IMG/VR virus record: IMGVR_UViG_3300048833_000369
Coordinates: 1-39,785 of that record
Strand: one strand, 5' to 3'
Source of the DNA: a virus
DNA length: 39,785 bases
Part shown: positions 1-39,785 of the stretch, one piece after another
Position numbering within the stretch: position 1 is the first letter of the stretch
Layout of the letters: every line of letters begins with the position of its first letter
Made by a program: the position numbers and the translations under genes
Notes under the pieces: model-generated
Told to the model about the DNA's origin: nothing
Seen by the model: the letters and a program-made list of their open reading frames with translations, nothing else
Database searches by the model: none

Positions 1-49
1 AACCATATCTCCCAACAAAACGCCATTACGCCAATACCAAAACCACCGA

Positions 50-126
<77 letters not shown>

Positions 127-154
127 AAATTACCAAGATAGATCAACAGCTTAC

Positions 155-179
155 GCCCCGCACCACTGCGGGGCTTTTT
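155..179 (+). terminator. Rho-independent terminator after tRNA-fMet
   Basis: A perfect 8-bp stem (GCCCCGCA, 155-162, with TGCGGGGC, 167-174) closes a 4-nt CCAC loop and is followed by five T residues (175-179). It lies 28 nt beyond the tRNA CCA end and would end the tRNA transcript. The leftward strand has no U-tract on its exit side, so it probably does not stop the converging leftward defence-like operon. Confidence 0.9.
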
Positions 180-194
180 GCTGTCTTCCCGACG

Positions 195-214
195 GGTCAA
201 CAATAGGTCAACAA
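195..214 (+). repeat. Paired direct repeat GGTCAACAA next to the tRNA
   Basis: GGTCAACAA occurs at 195-203 and again at 206-214, an 11-bp period (about one helical turn), within 90 bp of the tRNA 3' end. Short same-face repeats beside a tRNA attachment site are what arm-type integrase sites look like, but this is inference. I saw no matching pair near the integrase gene. Confidence 0.45.
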
Positions 215-315
215 ACGGGCTAAAACCACGTGCAAGATCAGTGGGATAGTAGGCGGGCGGCACACAGACCGCGCGGGAACCGCAATCGACAGCGGTTGGC
301 AGGCAAGCGGCTGTA

Positions 316-1257
316 CTAGTTCTCAGAAACGATCCGGAGGTGCTTGCCAACGTACCCAACCTCTAGTCTTTTGGTTGCCGGAACTTCACGTAGATGAAGC
401 CTGTGGCCGTCCTGCAGCCTAGCGTGAAGTTCAAAGACCTCGTCCCTGCCCGAACATGACCGGAAAATCCGATCCCGGCCGAATTGCTGCATGGTTCTAA
501 GCGACTCGCCCGTCACTTTTGTCAGGTATTTTGGAACGGGACTACCGCTCGTCCGCCATTCAGTGGAAGCGCTACACAGTTCTTTCAATCGGAACAGCGC
601 TTGCCTGAAGACGGGCTCGTTGAGAGCCGCTAGGTCGCCCTCAACAGAGGGTGCGAAATCTAAACCCGGGAAAAGCTCTGCCCTTCGTTGCCAGAGGTCC
701 GGCGGCTCGATCGTGCTAAACAACTCTTCATTAAACTCCGCCAGCAAGGCATTTGCACTATCCAATGAGAAAAAGTTGCGCACCGGTCGGACAACGCGAG
801 CCACATCCGGCTCACCAAGCTTATGGGCAGTAATCTCTAGGGGTGACAGCCGCCAATGGGCTTCAGACGATAGGGTTGCGCACACCCGATCGCGAGAGTG
901 CCAACACAGAAGGAGTGCATAACATCCTGGATGCCCGGCCACATCTAGCTCCAAGAGGGCAGCCAATTCTTCATCAGTGACATCGTCCTCTACCGGATAT
1001 TTGGTTAGAAGCCGCATCAAGAATCGGCCAGTATCGGGACCCTTTCTACAGAGTTCCCGAAACACATCATGAAGAGAAACGCCCGGAGCTACGATCACTT
1101 CTGAGCTGGGCGCGTGCATCCGAAGCTGTTGGACCAAATGTCCGGCGTTTACCAGAGCGATAAAGCCACGTTCAAGGTCCGCGGTTGACTCAGTTGCCTC
1201 AGCCAAATCTGCGAAACCAGACACAAAGCAGGCGCTGTTAAGTACTGCCTCTCGCAC
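316..1257 (-). CDS. Unknown protein, third gene of DUF262/ATPase cassette
   Basis: This is a 313-aa protein of no family I recognise. It has no signal peptide or membrane span and is rich in acidic and leucine residues. The C-terminal 45 residues (FELHARLQDGHRLHLREVP followed by KRLEVGYVGKHLRIV) form a compact basic, beta-like segment reminiscent of small RNase- or toxin-like domains, but I cannot assign an activity. The start lies 11 bp after the stop of the ATPase gene and the three genes are collinear, so they are very probably co-transcribed. G+C is visibly lower than in the phage structural genes, suggesting separate acquisition. Within the cassette it is the best candidate for the effector or an accessory subunit, by elimination only. 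Confidence 0.75.
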   Translation of the reverse strand: MREAVLNSACFVSGFADLAEATESTADLERGFIALVNAGHLVQQLRMHAPSSEVIVAPGVSLHDVFRELCRKGPDTGRFLMRLLTKYPVEDDVTDEELAALLELDVAGHPGCYALLLCWHSRDRVCATLSSEAHWRLSPLEITAHKLGEPDVARVVRPVRNFFSLDSANALLAEFNEELFSTIEPPDLWQRRAELFPGLDFAPSVEGDLAALNEPVFRQALFRLKELCSASTEWRTSGSPVPKYLTKVTGESLRTMQQFGRDRIFRSCSGRDEVFELHARLQDGHRLHLREVPATKRLEVGYVGKHLRIVSEN

Positions 1258-1268
1258 AGCTGCACCCT

Positions 1269-2459
1269 TCAGCCAAGAAGTCCAAGCAGGTTTTCGTCCC
1301 GCTCATCGAAGAAACCCCTCGGCCATTCCGAAAGGCTTCCGTTCTCGAGCACTCTCGGGCTGATCACTTGGGTTTCTGAACCGGCGCGAGTGAAGAAATG
1401 GATTCGCGTGTCTCGACCGTCCCAGAGCTGGTGCTTGACGTCGAGACGGACGCCGTCAAGGAAATGGTCGCTATGGGTCTCTATCAATACCTGAACACCC
1501 GACTTGGCTGCGCGCCCGGCAAGTTGTCCCAAGCGTGTTTGCCCTCTCGGATGAAGATGTGCCTCCGGATTCTCGATGATGACGAGATCTCCTGCCCGAG
1601 CACCAATAAGTGCGGTCAGTACCGGAAGGACATACGAAATCCCGAATCCTACGTTTGTGGCCCTGAAGGCTCGAGACTGAACATCGCCCTTTCTGCTGTA
1701 AGCGTATCTGGCAGAAAGTGCGTCGATCTCACGCATTCGAGAGATGTCAAGCGTTGCTCCAGGGCTGGTCTCCTGCAGCCAAGATGAAACTTGCCCTTCA
1801 ATCGTCAAAACGCCCTCGGGATCACGCACCCGTGGATCGGTCTCGTCTAGAACACTGCCCCCAAACTCAGCAAGGAAGGCAAGAACATGCTCCCCATGAA
1901 CGCCGAGTGATCTCGTCGCCGCTTGCTCGCTTGACCACGGAAGCGACTTTCTTGGTCCGAACCGTTCTGCTGACAGATATTGAAAGCCAGATGTCGAGAA
2001 CAACGAGGCCAAACCTGCCCCTGGGAAGCTCCGCTGGCCGTCGGGCCGATAGTCTACCCATTCACCGTTTGAATTCAGCATCTTGTCGCTGGTGGCTCGC
2101 CCCGCAAACCCAGGCATCACAAGTGACAGCCGGTCATTCTCCCGCGAATACTGATAGCGATACTCAATCCGTCTTGACTGCTCCAACTCGAGCACGAACG
2201 CTATGGCGTCCTGATCTGCAAGATCGAACAGTGCGTCTTCGCCGGTCCCAAGGTCGATGAGGTCGCCAGATAGCCGTAGGCGTCTTTGCAATCTCTGGTT
2301 TGATAGTGACTGACGTAGGAGAAGAAAGGCTTGGATTGTGCTGCTCTTGCCCATGCCGTTCAGTCCAGAAAGAACCGTTAGGGCTCCCAAATCAACTCGT
2401 TGTTTACGAAAGCACTTGAAGTTCTCGAGTTCTATTGCCGAAACACGCGGATTACGCAT
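1269..2459 (-). CDS. AAA/ABC-type ATPase, DUF3696-like
   Basis: This 396-aa SMC/RecF-like ATPase opens with the AIELENFKCFRK segment typical of OLD/RecF-type AAA proteins. It has a Walker A motif GLNGMGKSS (32-40, Lys38), an ABC-signature-like region ATNVGFGISYVLPVL, a Walker B/D-loop IIENPEAHLHP (about 293-303) and a switch histidine in ETHSDHF. The C-terminal segment ending in EWPRGFFDERDENLLGLL resembles the DUF3696 tail. I chose the ATG at 2459 because AGAAGG lies 9 nt upstream and the start overlaps the DUF262 stop by 8 nt (ATGCGTAA), a coupled arrangement. An in-frame start at 2480 is less likely. ATPases of this type usually act as the sensor or motor of anti-phage systems together with an adjacent nuclease-like partner. 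Confidence 0.9.
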   Translation of the reverse strand: MRNPRVSAIELENFKCFRKQRVDLGALTVLSGLNGMGKSSTIQAFLLLRQSLSNQRLQRRLRLSGDLIDLGTGEDALFDLADQDAIAFVLELEQSRRIEYRYQYSRENDRLSLVMPGFAGRATSDKMLNSNGEWVDYRPDGQRSFPGAGLASLFSTSGFQYLSAERFGPRKSLPWSSEQAATRSLGVHGEHVLAFLAEFGGSVLDETDPRVRDPEGVLTIEGQVSSWLQETSPGATLDISRMREIDALSARYAYSRKGDVQSRAFRATNVGFGISYVLPVLTALIGARAGDLVIIENPEAHLHPRGQTRLGQLAGRAAKSGVQVLIETHSDHFLDGVRLDVKHQLWDGRDTRIHFFTRAGSETQVISPRVLENGSLSEWPRGFFDERDENLLGLLG

Positions 2460-3606
2460 CGCTAAGAGCCTTCTGAACAATCATTTCGACGGTTTCGAAC
2501 CGTTTTCTAACACGACCTGGAACCCCGGTTGCATACGAAATGGAGACCTCAAAGTCTCGATCCTCAGCGAGTGTTTGCATAAATAGCGCCTGAACACGCT
2601 CTTTTCTTTCGTAAAGGGTGCTAAGCTCTTCGCTAGAAAGCGCAGCCAGTGTAACTGACCAAGTTTCGAATAGAGCCTTGCTAATCGGGCTGCGTGGCGC
2701 ATCAGCCCGGTAGCGCTTTCTGAAAGCATCATCTCCGAAGATTTCGAAGGCCGCCCGCATGGCAGCTTCAAATGCTTCGCGAATAGAGCTGCGTTCATTC
2801 GCTGAAGCATCATTGACCGACTTCATTGCGGCGTTCAAAAAACCATCAAGATCATTGTTACGATAGTTACCCCACCTCACGAGGCGAAATGCAACAAATC
2901 GCAAGGCGCATTCGCGTGCCGACATCCGTACGTCGCTGACGCTGCCCTTTGTAGCCTCTTGAAATGCATCAGTTTGAATTAGGTCCGCAAGGAACTTTCT
3001 TACCGGCCCCTTGTTAAGCGCATGGCGTATCTCTTGTGAGTTGAGTGTCATTCCGCCAGTATTAATCCGGCTAAAGATATTGAACATCACCTCTTCGGGG
3101 GTGCCCGGTTGGATAACGTTCATTACCAGCTCTGTCTCTTCAATGCGGCGCTGCATGTTTCGTGGAAGGTCCGCAAAGGACTTTCCGTCGAATTGAGCCA
3201 AGTATTCCAGGCCCCTAAGCGGGAACAACCCCTTAAGAAAGTCGTGAATAGTGGTAAGGCGCTGCAGGCCGTCTACTACTGACCAGGCATCCTTGTTGTC
3301 GCTTGCGACATAAAAAACGGGTAACGGGATACGCAGCAATATAGACTCAATAAGGCGCCCCTTCCGTGCAGAATCCCAGATTCGTGCGCGACGCTGAAAC
3401 TCTGGCGCTAGATCAATTTCGCCATGGTCAATTCGAGTGCTGATGAGCGAAATGGTCTTAGTTTCCCGTGCGACCTTGATTTTGTCTGGATCAAAAGGCC
3501 GTTCGATTGGCAGGATCTCGTTTGAAGGGTCGGGCAGTTCTTCCTCGACTCCGGTCGGTTCATCGTCTTCGATGTTTTCAACGATACCCTTTTCTTTTTC
3601 GCTCAT
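2452..3606 (-). CDS. DUF262 domain protein (ParB/Srx-like, GmrSD-N type)
   Basis: A 384-aa protein with an acidic N-terminal tail (about 1-38) followed by a clear DUF262 domain: PEFQRRARIWD (68-78), KGRLIESILLRIPLPVFY (82-99) and the signature DGLQR (112-116), a variant of the family DGQQR motif. FSRINTGGMTLN is the second conserved DUF262 block. DUF262 is the N-terminal, nucleotide-handling domain of GmrSD-type IV restriction enzymes and occurs in several defence systems. No HNH/DUF1524 domain follows, so a partner would have to supply any nuclease activity. It is the first gene of the leftward cassette and overlaps the ATPase gene. The 148-bp gap to the holin gene should contain the cassette promoter. 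Confidence 0.9.
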   Translation of the reverse strand: MSEKEKGIVENIEDDEPTGVEEELPDPSNEILPIERPFDPDKIKVARETKTISLISTRIDHGEIDLAPEFQRRARIWDSARKGRLIESILLRIPLPVFYVASDNKDAWSVVDGLQRLTTIHDFLKGLFPLRGLEYLAQFDGKSFADLPRNMQRRIEETELVMNVIQPGTPEEVMFNIFSRINTGGMTLNSQEIRHALNKGPVRKFLADLIQTDAFQEATKGSVSDVRMSARECALRFVAFRLVRWGNYRNNDLDGFLNAAMKSVNDASANERSSIREAFEAAMRAAFEIFGDDAFRKRYRADAPRSPISKALFETWSVTLAALSSEELSTLYERKERVQALFMQTLAEDRDFEVSISYATGVPGRVRKRFETVEMIVQKALSDA

Positions 3607-3754
3607 CTTGGCTCTCGTTGTTTAAAAGGCCGACATCTTTCTTCCTCGTCACCTTTACCTGTTACGATTGATGGCGTCTAGGTCGAAGGTCTCTGGGTTT
3701 TCTGGTTGAACCATGACTCAGGCCGGCCACTACTGTTGGCAAGATTTGCTCACT

Positions 3755-3985
3755 TCAGCCTGCCTTCTCCCTCACCACATACCCTGCCACAAAGTTCACC
3801 GCCCCTTGCCCCAATGCGAGCCCGCCCGCGACGAGCGATGCCCCCACCTCCCCACCACAGGCTTCCGAAAGCCCCGGCAGCCAGGGCGCGATAATCGCAG
3901 CCACGATCGGGCCAAGGAGGCTCGTCCAGCCGACGGCGGCCATCTTGCGGGTGGGGCGCAGGCTGGGTTGGTTGATCAGGTTCAT
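3755..3985 (-). CDS. Small holin-like membrane protein
   Basis: This 76-aa protein has two hydrophobic segments, about residues 17-38 (VGWTSLLGPIVAAIIAPWL) and 49-69 (ASLVAGGLALGQGAVNFVAGY), and a charged C-terminus REKAG. Size, topology and position directly after the amidase gene fit a class II-like holin, which permeabilises the inner membrane at the end of infection. The ATG at 3985 is preceded by AAAGGAG. It is the last gene of the late leftward unit. The family assignment rests on topology and context, not on a recognised motif. Confidence 0.75.
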   Translation of the reverse strand: MNLINQPSLRPTRKMAAVGWTSLLGPIVAAIIAPWLPGLSEACGGEVGASLVAGGLALGQGAVNFVAGYVVREKAG

Positions 3986-4008
3986 GATGGTCTCTCCTTT
4001 AATGCGTT

Positions 4009-4644
4009 TCAGGCCCGGTTGATCCAGGTGCGCACGACGAAGCCTGGGCAAGCTTTGGCGGCGTGGTCGTTGTGACCGGTGATGCGGGTGATGCTGGTTT
4101 CCGCGCGGATGGCGTCGATCAGGCCCCGCAAGGCCCGATCCTGGGCGGCGGTGAAGTTGCGCTCGAAGGGATCAGTGGCGGCCGAACCCGCGCCGCCGAT
4201 CAGGCAGATATGGATCACGCCGCGATTGTGACCCTCGACCCCGGCGCCGATCTCGGTCTCGGCGCGGCCGGGCAGGATTGCACCGTCGCGATCGATCAGG
4301 TGGTGGTAGCCGATCTTGCGCCAGCCGCGTTCTTCGCGGTGCCAGCGGTCGATCTCCTTGCGCTTGGCAGTGAGGGGCTGACCGCGCATCCAGTCGGGGT
4401 GGGTGGCGGCGCAGTGGATGACGATTTCGTCCACCGGATAGCGGGCGCTGCCTTGGAAGATCATCGGCCCGCCTGGCACTGCGACCGCAGGCTTCAGGTT
4501 GCGGATCGCGCCGCCCTCGTTGGCGACGGCCTTCAGCGCGGCATCAGTGCGGGGGCCGAAGATGCCGTCGATCGCGCCTGTGTAGTAGCCGAGGCGCGCC
4601 AGCGCCATTTGCAGGGCTTTCAGCGCATCGATCTGGTCTTTCAT
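4009..4644 (-). CDS. Endolysin: N-acetylmuramoyl-L-alanine amidase (Amidase_2) with PG-binding domain
   Basis: This 211-aa endolysin cleaves the amide bond between MurNAc and L-Ala of peptidoglycan. Residues 4-45 form a PG_binding_1-like domain (LQMALARLGYYTGAIDGIFGP). Residues 70-205 are a T7-lysozyme-like amidase. The zinc ligands are readable as His77 (IVIHCAATH), His191 (GHNDH) and Cys199 (KACPGF). The catalytic Tyr113 (GYHHLIDRDG) and Lys197 sit at the same spacing to Cys199 as in T7 lysozyme. No signal peptide is visible, so export would depend on the adjacent holin. The start at 4644 was chosen because the upstream in-frame extension is not protein-like and the domain begins right after it. 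Confidence 0.93.
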   Translation of the reverse strand: MKDQIDALKALQMALARLGYYTGAIDGIFGPRTDAALKAVANEGGAIRNLKPAVAVPGGPMIFQGSARYPVDEIVIHCAATHPDWMRGQPLTAKRKEIDRWHREERGWRKIGYHHLIDRDGAILPGRAETEIGAGVEGHNRGVIHICLIGGAGSAATDPFERNFTAAQDRALRGLIDAIRAETSITRITGHNDHAAKACPGFVVRTWINRA

Positions 4645-4712
4645 GGGTGTGGTCCTTTCGGGCAAAGAAAAACCCGCCGGAAGGGCGGGGCGCGGGTCGT
4701 TCTGTGCGGAGT

Positions 4713-4859
4713 TCAACCGGCCTTGGGCGGGTCCGGCGGCGGCGATTGCGCCTCCCGGGCGGCGGCCAGTTCGGCGGCGAGAAGGGCGCAGCGTTCAGAG
4801 AGGATCGCGATCTGCTGGCGCAGTTCGGCGACATAGGCTGATGAGGCGGCAGGCGACAT
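4713..4859 (-). CDS. Small coiled-coil protein
   Basis: A 48-aa protein (MSPAASSAYVAELRQQIAIL and onward) with a heptad-like helix over residues 9-36 and a proline-rich tail (QSPPPDPPKAG). AAGGAG lies 6 nt before the ATG at 4859, so translation is well supported despite the small size. It sits between the tail fibre gene and the endolysin gene, a place where GTA-like prophages often carry small tail-tip or lysis accessory proteins. I do not recognise a family. A spanin role is unlikely because it has no lipobox or membrane span. Confidence 0.7.
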   Translation of the reverse strand: MSPAASSAYVAELRQQIAILSERCALLAAELAAAREAQSPPPDPPKAG

Positions 4860-4876
4860 AGGGGCTCCTTTGAGGA

Positions 4877-6760
4877 TCAGAAGTCGGTTTCGAGGTAGAG
4901 GCCGGTGCATTCAAAGGCGACGGCCGCGGCAGTGGCGCCGTTGTTCAGAAAAAGGCGCGGGGCAAGGAAGGTCGCAGCCTGGGGCAGGTCGGTCGTCACT
5001 TCCTGTTCAAAGACGGCGCCGGTCAGCTCATTGACGGCGCGCAGCCAAATCGAGCTGCCCGCGGCCGGACACCAGATCGTGAGGGTAATCAGCCCGGCCG
5101 TCGCGACCGGGAACCCGGCACCGAGATCCGCAAGGGTCGGCGCGCCGGTCGCGTCATTGCGGACGAGTTGCCAGTTCGTATGCGTGCCGCGCTGGAAGCC
5201 AAGGCCGATGGCTTCGACAAGGGTCGCCAGAGTTGTCGTCACGGCGAGGGCTGCGATCGATGCCAACAGGCCGAAGAAGCCCATCCCGGTTGCCTGAAGA
5301 GTCGTCAGGCTGATCCGCGAGACAAAGGTGAAACCGCCCAGACCCGCGGCATTGCCGCGCCAGCAGGTTGTGACGGCCGAGCGCTGATCGCAGACCGAAT
5401 CCGCCACAGCCGCCGAAGTGACGCGCCAGCGCCGGGAGCTGTTCAAGAGCGATCCGGCGCTCAAGGCGGTGTGGCTCACCGTGCCGACGCTGGTCAGCGC
5501 GATCCCCTGCGCCGCGATCGTCGTGCCGGACACCGGTGCCCAGATGCCGATGCGGTTCAGCCCGGTGTGGGGTTGCAGCGGGAAATCCCGCCCTGATGGC
5601 CTGATGACTTCTAACCAGGGCGCGCCCGCGCGCTGGCGGCCATAGAGCGCTAGCTTTCCCGCGGGGGGCACAGCCGGGATCGCAGCAAGGCCGGGCAGGA
5701 TCAGCGGCTCCGGGAACTCGGCCCGTCCAGTGGCGCGATCGATCACAAAGGCATCGAAGAAGGTTGAGCCGTTCGGCGACACCTTCAGCGTCACATCGTC
5801 GGACCCGAGCAGCCCAAACAGTGCCCGTGCCGAAAACCCCGTCTTCAGGGCAAGGCTCGCGTCATTCCCAGCGGCGGCCTTGTTGATCGTCGCCTCATGC
5901 GACCCGCCAGCATTGTTCAGAAGCGTGGCGGCCGCGTTCACGCTGAGCCGGTTCGAAGCATCGGGCGAGGCACCGCCCAGACCCAAGCCCAGCGCGGTGA
6001 CGTTCGCCGCCGCCGCGCCGATCGCGGTCACGCTGGCCGCAAAGGTGACGCTCGGCGTGTTGATGATCGTGCTGCCCAGCGCCCCGGCGGTGGTCGAGCC
6101 GAGGTTGATCACCGTCGTCGATCCGGCCGCGCCGCCGGTGCCCAGGTTCACGGTCTTGGTGACACCCGTGGTCGTGCCGCCGGTGCCAAGCCCATAGGCC
6201 GCGGTGGTTGTGGCTGTGCCGATCGTGACCGCCGCGTTCGAAAACGTCGTGGCACCCGTGAAGGTCTGTGCCGCGTTGCCGAGATGAGCGAGGGTCGCCG
6301 ACAGGTTCGGCAGGCTGAAGGTGCGCGTGGTGCCCGCCGAGACGCCGGAGAGATCGAAGGCCGCGAGCCGCGTCGGATCGGCATCATCGGCCAGGCGGAA
6401 GAGGTTGTCCGGGAAGGGAAGCGACGCTTGCCTCACCCAGACACCGCCCAGAAAGGTCAGGGCGGCATCAGTCGCGCGATCCCAGACGGACCAGCCTTCC
6501 GTGGGCGGATAGAAGGCCCAGGCCCCATCCTGCCAGGCGGCGATCGCAAAGGCTTGGCCCGCCCAGGCGCTAGTCGGTGCCGCGCCCACGACATAGCGGG
6601 CGCCATCGATCGGCGATCCGGGCGGGGTATTCAGACCGGTGCTTTCCACAGCGGGTTGCACGAGGGCATCAATGGCACGGAAGGCCTCGTTGACGGTGAT
6701 GTGCTTCTGCGCCTGGTTCGCCTCGAGGAAGGTGAGCCGCAGGTTTGGTGTGTCGGCCAT
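4877..6760 (-). CDS. DUF2793 tail fibre / receptor-binding protein
   Basis: This 627-aa protein begins with a DUF2793 domain (about 1-110: LTFLEANQAQKHITVNEAFRA, DGARYVVG, AWQDGAWAFYPP), which in alphaproteobacterial phages and GTAs anchors a fibre to the tail tip. The middle (about 150-300) is low-complexity Thr/Gly/Ala-rich repeats such as LGTGGTTTGVTKTVNLGTGG, suggesting a beta-helical shaft. The C-terminal third is a globular region that probably binds the host surface. It starts 12 bp after the tail-tip hub gene. Fibre genes are the most variable part of such tails, so host range is likely set here. Confidence 0.88.
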   Translation of the reverse strand: MADTPNLRLTFLEANQAQKHITVNEAFRAIDALVQPAVESTGLNTPPGSPIDGARYVVGAAPTSAWAGQAFAIAAWQDGAWAFYPPTEGWSVWDRATDAALTFLGGVWVRQASLPFPDNLFRLADDADPTRLAAFDLSGVSAGTTRTFSLPNLSATLAHLGNAAQTFTGATTFSNAAVTIGTATTTAAYGLGTGGTTTGVTKTVNLGTGGAAGSTTVINLGSTTAGALGSTIINTPSVTFAASVTAIGAAAANVTALGLGLGGASPDASNRLSVNAAATLLNNAGGSHEATINKAAAGNDASLALKTGFSARALFGLLGSDDVTLKVSPNGSTFFDAFVIDRATGRAEFPEPLILPGLAAIPAVPPAGKLALYGRQRAGAPWLEVIRPSGRDFPLQPHTGLNRIGIWAPVSGTTIAAQGIALTSVGTVSHTALSAGSLLNSSRRWRVTSAAVADSVCDQRSAVTTCWRGNAAGLGGFTFVSRISLTTLQATGMGFFGLLASIAALAVTTTLATLVEAIGLGFQRGTHTNWQLVRNDATGAPTLADLGAGFPVATAGLITLTIWCPAAGSSIWLRAVNELTGAVFEQEVTTDLPQAATFLAPRLFLNNGATAAAVAFECTGLYLETDF

Positions 6761-6772
6761 GGGGCCTCCGGA

Positions 6773-9700
6773 TCAAAGGGTGATGTCGAGGATCGCGCCG
6801 CGGCCCAGCGCGCCGACCTGCGCGATGCGAAACGCGAGGGAGCCGGAAACCGGTGCGCCGAAGTCGGCTGTTTGCAGCGCCGCCGTATAGGTGAAGGCGG
6901 GGGTGGTGAGGCCGGACACCGTGCGCACCACCACCGCCCCGTTCAGCACGTCGAGTTCATAACCCTCCGCCGCCTCACTAAGCGGCACCTCTGTCAAGGC
7001 CCAGTTGTCGCCCGCAAAGGCCCGGGTGCGGCGGGTCCAGCTGAGGGCGATATCGCCGCCGGGCAGGTTGACCCGTCGGGCGTGACACGGCCGCCAAGGC
7101 CGCAAGCCGCGCGCCGAGGGCGCGAAGGTGACGGCCAAATTCGCGGGATCGCCTGCGGGCTTGCTCGAGGCGCCGATCCGCCAGTTCCAGGCCGCGCCAT
7201 AATCGGCGCTGCCGATCGGCAGTGGTTTGACCCCACCGTCCAGCACAACGACACGCGCCCCGGCGGGGGCCGGATTGGCGATGGCGTCCTCGGTGCCCAA
7301 GAGCCCGCGGAGCAACCGGGTCAGTCGCCAGCGCCCGGGGGATTGCAGGCTGGCGGTGGCGAAACCGACAATCTCCCACAGATCGGGGGCCGTCTCGATC
7401 GCCAACCAGTTCGTGCCAGAAAACACCGCCGCATCGCTGACGCTGGCGAACTGGCCCGCAATCATGTCGACCCAAAGCTCATTGCCCCGGTCGAAGCGGT
7501 TGGTGGGTCCGGCATAGAAGGGAAAGGCCAAGGTGCCGAACCATCCTGGCCGCGAAATCGTCGTCAGGACTGCAAACCCGTCCGTCGATGCCGATCGCCA
7601 GACCGCCGCCGTGCCATACCACGGGGCAGCGTGGGCCGCGGCATAGGGCTGCCAGTCCGGGAAATCCTCCGAGAGCTGTGGCAGGTTCATCAAGGCAACC
7701 AGCGGCGGCCCATAGACGGCCCTCGCCCCGGAAGTCGCGCCGCGATCGCTGCCAGGGGCAAGATCGTAAATCGCCCGATCCGAACGGCGCGCCTCAACCC
7801 GCCGCCCAGCGCCATCGGTGATCGAGGTCAGGGCGAATTCGATCAGGCGGTTGTCGTGGTCCAGCAGGATCACATCGGCGGGGTCCAGCGCCAGGCGCGA
7901 CGGCGGCAAGGTGAAGCTCGCCTTCTCGCGCCCGACCCAGGCCTCGAAGAGGGCACGGCGGACCCCGCGCTCGGCAGAACCGCTGGTCGAGGCGATAGGC
8001 AGTTGCTCCGCCGAAATCCGCGCCGCGTCGACGGTGATCCGGCGCGCCTCCACAGTGATGCCTGCGAATTCCTCGTCGCGCGCCATCAGGCGCCACTTGA
8101 GGGCGAGGGGCAGTTCGGTCTCTTGCGCGCGGGTCAGTTCCAGATCCTCGGCCTCGCGGCTGGCAGCGACGAGGCTGTCGAGGGTGATCGTGGCCACCGG
8201 CCGCTGCCCCCGCATGCGGAAGCGGATTTTGCCCTCGGCCTCGAAGGCGTCGAAGCCGAAAAGGCGGGCGAGGGTCTCGATCGAGGCGCGGGGGCTTTCG
8301 ATCGCGTTGACCGCAAAGCCCGGCACAGACCCGGCCAGATTGGTGACATCGAGGTTAGCAGCAATCCCAGCGCGGGCGCAAAGTTCGGCCACGAGTTCGG
8401 CAAGGCCCGTCGCCCCGGCGCGGCCGGTAAGCCAATGCCCCAGCCGCCAGTTCTCGGCATCGGACCAGACATCGCTGCGGGCCGGGAAGGCCGGGAAGGG
8501 GCGGGCGTCCCATGTCCAAAGGGCAATCTCGGCGGTCTCGATCATCCGGCCGGAATAGAGGGACGCCGAGGGGTTGTTGGCCGGATTGGCCCAATAGCCG
8601 ATCAGGGCCTCGGCGTAGCGGCGCTGGATGAACTCGTCCGGCCAGCCACGCGAGAAATGCGGCAGCAGGGATTCCGAAGATTTAGGATCGACGAAGACAT
8701 TCGGCTGGTTCGTGCCGCGATCGACGCAAGGCGCACCTGCTTCGGTAAATCTGATCGGTTTTGACCCCGGCACCCAAGCCGTCGGCCCGCCGCTTTCCAC
8801 GCCACCGGGGCGGTTGATGTGCGGCTGGCTCCACCAGTTCCGCAGGTCCTTCGGGCGGAAAACCCAAGGCTTGCCCGCACCATCGGTGATGGGGGTACGG
8901 ATTTGCGCCAGGCGATCGGCCGAGGAGGCGTAGAACCAGTCGTAGCCTTCGCCGCCTTCGATGTTGGCTTGCAGATAGGCGGTCTGGTGCGGGCCGGTCC
9001 ATCCGGCCAGGGCGTCGATGTGATCGTCACCGTCTCGCCAGTCGGAGAGCGGCAGGTAGTTGTCGATGGCCACGAAATCGACATTCGGCGAGGCCCAGAG
9101 CGGGTCGAGGTGGAAGAACACGTCGCCGGTGCCATCCGCGGGCTGATGGCCAAAGTATTCCGACCAGTCAGCGGCATAGCTGACCTTGGTGGCAGGCCCG
9201 AGGATGGCGCTGACGTCGGCGGCCAGTTGCACAAAGGCGGTGACGGCGGGATAGGTCGAGGCGCCGGAGCGGATTTGCGTGAGGCCGCGCATCTCGGTGC
9301 CGATCAGGAATGCGTCCACGCCCCCGGCCGCGGCGCAGAGATGGGCATAATGCAGGATCATCCGACGCAGGCCCCAATCGCTGGGGCTGCCGGTGAAGCT
9401 AACTGTCGTGCCCGAGACCGCGAACTGCGCGGGTGCGGCCGACCCGAAGAAGGCCGCAACTTGTGTCCCCGCCGCGGCCGTCTTGTCCACCGTGCCCGCG
9501 AAGCCTGCCGCGGGGCTGCAGGTGATCCGCCCGCGCCAAGGATAGACCGGCTGGCCGATGGTGGTGCCGTTCGGCGAATAGGGGTTTGGCAGGGTGTTGG
9601 CCGCCGGGATATCCATCAGAATGAAGGGGTAGAAGGTGACGCGCTTCCCCCGGGCCTTCAGTTCCTGAATGGCCTGCACCACCGCCGCATCGGTCGGCGT

Positions 9701-10741
9701 GCCGCCATAGGCCGGGCCGCCGTTGACGGTGGAAACGACATGCGCCGCGGCGCGTGTCACACCGTTCACCTGCCAAACCATCGGGGTGGTGGTCTTGGTG
9801 GTGGATTCGACGCCTGGCTTGATCTGGCAATTGCCCGCGCGCAGATCGGTGCCGAACCAAGAGACGACGAGGGAGACGGCCTCGCACTCCGGCAAGGCGG
9901 CGTCCAGTCGGTTCAGCGAGGCCACAAGATCGGGCAGACCTTCGACGCTGTTCTCGTTCTCCGGAGTGGCGGTGCCATTGCCGCCGCCGCTGTTCCAGAG
10001 GCCAGGCGCGGCCGTGGTGCGGGTGACGGTCTGGGTGGCATAGACGAACTCGCCTGCCGAGGGGATCAGGTTCACGGCACGGACAAGGCGCTCCATGGCG
10101 GCGGGATCGGGCGAGGGCCGGATCACCTCGAAGGACAGTTGCGGCAGCCGGTTCCCGAAACTCTCGAGCGCCAGATCCTCGAACACGACATAGGCGACGC
10201 CACGATAGGCCGGGGCTTGCCCAGCGCCCTCCTTTGCCTCGATGAAGGGATCGGGCATCTGGCTTTCCGTGCCGAGATGCACCCGGATCACGGCGCCCGG
10301 CACATCGAAGGGTTTGCCATCGGCCCAAATGCGGCAAACGCCGCCGATCGGGCCCTCGCACAGCGCCACGGCGAAGGAGGCGTAGTAGCGATAGCCTTCG
10401 GTCACGACCTTGGGCCCGCTGCCTTTGCCGCCGCCTTGGGTCTGGCGGAACTGCTCTTCGCGGAAATCCGTGGCCCAGATGATGTTCCCTCCGAGCCGCA
10501 TCGTGCCGTAAAGCCGCGGGATCACGGCGCCTTCGGTCGCCGAGGTCAGGCGCAGATCGTCAAGCTTCGCCCCTTCGATCCGCTGGTCGGGGGCGAGGGA
10601 GCCGATGATCAGGCTGTCGATGACGGAGCCCGCGAACGACCCAATGGCGCCGCCGATCGTGGCGGCGCTGAAACCGAGAAACGCACCACCGAAGGCGCTG
10701 CCGATTGCGGAACCGGCGGCGGCGAGGAGCATGGTTGCCAT
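6773..10741 (-). CDS. GTA-type tail-tip host-specificity protein (megatron, GTA-TIM)
   Basis: This 1322-aa tail-tip protein is homologous in layout to R. capsulatus GTA g15. It has a hydrophobic N-terminus (MATMLLAAAGSAIGSAFGG), then a conserved block VIPRLYGTMRLGGNIIWATDF. A GTA-TIM glycoside-hydrolase-like barrel occupies about residues 430-730 (VDAFLIGTEMRGL, VSYAADWSEYFG, FVAIDNYLPLSDWRD, IRFTEAGAPCVDRG). Phage-tail_3-like beta domains form the C-terminal half. The barrel is thought to help penetrate the cell envelope. I chose the ATG at 10741, 5 bp after the NlpC/P60 gene; the in-frame open stretch beyond it lies over the NlpC/P60 gene. Length matches the family (about 1300 aa). Very long opposite-strand open frames across this gene are high-G+C artefacts. 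Confidence 0.95.
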   Translation of the reverse strand: MATMLLAAAGSAIGSAFGGAFLGFSAATIGGAIGSFAGSVIDSLIIGSLAPDQRIEGAKLDDLRLTSATEGAVIPRLYGTMRLGGNIIWATDFREEQFRQTQGGGKGSGPKVVTEGYRYYASFAVALCEGPIGGVCRIWADGKPFDVPGAVIRVHLGTESQMPDPFIEAKEGAGQAPAYRGVAYVVFEDLALESFGNRLPQLSFEVIRPSPDPAAMERLVRAVNLIPSAGEFVYATQTVTRTTAAPGLWNSGGGNGTATPENENSVEGLPDLVASLNRLDAALPECEAVSLVVSWFGTDLRAGNCQIKPGVESTTKTTTPMVWQVNGVTRAAAHVVSTVNGGPAYGGTPTDAAVVQAIQELKARGKRVTFYPFILMDIPAANTLPNPYSPNGTTIGQPVYPWRGRITCSPAAGFAGTVDKTAAAGTQVAAFFGSAAPAQFAVSGTTVSFTGSPSDWGLRRMILHYAHLCAAAGGVDAFLIGTEMRGLTQIRSGASTYPAVTAFVQLAADVSAILGPATKVSYAADWSEYFGHQPADGTGDVFFHLDPLWASPNVDFVAIDNYLPLSDWRDGDDHIDALAGWTGPHQTAYLQANIEGGEGYDWFYASSADRLAQIRTPITDGAGKPWVFRPKDLRNWWSQPHINRPGGVESGGPTAWVPGSKPIRFTEAGAPCVDRGTNQPNVFVDPKSSESLLPHFSRGWPDEFIQRRYAEALIGYWANPANNPSASLYSGRMIETAEIALWTWDARPFPAFPARSDVWSDAENWRLGHWLTGRAGATGLAELVAELCARAGIAANLDVTNLAGSVPGFAVNAIESPRASIETLARLFGFDAFEAEGKIRFRMRGQRPVATITLDSLVAASREAEDLELTRAQETELPLALKWRLMARDEEFAGITVEARRITVDAARISAEQLPIASTSGSAERGVRRALFEAWVGREKASFTLPPSRLALDPADVILLDHDNRLIEFALTSITDGAGRRVEARRSDRAIYDLAPGSDRGATSGARAVYGPPLVALMNLPQLSEDFPDWQPYAAAHAAPWYGTAAVWRSASTDGFAVLTTISRPGWFGTLAFPFYAGPTNRFDRGNELWVDMIAGQFASVSDAAVFSGTNWLAIETAPDLWEIVGFATASLQSPGRWRLTRLLRGLLGTEDAIANPAPAGARVVVLDGGVKPLPIGSADYGAAWNWRIGASSKPAGDPANLAVTFAPSARGLRPWRPCHARRVNLPGGDIALSWTRRTRAFAGDNWALTEVPLSEAAEGYELDVLNGAVVVRTVSGLTTPAFTYTAALQTADFGAPVSGSLAFRIAQVGALGRGAILDITL

Positions 10742-10746
10742 GGGGA

Positions 10747-11190
10747 TCAGCCTGGAAAGAGGAAAGCTGCCACGGCGCGACGGCGCCAGGGCTGGGTGAA
10801 AGGTTCGCGCGTGACGCCGGTGGTCTCGCGGGCATGGATGAGTGCAGGGCCGGGAACGAGGATGCCGCAGTGCTTGGCCGGGCCGCTTTCCACCATGCGG
10901 AACAGGATCAGCGTGCCGGGTTCGGCCGCGCCCACCGGGATCTCGATCAGGAAGGCACGAGCCGCCTCCCACATCACTTCGCGGCCGCTGCTTTCGCCCC
11001 AATCGCGGGTATAGGGCGGCGGGGCGACGGGTTCGGCCCCGTGCAGATCGCGCCAGATGCCTCGGGCAAGCCCGAGGCAATCGGTGCCTAGACCCCGAGC
11101 TGAGGCCTGATGCAGGTAAGGCGTGCCGAGCCAGCTTTCCGCGATCGCCACCACAAGGGCGGGATCGGCCTGGGCGTGGGTCTCAGCCAT
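10747..11190 (-). CDS. NlpC/P60 tail-tip peptidase (GTA g14 type)
   Basis: A 147-aa NlpC/P60-family cysteine peptidase of the phage/GTA type (TIGR02219-like). The nucleophile is Cys38 in GTDCLGLARG, the catalytic His is probably His107 (AKHCGIL), and His119 (LIHA) is the likely third polar residue. Such proteins cut peptidoglycan stem peptides so that the tail can cross the wall during DNA entry. It overlaps the DUF2163 gene by 8 nt and is followed 5 bp later by the megatron gene, the same order as in the Rhodobacter GTA cluster (g13-g14-g15). Confidence 0.93.
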   Translation of the reverse strand: MAETHAQADPALVVAIAESWLGTPYLHQASARGLGTDCLGLARGIWRDLHGAEPVAPPPYTRDWGESSGREVMWEAARAFLIEIPVGAAEPGTLILFRMVESGPAKHCGILVPGPALIHARETTGVTREPFTQPWRRRAVAAFLFPG

Positions 11191-12088
11191 CTGCGAGGGG
11201 GCGCAGGGGGGCGCCGGAGTTGGTGTCGGTCTCGTTCGGGTAGCGGGTGACCAGATCGTCGCCGGGGATCGACGGAAAGCCGCGGAAGTTCAGCGCATTG
11301 CCAAAGCGGTCGCGGCAGGTGGCGTGGCGCTTGTCGCAGCCTGCCGTGATCGCGAAGGCGTCGCCCGGTGTGATTGGGCGCACCGGCGCTTCGATCAGGG
11401 TGATCGTGGCCGTGCCGCTGGCGAGGGTGTGGCTCGCCACCTCCGCCCGCCGCTCGGCATTGGCGCCGGAGGTCCATTCCACCACCCCGAAATCGAACCA
11501 CCCCGAGGCAAAGGCCCCGAGGCCCGTTGCCACGGTAAACCGCCGGTCGCCGATCGTGCCTGCGACCGCGCCGGTGCCCCGGTAAAGCGGCCCCGACAGG
11601 TTCACCCCGCAGCGCGCATCGCCCAGCGTCGCGTCGCAGAAATACTGAAACGTCCGGCCAACAGGCTGGTTCAGCAAGTGCGCCAGCGCCCGCACTTCGG
11701 CGGTGAATGCCTGACGCCCCCGCCTTATCTCGCCCATGCTGCCGCGGCGCATCAGCACGCGCTGGCTGACCGCTTGCCAGTTCACCAGCCAAACCTCGAC
11801 TGCGGCATTGTCCCAGAGGCCATCTGCGATATCGGTTTCGGTTATCCGGTCAGACCTGAGGGCGCCTTGCACGTCCTGGGCGTCAACGGACAGATCGCCG
11901 AGGCTTCTGATCTCGCTGGCAGCAAAACCGGTCTCCGGTTCGAAGCTGGTGCCCGCAAAGACGAGTACCCGGTCATGATCGGTGAAGCCGAAGACGGCGC
12001 CATCCCGGCGTTGTAGCCGCCAGCACCACGCAAGTGTGGTCGTGCCGGAATCCAGATGTGCCTGGAACCCAGAGGGCAGGGTCTTCAT
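11183..12088 (-). CDS. DUF2163 tail hub protein with four-cysteine cluster (GTA g13 type)
   Basis: A 301-aa protein of the DUF2163/phage_BR0599 family (TIGR02218-like), the distal hub of GTA-like tails. Four conserved cysteines, Cys151 and Cys160 (FCDATLGDARCGV) and Cys251 and Cys258 (CDKRHATC), match the set proposed to bind an iron-sulfur cluster in tail hubs. The C-terminal NALNFRGFPSIPGDD motif is the family signature. Its start overlaps the small membrane protein gene by 4 nt (ATGA). Length and gene order agree with R. capsulatus GTA g13. Confidence 0.93.
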   Translation of the reverse strand: MKTLPSGFQAHLDSGTTTLAWCWRLQRRDGAVFGFTDHDRVLVFAGTSFEPETGFAASEIRSLGDLSVDAQDVQGALRSDRITETDIADGLWDNAAVEVWLVNWQAVSQRVLMRRGSMGEIRRGRQAFTAEVRALAHLLNQPVGRTFQYFCDATLGDARCGVNLSGPLYRGTGAVAGTIGDRRFTVATGLGAFASGWFDFGVVEWTSGANAERRAEVASHTLASGTATITLIEAPVRPITPGDAFAITAGCDKRHATCRDRFGNALNFRGFPSIPGDDLVTRYPNETDTNSGAPLRPLADG

Positions 12089-12384
12089 GGGGTGCGGTCC
12101 TGTTGTTCGAGGCGGCCGACGGCGGCGCCGATCCGGGCGATGTTCTCATCCAGGCGGATCATCCGCTCTTCGATCACGGCGATCGCGCGGAGAGCCTCGG
12201 CCATGTCGCGGATTTGCTCGGGTCGGATCAAAAGGAGGTCATCCATCTGCCGTTCGATCATCGCGACGCGTGTGTTGATGATCCCGGCCCACCAGATCGC
12301 CGCGCCGCCTTGGGCGGAAAGGGCGAGGGCAAGTGAAACGTAGGCGACAAAGCCCATGGTGTTGCGGTCTTTGGGTGGGGTCAT
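12085..12384 (-). CDS. Small membrane-anchored coiled-coil protein
   Basis: A 99-aa protein with one transmembrane segment (about residues 10-30, MGFVAYVSLALALSAQGGAA) followed by a long heptad helix (NTRVAMIERQMDDLLLIRPE through RLEQQDR). It sits between the DUF2460 and DUF2163 genes, overlapping both by 4 nt, so it is translated with the tail-tip genes. This layout resembles a phage holin/hemolysin-XhlA-like or tail-accessory protein. I cannot decide between these. GTA clusters lack an obvious counterpart at this position, so it is probably a phage-specific addition. Confidence 0.85.
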   Translation of the reverse strand: MTPPKDRNTMGFVAYVSLALALSAQGGAAIWWAGIINTRVAMIERQMDDLLLIRPEQIRDMAEALRAIAVIEERMIRLDENIARIGAAVGRLEQQDRTP

Positions 12385-13007
12385 CGGCGCACCTCGATTA
12401 GCGGAATAGAGGGAATGGAGCCGGTGCGTTCGATGTCGAGCGTTACGGGCAATTCGTCGGTGTCGAAGCGCACCGGCACGTCGAATTCGAACCCGGCCCG
12501 GATCACGGCGCCGGTGGTGGGAGGAACGGCGAAGGTGACAATCCCGGTGGAAGTGTTGACCGACCATCCCGATCCGTGCGCGACCCCGTTCAGCGAAACT
12601 GTCACCGTGCCAGCGACTGGCTTCAGGATCGCGCGCGCCCACGATTGCACGCCGGAGGCATAGGTCTTGGTCAGGGCAAAGGTGGTGATCGATCCGTTGC
12701 CGGTGCCGATGATCTGGTCGGTGGGCGCGGGCGCGGCCGAGGGCAGGCAGGATTTGTAGTCCGACCAATCCTTGAACCGAAACGCGTGCAGGCGGCCGTT
12801 GCGGGCCTCGAAGAAGGCCACGACCGCGGCCAGATCGTCGGCCCGGCGCACGCCATAGGAGACGTCATAGCGGCGGCGCGAGTTGGCCCAAGAGGCGTTG
12901 CGTTCCTCGTCGCCGGAGGCCAGTTCGACGATGCGTGTGCGGCGTTCCGGCCCGCCCTTGGCACCCCGGCTGATGCTGTCGGGAAACCTGATCTCGTGAA
13001 ACGCCAT
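12381..13007 (-). CDS. DUF2460 distal tail protein (GTA g12 type)
   Basis: A 208-aa member of DUF2460 (TIGR02217-like), the distal tail protein ring connecting the tube to the hub in GTA-like tails. Signature segments are the N-terminal FHEIRFPDSISRGAKGGPER, RRRYDVSYGVR and FRFKDWSDYKS. The second half is beta-rich. The gene directly abuts the tape measure stop and overlaps the following small gene by ATGA. Length and order fit the family. Confidence 0.94.
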   Translation of the reverse strand: MAFHEIRFPDSISRGAKGGPERRTRIVELASGDEERNASWANSRRRYDVSYGVRRADDLAAVVAFFEARNGRLHAFRFKDWSDYKSCLPSAAPAPTDQIIGTGNGSITTFALTKTYASGVQSWARAILKPVAGTVTVSLNGVAHGSGWSVNTSTGIVTFAVPPTTGAVIRAGFEFDVPVRFDTDELPVTLDIERTGSIPSIPLIEVRR

Positions 13008-15104
13008 TCACCTGTTCCTTCGGCCATAGGCCACGGCCCGGGCGATGTCGGAAGCCACTTGCGCGCGGGAGGCGCGGAAGCTCTCGGCATCGCGGGCATA
13101 GATATTGACGGTAGTGCCTGCCCCGCCTTCCCAGGCGCGGGTCTCGGCACGGTTCAGAACGCGTTCGCCGCGCAGAAGGACGGCGGCATATTCGTCGGAG
13201 CCAAGGCCCATCCCGCCGCCATTGTGAAAGCGTGGGGCAGCGGCCAGCGCGGCCGCGGGGATCATCATGCTGGAAGGCCCGGGCACTCGGCCGCCCGAAT
13301 GATAAACCCCGGCCGAGATCGATCCACCGCCGATGCCGCCACCGATCCCGCCCAGAACCCCGCCCAGCGCCGAGGCGAGGGGGCCGAAGACGAAGCGGCG
13401 GAAGGCGATCTTCGCCAGATCAGCGATGATCGAGGTCGCCAAACTGCTGAAATCCAGCTTCCCCGTCCGGACGAACTCGGCGACGGCCTCTTCCCCAGCG
13501 CGAAAGGCCGAAGTGATCGCTTCACCGACGCTGCCGCCCCAGTTCGCGGCCTCTGAGGCATAGGTGGAGAGCGCCTCGCTAACTGCCGCCCAACCGGTTG
13601 CCGCAACATCGGCGGCGGCGGCGACTTCCTCGGCTGTCTGCAAAGGCCCTCCGCCGCCGCCCGCGCCGCCCTCTGCCGGATCGTCGGGCGTGATCGAGAT
13701 TTGCAGCGCCCTATCGCGGACGTCGTTGAAGTATTCCGACAGGGGCGAGCCTGAGACGATGCCGCGGATTTGCGCCGCCAGCGCCGCCCTACGTTCGGCA
13801 TCGCGGGCGGCATAGGGGTTCGCCACGCTGTCAATCCGAAACGTCGCCGGGTCCAATGTGGATAGGGCCGGATCAAGGCCGACAGCTTCGAGGGCCGCGT
13901 TTGCCGCCTCGGCCAGGGCGTTGATCCCCGACAGGGCCTTCTCGATCATCCAGTTGACCGCATCGATCACCGCGTTCGCGGCACCAACCGCAACGGCCCC
14001 GACAGCATCCGGCACGCCCTGGAAGGCGTAGGTAGCGCCCGCGGCCGCGACTTTGAAGGCGTTGATGACGAGGTCGCCCATCCAGATCACGCCGTCGACA
14101 ATCCGCTCCCAGGCCCAATCGGCCCAGGCGACGGCGTTGTCCCACCAGCCCCGGATCGTGTCGAAGACGGGCTTGCCGATCTGGTAGACGTTCTCTGCAA
14201 AGACCTGCCAGGCCGCCCGCGCAACGTCAGTGAAGCTGACCTGCGCGCCAGTGGTCTCGTTGATCTCGTTGCGCATCCCCGCAATCGCCGCCGAGCCCAG
14301 CGCCACGGCGGCCGTCACCAGCGGGAAGCGCCCGGCGACTTGTAGAACCCCCTGGCCAAGGGTGCGCGCCATGCCGCGCAGATCGCGGAAGAGCGCGCCG
14401 ACGCCGCCATTCCCGAACCCATAGATCTGGGAAATCTGGCTGCCTTGCTGGGCCATGACCATGAAGGGATTCATGCCGCCCGCCAGCGACACCCCGATAT
14501 CCTGAAGCTGGAAGGACAGGTTCGCCATGCGGTGGCTGGCATTACGGGTGGCCGTGCTCATCCCGCCAAGCGCGGTGGTCCGGCCCTTGATTGCCGCGAT
14601 GCTGGCCAGTGTCGCCTGCCGTTCCCGCGAAATCGCCGCCGTCATCTCCTCGGCCGAGATTGCCCCCACGCGGTGCGCCTGCCGGATCTCGGTGAGGGTC
14701 GATCGATACTCCCGCACCACCGCGAAAAGCGGGTTGTGCTTGGCGCGAAGATCATCAAGGGCCCGGCCATAGGCTGCAACATCGGCTGCATCGCGGGCCA
14801 TGCCGCCGGAGACGCCGGTCGATCGGTTCACGGTGTTCATGACGGTGCCGGAAACGGCGCCCGCCTGGCGCAAGGCGCTGGCCGCCCGGGCAGCGCGGTC
14901 GGCGAGGTCCTGCATCTGGCGCATGGCCTCGCCTGCTGAAACCCCGGCGGCGTTCAGACCTGCCGCCGCCCTGGGGCCTGCCGCTTCGATCAGGGTCAGC
15001 GCCCGGGCGCCTTCCTGGCCGATGCCCACCAGTTCTGCCTTCAGCGCCTGCCCACCGGTCGCCACAAGGCGCACCGAGACCCGGCGTTCAGTTCGTGTCG
15101 TCAT
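13008..15104 (-). CDS. Tail tape measure protein
   Basis: A 698-aa protein with long alanine-rich helices, placed between the tail chaperone genes and the DUF2460 gene, the invariant position for a tape measure. The N-terminal domain (about 1-240) contains the FQLQDIGVSLAGGMNPFMVMAQQGSQI block of lambda-type tape measures. Hydrophobic segments lie in the middle (VTAAVALGSAAIAGM, VKVAAAGATYAFQG-like), and the C-terminus has LDFSSLATSIIADLAKIAFRRFVFGPLASALGG as in GTA tape measures. Its length sets tail length, implying a moderate tail of roughly 100 nm by the usual 0.15 nm per residue rule. It overlaps the upstream gene by 17 nt. Confidence 0.93.
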   Translation of the reverse strand: MTTRTERRVSVRLVATGGQALKAELVGIGQEGARALTLIEAAGPRAAAGLNAAGVSAGEAMRQMQDLADRAARAASALRQAGAVSGTVMNTVNRSTGVSGGMARDAADVAAYGRALDDLRAKHNPLFAVVREYRSTLTEIRQAHRVGAISAEEMTAAISRERQATLASIAAIKGRTTALGGMSTATRNASHRMANLSFQLQDIGVSLAGGMNPFMVMAQQGSQISQIYGFGNGGVGALFRDLRGMARTLGQGVLQVAGRFPLVTAAVALGSAAIAGMRNEINETTGAQVSFTDVARAAWQVFAENVYQIGKPVFDTIRGWWDNAVAWADWAWERIVDGVIWMGDLVINAFKVAAAGATYAFQGVPDAVGAVAVGAANAVIDAVNWMIEKALSGINALAEAANAALEAVGLDPALSTLDPATFRIDSVANPYAARDAERRAALAAQIRGIVSGSPLSEYFNDVRDRALQISITPDDPAEGGAGGGGGPLQTAEEVAAAADVAATGWAAVSEALSTYASEAANWGGSVGEAITSAFRAGEEAVAEFVRTGKLDFSSLATSIIADLAKIAFRRFVFGPLASALGGVLGGIGGGIGGGSISAGVYHSGGRVPGPSSMMIPAAALAAAPRFHNGGGMGLGSDEYAAVLLRGERVLNRAETRAWEGGAGTTVNIYARDAESFRASRAQVASDIARAVAYGRRNR

Positions 15105-15360
15105 GGTTATGGGCTCTCACTTGGGCGTTGATGCCGCGCACGGCGTAGGGTTCGATCACGGGCAGGAGTTCGGCCGCGATCAGCCGGTTCAGGCCCAGCG
15201 CCTCGGCCATGGCCAGGGCTGCGGTCATGTCCCAGCCCACCACACCGCCGGGGATGGCGCGAAATTGGCCGCGCAAGGACTGGGCCAGTTCCCAGACCTG
15301 CCAGGCTTCAAGTGTGCGGGGGCGGTGCAGATCAGCAGGGCAGGCGGGGCAGGGCTTCAC
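15088..15360 (-). CDS. Second tail assembly chaperone-type protein
   Basis: A 90-aa protein just upstream of the tape measure gene, where siphophages encode the second tail assembly chaperone. The N-terminus has CPACPADLHRP, then a helical region (WQVWELAQSLRGQFRAIPGG, ALAMAEALGL). It overlaps the first chaperone by ATGA, so the two are made by coupled reinitiation rather than by the programmed frameshift of lambda G/GT. The family is not certain. Position and size are the main evidence. Confidence 0.8.
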   Translation of the reverse strand: MKPCPACPADLHRPRTLEAWQVWELAQSLRGQFRAIPGGVVGWDMTAALAMAEALGLNRLIAAELLPVIEPYAVRGINAQVRAHNHDDTN

Positions 15361-15764
15361 GCATCCGGCGCAGTAGCTTTCGCCCCCGCCGAAGTGCCAT
15401 TCGGCAAGGGCGCGGAGGCGTTTCCCTCATCGGCCAGGATCAGGCCTTTGGCGACATAGTCGGTCTGGAAGCGCTGAAAGAGCGGGAAGAGGTCCAGAAG
15501 GGCGGCCACAGCCTCCGGCGTGGGCGGCACTGGATAGCCCTCGGCATTGCCGACGCCCTCCCACTCAAGGATGGCGAGCGACCCGATCGCCTTGGCCAGG
15601 GCGACGGCCACCTGATCGGCGGGGGCATCTTCGGGGAGGCTGGCAACTTGGCTGTCGCTGCGGGCCGCCCCGATCAGGGCGGAGGTCAGCGGGGCAAGGC
15701 GCAGGCGCACCCCGCCGCCGAGGTCGAGCCAGGCGGGTTCGGGGGAGAGGTTCAGGCGGATCAT
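15357..15764 (-). CDS. Tail assembly chaperone
   Basis: A 135-aa protein located between the tail tube and tape measure genes. It starts with a beta-like segment (LNLSPEPAWLDLGGGVRLRLAPLTSALI) and has a helical body with FPLFQRFQTDYVAKGLILADEGN. This resembles the GTA g10-type/lambda gpG-like chaperones that coat the tape measure during tail assembly. The C-terminal 25 residues are Ala/Pro-rich and probably disordered. Confidence 0.82.
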   Translation of the reverse strand: MIRLNLSPEPAWLDLGGGVRLRLAPLTSALIGAARSDSQVASLPEDAPADQVAVALAKAIGSLAILEWEGVGNAEGYPVPPTPEAVAALLDLFPLFQRFQTDYVAKGLILADEGNASAPLPNGTSAGAKATAPDA

Positions 15765-15776
15765 GAGTGTGGCTCC

Positions 15777-16721
15777 TCAATAGCTGGTGGTCGTGTTGAC
15801 AAGGACGGCTGTGCACATGCGGGCGGGCGAGGTGGCCCGCGCCGCTTGCCATTCGAAGGTGGCCTGCACGCCCTGCGGCCCGTTGATCGGGATGCGAGGC
15901 CGCGGCAGGTAGGCGGCGTGCACGGTGAAGGTGAGGGAGGCGTTTGCCCCAAGGCTCCAGGCGAAGACCAGTTCGCAGGGATCACCGGCGATCGCCTGGT
16001 TCACCAGTGTCAGATCGGCGAACCGTGCCTCGATCGATCCGGTCAGGGCCGCCATCGATGGGTCCAGCCCCTCGAGGAGACCGTCGTTGCGGATCGTCTC
16101 GATCCGGTCGAGGTTGTTGGCATAGGACACCTGCGCCGAGACGATGTTGCCCAGCGCGGCCCCGTTCCGGGTGATCGATCCTTGGAAATTGCCGAAGCGC
16201 TGCAAGGGCAGGGTGGCGTCCGTCAGCACACCGGCGGCGGTCGTTGCCGCCACCGTCTCTCCCCGGCCGATCAGGCCGACCGTCGCCGTCAGCAGCCCTG
16301 AGCGCTGTGATTGCCACTGGATGCGATCGGCGACGAGGCCGGAATACATCGCGAACCGCGGCACATCGGGCATCTGGGTCTCGATCGCCATGCTCGGCAG
16401 CGTGAAGCCGCCCGATTGGAAGGTATGCGTGCGCGGCGTGGTGCCGGTTGTTACCGGCTGGCCGAAGATCGCCTTCAGCCAGAAGCCGAGGTTCTCGGCA
16501 TCCATCGGAATGACGACATCGCCGTCGACGTTCACCGCATCGCGGATCGGCGCCTGCGGATCGCGGCCGTAGCCGAGAAGTTCAGGCGACAATAGCCCCT
16601 GTTCGGAGCCGAGCGTCGTCGTGGCAAAGGGCATCCGGCGATAGCCGCTGGCGGGCGGCGTGCCGTAAACGGATTCGAAGGCGAACGCGACTTGCGTCCG
16701 CGCGCCTGGCTGGCGGGCCAT
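15777..16721 (-). CDS. Major tail tube protein
   Basis: A 314-aa protein with the TTP fold signatures of the phage_tail_3-like/tail tube 2 group: the N-terminal AFAFESVYGTPPASGYRRMPF, a duplicated beta-sandwich with FWLKAIFGQPVTTG, and NNLDRIETIRNDGLLEGLDP in the second half. It polymerises into the tube through which DNA passes. Its position immediately before the chaperones and after the tail terminator is standard. At 314 aa it is longer than gpV-like tubes; the length fits two tube domains in tandem. Confidence 0.9.
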   Translation of the reverse strand: MARQPGARTQVAFAFESVYGTPPASGYRRMPFATTTLGSEQGLLSPELLGYGRDPQAPIRDAVNVDGDVVIPMDAENLGFWLKAIFGQPVTTGTTPRTHTFQSGGFTLPSMAIETQMPDVPRFAMYSGLVADRIQWQSQRSGLLTATVGLIGRGETVAATTAAGVLTDATLPLQRFGNFQGSITRNGAALGNIVSAQVSYANNLDRIETIRNDGLLEGLDPSMAALTGSIEARFADLTLVNQAIAGDPCELVFAWSLGANASLTFTVHAAYLPRPRIPINGPQGVQATFEWQAARATSPARMCTAVLVNTTTSY

Positions 16722-16749
16722 GGGTCAGTCCTTTCGGGAGGGTGTCAGG

Positions 16750-17190
16750 TCAGAGAAGCGGGTCGGTGTTGGCGTAGGCGATGATCACCGGGATCACCGC
16801 GGCCTTCAGACCCTCGTTGCCGTCGATCGCCAGCAGCACCGGTTCCGGCGCTTCGGGCGTGATGTAGTCGCAAAGGCCGCCCAGCGTCCGGTCAGCGGCC
16901 AGCGCCGTGCCGATGGCAAGTCGCAGGGCGTCGAAAGCAGCATCCCGGGCGGCCGGGGTGCCATCGACCACCACTTCGATCTCGGCGCGGTGTTCGTAGT
17001 AGTAGCCCGGCGGCGACAGCCACACCTCCGGCGGCCCCGGGTCGCCATCGCGCAGGGTCACCACCCCGGCGGCAGGCACCTTCTCGGGCAGGATCGTGTT
17101 GCGCAGCACCTTGGCCCCTGGCGGCATCGCGCCGGACAATAGGGTATAGAGCGACACGAGCAGGCGCTCGGCCGTGGATTGGGTGGGCAT
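16750..17190 (-). CDS. Tail terminator / minor tail gpU-like protein
   Basis: A 146-aa protein (TAERLLVSLYTLLSGAM, then YYYEHRAEIEVVVDGTPAARD, ending ANTDPLL) of the tail completion group sometimes misannotated as acyl-CoA transferase in alphaproteobacterial prophages. It would cap the tail tube at the head-proximal end. It is separated by 120 bp from the inserted secreted-protein gene upstream and by 28 bp from the tail tube downstream. Without that insertion it would follow the DUF6441 gene directly. Confidence 0.8.
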   Translation of the reverse strand: MPTQSTAERLLVSLYTLLSGAMPPGAKVLRNTILPEKVPAAGVVTLRDGDPGPPEVWLSPPGYYYEHRAEIEVVVDGTPAARDAAFDALRLAIGTALAADRTLGGLCDYITPEAPEPVLLAIDGNEGLKAAVIPVIIAYANTDPLL

Positions 17191-17310
17191 GGGGTGGGGT
17201 TCCGGTTAGTGGCTGATAATGCAGCGATTATCTGTGAAGGTTGTTCGCTGGGCTGTGGGCCAATCGCAGAATGAGGCCGATTAGTACCACATCGACCGAA
17301 AACAGGCGGA

Positions 17311-18342
17311 TCAAGGCTGCATGTCTCTGCCGCAAATCCTTTGAACGAAAGTGGCAACGTTCGCAGCGCATAGGTCCTCTGGTTCAGGTTCAAACATTTC
17401 ACTTGGCCCAGCGGAAAACATCCACGCTAAGACTCTTGATGGATCACTGCCCATTTCTGCGATGTATTGCGCGACCAGGCCATAGAGCTGGTCATCGAAC
17501 GGGATTGGAACACCTGCGCCGGTGTAGATTTGATGAAACCCGAGTCGATGAGGCGCTGCCCAGACGACCCGCCGATTCCCACCAAGGAAAACAAGGGGGC
17601 AGGCCGAGTAGCAGTTGCCATAGATGGTTGTATCCAGCCCCCTTCCACGGATGAGCAGCCCAGCAATCAGGGCATCTCGAACGCTTCCGCCCCCGCTACC
17701 AAGCGTGACTTCTGAGACAGACGGATTGGCATTGAGGGCTTGCTCGAACCGTTCCGCAAACCCCGTATCGATATCGCCGTAGACATGGAGTTGCGTTCCA
17801 TCCGCCACAAATTCCGCCTCCGGCCTGGCTGCTTCCATGAACAGGGTCGAGGCGATCCCAAACTCACCGACGCAGTCCAGATTCCATCGGTTGATGCGCT
17901 GGTCTTCTGTTGCGCTCTTCGCCCAGCGCGCAGCTGCAACCCAGTTCTCAAGCGATATCGAGAAGACCAGTAGGTCGTGGGGATCGGACCGAGCATCCAT
18001 CGGTGGATAGTCGAACTCTTCGAGATGCCTGATCGAATCTTGGTGGCCGAGCATCCTCCCCAAGATTGCACATTGGTGTTCGAGGCTTTTGTAACCGTTG
18101 TACATCGTTCCAGCGTGGCTGGTCCCGCCCACTTCGACCGCATATTCGAAGTATTCCGATGCCGACTGTTCAACGGTGGCAATAGCATCGTCCCAGCTAT
18201 CGGCTCTCGCCGTGCCTGCGACAAAGCAGGTCAAGAGCATTGCCGAGGTCAGCCAAACCCTAAGAAACGGAAACAAATGTATATTCCTTGCCGATGACGC
18301 GCTCTTTCGACTGAACTCCAAGCCGCAGCAGGAAATCAACAT
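17311..18342 (-). CDS. Secreted ClpP-fold (COG3904-like) protein, accessory gene in tail operon
   Basis: This protein has a classic signal peptide ending in AGTARA before DSWDD. The C-terminal half carries a ClpP/crotonase-like core: VTLGSGGGSVRDALIAG (oxyanion-type Gly-rich loop), then YGNCYSACPLVFLGGNRRVV with the candidate nucleophile Ser in CYSAC, then LGFHQIY with the His. This is the pattern of COG3904 periplasmic proteins. The ATG at 18342 gives an unusually long signal region. A TTG at 18276 preceded by AAGGA would give an ideal 24-25-residue signal peptide and is a good alternative. G+C is clearly lower than in the flanking tail genes, and a periplasmic protein has no evident role in tail assembly, so I read it as a lysogenic-conversion or exclusion gene. 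The protease activity is inferred. Confidence 0.85.
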   Translation of the reverse strand: MLISCCGLEFSRKSASSARNIHLFPFLRVWLTSAMLLTCFVAGTARADSWDDAIATVEQSASEYFEYAVEVGGTSHAGTMYNGYKSLEHQCAILGRMLGHQDSIRHLEEFDYPPMDARSDPHDLLVFSISLENWVAAARWAKSATEDQRINRWNLDCVGEFGIASTLFMEAARPEAEFVADGTQLHVYGDIDTGFAERFEQALNANPSVSEVTLGSGGGSVRDALIAGLLIRGRGLDTTIYGNCYSACPLVFLGGNRRVVWAAPHRLGFHQIYTGAGVPIPFDDQLYGLVAQYIAEMGSDPSRVLAWMFSAGPSEMFEPEPEDLCAANVATFVQRICGRDMQP

Positions 18343-18348
18343 CAATCG

Positions 18349-18990
18349 TCACCCCTTCCACGCCCCCAAGATCGCCCCCGGCAGTCGGGCCGTCGCATCC
18401 CGCGCCAGCCCATCAAGGTCCAGCTTCTTCGGCATCTTCACCTGACGCAGCAGCAGGAACACCGGCACCGTTTGCGCGCCGGTCAGGATGCCATCCCGCC
18501 GCCGCTGACCACCTTTTGCCGCCGCCAGCCCTCGGCTGTTCAGCCGCGCATCATCGGCCACCAGCAGGCTTGGCCCGTTTCGGCGATAGACGAACCTCAG
18601 GCGCATGCCGGTGCGATGTTCCCAGCGCCAGGGCGTGATGCGCTGTCGGCCAAGGCCTGTGATGCCCGCGGCAGGCAGGGGGATGGCTAGCCAGAGGCCG
18701 TCCTTGCCACGGATCAGCACGCCGCCGTCGAAGGCGTGCAGGATGTCTGGCGCTTTGGTCCAGACGAGGCTGGCGGCGCGAAGGGACGTGCCCGAACGGG
18801 GGAAGTCGGCCTGCCGGACAGAGTTGGCGAGGCGCGACTCAAGCCCTGATGCCCGGACCTGTCCCCGCCAGTCGTCGCGCAGACCCCGCGCGGCGGCAAA
18901 GACGCCGCGGGTGACCGCAGCCTCGGCCTCTTGCAGGATCTCGGTGGCGATCGCCGCCAGATCGCCGTCAATAGTGGCGCCGATCTTCAT
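18349..18990 (-). CDS. DUF6441 family connector/minor tail protein
   Basis: A 213-aa protein matching the DUF6441 pattern as I know it: an N-terminal helical part (AATRG-like, GLRDDWRGQVRASGL), then RLANSVR, SLVWTKAPDILHAFDGGVLIRGKDGLWLAIP and MRLRFVYRRNGPSLLVADDARL. The group occupies the gp10-like head-tail connector or tail completion position in alphaproteobacterial prophages. Its start at 18990 overlaps the head-tail joining gene by 4 nt. The ClpP-fold gene begins 6 nt after its stop. Confidence 0.85.
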   Translation of the reverse strand: MKIGATIDGDLAAIATEILQEAEAAVTRGVFAAARGLRDDWRGQVRASGLESRLANSVRQADFPRSGTSLRAASLVWTKAPDILHAFDGGVLIRGKDGLWLAIPLPAAGITGLGRQRITPWRWEHRTGMRLRFVYRRNGPSLLVADDARLNSRGLAAAKGGQRRRDGILTGAQTVPVFLLLRQVKMPKKLDLDGLARDATARLPGAILGAWKG

Positions 18991-19301
18991 GCCTCCCGCG
19001 CCTCTGCCTTCCAGACGTGACGCAGGGCGTCGCGCAGGGGGGCGCCCCGGACCTCGTAGATCACGCCGCCGATCTCGAACGTGTCGCCCGGAACAAGGGC
19101 GCCCAGCGCGGCACACTCGACATCGATCATTACGCTGTCGGTGACAAACCGGCCTTCGCCAAAGCCCGTCACCGCATCCGGCCGTCGCAGCATCACGCGG
19201 ACGGCCAAAGGCGCGCCAGCCCCGCCCGATCGCCATACCGCATCCTGCGCGAGGTTCGGATCGCGGAAGAGGGCGGCTGTCGCGGTGGCGAAGGCCGACA
19301 T
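18987..19301 (-). CDS. Head-tail joining protein
   Basis: A 104-aa protein (MSAFATATAALFRDPNLAQDA, then VRVMLRRPDAVTGFGEGRF, then PGDTFEIGGVIYEVRGAPLRD) of the lambda gpFII/Gifsy-like head-tail attachment type. It links the portal complex to the tail. I chose the start at 19301 because the gene then begins one base after the DUF2190 stop; an alternative ATG 18 nt upstream lies inside that gene. It overlaps DUF6441 by ATGA. Confidence 0.85.
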   Translation of the reverse strand: MSAFATATAALFRDPNLAQDAVWRSGGAGAPLAVRVMLRRPDAVTGFGEGRFVTDSVMIDVECAALGALVPGDTFEIGGVIYEVRGAPLRDALRHVWKAEAREA

Positions 19302-19302
19302 T

Positions 19303-19641
19303 TCAGGTCGCGCCCCCATTCAGGCGCACGATGCCAGTGGTATCGCCCGCACCGCCTGCGACCGCCTGCGTCGCGATGCCGATCCGGGTGTTGCCCGTCA
19401 GGACGTTGGTCGTCCGGCTGGCCGCCGCATCCCAGTAGATCGTCTGGCCAACCGTCCAGGCCTGCGAGGGTGCCTTCGGCAACGAGAACACGCCCACCAG
19501 TCGTATCACGGCGGTTTCGCCGATCGCGGCGGCCCCCTCGGCCACGCCGAAGATGCTGCCGACCAGCACGCCCTGACCGGAGGCGATCACGGCGGCGGCG
19601 GTAATGTTGATGGTTTCGCCATTGGCGATGAAGTTCTTCAC
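19303..19641 (-). CDS. DUF2190 capsid decoration-like protein
   Basis: A 112-aa DUF2190 member with the typical N-terminus KNFIANGETINITAAAVIASGQGVLVGSIFG, followed by FSLPKAPSQAWTVGQTIYWD and IGIATQAV. DUF2190 proteins are small beta-rich structural proteins encoded beside the major capsid gene and are considered head decoration or stabilising proteins. The start codon is GTG at 19641 with AGGA 10 nt upstream. Normally the major capsid gene would lie just upstream. Here two accessory genes and a hairpin intervene. Confidence 0.88.
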   Translation of the reverse strand: MKNFIANGETINITAAAVIASGQGVLVGSIFGVAEGAAAIGETAVIRLVGVFSLPKAPSQAWTVGQTIYWDAAASRTTNVLTGNTRIGIATQAVAGGAGDTTGIVRLNGGAT

Positions 19642-19667
19642 TGGGAGTATTCCTCATGTTGGAATGC

Positions 19668-19692
19668 GAAAGGGGCGCGTTGCGCCCCTTTC
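19668..19692 (-). terminator. Perfect 11-bp hairpin after accessory insert
   Basis: GAAAGGGGCGC (19668-19678) and GCGCCCCTTTC (19682-19692) form a perfect 11-bp stem with a 3-nt loop between the ribbon-helix-helix gene and the DUF2190 gene. On the leftward strand the stem ends in CCCCTTTC without a long U-run, so it may be a weak terminator, attenuator or 3' end stabiliser. It separates the accessory insert from the downstream structural genes. Confidence 0.65.
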
Positions 19693-19726
19693 ATTAGTTT
19701 CTATTTTCACCAAGAAAGACGGTGAG

Positions 19727-20392
19727 CTAACCGCGGCGCTTTACATGATTCACCTTTGATGGATCTTCAATCGCCTGTAGTCGCAAAGCATTCTCCCGAT
19801 CTTGCTCAATTCGAGCGTCGAGAATGCAGAATGCAAGTCGCACTACTTCAGACTGGGTTTTCGCTCCGGTAACGGACATCAGACGAATTAGCCGCTCGTG
19901 AGTGAGTGGGCTGAGATTGGCATTGAGCCGACGCACTTTTGTTCCGGTGATAGACCCATCATCAGATTGTCCCGTGAACTTTCTCGACCAGTTTTGATCC
20001 TTTCCATTCTTGTTTCCATCATAATCCTTGGCAGTGCTGTGATTGCCAAAGATAATACGCGTACCATCGGCTTCCTCGATGCCATCAAACTCAACGATAA
20101 CGCGCTCATACTCAAGAAGCGCAAAGCGGATGAGTTCGCTGAAGGAATCAACATCTGCGCGTTCCTTCAGTTTAACGAGGTCGTCAAAGGTCGACGGTTC
20201 CAGCCGCATTCCCAGCTGGTAGGGCGGTGTGGTAGATTTGGTTACAGAGCGCTCAAGGCGACGAGCCTCCAAATCTACAATACCAGACACTGTACTTCCT
20301 GCATTCGTTTCTCCTTCGCTAGAGTTGATAGAGGGTTGAAGGCAAAGCCTATGTAGCCGCGCCCATGGTTTCCGATCGGTCGGGTTAAGCAT
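19727..20392 (-). CDS. Putative double ribbon-helix-helix DNA-binding protein
   Basis: A protein of about 221 aa with two segments resembling ribbon-helix-helix domains: YQLGMRLEPSTFDDLVKLKE followed by SFSELIRFALLEYERVI, and RRLNANLSPLTHERLIRLMS followed by KTQSEVVRLAFCILDARI. In each a basic beta strand is followed by two helices with S-E-L/V-I/V-R. A hydrophilic linker joins them. I preferred the ATG at 20392 (GAGGAG 10 nt upstream). A GTG at 20578 with an AGGAG overlapping the previous stop is possible and would add an Arg-rich, structureless extension. Lower G+C than the neighbours and placement between capsid and DUF2190 genes mark it as an accessory insertion. It probably regulates its own or phage transcription. 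Confidence 0.7.
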   Translation of the reverse strand: MLNPTDRKPWARLHRLCLQPSINSSEGETNAGSTVSGIVDLEARRLERSVTKSTTPPYQLGMRLEPSTFDDLVKLKERADVDSFSELIRFALLEYERVIVEFDGIEEADGTRIIFGNHSTAKDYDGNKNGKDQNWSRKFTGQSDDGSITGTKVRRLNANLSPLTHERLIRLMSVTGAKTQSEVVRLAFCILDARIEQDRENALRLQAIEDPSKVNHVKRRG

Positions 20393-20590
20393 AGCTAGTC
20401 GACTCCTCGTAGTTTCATCGCACCTAAGTCTTGTTCCAATCGAAGTTAGGTTACGGAAGAAGCACAAAACGGCTGAAGTGGAGGCCCCCAAGTGCTCGGC
20501 TCGCCGAACAGGAGTTTTGGCATGGCCCTTTAGGACCATGTATCTCCGTGAAAGGCGTCTGTTGAGCGAGAGCTGCACTTGGGGATTCTC

Positions 20591-20812
20591 CTATTTCGCC
20601 AGCTTCTTCGGGTCCACGTTTTCGATAGGGAGGCTCTGGCTCGATCCGATCAGCTTGGTGTTATGAAGATCAGCCTCGCGAGCATCGCCGTCGATTACAG
20701 GACCGTCCGAAACACACTTCCCGGACTGCGACTCTTCCTTCGTCATTTCCCCGTCGACGGAAATTCCAAAGAACCGAAACCGCAGCTTGAAGAAGCTTCG
20801 CTTCGTCCGCAT
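20591..20812 (-). CDS. Small basic hypothetical protein of accessory insert
   Basis: A 73-aa protein (MRTKRSFFKLRFRFFGISVD at the N-terminus, PKKLAK at the C-terminus) with no recognised family. Translation is well supported: AGGAGG lies 5 nt before the ATG at 20812. It is the first gene of the low-G+C accessory insert and stops with a TAG whose bases overlap an AGGAG for a possible downstream GTG start. Its function is unknown. Confidence 0.6.
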   Translation of the reverse strand: MRTKRSFFKLRFRFFGISVDGEMTKEESQSGKCVSDGPVIDGDAREADLHNTKLIGSSQSLPIENVDPKKLAK

Positions 20813-20920
20813 CGTGACCTCCTAGGTACGGTGCCGTTACAGTTGGGTTCGTGGTCGCCCCCGATCCCGGTGTCGTGGCCCCGAAGGCCCACTTAGTTTG
20901 AGCATCTCATAGTTGAGGTC

Positions 20921-20941
20921 TGTACACAAGATAGATGTACA
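20921..20941 (-). promoter_or_regulatory. Operator-like TGTACA pair upstream of accessory insert
   Basis: Two copies of the self-complementary hexamer TGTACA (20921-20926 and 20936-20941) are centred 15 bp apart in the AT-rich part of the 157-bp gap between the capsid stop and the small basic gene. The spacing and symmetry are compatible with a dimeric regulator, plausibly the downstream ribbon-helix-helix protein. No convincing -35/-10 pair could be fixed by eye. Confidence 0.4.
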
Positions 20942-20969
20942 TTGATAGTGGCGGTGAAAGCAAAGGGCG

Positions 20970-22982
20970 TCAGACGCCTGCGTTGCGGAAGAGGCCGCGC
21001 CAGTCGATGGCCTTGGCGGCGAAGTCGTGGCGGGCCTTGATCTCGATCCCGTCCACCTCGAAGCCGGAACGGGTCTCGGTGTAGACGCCCTGCTGGCCCT
21101 CGAGATAGGCGAACTCGATCGTGTCGATCCGCGACGGATCGGCGGCCAGGAACCAGGGGTCGGGCCCAGCGGCGGGGATCAGGCGGGCTTCCTCGATCGG
21201 TTCCAGCCGGTTGGCGAAGGCATTGACCCCAGCGACCGCGTTCGGGGTGGTGGCGGTGACGTTCTTGCGCGCCTCCACCGACCGGACACCGGGCGGGGTG
21301 ATGATGTAGCGCGGCAGGACGCTGATCTGGCGACCCTCGAGGCCCCGCTGGTTGCCGAAGAGGCGGTAGGCCTCGGCGAGGGTGGTTTCCGAGATGGTCC
21401 CCGCGGTGCCGAGGTTGGCGTGGGAGGCATGAAAGAGCGGGTTGCCGTCGGCCATGTTGGGGTTGGTCGAGAAGATCGAATAGACGAGGTCGCTTTCGAG
21501 ATCAGCAGCGGCGGCGCCGAAGGCCGAAGGGATGCGGGTGAAGGCGTCGAGATCGTCGTTGATCAGGGTCTGGCGGGTGATGCCGACGATGCGGCCATAG
21601 GTGACGAGCGCATAGACCTCTCGGCTTTCGCCGATCGTGCCATAGGTGAACTCGCCCGATTCCGGCACGCGCAGGAGGTCCGGCGCGCCGCCCAGCTGGT
21701 TGCGGGCCACCGGCTTGAAGTCGGTGATGACGGCCTGCCGCGCCCAGGCGGTGAAGGTGCGGGGCGTGGTGTCGTAGGCCGCGCGCAGGGTCTTGTTTGC
21801 GACATTAGCCAGGATCAGAGGGAAGTCGCTGGTCGAATGTAGGCCGGAGCGGCCGATCAGGGCCTCGGTTGCGAGTTCCATCTTGGACAGGCCGCGCGTG
21901 GCGATGCCGCGCCGATCAAGCGCGTGGCGGGCCAGTTCGAGAAGCGTCAGGCCGCGGAACTCGCGGGCCCGGTCGGTCAGTTGCGCCCGGCCGGGATTGT
22001 GGCGGTGCAGCAGCGCCTCGGACATGGCGTCGCGATAGGCGGCATCTGCGGCCCCGGTGCCGCGGGCGGTGGCGGCAACAGGCTCCGATCCCCGGGCCGC
22101 CGGTGCATCGGCTTCGGCCAGCTTGTCGAGAATCGCAGCCCGTGCGGCATCGAGCGAGAGGCCACGGCGGATCAGATCGGCGGCAAAGCCCGCGCCCAGC
22201 GCGTGGCGTTCGCAGAGCGCCAACACCTCGGCCGCTGAACGGTTCGCCTCGGTGCGGATCGCATCGGGGGTGGGATCGATCGCGGGGGGCGCGATGGGCG
22301 CGGCGCGGGTTTCCACGGCGGCATCAGCTTCAGGCGCTTGGGTCTCGGGCATGGTGGTCCTCGTCTGGTTCGGGGAAGGGGCGGGCGTATCTGCCCGGGT
22401 GAGGAGGCAGGGGGTGAGGGTTTCAGTTCGGGCGTTGCCGGTTGCACCATCGGCGCCGCGAATGTGCGCGCCGGGATCGGCGGGCATGGCGACGGCGGAG
22501 ATTTCCATCGGCTCCCAGTCGACGGCCCGCCACAACTCGCGCTGGCCTTGGGCTTTGGTGATGTCGTAGCGGTGGACTCGGTAGCCGACGGAGACGGCCG
22601 AGACCGTGCCATCCATGATCCGCTGCACGATCGGCGCGGCGTCGGGGGCGGAAGTCAGTCGGACCCGGGCAAAGCCCTGGCCTCCTTCGATCCGGGCCGT
22701 GCCGGGCAGGACGGAGCCAACCACGGATTCCAGCCCCCAGGATCGGTGCGAGTCGAGGAACGGCGCGCCTGCATTCAGGCGCTCCATCCGCACGGCGCCA
22801 GGCGTGACAACCAGTTCCTCGTCGTACTCGACGACATCATCCCAGCCCTCATAGCGCCGCCGCTGCACAGTGGCGCCGGTGGTCCAGATCACGTCGATCG
22901 TCATGTCGTCTCCCTCGCCGCGGACAAGCCGCAGTGAGGCCTCCCGCGTGATCAGCGGGAGGTTCAGGGTTTCCGGGGGCAT
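20970..22982 (-). CDS. Fused prohead protease and HK97-type major capsid protein
   Basis: This 670-aa single polypeptide joins two proteins that are usually separate. Residues about 5-200 are an HK97 U35-type prohead protease with His79 (FLDSHRSWG) and Ser128 (GTVSAVSVGYR). Residues about 200-330 are a Pro/Ala-rich and helical scaffold-like delta region. Residues about 330-670 form an HK97-fold capsid (TLLELARHAL, SDFPLILANVANKTLRAAY, QTLINDDLDAF, PLFHASHANLGT, ISVLPRYIITPPG, GFEVDGIEIKARHDFAAKAIDWRG). The protease would cut itself and the delta region away during maturation. I chose the ATG at 22982 (AAAGG upstream, 5 bp after the portal gene). This fusion is an established class in alphaproteobacterial prophages. 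Confidence 0.95.
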   Translation of the reverse strand: MPPETLNLPLITREASLRLVRGEGDDMTIDVIWTTGATVQRRRYEGWDDVVEYDEELVVTPGAVRMERLNAGAPFLDSHRSWGLESVVGSVLPGTARIEGGQGFARVRLTSAPDAAPIVQRIMDGTVSAVSVGYRVHRYDITKAQGQRELWRAVDWEPMEISAVAMPADPGAHIRGADGATGNARTETLTPCLLTRADTPAPSPNQTRTTMPETQAPEADAAVETRAAPIAPPAIDPTPDAIRTEANRSAAEVLALCERHALGAGFAADLIRRGLSLDAARAAILDKLAEADAPAARGSEPVAATARGTGAADAAYRDAMSEALLHRHNPGRAQLTDRAREFRGLTLLELARHALDRRGIATRGLSKMELATEALIGRSGLHSTSDFPLILANVANKTLRAAYDTTPRTFTAWARQAVITDFKPVARNQLGGAPDLLRVPESGEFTYGTIGESREVYALVTYGRIVGITRQTLINDDLDAFTRIPSAFGAAAADLESDLVYSIFSTNPNMADGNPLFHASHANLGTAGTISETTLAEAYRLFGNQRGLEGRQISVLPRYIITPPGVRSVEARKNVTATTPNAVAGVNAFANRLEPIEEARLIPAAGPDPWFLAADPSRIDTIEFAYLEGQQGVYTETRSGFEVDGIEIKARHDFAAKAIDWRGLFRNAGV

Positions 22983-22987
22983 GGTGG

Positions 22988-24508
22988 TTACCTTTCGTCG
23001 GGGGGCGGACTGCCGCCTGCGTCCACGGCTTGCGCGAGACCGGCGCGGCTGACGCGGCGGGGGTCGGCATCGAAGATCAGGCCTAGCTGATCGAAGAGGG
23101 CCGCGTATTTCTGCCACTCCTCGACGACCTCGCGCGGGTCGTAGCCGCGCCGCGCGATCTGCTGGGCCGGGGTCGAGAACCCTGCGCGGACCTCCATCAG
23201 ATCGGCGGTCACGTCCTGGAGCGGGTTCACGCTTTCAAACCGGGGTGGCGCCCATTCGACGGCGATCTCGGGCTGGGGAAGGACACCGGCCGTCCAAGCA
23301 GCCTCCATCACCCAATCCCAGATGCGCTGGCAGAACATCGGGATCACCACTTGCCATTGCACCGCTTCGACCATCCGGCGGAACTCGTGCAGGCCGACAC
23401 GGGAGGAGGCGAAGTTCACTTGTGAAAGATCGCCGGTCATCAGTTCGTAGGGCACGCGGAACCCGGCCGAGATGATGTGCTGCTGCACCCGGTTCCATTC
23501 ATAGATGCCCGAGGTCGAGGCGGGCGTGTTGAACTTGATGTCCTTGCCATTGCGGACATAGCCGATCAGCCCGGGTTCGAACTGTTCGATGCGGTTTCCA
23601 TCGGCATCCTGCACCACCGGCGCCATGGATTGCTGATCCTCGTCGGCGCCAAAGACGAAGCCGACCATCGAGGCTTCGATTTTCTTCCGGACCAGTTCCG
23701 CTGTTTGCCAGTCGCCAAGTTCCCGCAGCGCCCGCATGGCGGGGACTCCCCAGGGCACACCGCGGTTCTGGACGCGCTGGCGTTCGAAGAGATGCGCCAC
23801 GCCTTCTGCGCCAACCCGGAGCGATTCAAACCGGCGGCCAAAGACCGGCATCGCATCGCCGGGGTGATCGGGGAACATCCAGTAGCCCCGGCGGCGGCCC
23901 AGCGCGTCGTATTCGATGCCCTGGACGATCCGTCCACCATCCGGCCGGTTGTCAAACTTGGCCCCGTCGAGGTGATCGGCCTCATTGAGCTGGATCTGCA
24001 CCGGCGCTGCGAGGCGGTCACTGGCCCGGCGGCGACGGCGGAGCGCAAAGACCTCGCCGCCTTCGATCATCTCGCGCACGGCCAGTGCGGTAAGACCGTG
24101 GAAGTCGGTGTGCCCATCGGCATCGGCCCGCGGCGCCCAGCGCTTCCAAAGATCATCGGCGAGCTTGTTCAGTGCCGGATCGGCCGCCGCGGCCCGAGGG
24201 CGAATGCCGGTGCCGACGATGTTCGATACCAGAACCTGCACCGCCTTGGCGGCGAGCGGGTCATTCCGCACAAGATCGCGCATCCGGTCGCGCAGGGCGC
24301 CGCCCGCAACGGCGATTTCCGCGTCGGCCGCGGTGCTGCCCGCGCGCCAGCCATCCGTGCCACGCCCGCGGGCGGCGGCATCATAGCCGCGGCGCAGATT
24401 GGCGATCGCCACCCGGGCAGCATAGCGCCGGGCGGCCGTACGGGGCGCAACCGTGGCCACGATCCGGTCGATCACGCCCCAGGGCACATCGGGCGGGGTG
24501 GGTTTCAT
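22988..24508 (-). CDS. Portal protein, lambda gpB type
   Basis: A 506-aa portal of the phage_portal_2 (lambda gpB) family, forming the dodecameric channel at one capsid vertex. Signature segments include RDRMRDLVRNDPLAAKAVQVLVSNIVGTGIRPR at the N-terminus, FALRRRR, LNEADHLDG, GIEYDALGRRRGYWMFP, FERQRVQNRGVPWGVPAMRALREL and SSRVGLHEFRRMVEAVQWQVVIPMFCQRIWDWVMEAAWTAG (each listed only in part). Length is close to the 533 aa of lambda gpB. It overlaps the gpW-like gene by 4 nt and is followed 5 bp later by the protease-capsid gene. Confidence 0.95.
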   Translation of the reverse strand: MKPTPPDVPWGVIDRIVATVAPRTAARRYAARVAIANLRRGYDAAARGRGTDGWRAGSTAADAEIAVAGGALRDRMRDLVRNDPLAAKAVQVLVSNIVGTGIRPRAAAADPALNKLADDLWKRWAPRADADGHTDFHGLTALAVREMIEGGEVFALRRRRRASDRLAAPVQIQLNEADHLDGAKFDNRPDGGRIVQGIEYDALGRRRGYWMFPDHPGDAMPVFGRRFESLRVGAEGVAHLFERQRVQNRGVPWGVPAMRALRELGDWQTAELVRKKIEASMVGFVFGADEDQQSMAPVVQDADGNRIEQFEPGLIGYVRNGKDIKFNTPASTSGIYEWNRVQQHIISAGFRVPYELMTGDLSQVNFASSRVGLHEFRRMVEAVQWQVVIPMFCQRIWDWVMEAAWTAGVLPQPEIAVEWAPPRFESVNPLQDVTADLMEVRAGFSTPAQQIARRGYDPREVVEEWQKYAALFDQLGLIFDADPRRVSRAGLAQAVDAGGSPPPDER

Positions 24509-24714
24509 GTGCGGCCCCGGCTGAAGCTGGCTTTGCCCGCCACGGGGCGCGACCCGCCGGAACTGGTCGCCATCTGGCCTTCAATGAAGCGGATGCGGGC
24601 CAGAAGATCGGCGGCATTGCCATAGGTCAGGCGGCGCCCATCGTATTCTACCAGCAGCGCCCCAGCAGCATAGGCGCGGCGTAGGGCCTCAAGTTCGGCT
24701 TGCGAGAAGGACAT
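24505..24714 (-). CDS. gpW-like head-tail joining protein
   Basis: A 69-aa protein (MSFSQAELEALRRAYAAGAL, then VEYDGRRLTYGNAADLLARI) with the helix-beta hairpin-helix pattern of lambda gpW, which stabilises packaged DNA and binds below the portal. The position between TerL and portal genes matches lambda gene order (A-W-B). The ATG at 24714 overlaps the terminase stop in a TGATG-type junction. An ATG 9 nt upstream (24723) is an equally readable start. Confidence 0.88.
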   Translation of the reverse strand: MSFSQAELEALRRAYAAGALLVEYDGRRLTYGNAADLLARIRFIEGQMATSSGGSRPVAGKASFSRGRT

Positions 24715-26696
24715 CAGAGCCATTTTCCACGTCGGGGCCCGAGCCAACCAGTTGGCCGCTTCGGGGCAGATTGCGGTTGTGGCCGGTCGGGTTGACCGGC
24801 CGGGGTGGTGGGCGGGCGCGCGGGCCCGATCTGTTCTTCCAGCGCTTCCCAGCGCGCATTGTCCCAGCGATCGATCCCCATCAGCCAGGCGGCGGCGCGG
24901 GCATAGACCCGGCAATCGAGGGCCTCATTCCGTTCCCGGGTCTGTTCCCATTCCAGCTTCTGGTAACCGGTGCGGGTTTTGCGGGTGACCAGCTGCTCCG
25001 AAGTCAGCTGCTTCACCCATTCGGCTGTGGTGCCCTTGGGGATATGGACAAAGCCCGCTGGCCAGTCGGCCCCCGCTGCCCGTTCCTCGTCGGTCGGGGC
25101 GGCCAGGCGCAGGAAGCGGTAGGTCTCGGCCTTGAACACGGCCCCGGCCACTTTCCAGAGGCGGACCCCGCGGCGCAGCTTGCGACCGCCCTCGGTGGTT
25201 TCGACATAGGTGGGGCCATCAACCGGCGTTGACCGGTCGAACCCGGCCACACCCTTGATTGCGATCACTTGCCCGTGCCCCGCCTGCCGGACCCAGGCAT
25301 AAACGGCATCCGTCGTTGCCCCGTCGCCGGAGTCGATCGCCACCCGCGCCAGCGCCATCCGCGCACCCGAGGCGTGTTCCCATGTCAGCCCCAAGAATTC
25401 GTTCAGATCGGCCCACACCTCGGCCCGTGCGGTATCGCCCTCGAGGACAACGTGATCGACAAGCCAGGAGCGCAAGTTTCGCCCCCAGCCCCAGACGTCG
25501 ATCTCGATCCGATCACGCTGGACGTCGATCCCGGCGGTCAGGATCAGCACACCGGCAGGCGCCCGCCCCAACTGCCAATCCTCGCGGCGTTCATAGAGCC
25601 GCTGCCAATCCGGCGCCTCGCCGCGTTCCGCCCAGGTTTCCCCGAGGACGGTGTTTTTTACGGTCTTGAGCGCGGAGTCGTTGCCCTGCGCCTGATCCCA
25701 GCGCCGGGCGATCTCCTCCCAGGACAACCACCCGAGCGGGGAATACAGGCCGGAGATATGGAACCCGATCACGCCCGCGGTTTCGGCCGAGGCCTGCACA
25801 TCGGGCGCAGCCGTCGGCAACCAATCCGCCCCGTTCTCCTCGTCCATCATCCATGTCTTGTGCCGTTCGGCGATCGGTGCCTCACAATGCTCGCAGAGAT
25901 AGGCGGCCGTCTCTGGCCGCCCCTTCTCCCAGCGCAGCCGTTCGAACTTCAGCCATTGCAGCCCGCCGCAATGCGGGCAGGGGACGTGATAGCGGCGCTG
26001 GTCGGTCAATTCGAACTCCCGCTCGATCCGGCTGAGGCCCCTGATCGTGGGCGTGGAAGCCAGGAAGATTTTCTTGCGGTGGCCGAAGCTGTCGGTGCGG
26101 GCCTCGGCCAGCGCCACCGGATCGCCTTCGCCCTCAAGGTCGCCCGGATAGGCGTCGACCTCGTCCAGAAAGAGCCACCGCGCGGGCATCGACCGCAGGC
26201 CCACGGCCGAGTTCGCGCCGGTCAGCACCAACTGGCCGCCCGGGAAGCGCTTGGCTAACACCGTGTTTCCGGCGTCGCGCGACCGGGCGGGCAGCACCAG
26301 TGCCCGCAGATCAGGGCTTTCCTCGATCAGGGGCTCGATCCGCTGCTGGCTGAGGCGCTTGGCCAGATCAGTCGTCGGCTGCACCGCCAGGATCGGCCCC
26401 GGAGCTCGGTGGATGCAGAAGCCGATCCAGTTGTTCCCGGCTTCGGTCGCGCCAACTTGGGCGGATTTCATGAAGACGACCCGTTGCGCCGGGTTGTTGG
26501 GCGAAAGGGCCTCCATGATCGCTTTGAGGTAAGGCGTCCGGCTGGTGCGGTAGGGTCCGGCCTCGGATGCTGCCCGCGAGGACAGGATGCGGTGCCGGTC
26601 GGCCCATTCGGCCACGGTCTGGGCCGGATCGGGCGCAAGACCCCGCGCCCAGGCGACGGCAATATCCTCGGCCCCCTCGAAGCTAGCGAAGTTCAA
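24714..26696 (-). CDS. Terminase large subunit, GpA family
   Basis: This 660-aa GpA-type packaging ATPase/nuclease drives DNA into the prohead. The ATPase motifs are the Walker-A-like KSAQVGATE (77-85) and Walker B LFLDEVDAYP with Asp178-Glu179. A zinc-ribbon-like pair CPHC and CEHC (Cys240, Cys243, Cys268, Cys271) follows. The C-terminal nuclease begins near LILTAGIDVQRDRIEIDVWGWG, with the first acidic residue Asp in GIDVQ, and VAIDSGDGATTDAVY contains the next. GpA enzymes usually make cohesive ends at cos sites, so a cos site is expected near the terminase genes. It overlaps TerS by 14 nt. Confidence 0.96.
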   Translation of the reverse strand: MNFASFEGAEDIAVAWARGLAPDPAQTVAEWADRHRILSSRAASEAGPYRTSRTPYLKAIMEALSPNNPAQRVVFMKSAQVGATEAGNNWIGFCIHRAPGPILAVQPTTDLAKRLSQQRIEPLIEESPDLRALVLPARSRDAGNTVLAKRFPGGQLVLTGANSAVGLRSMPARWLFLDEVDAYPGDLEGEGDPVALAEARTDSFGHRKKIFLASTPTIRGLSRIEREFELTDQRRYHVPCPHCGGLQWLKFERLRWEKGRPETAAYLCEHCEAPIAERHKTWMMDEENGADWLPTAAPDVQASAETAGVIGFHISGLYSPLGWLSWEEIARRWDQAQGNDSALKTVKNTVLGETWAERGEAPDWQRLYERREDWQLGRAPAGVLILTAGIDVQRDRIEIDVWGWGRNLRSWLVDHVVLEGDTARAEVWADLNEFLGLTWEHASGARMALARVAIDSGDGATTDAVYAWVRQAGHGQVIAIKGVAGFDRSTPVDGPTYVETTEGGRKLRRGVRLWKVAGAVFKAETYRFLRLAAPTDEERAAGADWPAGFVHIPKGTTAEWVKQLTSEQLVTRKTRTGYQKLEWEQTRERNEALDCRVYARAAAWLMGIDRWDNARWEALEEQIGPARPPTTPAGQPDRPQPQSAPKRPTGWLGPRRGKWL

Positions 26697-27291
26697 CTTT
26701 GACCTCCGACATTTCGGCGAGGTGTCGGCGCAGGTAGCGCATCAGCACTTGTTCCACGGCATGGGGCTCGGCCCCGAGTTCGGCGGCGATGTCGGCCGCG
26801 ACGCGGGGCGGCCAGTTCAGCCAGGCGTCGCGCTCCCGGCGCGCCAGATCGAAGACCATCGCGGTGGCCCGGGCGCGATCGACGACCTCCCCCTTCATTT
26901 TCTGCAACCGCACCCGGGCGGTCTGTGCCTTCAGCACTTCGTTCGCCATCCGCGCCTTGACGAAAGAGACCTCGCCGCCATCTCCCGCGGCCGCGCCCGG
27001 ATCGGCACCGGCTTCCGTCAAGGTCTCGGCCACTGCGGCAAAGGCCTGCCGCGGCACGGGCTTGGTGCCCGCGACTGCCCGCGTCGCCGCCGCCGTGCCG
27101 CGCCCCAGATCCCGGGCATGGGCGCCGCGCTGCTTCGCCGGATCGGTCGAGGCGTCCCACATCGCATCGGCCTTGGCCGCGTCGATCGTGCCGTCGGCTT
27201 CCGTCGTGATCCGCCCCGAGGCGATGGCCTTGCGCACGGCACTTTCATGCACCCCGCGCAAGGCGGCATAGGCGCGCCGCGACAGCCCCAT
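26683..27291 (-). CDS. Terminase small subunit (Nu1-like)
   Basis: A 202-aa protein beginning MGLSRRAYAALRGVHESAVR, a winged-helix/Nu1-like DNA-recognition domain, followed by an Ala-rich linker and a helical multimerisation/TerL-contact region (VKARMANEVLKAQTARVRLQ, LARRERDAWLNWPPRVAADI). Nu1-type subunits recognise the packaging site and direct TerL. The ATG at 27291 was chosen because the domain begins there and the upstream in-frame extension overlaps the divergent cassette; GGAG lies about 11 nt upstream. It is the first gene of the late leftward unit, so the late promoter should be in the 91-bp gap to 27383. Confidence 0.88.
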   Translation of the reverse strand: MGLSRRAYAALRGVHESAVRKAIASGRITTEADGTIDAAKADAMWDASTDPAKQRGAHARDLGRGTAAATRAVAGTKPVPRQAFAAVAETLTEAGADPGAAAGDGGEVSFVKARMANEVLKAQTARVRLQKMKGEVVDRARATAMVFDLARRERDAWLNWPPRVAADIAAELGAEPHAVEQVLMRYLRRHLAEMSEVKVELR

Positions 27292-27382
27292 CTTGCGACA
27301 TTCTCCAATTAAGTCAGTGATTTGGACTTGCTCTTCGGACGGCCTTCGCAATGTCTGCGACACCTTGAAACGGAGGTTTCCG
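27292..27382. promoter_or_regulatory. Divergent promoter region between TerS and rightward cassette
   Basis: This 91-bp gap separates the leftward late operon (start 27291) from the rightward small-gene cassette (start 27383) and must hold promoters for both unless they are read from further away. A TTGGAC hexamer at 27322 could be a rightward -35, but the matching -10 is not convincing. The region is also a candidate for a cos or packaging site because it adjoins TerS. This is inference from layout only. Confidence 0.45.
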
Positions 27383-27604
27383 ATGCCCGCCAAGACCCAC
27401 GCCATCACCGGCCACGAGGCCAATTGCCTCGCCGCCGCCGACCATTTCATCGCCTGCCGCGGGTCCAAACCCGCGACCCGCATTCGCGCCCGGTTCGAGC
27501 GGATCGATCAGGCCGAGGCCTTTGCCGCCACCTTCGGCGACAGCCGCACGATGATCTACGCGGTCACCGCCGAAGGCCGCTCGGCCCACATCAAGAACGC
27601 CTGA
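27383..27604 (+). CDS. Small hypothetical protein, first gene of rightward cassette
   Basis: A 73-aa protein (MPAKTHAITGHEANCLAAAD at the N-terminus, SAHIKNA at the C-terminus) with an alternating beta-alpha pattern (TRIRARFERIDQAEAFAATF, TMIYAVTAEGRSAH). CGGAGG lies 6 nt before the ATG. It is followed 11 bp later by the next gene, whose AAGGAGG begins just after this stop. I know no family for it. Codon use and G+C match the phage core, so it belongs to the ancestral phage rather than to a recent insertion. Confidence 0.75.
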   Translation: MPAKTHAITGHEANCLAAADHFIACRGSKPATRIRARFERIDQAEAFAATFGDSRTMIYAVTAEGRSAHIKNA

Positions 27605-27615
27605 AGGAGGCCCCG

Positions 27616-28206
27616 ATGTTCACCAACCTCTCCGCCGTCCAGATCAATCGCCTCGCCCAGCGCCTGAGCGAGGTGCCCTTGGGGCGCAGCGCCAGCGTGG
27701 CCGCCGCCGCCGAACGGTTCGAGCGGCTGCTGGCCGCCAAGATCGGCGCCGATCGGGCACCGAAAGCGGTCAAGGCGATCCTGACCGCACCGGGCTTCGA
27801 GACCGCCGAAGGGCGGATGGTGGCCGAGATCGACGCCTGCGAGCCGGACGCCCCGGCAGAACCGGCGCCGCCCCCGGTCACGCCGGAACCGGCCGTCGAA
27901 CCGGCCCCTGATGTCGAACGGTCCGCCGAACCTGCCGCCGCGCCCCGCGCCCCGCGTCGTCGCCGGGATGCCGACATCGAGGCCAAGGCACGGCAGGGCG
28001 AACTGCCCCCGCCGCCCGACTTCTCCGCCCCGACCCATGCCCGGTTCCGGGGCAAGCTCGAAGGGCTCGTGGCCCTCGCCGAGAAAGCCGATGTCGACGG
28101 TCTGCGGGCCGTCGTGATCAACCCAGTGTCGTCGAGCCCCAAGGCGATGGCGCGCTACCGGGACCTCGCCGTCATCGCGATCGAGGCGCGGGAGGGCCGG
28201 GCATGA
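27616..28206 (+). CDS. Hypothetical protein with Pro/Ala-rich linker
   Basis: A 196-aa protein in three parts: a helical N-terminal domain (about 1-75, INRLAQRLSEVPLGRSASVA), a Pro/Glu/Ala-rich linker (about 76-115, EPAPPPVTPEPAVEPAPDVE), and a basic C-terminal domain (PRRRRDADIEAKARQGELPP, then FSAPTHARFRGKLEGLVALA, then INPVSSSPKAMARYRDLAVI). GAAGGAGG precedes the ATG at 27616. It overlaps the next gene by ATGA. Similar C-terminal domains occur, as far as I recall, in mobile-element proteins of alphaproteobacteria without an assigned function. DNA binding is plausible from the basic stretch but unproven. Confidence 0.78.
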   Translation: MFTNLSAVQINRLAQRLSEVPLGRSASVAAAAERFERLLAAKIGADRAPKAVKAILTAPGFETAEGRMVAEIDACEPDAPAEPAPPPVTPEPAVEPAPDVERSAEPAAAPRAPRRRRDADIEAKARQGELPPPPDFSAPTHARFRGKLEGLVALAEKADVDGLRAVVINPVSSSPKAMARYRDLAVIAIEAREGRA

Positions 28207-28538
28207 AGATCATCCGCAGCTTCGAGCCCGGCGACCGCTATCGCCTCGACTTCGACCTTTGCTCCTGCGCCCGGGGTTGGGCGCAGGTTGATACCACGCA
28301 GGATGCATCGTGTTTCGGCACGTGGGCTTCGCCCGCCGAGCGGACGATCCTCAACTTTGCCGAGGGCGATGTCACTCGTATTGTCTGCGATACTGACGAG
28401 GAATTCGCCGCCGCTCTGCGCGAAATCGATCGCTGGAACCGGGATCACGGCTACGGCCCGGCCCGGATCGATCCCGGTTTTGATCCGGCGCTGAAGGCGG
28501 CGTTCGAGGCCGTTGGGCTGGCGGAGATGCTGCACTGA
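28203..28538 (+). CDS. Hypothetical protein, third gene of rightward cassette
   Basis: A 111-aa acidic protein (MKIIRSFEPGDRYRLDFDLC, then SCARGWAQVDTTQDASCFGT) with three closely spaced cysteines near residues 20-40 and a helical C-terminus (EFAAALREIDRWNRDHGYGP). It overlaps the preceding gene by 4 nt, so the three genes are one transcription unit. The gene converges on the membrane protein gene 22 bp away. I recognise no family. Confidence 0.75.
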   Translation: MKIIRSFEPGDRYRLDFDLCSCARGWAQVDTTQDASCFGTWASPAERTILNFAEGDVTRIVCDTDEEFAAALREIDRWNRDHGYGPARIDPGFDPALKAAFEAVGLAEMLH

Positions 28539-28560
28539 CGGAATTCAGTCCATACTTGTT

Positions 28561-29145
28561 CTAAAGAATTCCGAACAGGCTTTCTCCCCCCGCGAGCTTT
28601 GTAGCTGTCATCATCAACTGTGTCGCCAGTTTAGATGGCGTAGCATAGACGAAGAATTTCAGAACCTTGCCGCTTGACCCATGTGTGTAAGCGTCCAGAG
28701 AGCAAAGCATAATCAGCGCTGCAAAGACCTGCCAAAAGTTGGTTGGTGAGCTTGAGAAGTCAAGATAAGTCAGAATCAGGATTGGCCAGATCGATGCAAA
28801 AGTGATTGACGAAAGGATATCGGCAACAGCCTTGGCGTGACGGACCGCTGCTTGCCACCAGCTTGCGCTAGGATCAGCGGGAACCAGAAGGAGACGACCA
28901 ATCAGGATCGAGATCAATAGTTCCTTTCTGGCGAGAAAAAAGAGCAGAGTCGGGATGGCCAACAATAGAACCCAAAGCACTGCTTGGCGACTGACAAAGA
29001 TATTGATGCACCAGGCAACAAAGATCAGAGTAAATACCAGAACAAGGTACTGGATTATCAGCCGTCGGGTTCTTTCGATGAAACCCTTCAAGTCGCTCCA
29101 AAGTCGAAGCAATGCATCAGCGCTCTCAAGGAACTCGGGAAGCAT
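28561..29145 (-). CDS. Multi-span inner-membrane protein (accessory, possible exclusion factor)
   Basis: A 194-aa protein with hydrophobic spans at about residues 29-50 (IIQYLVLVFTLIFVAWCINIF), 54-70 (AVLWVLLLAIPTLLFFLA), 74-87, 112-130 (SITFASIWPILILTYLDF) and 137-150. It has no signal peptide. G+C is far lower than in the neighbours, the gene is bounded by non-coding DNA on the upstream side, and it lies at the junction of two convergent phage units: the profile of a lysogenic-conversion gene. GAGG lies 10 nt before the ATG. Superinfection exclusion is a reasonable guess because phage accessory membrane proteins often do this, but no motif shows it. The 143-bp stretch to 29288 shows no gene. 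Confidence 0.7.
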   Translation of the reverse strand: MLPEFLESADALLRLWSDLKGFIERTRRLIIQYLVLVFTLIFVAWCINIFVSRQAVLWVLLLAIPTLLFFLARKELLISILIGRLLLVPADPSASWWQAAVRHAKAVADILSSITFASIWPILILTYLDFSSSPTNFWQVFAALIMLCSLDAYTHGSSGKVLKFFVYATPSKLATQLMMTATKLAGGESLFGIL

Positions 29146-29288
29146 ACTTTGGTGACCTCAGTTCCTTCGGAGAAAAGGATGGGATTGCCTTTGGTTGCTA
29201 CCTTGGCCCTTGCTCTGTCGCAATGCAATTGGATCGTGCAGTTCGCGCGGCCTGCGACACGGGCACTTTGCTCTTAAGTTGACTGGGC

Positions 29289-29993
29289 CTACCCCTTCGC
29301 CAGCGGCGCGACGTTCCAGAACAGCACCCGCCCCGGCCCCCGCTTGGCCAGGCACAATTCCCAAGCCTTCGCGTCGTAGTGCGGATCGGCCGGGAAGGGT
29401 GCTGCCAGCGCGGCGCGATCGCTGAACTTGCGGGGATGGATGTGGATCGTGGCCCCGCCCACCTCGCGCGGGGTGAGGTCGCGGCCGATCTGGACGACGT
29501 GACGGCGGGCTTTCGGCCAGGCGGCGGCGAGGCCGCGGGCGAGGACGCCCGACCCAGCGGCGCACCAGACCTCCTGGGGGTCGAAAGCGGCCAGGCGAGC
29601 GGCGGCGGCGATCGCCTCGATTGCTCCGGGGACTTCGGCGCCGAAGGGGATCAGGCTGGCGCCGGTGTTGCGGCAGTATTCGCGGGCGCGGGATTGCACG
29701 ACCGACAGATAGCCCGGGCTGATCGGCACGACCTTGGCGCCGAGGCGGGCGGCCTCAAGCGTTCGGGCATGCGGACGGGTGCGGGCGGCGACGAAGATCG
29801 TGGCGCGCTTGCCAAGGCGCCGGGCGACGGTCGCGATTGCGGTCTGGGCGCCGCCTTCGGGCGGGCTGGCATAGACGGCTTCCTGCACCCCGTCGAAGAC
29901 CTGCCCGATGAACCGGGCCTTGGTACCGCCGGGGAAGAGATCGTCGCGGACAACGGCAATGCCGTGGTGCATCTCAATGATCGGGGCAGTCAT
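29289..29993 (-). CDS. PLP-dependent fold type II-like protein (ACC deaminase/D-cysteine desulfhydrase-like), shortened
   Basis: A 234-aa protein whose motifs fit fold-type II PLP enzymes. VVRDDLFPGGTKARFI places Lys25 where ACC deaminase and D-cysteine desulfhydrase carry the PLP lysine (GGNKxRK). SPPEGGAQTAIATVARRLGK (44-63) resembles their GGxQSNxxRxxAAxAxxLG segment. VWCAAGSGVLARGLA (142-156) matches the phosphate-holding GSGGTxAGL loop. It is about 100 residues shorter than true family members, and the C-terminal PLP-pyridine contact is not obvious. Its start overlaps the methyltransferase stop by ATGA, so it is made with that enzyme. A role in modifying phage DNA bases is an attractive inference; degenerate, non-catalytic use of the fold is the main alternative. 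Confidence 0.7.
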   Translation of the reverse strand: MTAPIIEMHHGIAVVRDDLFPGGTKARFIGQVFDGVQEAVYASPPEGGAQTAIATVARRLGKRATIFVAARTRPHARTLEAARLGAKVVPISPGYLSVVQSRAREYCRNTGASLIPFGAEVPGAIEAIAAAARLAAFDPQEVWCAAGSGVLARGLAAAWPKARRHVVQIGRDLTPREVGGATIHIHPRKFSDRAALAAPFPADPHYDAKAWELCLAKRGPGRVLFWNVAPLAKG

Positions 29994-30961
29994 TGGTCGT
30001 CCTCCGGATCGGGGGCTTCGTTATCGGTGTCTGGCCCTTCGATCTCGCCGAACTCCACCGGCCCGCAGGCTTCAGTCGCCTTGCGCGGATCGCCCTTGCA
30101 GAACACGAGTACATTCTGGTGGGTTCGGCCGAGCTTGCGGGCGGCAGTGAACTGGCGGCCGACGCGGATGGGCAGGGAACCCACGGCCGTGACGAGGATC
30201 GCGTCGTTGTAGAACCGGGCGCCTGCGGCTTCAAAGGCTTCCACCGTCAGGCCGGGCAAGTTGACGAAGAAGCCGCCCTCGTCGCGGACATCTCCGATCA
30301 CCCAGACGGCGAAGCGGTTCGGCCGCAGGCGGGCGACAGCCTGGGCGATGATCTCGCCCTGAGCCTTCAGGAAGTCGGCCAGGGGCATGGTCGAGAGGTC
30401 CGAGGGGTCATCGGAATAGCGTTCGAGGTTCCAGTAGGGTGGACAGCTGAACACCAGATCGGCTTCTATGCCACCCGCCAGCTGGGCGAGATCACGGCTA
30501 TCCCCGGCGATCCAGCGAGGCGCCGGGTCGCCCGCCAGTTCGGCCTGCGCCTGGTTCGCCGCCACCTGTTCGGCGCGCAGTTCGATCCCGACGTAAGGCC
30601 GCCCAAGGCGGGCAGCGACTATGCCGCGCACAGATCCGCCTGCGAACGGGTCCAGCACCGTGCCGGCCGGCGGACAGAACCAGCGATAGGCAATTTCGCA
30701 GAGGACGGGGTCGAAGATCGACGTGCCCGAGGCGGTGGGGGCGTCCGAGGCGGCGTAGTGATCGGCCAGGAATTCCTCGGTGGTCAGTTCCCGGCCAAGT
30801 TCAGCCTCCTTGGCGCGCTTCTTGGCGTAGAAGGACGGATCGCCCGAGGTGTGCGAGGGCATCAACACCCCGCCATTCTGCGGGCCGGGTTGCCCAGCGC
30901 CGACGACATGCTCGCCGCGCATCAGGTCTTGGCCGAAGGTGCGGGCAGGGCCTTTAGCCAT
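29990..30961 (-). CDS. Phage DNA methyltransferase (N4/N6 type)
   Basis: A 323-aa SAM-dependent DNA methyltransferase. Motif I is DPFAGGS (104-110), preceded by FDPVLCEIAYRWFCPPAGTV, and the catalytic motif IV is SCPPYW (172-177), a variant of the (D/N/S)PPY box. YVGIELRAEQ (motif II) and DLVFSCPPYWNLERYSDDP are typical of phage-encoded N6-adenine/N4-cytosine enzymes. Which base is methylated cannot be told from CPPY. The start at 30961 overlaps the ParB-like stop by 8 nt (ATGGCTAAAG junction). It probably protects phage DNA from host restriction or marks it for replication or packaging. No cognate nuclease is adjacent, so it looks solitary. Confidence 0.9.
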   Translation of the reverse strand: MAKGPARTFGQDLMRGEHVVGAGQPGPQNGGVLMPSHTSGDPSFYAKKRAKEAELGRELTTEEFLADHYAASDAPTASGTSIFDPVLCEIAYRWFCPPAGTVLDPFAGGSVRGIVAARLGRPYVGIELRAEQVAANQAQAELAGDPAPRWIAGDSRDLAQLAGGIEADLVFSCPPYWNLERYSDDPSDLSTMPLADFLKAQGEIIAQAVARLRPNRFAVWVIGDVRDEGGFFVNLPGLTVEAFEAAGARFYNDAILVTAVGSLPIRVGRQFTAARKLGRTHQNVLVFCKGDPRKATEACGPVEFGEIEGPDTDNEAPDPEDDQ

Positions 30962-31730
30962 GGGCGGCCTCCTTCCGGGTACGCTTGCCCTCCTTGTGGC
31001 GATAGTGATCGATGTCCTTGTGGATCGGTGCCGGGTCGGCGATGCCCATGCCGGGGACGGCGGGGAAGGATTTCTCGCCGGACCAGCCGCGATCGAGGGG
31101 GCGAGGTGCGCCGCCGGGGGCAGCCCCACGGCCGAGTTCGGAGCGAATACCCAGATCCAGCCAGGCGCGCTTGCGATCTTGCCACCAGCCCTTGCGGGCC
31201 TCGAAGACCGAAAAGGGCGGGATGCCGAAGCGTTCGGCGAGGTTCGCTGAAGGGGTTGGGGTAGCCGCGCCGCCGCCGGTGCTTTCGCCTTGGGCGTCAC
31301 TCTCACCGCCGCCCATCCCGAAGCCTTCAAACCCGGCCATGATCTCGTCCAGTTCGGTCTCATCGAAGCCGATCAGGTCCAGATCGAAATCCGCCTCGCG
31401 CAGCGCCGCCAGTTCCGAACGCAGCAGGTCGTCGTCCCACCCGGCGTTTTCGGCGATGCGGTTGTCGGCGATCACCAGTGCCCGGCGCTGGGCCTCGGTC
31501 AGATGGTCCAGCACGATCACTGGCACTTGCGGAAGGCCCAGCGCCTTCGCGGCCATCAGGCGGCCGTGGCCCGCGATGATCACCTCATCCTCGCCGATCA
31601 GGATCGGGTTGGTGAAGCCGAATTCGACGATCGAGGCCGCGATCTGGGCGATCTGATCCTCGCTGTGAGTTCGGGCATTGCGGATGTAGGGGACGAGGCG
31701 GTCAACCGGGAGCATGTCGATCTGAAGCAT
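30954..31730 (-). CDS. ParB/Srx-like domain protein coupled to methyltransferase
   Basis: This 258-aa protein has an N-terminal ParB/sulfiredoxin-like domain (about 1-90: VDRLVPYIRNARTHSEDQIA, FGFTNPILIGEDEVIIAGHG, RLMAAKALGLPQVPVIV) with the family GHGR box. An acidic helical region follows (LIGFDETELDEIM), then a Gly/Ser linker, then FSVFEARKGWWQDRKRAWLD with GIRSELGRG, a segment I recall in phage methylase operons. Here the ParB-like and methylase parts are two overlapping genes; in many phages they are one polypeptide. ParB-like domains of this kind bind or cut nucleotides or nucleic acid. The start at 31730 follows the end of the leader repeats. Whether it is a DNA-binding partner of the methyltransferase is inference. 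Confidence 0.85.
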   Translation of the reverse strand: MLQIDMLPVDRLVPYIRNARTHSEDQIAQIAASIVEFGFTNPILIGEDEVIIAGHGRLMAAKALGLPQVPVIVLDHLTEAQRRALVIADNRIAENAGWDDDLLRSELAALREADFDLDLIGFDETELDEIMAGFEGFGMGGGESDAQGESTGGGAATPTPSANLAERFGIPPFSVFEARKGWWQDRKRAWLDLGIRSELGRGAAPGGAPRPLDRGWSGEKSFPAVPGMGIADPAPIHKDIDHYRHKEGKRTRKEAAHG

Positions 31731-31776
31731 GGGGCGCGGGGCCTTTCGGATGGGGTGGCCGGGCGCTTCAGCCTTA

Positions 31777-31808
31777 GGTGCGCACCCGCGCACCCAAAGC
31801 GCGCACCC
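31777..31808 (-). repeat. GCGCACCC tandem repeats in ParB-like/methylase leader
   Basis: Three copies of GCGCACCC lie at 31780-31787, 31788-31795 and 31801-31808, the first overlapping the palindrome GGTGCGCACC (31777-31786). A degenerate copy (GTGCGGACCC) follows at about 31812. They lie 47-80 bp upstream of the ParB-like ATG, a natural place for autoregulation by a DNA-binding product of that operon. The 258-bp gap between 31731 and 31988 holds only these repeats and the nested hairpin; I see no gene in it. Confidence 0.6.
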
Positions 31809-31857
31809 AAGGTGCGGACCCAGATTTTTGTTCTGTCACTAGCGGTTAGACGCGCCT

Positions 31858-31907
31858 AGGCCCCCCGCATACGTCTCCCTTCCGGGAGAACCTAACGCGG
31901 GGGGCCT
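31858..31907 (-). other. Nested perfect hairpin in the early leader
   Basis: An outer perfect 11-bp stem (AGGCCCCCCGC 31858-31868 with GCGGGGGGCCT 31897-31907) encloses an inner perfect 6-bp stem (TCTCCC 31874-31879 with GGGAGA 31884-31889), separated by an asymmetric internal loop of 5 and 7 nt. Read leftward, as the surrounding genes are, the inner loop is GGAA, a GNRA tetraloop, supporting function as RNA. There is no U-tract directly after it, so a simple terminator is not the best reading. It could be a processing site, attenuator or regulatory leader for the ParB-like/methylase/PLP operon. Confidence 0.65.
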
Positions 31908-31988
31908 GCCGGGTGCGGCGGCGGGAGCAGGGGTGAGGGCGTCAGGTGAAGCGATCCGTCGCCTGCACCCTTCGCCATCTTGCCCTTT

Positions 31989-32510
31989 TTATGCATCAAA
32001 ACCCGGGAAAGTGTCGCGCCCGAAGTTCGACGGATCGGGCGGGTTGGCCTGCGTCTTGGCCTCGCTTTCGCACGGTTGATTGCGGGTGGTTGCAGTGAGG
32101 GGTTTTGCGCCCTTGCCTTTGCCCTTTGTTTTATCGAGCTTTTCCAGCTTCTTTGAGATGGTCAGAAGAGCGGCCACCCAGCGCCGCCAGGCTGTCGATC
32201 GCACCACACCAGCGCGAATACAGACCTGCCGCCAGCGGGCACCCTCGGCACGGAGCCAGACGATCCGGGCGTCCTCGGGGTTGAGCAGCAGAAGCCAGTC
32301 GAAGCATTCCTCCATCCGGCTGATGGCGGCGGCGCTGGGGATGACCCGCATCGGCCGTTCGGGCGTGTAGCCGTAGGCGTGCTTGGCGTCATGCACTACT
32401 GGGGGCCAGGAACTGCCGTAGCCGCGGGGGCGGTCTTTCTCGGGCAGGTTCCTCAGGGTGTAGGCGGCTTCCTCGAGGCGATCCTCGATCTCACGGGGCG
32501 TCAGGCGCAC
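31989..32510 (-). CDS. DUF6362-like early protein
   Basis: A 173-aa protein (LTPREIEDRLEEAAYTLRNL, then RGYGSSWPPVVHDAKHAYGY, then RVIPSAAAISRMEECFDWLL, then VVRSTAWRRWVAALLTISKK). I recall this pattern as DUF6362, common in alphaproteobacterial prophages near replication genes. The VRSTAWRRW part resembles a helix-turn-helix, so DNA binding is likely. The last 50 residues are a lysine-rich tail (TKGKGKGAKP) followed by polar residues. The start is GTG at 32510 with AAGGAG 6-7 nt upstream, set by the Shine-Dalgarno site. An in-frame open stretch reaching 32891 is only a shadow of the next gene. It begins 17 bp after the replication-type gene. Confidence 0.82.
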   Translation of the reverse strand: MRLTPREIEDRLEEAAYTLRNLPEKDRPRGYGSSWPPVVHDAKHAYGYTPERPMRVIPSAAAISRMEECFDWLLLLNPEDARIVWLRAEGARWRQVCIRAGVVRSTAWRRWVAALLTISKKLEKLDKTKGKGKGAKPLTATTRNQPCESEAKTQANPPDPSNFGRDTFPGFDA

Positions 32511-32527
32511 AGGGTTCTCCTTCGGGA

Positions 32528-33493
32528 TCAGTAGATTTGGTGGGCGCGCAGGGTGGCCTCGGTGACGAGGCCCGCCCGCAGCAGGGCATCGCGCTGGGTG
32601 TTCGTGACGGCGCTGGGCGGCACGTAGGCACCGGAGTTCAGCCAGGCGGCCAGGGGCGCCAGCCGGTCCTCGGGGCTTATGGCTGGGCCGCTGGGCGCAA
32701 CGGCAGGGCCAGCGCCAGCTTCCCCAGCACCTTTCGCCTTTGCCGCTTGGGCGATCCGCTTGGCATGGCGCGCTGCGATCGCGTGGGCGAAATACTCCCA
32801 CGTGCGGATCGGGCTGCCTCGGGGCTTGGCCGTGCGTTCGGCGATCACCGGCAGGACGTCCAACTCGAGGTCGTAGCCTGCCTTCAGCCAAGCGCCGATC
32901 GTGGCCGTGGTGCCAGTGATCGCCGCCCTGGCGGTTTGGGTCATCCCCTCGCCGCAGGCGGCCAGACAGGCGGCCTCTGCCGCGTCCAGATCGGGGCCCT
33001 CGTCGTCAGCCGAAACCTCGGTCCGGGCCTCGCGCGTCGCGCCCGCGTCACGCGCGGTAGTAATTACCGGTTCTTTACTTACAAGGTTAGTGTCCAGATT
33101 CTGGACATGGCTTTTCGCGAAATCTGGACATGGCTTTTGCCCCTTTCCATGTCTGGAATCTGGACATGGGTCGGGCCGGTTTTCGGCCGCCAGCGGCAGT
33201 TCCGCCTGGGCTGAAAACTCAGGCTCGAAGGCCAGGAAGTACCGGGTTGATTGCCGCCGGTGGGCGCCCTCGGAGTGGCGCCGCTCGCGGCGGATCAGCC
33301 CGGCCTGTTCCAGCTTGTCGAGATGCACGTTCAGGCTGGCGCGGGAGATTTCGGCATCGGCCGCCAACTGGTCCTGCGACGGGAAGCACCCGTAATCCGG
33401 GTTGTGCCGATCGCAGAGATGCCAGAGGACGAGCTTGGTCGCAGGCGCCAGACCGCGCTGCTGGATCGCCCAGTTGGTGGCACGATGGCTCAT
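32528..33493 (-). CDS. Winged-helix replication-initiator-like protein
   Basis: A 321-aa protein with an N-terminal winged helix-turn-helix (about 1-75: ATKLVLWHLCDRHNPDYGCF, DAEISRASLNVHLDKLEQAG, LIRRERRH). A low-complexity hinge follows (about 105-165), then a helical C-terminal domain (EYFAHAIAARHAKRIAQAAK, ending LVTEATLRAHQIY). This layout resembles phage O-type initiators or helicase loaders. The DNA encoding the hinge (residues about 108-135) carries a cluster of iteron-like repeats, as in lambda O, whose gene contains the origin. The gene starts inside the stop of the 33490 gene (ATGA). It could instead be only a transcription factor; no ATPase or primase motif is present. Confidence 0.8.
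   Translation of the reverse strand: MSHRATNWAIQQRGLAPATKLVLWHLCDRHNPDYGCFPSQDQLAADAEISRASLNVHLDKLEQAGLIRRERRHSEGAHRRQSTRYFLAFEPEFSAQAELPLAAENRPDPCPDSRHGKGQKPCPDFAKSHVQNLDTNLVSKEPVITTARDAGATREARTEVSADDEGPDLDAAEAACLAACGEGMTQTARAAITGTTATIGAWLKAGYDLELDVLPVIAERTAKPRGSPIRTWEYFAHAIAARHAKRIAQAAKAKGAGEAGAGPAVAPSGPAISPEDRLAPLAAWLNSGAYVPPSAVTNTQRDALLRAGLVTEATLRAHQIY
33091..33169. repeat. Iteron cluster (TCTGGACATGG) with adjacent AT-rich tract: candidate phage origin
   Basis: The 11-mer TCTGGACATGG is present at 33100-33110, 33123-33133 and 33159-33169. An inverted 8-nt copy TGTCCAGA is at 33091-33098 and an inverted two-mismatch copy at 33147-33157. The first two direct copies share the extension CTTTT. 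The inverted and direct copies form two closely spaced dyads (33091/33100 and 33147/33159). An AT-rich tract (33057-33090), unusual for this genome, lies directly beside the array. Iterons plus an AT-rich unwinding region inside an initiator gene is the lambda ori plan. Confidence 0.65.
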
Positions 33494-33684
33494 AGCGCGG
33501 CCGTCACCGTCAGCCGCTTCACGATCGCCTCCATCAGCGCGATCCGCAGGTGCGCGTCGTCCTGGCGCATCTTTCCGGCCCGCACCCGGGCCCAGTAGAA
33601 CTGGCGGCGGAGGTCAAGTTCGCGCTGGGCTTCGGCGATCAGGGCAGCCACCGGAAACCGGCCTTCAGGGGTGAGTTTGGTCAT
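33490..33684 (-). CDS. Small hypothetical early protein
   Basis: A 64-aa protein (MTKLTPEGRFPVAALIAEAQ, then RELDLRRQFYWARVRAGKMR, then HLRIALMEAIVKRLTV) predicted to be mostly helical and basic. It lies between the excisionase-like gene and the winged-helix gene, overlapping the latter by ATGA, so it is co-translated. An alternative ATG 12 nt upstream (33696) would abut the preceding stop. I know no family. Confidence 0.7.
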   Translation of the reverse strand: MTKLTPEGRFPVAALIAEAQRELDLRRQFYWARVRAGKMRQDDAHLRIALMEAIVKRLTVTAAL

Positions 33685-33697
33685 TGGCGCCCCCATT

Positions 33698-33952
33698 TCA
33701 GCGCCGCCCGGCCACGGCCTTGTGCTGGCCGGTCTTGCGGGCTTCCTGCTCCTTCAGCCAGTCGCGGACAGCCTCCTTGCGGTAGAGCACTTTGCGGCCA
33801 ACCCGCACGCAGGGCGGCCCCACGCGCCGGGTTTCCCAGCGCTGCAACGTGTCGACCGACAGGGCCAATTGCCGGGCCAGTTCCGCCCGGTCGAGCCAGC
33901 CATCCAGCAGCGCCGGATCAGCGCCCGCGTCCTTCAAGATATTGTTATCCAT
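33698..33952 (-). CDS. Excisionase-like helix-turn-helix (MerR/HTH_17) protein
   Basis: An 84-aa protein with a MerR-type helix-turn-helix at residues 18-70: WLDRAELARQLALSVDTLQR, WETRRVGPPCVRVGRKVLYR, KEAVRDWLKEQE. This is the AlpA/Xis/HTH_17 family used by temperate phages for excision control or early transcription. The ATG at 33952 has GAGGAG 6 nt upstream and follows a 52-bp upstream element shared with the integrase gene, which supports a role in the integration/excision switch. It heads the leftward early operon. An open extension to 34078 covers the regulatory region and is not coding. Confidence 0.85.
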   Translation of the reverse strand: MDNNILKDAGADPALLDGWLDRAELARQLALSVDTLQRWETRRVGPPCVRVGRKVLYRKEAVRDWLKEQEARKTGQHKAVAGRR

Positions 33953-34025
33953 AAGTTTCTCCTCGCGCCGCCGCCCCGGGGATCGGGACCGGTCATCGGC
34001 CAGGAGAGGCAAGCACGGGGCAGGG

Positions 34026-34077
34026 ACCGGCGAAGAGGCGGAAACCGGCGGAAAGGAAAAGGGAATTACGCCGGTCA
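34026..34077 (-). repeat. 52-bp upstream element, copy A (leftward, before excisionase-like gene)
   Basis: Read leftward, this stretch matches 35757-35808 at 45 of 52 positions by my alignment, with a continuous identical run of 19 nt (CCTTTCCGCCGGTTTCCGC at its core) extended to CTCT. Both copies are preceded by GCCCAGCG. It ends about 73 bp before the ATG at 33952. CGCCGGTT/AACCGGCG half-sites recur within it and again at about 34094 and 34114. It is best read as a shared operator/promoter region. The stretch 34078-34266 between this element and the next gene holds only such half-sites and no gene. Confidence 0.75.
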
Positions 34078-34266
34078 CGCTGGGCTGTAGTTCAACCGGC
34101 GAAACGCACCGCGCAACCGGCTTGATTGGCGACAGGTTTATGACAATCTGAGGGGGAGCAGTTCACAACAGATTCGCCGAAACGTCGCCGCGCCCGGAAG
34201 GGCGAGGTGCACGGCCCCTGTGCGTTCAGGGGCTGGAGAAAGGAGGGCGGTAACGGGGGGCAGGTA

Positions 34267-34857
34267 ATGGCGTTTGTCGCCCGGAATTTCTATTCTGTTC
34301 TCGAGACTTCCTTCCGCTGGGAGTGCAGCCAGACCGAGATTGTCGATCTGGCGATGGCCGAGAAGATCGACCTCGTCATCGCGCTGCCGAACGTACGGTT
34401 CGATGATGGAACCGAGGCGACGATGGGCGTCATTCAGGGCGGCGTCGTGCGTCCCTTGTTCCGGGGCTACGGTGTGCTGGAGGAGCAGGTCTTCATCCGT
34501 CAGGCACGCCCTCCCAATTGCGGCTGGAAACGCATCGAAGAGCCCAAAGAGGGCATCCGGGTGATGGCGCCTGACGTTCTGATCATGGCGGCCGAGGTTG
34601 AGCGGTTCGAAGACGAAAATGGCCTCGTACGGCGGGTCGTATCGGGCCCCGGGGCGCAGACCCGCTACGACTGGGACGGGTTCTACTGCGAAATCATCTG
34701 CCGGGTCCAAGAGCGCGGCCTACCCACCAAGCAGAAGGAACTCATCGACGATATGGTCGATTGGTTCCTGAGCAGATCGGTCAACGGGGATGCCCCGGAC
34801 GATTCAACAATCCGAAAGAAGATCAGAGGCTTCTGGGGTCGACTCCGGCCCGACTAG
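34267..34857 (+). CDS. Hypothetical protein beside the early control region
   Basis: A 196-aa protein (MAFVARNFYSVLETSFRWEC, then SQTEIVDLAMAEKIDLVIAL, then PNVRFDDGTEATMGVIQGGV) with a beta-rich centre (FRGYGVLEEQVFIRQARPPN, MAPDVLIMAAEVERFEDENG). Its C-terminal helix-loop segment LPTKQKELIDDMVDWFLSRS with DDSTIRKKIRGFWGRL is a tail I have seen in many Rhodobacterales prophage and plasmid proteins without known function. It diverges from the excisionase-like operon across 314 bp and converges with the CoiA-like gene 9 bp away. It occupies the place where a phage repressor would be expected, but no helix-turn-helix is visible. The start is taken at 34267, because the upstream in-frame extension from 34207 is not protein-like. 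Confidence 0.75.
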   Translation: MAFVARNFYSVLETSFRWECSQTEIVDLAMAEKIDLVIALPNVRFDDGTEATMGVIQGGVVRPLFRGYGVLEEQVFIRQARPPNCGWKRIEEPKEGIRVMAPDVLIMAAEVERFEDENGLVRRVVSGPGAQTRYDWDGFYCEIICRVQERGLPTKQKELIDDMVDWFLSRSVNGDAPDDSTIRKKIRGFWGRLRPD

Positions 34858-34866
34858 TTCAACGAT

Positions 34867-35607
34867 TCACCTGCGCCAGTATCGTAGTCGATAGCGGGGT
34901 TGGATTAACTGAGCGAAAAGGGCCTCATGGACGCTTTGCCAATCAAAGATCGCAGCCTCGCCATCAGCGATTTTGACGAGGGTGGACCTGTGAACCGGGA
35001 AGTAGAGGGCCTTTTCCATGAACCTGCTTGGTAGCAGACACATCAGATGGCTTTGTTGGCTTGAAGCGCCCTCGGTGCCAAGCCCGTCAAAGTCGAATAG
35101 GACGGGCACCGAGCAGTTAAGCCACATCCTTGGAAAGTAGGCTCCTGGAACGTGTACTTGCTGGACAATTCCCTCGGGCAGCACATGCCAGCCAGGATGG
35201 TTCTCATTGATGCGCGGTCGGTCGCTTTTCAGGCGAGTGCAGTCAACGATCCAGAGCATCTTCCGATAGAAATCTTCACGAGACTGTCGCTCCGCCGCCT
35301 TGATGGACGAGTGTTGGAACTCGATAACAAGGCCATTTGGCGTCTTGATGTCGGCAATATGGATTTCTCCCGTCGGCGAACGGTGCACGGATTCCTGCCA
35401 TTCCCTTGGAAAGAGGTTCTTCCATTGCCGGTGCCATTCTGTTTCTGGCTCCCACCAAGGATCGCACACTCGCTTGCCTTTGTGGGCCCAGTGCCAGACA
35501 CGTTCAGTACCACATTTGGCAATCACAGGCTGCGCGCAGCCAGGGCATTGACCAGCGAAACCGGGTTCAGGTTCGCGACGTTCGCCGTCAACCAAAGAGA
35601 ACTTCAT
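34867..35607 (-). CDS. CoiA-like competence-family nuclease
   Basis: A 246-aa protein with the CoiA architecture. It has an N-terminal zinc-ribbon-like segment (Cys21, Cys24 in CPGCAQPV; Cys32), then WHWAHK (39-43) equivalent to the CoiA HFAH box, then EPETEWHRQWKNLFP (the conserved E/H/K helix), then a PD-(D/E)xK-like core with Asp86 (HIADIKTPNG) and Glu96-x-Gln98 (VIEFQHSSI). The C-terminal third is less conserved. CoiA acts on DNA or recombination intermediates during natural transformation; phage-borne relatives are probably nucleases. The ATG at 35607 has AAGGG 7 nt upstream. Lower G+C than the core and its position between the two inverted 52-bp elements suggest accessory cargo. Confidence 0.82.
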   Translation of the reverse strand: MKFSLVDGERREPEPGFAGQCPGCAQPVIAKCGTERVWHWAHKGKRVCDPWWEPETEWHRQWKNLFPREWQESVHRSPTGEIHIADIKTPNGLVIEFQHSSIKAAERQSREDFYRKMLWIVDCTRLKSDRPRINENHPGWHVLPEGIVQQVHVPGAYFPRMWLNCSVPVLFDFDGLGTEGASSQQSHLMCLLPSRFMEKALYFPVHRSTLVKIADGEAAIFDWQSVHEALFAQLIQPRYRLRYWRR

Positions 35608-35756
35608 CCTTACGCCCTTCGAACTAGGTCGTGCCTGAAAGAGAACTTGCGTGGAGCGTAACCTTCGCCGGGCCGTTGTGTCGATATATGGTTGTCGGCC
35701 CACGCGCCGGTGCCAAAGGTAGTACTTCAGCTAACATTTTCTGCCCAGCGCCGCCC

Positions 35757-35808
35757 TGACCGGCATAATTACCAGGACCTTTCCGCCGGTTTCCGCCTCT
35801 GCGCCGGT
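35757..35808 (+). repeat. 52-bp upstream element, copy B (rightward, before integrase)
   Basis: This is the second copy of the element at 34026-34077, in inverted orientation on the map but in the same orientation relative to the gene it precedes. It ends 66 bp before the integrase ATG, against about 73 bp in copy A. Similarity stops at the element edges, so this is not a general duplication of the gene starts. The rest of the 267-bp gap 35608-35874 has no gene that I can support. Confidence 0.75.
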
Positions 35809-35874
35809 TTGGCCCGAATGAGACATTGCTCCGCGCCGCGGGTCGTCGCTGACTGCGGGTGAAAGGAGCGTCGC

Positions 35875-37104
35875 ATGAAGGCAAAACTCTCTGAACGCGT
35901 TGTAAAGGCTGCTGAAATCGGCAGCCGCAAGTATGTCCTCTTCGATGAGGATACCCCTGGCTTCGGGCTCTGCGTCTACACCACCGGGCGCAAGGGGTTC
36001 GTGCTGATCTACCGGATCGCAGGGCAGCAGAAACGCTTCACGATTGGCGTCTGGCCGACATGGTCGGTGACCGCCGCCCGGGATGAGGCCAAGCGCCTGA
36101 TCCGCGAGATCGATCGCGGCGAGGACCCGCTCGACACCCGCAAGGCCGCCCGCGGGGCGCCCACGGTCAAGGAACTGGCCGAGCGGTTCATCGAGGAACA
36201 CCTGCCGAAGCTCGCCCCGACCAATGCCTCGGACCAGAAGAGCATGCTGGAAAAGCTGGTCTTGCCAGAGTGGAAGAACCGCAAGGTGGCGGACATCACG
36301 CCCACCGACGTCGATCGCCTGCTGACCAAAATCGCCGCCGGGCGGGCGCGGCCGTCGAAGAAGAAACCCACCCAGAAGCGGCGCAAGAAACTGGCCCCGC
36401 CCAAGCCCACGCCGGTGCGGGCCAACCGAGCTGGGGAGATGCTGCGCAAGATGTTCAATCTCGCCATGCTGTGGAAGATGCGCACCGACAACCCGGCCTT
36501 CGGGTTCCGCCGCCGCCCCGAGGTGGCCCGTGACCGGTTCCTCTCCTTCGAGGAGATCGAACGCCTGGCCAACGCCCTGGCCGTCGACGAAGATCAGCGC
36601 GCCGCCAGCATCATCCGCCTCTGCATGCTGACCGGAGCCCGGCTGGGCGAGGTCCGCACGGCGACCTTCGACCAATTCAACCTCGATCTGGCCATCTGGA
36701 CCAAGCAAGCCGCCTACACCAAGCAGCGCCGCATCCACCGCGTGCCGATCTCGCATGAGGCGGTGGCCCTGATCCGCCTGCGGCGGGAAATCGTGCCGAA
36801 GGGCTGCCCCTTCCTCTTCCCGGGCGACGTCCCCGATCAGCCGGTCGGCGATCCCAAGCGCTTCTGGCCCAAGATGCAGAAGGTCGCCCAGATCCCCGAC
36901 GTCCGCATCCACGACCTGCGCCACACCTTCGCCTCGCTGCTGGTTTCCGGCGGCGCATCGCTGGAAATGATCGGCCGCCTCCTCGGTCACACCCAGATCG
37001 GCACCACCCAGCGCTATGCCCACCTGATCGACGCACCCCTGCGGGCCGGGGTGAACGCCGTGGGTGAGATGCTGAAGCCGCGGTTGCGTGTGGTGGGGGA
37101 GTAG
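35875..37104 (+). CDS. int: Tyrosine site-specific integrase (P4-like, DUF4102 arm domain)
   Basis: A 409-aa tyrosine recombinase that integrates and excises the prophage. Residues 1-85 form a DUF4102-type arm-binding domain (GFGLCVYTTGRKGFVLIYRI, KRFTIGVWPTWSVTAARDEA). Residues about 95-190 form the SAM-like core-binding domain, with a long basic insertion (RPSKKKPTQKRRKK). The catalytic set is complete: Arg256 (TGARLGEVR), His346 and Arg349 (HDLRH), His372 (LLGHTQIGTT) and Tyr381 (QRYAHL). AAAGGAG lies 7 nt before the ATG. The family often uses tRNA genes as attB, consistent with tRNA-fMet at the other end. The gene reads outward, so attR should lie downstream, between 37105 and 37281 or beyond the next genes. 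Confidence 0.96.
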   Translation: MKAKLSERVVKAAEIGSRKYVLFDEDTPGFGLCVYTTGRKGFVLIYRIAGQQKRFTIGVWPTWSVTAARDEAKRLIREIDRGEDPLDTRKAARGAPTVKELAERFIEEHLPKLAPTNASDQKSMLEKLVLPEWKNRKVADITPTDVDRLLTKIAAGRARPSKKKPTQKRRKKLAPPKPTPVRANRAGEMLRKMFNLAMLWKMRTDNPAFGFRRRPEVARDRFLSFEEIERLANALAVDEDQRAASIIRLCMLTGARLGEVRTATFDQFNLDLAIWTKQAAYTKQRRIHRVPISHEAVALIRLRREIVPKGCPFLFPGDVPDQPVGDPKRFWPKMQKVAQIPDVRIHDLRHTFASLLVSGGASLEMIGRLLGHTQIGTTQRYAHLIDAPLRAGVNAVGEMLKPRLRVVGE

Positions 37105-37281
37105 GGCGCCGCTATGGGGCAGCGAATGATTGTGCGCTTGGCGCACTTCCAGTCTCCTTCATTGTGGCGTTCGACCGCTAACCCGGTTACATCCATAGGA
37201 TATTCGACCTGCGCACGAGACGTGGAAAAGCCAACGGTGCAATCTTCGTTTGTCGCAGCTGGTGGCTAAGGAGCGTATGGC

Positions 37282-39708
37282 GTGGCAACAAAGAAGCCGG
37301 GAAAGAACCCTGCAAAGCACTATCCGGATGCTGTTGGTGAGGTTCACCGTGATGGAGACTGGCTTTGGGTCCCACTCCGATCGGAGTGGCGCGATGTGTC
37401 CGCGAAACCAGAGGAAATCGTCCGGCAGAACTATATTCGTCACCTGATAGATCATTATGGCTATTCGCTTGATCAGATGGATCAAGAGAGGCGAACGATG
37501 CACGGCCACAAGAGTCCACGGGCCGATATCGTTATCTGGGAAAGTGCAACCACGAAGGCAAATAATAACACGCCCGTTCTGGTGGTTGAATGCAAGTCCG
37601 AGGCAGTTGATATCAACATCAAGGACTATTACCAGGGTGAAAGCTATACTCGGGCCGTTGGATGTGAATTCTTCGTCGCTCACAACACCCGCTTTACGGC
37701 GGTGTTCAAGCTCGTTCCTGGCCTGCCAGGGGATTTCGTGCAGATCAGCGAAATTCCAAAGGCAAGCGACTGGGGCGATGCGAAACGGATAGAGGAAATA
37801 AAGAACAAGCTTAGGGCGTTTAATCGTAAAGAATTTCAAGACCTTCTATTCAAGTGCCATTCGATCCTGCGTGACGTGCACAAGATGGACCCTGGCCGGG
37901 CCTTCGACACGATCTCGAAAATCCTGTTCGTGAAGATGTATATCGAGCGATCTGGCCTACACGGCACCTTCACAGTTGATTTTATCGACGCCCGCGCAAA
38001 GGTGCGTCTGCCGACCGATCCTGCTGTCCATGACGGGCTCTTCGAACAGACCAAGACTTACTACAGGGCCGACGATCTCTTCACGGCTGGCGACAGGCTC
38101 GACATTTCCGAGGACACCTTTCGTCGCATCGTCAAGGAATTACAGGCATTCGACCTCTCAAAGACCGGCGACGACATCAAGGGCCTCGCCTTTGAGCGTT
38201 TCCTCGGCACCACCTTTCGCGGCGAACTTGGCCAGTTCTTCACGCCACGCCCGGTCGTCGATTTCATGGTCAGCATGCTTGATCCGAAAGAGGGTGAATT
38301 GATCTGCGATCCCGCGGCGGGATCGGGTGGCTTCCTCATCCGCGCGTTCGAACATGTGCGCAGCCAGATCGGCGGGGCGATCCAGGCAGACAAGGACAAG
38401 GCGCGTGCCGACATCGAAGCGCTTGGCCTCGATCCGGACGAGGAAGAGCGGAGGATCGACGAGGCCTTCGCTAAACTGAACAGAGAACTTCTGCCCTCGG
38501 ATGATCAGAACAAGCCGGTCGATACCCGTGTTGGGCGCCTCGCCTGGAACTGCATCTTTGGCACTGATGCCGAGCCGCGCGCTGCTCGCACTGCCAAGAT
38601 GAACATGATCATGCATGGCGACGGCCACGGCGGCATTCACTACCATGATGGGCTTGTCGACATTAACGGCATCTTCCCCGGCCGCTTCGATGTCATCATC
38701 ACCAATCCGCCTTTCGGCTCGAATGTCGGCGATGATCAGAAGGTCGGCGGCAGCGATGAAACGCGCGTATACAACGATCAGGCCTATAAGGACCGATGCA
38801 TTGCCCGCTATGGCGCGCCCTGGCAGGAAAGCCACGAGCGGATGCTCGCGGCCTCGACCTCACGCACGAAAATCCTTGATCTGTTCGAGATCGGCAAAGG
38901 TAAGGCCAACCGCGCCACTGAGATCGTCTTCGTTGAGCGCTGTCTGAATCTTCTGAAGCCGGGCGGGCGGATCGGCATTGTCTTGCCCGACGGCAATCTC
39001 AACAATCCGTCCCTCACTTGGCTGCGACGTTGGTGCGAGGGCAAGGCGAAAATCCTCGCCGTCGTTGGCCTGCCTGAAGAAACCTTCCGGTCGGCGGATG
39101 CGACCGTAAAGGCCTCACTCGTCTTCCTCAAGCGCTTCACAGAGGCCGATCAGGTGGCTTGGGATGCCGCTTGGACTGCCGCCCATGCAACCCTTGATGC
39201 GGCCTTCAACGCAGAGCGAGACACGCTTTGTGCAAGTTTCGGGCCGCGCATCATCTCGGGTGATGACAAGGATGCCGCGGATGTCCTGTCCAAACTCTCT
39301 GCGATTGGCGTGAAACGCGTGCCGCCCGCGTGGTTCTCTGCCGATCCGCCGCCTTATCCGAAAAGCATCGGCGCGACCAAGCTCAAGAGGGTCGGGTGGG
39401 ATGACCAAGCGAAGGACCGCAAGCAGGCGGCGGCGCTGAAAAAGGACTATGCTGCCGCGTTCACCGACGATGTCACGAAGACGGCGGATTCGCTCACACG
39501 CGAACTGGCGGGCGCCTTGCGCGGCGTGGACGAGCGCCACAACACAGCCCTTTGGACGCATGTGCGCGAGGCGTTCGACTATCCTGTGTTCGTCGCCGCA
39601 CCGAAGTCGGTCGGCATCACCTCGACGGGCGAGACGGGTGAGAATGTGCCGACTGACTTGCCAGCCTTGCTAGGGCCTGTGGACATTCAGGATTCCCAAC
39701 CGGTCTGA
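37282..39708 (+). CDS. Nuclease-DNA methyltransferase fusion (HsdR_N + HsdM; BcgI-like RM subunit)
   Basis: An 808-aa protein. Residues about 38-165 form an HsdR_N-type PD-(D/E)xK nuclease domain, with PEEIVRQNYIRHLI, Asp82 (RADIVIW) and Glu103-x-Lys105 (VLVVECKSE). Residues about 190-330 are the HsdM helical domain (GRAFDTISKILFVKMY), leading to ELGQFFTPRPVVDFM. The methyltransferase has motif I DPAAGSGGF (from Asp343) and motif IV NPPF (from Asn475). The last 200 residues form a helical region that may contact a specificity subunit. The start is GTG at 37282 with AAGGAG 8 nt upstream. A nuclease fused to an N6-adenine methylase with a separate S subunit is the plan of type IIB enzymes such as BcgI. 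A type I locus with a separate HsdR further right remains possible. It lies 177 bp past the integrase. Confidence 0.9.
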   Translation: MATKKPGKNPAKHYPDAVGEVHRDGDWLWVPLRSEWRDVSAKPEEIVRQNYIRHLIDHYGYSLDQMDQERRTMHGHKSPRADIVIWESATTKANNNTPVLVVECKSEAVDINIKDYYQGESYTRAVGCEFFVAHNTRFTAVFKLVPGLPGDFVQISEIPKASDWGDAKRIEEIKNKLRAFNRKEFQDLLFKCHSILRDVHKMDPGRAFDTISKILFVKMYIERSGLHGTFTVDFIDARAKVRLPTDPAVHDGLFEQTKTYYRADDLFTAGDRLDISEDTFRRIVKELQAFDLSKTGDDIKGLAFERFLGTTFRGELGQFFTPRPVVDFMVSMLDPKEGELICDPAAGSGGFLIRAFEHVRSQIGGAIQADKDKARADIEALGLDPDEEERRIDEAFAKLNRELLPSDDQNKPVDTRVGRLAWNCIFGTDAEPRAARTAKMNMIMHGDGHGGIHYHDGLVDINGIFPGRFDVIITNPPFGSNVGDDQKVGGSDETRVYNDQAYKDRCIARYGAPWQESHERMLAASTSRTKILDLFEIGKGKANRATEIVFVERCLNLLKPGGRIGIVLPDGNLNNPSLTWLRRWCEGKAKILAVVGLPEETFRSADATVKASLVFLKRFTEADQVAWDAAWTAAHATLDAAFNAERDTLCASFGPRIISGDDKDAADVLSKLSAIGVKRVPPAWFSADPPPYPKSIGATKLKRVGWDDQAKDRKQAAALKKDYAAAFTDDVTKTADSLTRELAGALRGVDERHNTALWTHVREAFDYPVFVAAPKSVGITSTGETGENVPTDLPALLGPVDIQDSQPV

Positions 39709-39741
39709 ATTCTGATTCAAGCTTCCAAAATGGAGGTTTGA

Positions 39742-39785
39742 GTGAACGAAGAGCGGTTTGTGCTGACAGATGACGTCTGGCTTCG
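39742..39785 (+). CDS. Start of next gene, probable specificity (S) subunit, cut by window edge
   Basis: Only 14 codons are visible (GTG start, MNEERFVLTDDVWLR-like). TGGAGG lies 5 nt before the GTG, and the gene begins 33 bp after the methylase stop on the same strand, so it is translated from the same operon. In loci of this type the next gene normally encodes the DNA-recognition subunit. The visible residues neither prove nor contradict this. Confidence 0.55.
   Translation, partial: MNEERFVLTDDVWL

Follow-up and report, generated by a model that had tools for sequence, protein, structure and literature searches.

What does a cluster of repeated DNA words, arranged in dyads beside an AT-rich tract, do inside a phage gene that encodes a winged-helix protein? 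The gene lies at 32528–33493 (minus strand) of the window, by which we mean the whole stretch of DNA analyzed here, an entire IMG/VR virus record of 39,785 bp. The phage infects a Paracoccus/Rhodobacter-type bacterium and is temperate judging by its gene content, with an integrase gene at 35875–37104 as well as terminase, portal, head, tail and lysis genes. As detailed below, the repeat-bearing segment is very probably the theta-replication origin of this phage, lying among the hinge codons of the gene for its initiator, and far more than a hundred related phages and prophages show the same predicted in-gene layout.

Translation of the open frame gives a protein of 321 amino acids, with an N-terminal winged helix, a disordered hinge and a helical C-terminal region. 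PHROG 345 (“replication initiation O-like”) matches residues 1–206, i.e., the winged helix and the hinge (E 9e-30), twelve more PHROG profiles match as well (mostly replication initiators, PHROG 391 and 678 among them), and the N-terminus matches Pfam HTH_36 (E 2.1e-14, 53.5 bits vs. a curated cut-off of 25). The winged-helix, replication-type gene of the original prediction is thus recovered as an O-like replication initiator gene. The Pfam family of lambda O (Phage_rep_O, PF04492) was not matched by the initiator, no plasmid Rep family in Pfam came above cut-off, a PDB sequence search returned no relative, and a PDB fold search gave only weak matches (E above 0.01) to generic winged helices of the MarR and DnaD-N type. 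An AlphaFold model built from 59 homologs places the winged helix in helices 3–11, 17–28 and 40–47, a recognition helix at residues 51–63 (codons at 33305–33343, minus strand) and wing strands 67–70 and 84–87. The hinge had been expected to be unstructured, and pLDDT indeed falls below 50 over nearly all of residues 100–161 (100–103, 106–153 and 155–161), while the C-terminal helices are modeled confidently.

Upstream in the initiator operon lies a small gene (33490–33696, minus strand; PHROG 19667); a gene for an HTH_17, excisionase-type DNA-binding protein (33698–33954, minus strand; start assigned by eye) also lies upstream. PHROG scans of the main reading frames of the window found no polymerase, primase, helicase or P-like loader, although a diverged loader could escape such scans; this gene content is what one would expect of a phage whose initiator draws on the enzymes of the host. 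The initiator operon is closely followed, on its downstream side, by a gene for a ParB-like partition protein or nuclease (30954–31793, minus strand), adjoined and overlapped by a DNA methyltransferase frame (29990–31363, minus strand). The product of 29289–29993 (minus strand), in the same replication/methylase region, resembles pyridoxal-phosphate “threonine dehydratase” phage proteins (PHROG 7093, E 6e-82), and that of 34867–35703 (minus strand), next to the integrase gene, has a weak CoiA-type (competence nuclease-like) match.

The repeats occupy 79 bp (33091–33169) as dyad, single, dyad. Five copies within that span had been claimed; the span stands, and the copies are three exact and two partial ones. 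The 11-mer TCTGGACATGG occurs exactly at 33159–33169, 33123–33133 and 33100–33110, all on the plus strand. On the coding strand, where the word reads TGTCCAGA, the array begins with the upstream dyad, formed by the copy at 33159–33169 (frame 0) and an imperfect inverted copy at 33147–33157 (minus strand, two mismatches to TCTGGACATGG). It continues with the single iteron at 33123–33133 (frame 0), 23 bp from the terminal dyad, whose outer arm is the copy at 33100–33110 (frame 2) and whose inner arm is an inverted copy at 33091–33098 (minus strand) that retains the 8-base core TCTGGACA and 8 of the 11 letters; the AT-rich tract follows. The two dyads and one single of the original prediction are therefore all present, and they come close to the general layout of the family, since homologs share the terminal dyad, the inner iteron and mostly the upstream dyad (see below). 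TCTGGACA is the only 8-mer with at least four copies inside 110 nt anywhere in the window on either strand, and four copies were reached in none of 150 synonymous and none of 150 codon-order shuffles of the gene. Across the window, matches to the TCTGGACATGG 11-mer with up to two mismatches were not enriched (11 found vs. 10.0 expected), so that what is unusual is the clustering of the repeats and not their window-wide abundance. Three further scans were negative: blastn of the origin DNA against named phages gave no match, GC skew showed no clear turn at 33.1 kb, and a promoter scan of 32900–35900 found no sigma-70-type promoter, a model that is uninformative for alphaproteobacteria.

Beside the terminal dyad lies the AT-rich tract (33057–33090), the presumed DNA-unwinding element. 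An AT-rich stretch had been noted here, and GC does fall to 40% over 33056–33115, from 64% on average in the window; taken by itself the tract does not stand out, because several other 60-bp stretches of the window have equally low or lower GC. The tract holds a second repeat: a first AACCNNGTAA unit (AACCTTGTAAGT, 33077–33088, minus strand) stands at a fixed distance from the terminal dyad, where the presumed unwinding element starts, and is followed by a second unit of the same type (GAACCGGTAATT, 33062–33073, minus strand).

To see how far this arrangement extends, we gathered homologs from viral contigs, bacterial genomes, named phages and plasmids (177 distinct genes) and used AAC[CA]NNGTAA at nt 250–700 of the gene as an anchor. 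The anchor is present in 145 of the 177 genes, always in frame 0, vs. about 5 after synonymous shuffling, and in these 145 the hinge closes with an iteron dyad and then AACCNNGTAA repeats, more iterons being spaced 23 bp apart. At a spacing of 23, the words 20 and 43 nt upstream of the AACC anchor agree in 9.0 of 10 letters; agreement is 4 or lower at every other spacing between 18 and 28, and synonymous shuffling gives 5.1. Across the 145 homologs, the two arms of the terminal dyad show an average complementarity of 7.1 of 8 positions, the inner iteron at −43 is not palindromic (arm complementarity 2.6 of 8), and the upstream, second dyad was found in 124 of the 145. AACC units, mostly of the form AACC-N(1-2)-GTAA, number two or three per 60 nt in all 145 array-bearing genes, where they are the least variable part of the hinge origin, and GC at the site averages 40% across the family vs. 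62% for the gene. A scan of all IMG/VR viral contigs for a triple AACC repeat returned 35 contigs, 33 of them with the repeat in winged-helix genes directly behind iterons, the other two being a truncated member and an unrelated sequence.

The iteron word itself differs between subfamilies (TGTCCAGA, TGTCCGGA/TGTCCGAA, TGTCCAAA, TGTCTCA, ATCTCCGGA, GACTCCGG, ACCGGAC and others) while the register of the array stays constant in 145 of 177 genes. This comparison, proposed with the original prediction, would have counted against it had the hinges lacked repeats; it came out in its favor, with hinge repeats kept in place and a varying repeat word. Among the 32 genes that lack an exact anchor are truncated copies and Rhizobium-type genes, the latter with AACC-N-GTAA (one base between) behind AACCGGAC repeats. 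Two metagenome contigs (L012:1425–1889 and L013:4001–4465) carry a 99%-identical gene copy that has lost its hinge codons, most of the codons for the C-terminal region and, with the hinge, the origin; these copies may represent a decayed prophage or an assembly artefact. Jhaorihella thermophila has two loci with the initiator gene in one genome (L049 and L047), the frame of L049 being broken after about 41 codons, probably by insertion or rearrangement.

The same data bear on two other readings of the locus. The repeats could be an intragenic operator through which the winged-helix protein regulates its own operon, replication beginning elsewhere: MarR/DnaD-type winged helices are often regulators, and a protein bound within the gene might stop its transcription. 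We consider this improbable, given that in each array-bearing homolog the array sits over 250 nt into the reading frame and always precedes the low-GC AACC tract at a fixed distance, that the profile matches of the protein are to replication initiators, and that related phages pair the initiator gene with replication P, helicase-loader or DnaB genes (a DnaB-like helicase after the initiator gene in ZF40, a P-like protein in Aggregatibacter S1249, and a helicase loader plus DnaB in Gordonia Aleemily). There is a similarly small chance that the origin belongs to a remnant or satellite-type element and goes unused by an active phage. The window is an assembled IMG/VR record and integrated prophages decay; yet its integrase, structural and lysis genes are present, and the same plan is found in the isolated phages RcOceanus, RcHotPocket and LagS-V1.

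A further question is whether the repeats are maintained as DNA or for the Pro/Cys/Lys-rich linker peptide that they encode. The peptides PCP, SHVQN and EPV do recur in the hinge. However, with copies 23 bp apart the reading frame changes from each copy to the next, so that one DNA word yields differing peptides (VSx, CPx, RVxN), and the iteron core is read in all three frames in 112 of the 145 genes and in two frames in 27. Synonymous positions are also fixed: the anchor Val codon is GTA in 138 of 138 genes vs. 3.9% elsewhere (counted with an anchor defined by the protein motif), and Glu before Pro-Val/Leu is encoded by GAA in 238 of 239 cases. Among pairs of genes that share an iteron and have 30–50% N-terminal amino-acid identity, 53 nt of origin DNA are 82% identical vs. 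44% for the N-terminal DNA. Contig L249 and Labrenzia phage LagS-V1 are 86% identical across ~100 bp of the origin, with no other similarity in 2.5 kb. Hinge peptides change along with the iteron word, and the region is predicted to be disordered. These patterns show that selection works at the DNA level, as originally proposed, and conservation for the sake of the peptide seems exceedingly unlikely.

We compared iteron positions with 92 protein columns by weighted, unsupervised mutual information: the top partner of iteron position 3 was residue 51, that of positions 6–8 was residue 56, and residue 53 ranked second for position 7, all three lying at the start of the recognition helix in the AlphaFold model. 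Arg51 pairs with G at iteron position 3 in 117 of 117 genes and non-Arg with C in 22 of 22; Arg56 pairs with TCA in 16 of 17, Thr56 with CAG in 12 of 12, and Asp/Glu56 mostly with CGG or CGA. Genes found later via the AACC pattern alone followed the Arg51 rule in 16 of 16 cases, a set that omits L285 (fetched by its iteron) and L264 (cut), and the Arg56–TCA rule in 3 of 3. The tree implies ~3 changes of residue 51 and 4–5 of residue 56, numbers that leave a test of independent pairs underpowered, and a divergence-corrected test was partly supportive, placing helix columns 51, 52, 54, 55 and 56 in the top 11, with column 83 first, near the permutation limit. Because the iteron words track recognition-helix residues, the winged helix of the initiator probably binds the iterons of its own gene; since few independent changes underlie the pairing, this covariation is good but not decisive evidence of such binding.

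A parS-like partition site for the ParB-like protein of 30954–31793, whose gene lies ~1.3 kb from the array, is highly improbable, as every relative with an array carries it in the initiator gene, its word follows the initiator's recognition helix, and no ParB is annotated within ~6 kb in RcOceanus and LagS-V1, which keep the array or an analogue. The reading of the segment as a phage origin with a winged-helix initiator, first made from the window alone, draws support from an array kept in 145 of 177 homologs and from an iteron word that tracks the recognition helix. Binding, melting, helicase loading and use of the origin in vivo are steps that we infer along the following lines. The winged helix would bind TGTCCAGA half-sites, probably as dimers on the two dyads and as one or more further protomers on the 23-bp-spaced single site, and the bound initiator would wrap the array. 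Together with negative supercoiling, to which transcription of the initiator operon would contribute, this binding would melt the AACCNNGTAA/AT-rich tract at 33057–33090. Host DnaB helicase would be brought in by the C-terminal region or by an unrecognized partner, a role assigned in this way because the scans of the window turned up neither a helicase nor a loader.

Comparison with bacteriophage lambda supports the scheme in outline. Lambda O dimers bind and bend the iterons and, on negatively supercoiled DNA, melt an adjoining AT-rich stretch of 40 bp, to which DnaB is delivered by P (PMC5043065; PMC7466680). As in the window, the lambda origin lies inside the initiator's gene, with iterons in the linker-coding part at a spacing of 20–24 bp (PMC5043065, PMC7466680), read in different frames, and with the AT-rich tract 3′ of them; in our own assay, lambda gave iteron spacings of 20, 24 and 23, then the AT-rich tract. 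Lambda O and the window initiator both match PHROG 345, 391 and 678, whose names are annotations. The two systems differ in that lambda O belongs to Phage_rep_O and the window initiator to HTH_36, and a profile comparison of the two proteins gave no direct match. In lambda every single iteron has the form of an inverted repeat and takes up an O dimer (PMC5043065), whereas inner iterons of the window array are half-sites between two dyads. The conserved AACCNNGTAA repeat that follows the iterons in the window family has no counterpart in lambda, whose origin was examined for an AACC-type repeat and lacks one, and no P-like gene to match that of lambda was found in the window. The “lambda plan” of the original prediction therefore holds for in-gene iterons beside an AT-rich tract and not for palindromic single iterons, a P neighbor or the Phage_rep_O family. 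The locus is best read as an origin that would work like ori-lambda in a separate initiator family; among open-licence papers we found no description of an in-gene origin for this alphaproteobacterial branch.

Other HTH_36 initiators can be compared as well. Those of SfV (orf39), Vibrio D65, ZF40, Aggregatibacter S1249 and Arthrobacter Renna12 have hinge repeats and then a second, short direct repeat built on AACC..GT, as here, with other iteron words and another second repeat. In gamma-phage initiators, GAACCAGTCA units occupy the same place behind the iterons, and in Arthrobacter phages TTGAACCGTCC units recur at 11-bp spacing in changing frames, a DNA-level and GC-rich repeat. Some of these gamma- and actinophage systems carry P, helicase-loader or DnaB genes next door. 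No AACC-type second repeat was seen in the C-terminal-only relatives of Gordonia, Pseudomonas and Lactococcus phages. Iteron plasmids such as RK2/TrfA resemble the window in having direct iterons at intervals of roughly two helical turns and an unwinding element made of repeats, and their origin lies beside, not inside, the initiator gene. A parallel between the lambda origin and iteron plasmids has also been drawn (PMC5043065).

It is tempting to speculate that an in-gene origin of two modules is common to the HTH_36 initiators of alpha-, gamma- and actinobacteriophages, with replicon-specific iterons that co-evolve with the recognition helix reading them and, next to these, a nearly universal AACC-N(0-2)-GT repeat bound by something that all these hosts and phages have in common, although we hold this joint reading only tentatively and think it rather doubtful as it stands. 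The binder may be a part of the initiator that is conserved and binds ssDNA, or else the helicase/primase machinery of the host; DnaA-trios and plasmid 13-mers are the proposed analogues of the second repeat. The scan for SfV-type relatives gave near-identical loci only, so that the gamma comparison stands on single phages, and since few gamma- and actinophages were compared, the generality of the AACC repeat is a lead and not a result. The partly GC-rich form of the repeat in Arthrobacter phages wants an explanation beyond that of a generic AT-rich unwinding element.

The window's own locus is near expectation, and the interest lies in the family-wide combination of swappable iterons with a fixed AACC repeat. 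The O/ori plan of lambda would thereby reach a large group of temperate phages of alphaproteobacteria that has received little study, and whose origins may be located by the iteron/AACC sequence signature. With protein and origin in one kilobase, the family also offers many natural matched initiator–iteron pairs, so that a recognition code could be tested by cross-binding.

Follow-up and report, generated by a model that had tools for sequence, protein, structure and literature searches.

A repeated 52-bp element upstream of the excisionase-like and integrase genes as a predicted co-evolving operator in Rhodobacteraceae prophages

Genes and repeats of the xis-int region

The stretch of viral DNA analysed here, called the window throughout, comprises 39,785 nucleotides and carries a leftward early operon and, to the right of it, a rightward integrase gene. 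The operon is headed by a gene (33698-33952, minus strand, ATG start codon at 33952-33950) for an 84-amino-acid winged helix-turn-helix protein (Pfam HTH_17, 3e-8), referred to as xis. A longer version of this frame matches the PHROG 66 excisionases (3e-10), and weak similarity to PDB structures was found for lambda Xis (E 0.008) and RdfS (E 0.13), as for a small winged-helix protein of the Xis/AlpA type. It is followed by a small gene assigned to phrog_19667 (33490-33696, minus strand), which is not universal in relatives, by an O-like replication initiation gene (32528-33493, minus strand; PHROG 345, 9e-30) and by further leftward genes. In the xis leader of the window (33960-33990) and of many relatives, a short G+C-rich hairpin of the type CCCCGA...TCGGGG was noticed by eye before the ribosome-binding site.

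The tyrosine integrase gene int (35875-37104, plus strand) encodes a protein with an Arm-DNA-bind_3 domain (Pfam) that is 98-99.5% identical in the closest relatives. Between xis and int lies a gene termed unk (34267-34857, plus strand; PHROG 13283, 2e-97), whose 196-amino-acid product has neither a Pfam relative nor a significant PDB match in a fold search; its AF2 model (pLDDT 83) has helical N- and C-terminal parts. A second gene, with a CoiA_N domain (34867-35703, minus strand; Pfam, 1e-8), occupies the space between unk and the int-side element. Queries with unk and the CoiA gene gave no match in phage records. Defence-like genes are found at both ends of the window: on the left an AAA_21 ATPase and a GmrSD_N protein (1269-3606), on the right an HsdR_N/N6-methylase fusion that follows int (37282-39708).

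Upstream of xis and int, respectively, lie the two copies of the element under study (34026-34077, minus strand, and 35757-35808, plus strand), both of which are kept in front of the same genes in relatives. The original prediction had described them as an inverted duplication enclosing an unknown gene and a CoiA-like gene, and these details were reproduced exactly: once reverse-complemented, 35757-35808 agrees with 34026-34077 at 45 of 52 bases, including an unbroken run of 23 bases (AGAGGCGGAAACCGGCGGAAAGG), the distances to the start codons are 73 bp (from 34026 to xis) and 66 bp (from 35808 to int), and the enclosed genes are phrog_13283 and the CoiA_N gene. Likewise, the similarity ends outside the element, as the blastn alignment (83% overall) runs on for only about 10 bp. 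Four of the seven differing bases are adjacent. In a self-BLAST of the 39.8-kb window the pair is the sole strong repeat (E = 4e-9; next best E = 0.07), and with a matrix derived from window-type loci the copies score 52.8 and 52.0, compared with 0.5 for the next-best site of the window. A blastn search of a phage collection with the element region returned no DNA match, and no sigma-70 promoter was recognised near either copy.

Related prophages and gene layouts

Exact matches to a 20-bp core of the element were found in viral contigs and genomes. Related loci, about 55 in total and 46 after removal of redundancy, come mostly from Rhodobacteraceae and carry xis, int and usually phrog_13283, with unk adjoining int in about 40 of them. 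Within the family of Rhodobacteraceae bacterium QY30 (G001), 37 of 395 genomes contain unk, which almost invariably has an integrase of the same family as its neighbour. At class level (289 genomes), full-length unk matches occur in G001 alone, with two C-terminal matches elsewhere.

Eight window-like prophages carry the inverted pair at a distance of about 0.85 kb, flanking unk alone. Compared with the window, their int is 98-99.5% identical and their Xis approximately 94-98%, while unk reaches only 47-89%. The window-type element pair is kept in L003/L010, L004, L007, L009, L013, L016, L021 and L031, and divergent clades keep an element pair with other sequences. The CoiA gene is absent from all other loci compared and, judged from this distribution, is an insertion private to the window that looks like cargo in a free slot. 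Relative to L007, the stretch containing it (34858-35742) replaces about 10 bp between unk and the int module (9697 to 9708). The unk gene itself is mosaic: in L004 and L016, the N-terminal half (cf. 34267-34560 of the window) is a distant variant with the C-terminal half and flanks alike, and in L013 unk differs along its whole length.

Gene order differs considerably between the loci. The window-like layout, with xis leftward and both unk and int rightward, is present in six of the 46 loci. In 21 loci int is flipped and faces unk, so that the copies are direct repeats; int and xis are adjacent and divergent in 17, and the remaining two loci are without a full unk. Since the orientation of each copy follows its downstream gene, the inverted arrangement seen in the window is a by-product of gene layout. 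In clades B and C (e.g., L122, L136 and L114), the DNA separating the element from the int start codon contains a conserved block, CTTGATA...ACGCCTCATGTCGG, which the window clade lacks. A third copy of the element (3087-3124) was found in L156 between xis and unk, besides the xis and int copies.

Anatomy of the element

Most element types reduce to a 24-bp consensus, KCCRSY-N2-CYGCCT-N4-KCCRSY. In its strict form, this 24-mer occurs 59 times in 342 kb (both strands), and all of these are confined to the 150-bp regions upstream of xis (31) and int (28), where they begin 86-98 bp ahead of the start codon. An inverted half-site is located 25-26 bp upstream of the first half-site in 42 of the 59 cases, at five to six of six matches. 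Hence, the length of 52 bp results from an inverted half-site, a 20-bp spacer, a half-site, GCCT and a second half-site, with the sub-sites at -26, 0, +10 and +18; the tandem ones (0, +10 and +18) are approximately one helical turn apart. On the int side of the window these are ACCGGC (inverted, 35759-35764), GCCGGT (35785-35790), GCCT (35795-35798) and GCCGGT (35803-35808), and on the xis side, read on the minus strand, ACCGGC (inverted, 34075-34070), GCCGGT (34049-34044), GCCT (34039-34036) and GCCGGT (34031-34026).

The two half-sites within an operator are more alike than half-sites taken from different operators (5.08 versus at most 4.78 of six matches), and the inverted half-site co-varies with its own half-site (5.20 matches versus at most 4.81 upon permutation). 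In 23 of the 28 int promoters with a consensus match, TTGAT follows the element at 18-19 bp; no -10 sequence fits well, and therefore no promoter was drawn from it.

Matching of the two copies within a prophage

Alignment of the element in related prophages shows that the upstream regions of xis and int share an element in 43 of the 46 non-redundant loci, in the same orientation relative to each gene; in most, some 60-75 bp separate its near edge from the start codon. A clear match between the two upstream regions is lacking in three loci (L075, L124 and L141). Distant relatives are without the sequence of the window, and each of these prophages has an element of its own that is common to its xis and int upstream regions. 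The alignment score between these regions averages 59.8 for the own pair versus 27.3 between prophages, and DNA just upstream of the element, used as neighbouring control, scores 15. None of 20,000 permutations reached the observed own-pair score (best permuted value 38.6), a statistic to which relatedness of the prophages contributes, since the permutations mix pairs from different lineages. In 16 of the 46 loci the own partner takes the top rank, and in 28 it is among the best three, as is expected if close relatives share types. Across lineages, the half-sites are of the types GCCGGT, GCCACC, TCCACC (found in clade B) and TCCGGT, with changes matched at both promoters.

Function is favoured over simple descent because the identity of the element exceeds that of its flanks, its position is fixed and gene order changes around it. 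If the copies undergo gene conversion, this could raise their similarity further, yet it would leave the fixed position and the family-wide consensus unexplained. Conservation and co-variation within prophages strongly support the proposal of a single operator shared by both promoters.

Different element types also coexist in single genomes. A window-type and a clade B prophage with different elements reside on one chromosome of G001, and at least five matched element types are present in the genome G393. The presence of several different matched types within one genome makes a host regulator unlikely as the binder, and this reading was rejected. In G001, the two loci of different clades (L114 and L115; G001:C1, 1236001-1276000) have their unk genes 12 kb apart, with a 3' fragment of tRNA-Met between them, and the window-like int present there matches over residues 1-244 only. 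G393 contains eight unk matches (L141-L145, L148, L154 and L157), that is, many co-resident prophages or remnants of this family.

Proposed regulation and candidate binding proteins

Taken from sequence comparison, the 52-bp element is probably the co-evolving operator of a phage-encoded regulator that couples int and the early/excision operon, and this regulator is likely the Xis-like protein. The predicted operator fronts the two genes that set the direction of recombination, int and the xis gene heading the early/excision operon. One phage-encoded DNA-binding protein would read both copies, and its level would set the expression of int and xis together. As a winged-helix protein, the Xis-like product would act on its own promoter and on that of int, as RdfS does and much as Apl does, and it may activate or repress each of them.

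Several observations bear on the identity of the reader. Just four of the phage genes tested are general, namely xis, unk, int and the O-like initiator. Operator distances correlate with those of Xis and unk almost equally well (Mantel correlations of 0.88 and 0.86), whereas the partial correlations are 0.44 for xis, 0.28 for unk and -0.01 for int. In a jackknife, the difference between the xis and unk partial correlations was always positive (0.09-0.21). Operators stay close in pairs of prophages whose Xis proteins are close and whose unk proteins are far apart (0.50 versus 0.86 when both are far), and in L004, L013 and L016, where unk has a distant variant of its N-terminal half, the element is unchanged. 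Because the operator follows Xis slightly better and unk has been exchanged without a change of the element, Xis is favoured over unk, and from this analysis the Xis-like protein appears most likely to be the reader of the predicted operator; the two proteins are not fully separable, since none of the pairs compared combines close unk with distant Xis. The tandem sub-sites, about 9-10 bp apart, would fit the head-to-tail binding of RDFs (PMC7498355, PMC11963761). An inverted half-site, in contrast, is not typical of head-to-tail RDF arrays and counts against the Xis-like protein as reader.

It is unlikely, though still worth weighing, that the predicted operator is real and is read by the phrog_13283 product encoded beside int instead of by Xis. 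The unk gene adjoins int in all layouts, follows the operator closely in the Mantel comparison, and sits in the window clade where a repressor would, with no XRE repressor recognised there among the genes scanned; according to the structural model, its small helical parts could bind DNA. Its partial correlation is nevertheless below that of Xis, recombined distant variants adjoin an unchanged element in the window clade, and the protein is without a relative in Pfam or PDB.

Rather improbable is a phage lysogeny repressor of other identity that would bind both copies and thereby silence the early operon and int in the prophage. The xis side is the early promoter region, and in L005 an XRE repressor and an ImmA-type peptidase adjoin it, with homologues in L008, L041 and L044. 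These genes, however, occur in only four loci, compared with 43 of 46 for the element pair, which rejects XRE/ImmA as universal binder, and they are not among the general genes named above.

Returning to the Xis-like protein as preferred reader, its relation to the attachment site needs consideration. The attachment core corresponds to the 3' end of a tRNA-Met (50-126, plus strand), which recurs in direct orientation at the two ends of the prophage in a relative contig. Beside it, direct repeats GGTCAACA (192-215, strand unassigned) represent putative arm-type sites of Int; they flank attL and attR of relatives and are unrelated in sequence to the 52-bp element. In a contig of Gemmobacter aestuarii, a 43.9-kb prophage is bounded on either side by a copy of the tRNA 3' end; its int is located about 10 kb from the nearer end, and GGTCAACAATAGGTCAAC repeats resembling Int arm sites are present at each end. 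At the att arms, no site matching the element was detected, the best matrix score being about -15 versus 52 at the promoter copies. Since binding at att is expected of a true excisionase, this absence counts against the Xis-like protein as reader. Degenerate versions of the element may still occur at att, and an excisionase role of the Xis-like protein is not claimed.

The same data bear on a reading of the element as arm-type sites of the integrase and part of attP. Repeats near int are often arm sites, and Int possesses an arm-binding domain. Yet other repeats (GGTCAACAATAGGTCAAC) border the att core on either side, and in a complete window-like prophage about 10 kb separate this core from int. 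Int makes no further contribution to operator variation once Xis and unk are accounted for, and a second copy of the element is situated at xis. With GTCAAC arm repeats of its own at att and the element absent beside the att core, this reading was rejected as very improbable.

That the copies are inverted recombination sites flipping the segment between them, an alternative raised by their inverted arrangement around a discrete segment in the window, is contradicted and has next to no probability left, as the homologous pair is direct in the 21 loci with flipped int, the intervening gene has one and the same orientation in all window-like loci, and such sites would be mismatched at seven of 52 bases, including four in a row. 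A reading of the copies as transposon ends bordering the segment was dismissed as well, since relatives retain the pair around unk alone and each copy stays with the gene downstream of it.

Comparison with known systems

RdfS of ICEMlSymR7A from Mesorhizobium binds its own promoter and that of intS, activating PintS and repressing PrdfS, and its sites at attP are without consensus (PMC11963761). The system described here resembles RdfS/IntS in belonging to an alphaproteobacterial winged helix-turn-helix excisionase family in which, in the case of RdfS, the promoters of excisionase and integrase are coordinated. It differs by a discrete, co-evolving predicted operator at both promoters, which in the window clade lies far from att.

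Apl of phage 186 binds direct repeats one helical turn apart, for which three adjacent sites are needed, and represses early promoters (PMC7498355). Similar to Apl, and to Cox of P2-like phages, the Xis-like protein is a small HTH protein encoded by the first gene of an early operon, with predicted direct-repeat sites at helical-turn spacing. Apl, however, acts at pR-pL and att, whereas the element is found at the xis and int promoters, includes an inverted half-site and has no match at att.

RDFs of the P4 and KplE types are cited in PMC7498355 as repressing int, and AlpA of CP4-57 is listed in PMC8249747 as acting on the intA operon. Regulation of the integrase promoter by an excisionase-type protein, as given in these accounts, is likewise what is proposed here. 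In P4, regulation proceeds via sites inside att next to int, whereas the prophages studied here would use a dedicated operator that is repeated at xis. XisF4 binds its own promoter as well as a replication promoter (PMC7379572). Finally, SetCD of SXT/R391 drives int and xis from two separate promoters (PMC4542580); a single element-encoded regulator for separate int and xis promoters is also proposed for the prophages, but SetCD is an activator complex of unrelated type whose genes lie elsewhere in a conjugative element, while here the candidate regulator is one of the two target genes.

Significance for prophage coexistence

It is conceivable, if somewhat short of an even chance, that this Rhodobacteraceae prophage family uses a specificity-typed int/xis operator by which several prophages resident in one chromosome each control only their own int and xis. 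If true, operator typing would insulate such prophages from one another much as immunity types do, but at the level of recombination genes. The sites bound by RDF-type regulators often show little consensus in sequence. Here, dozens of paired, co-varying operators together with their presumed reader proteins make the recognition code of Xis-type proteins directly testable, and the same set makes it testable how co-resident prophages avoid triggering one another's excision.
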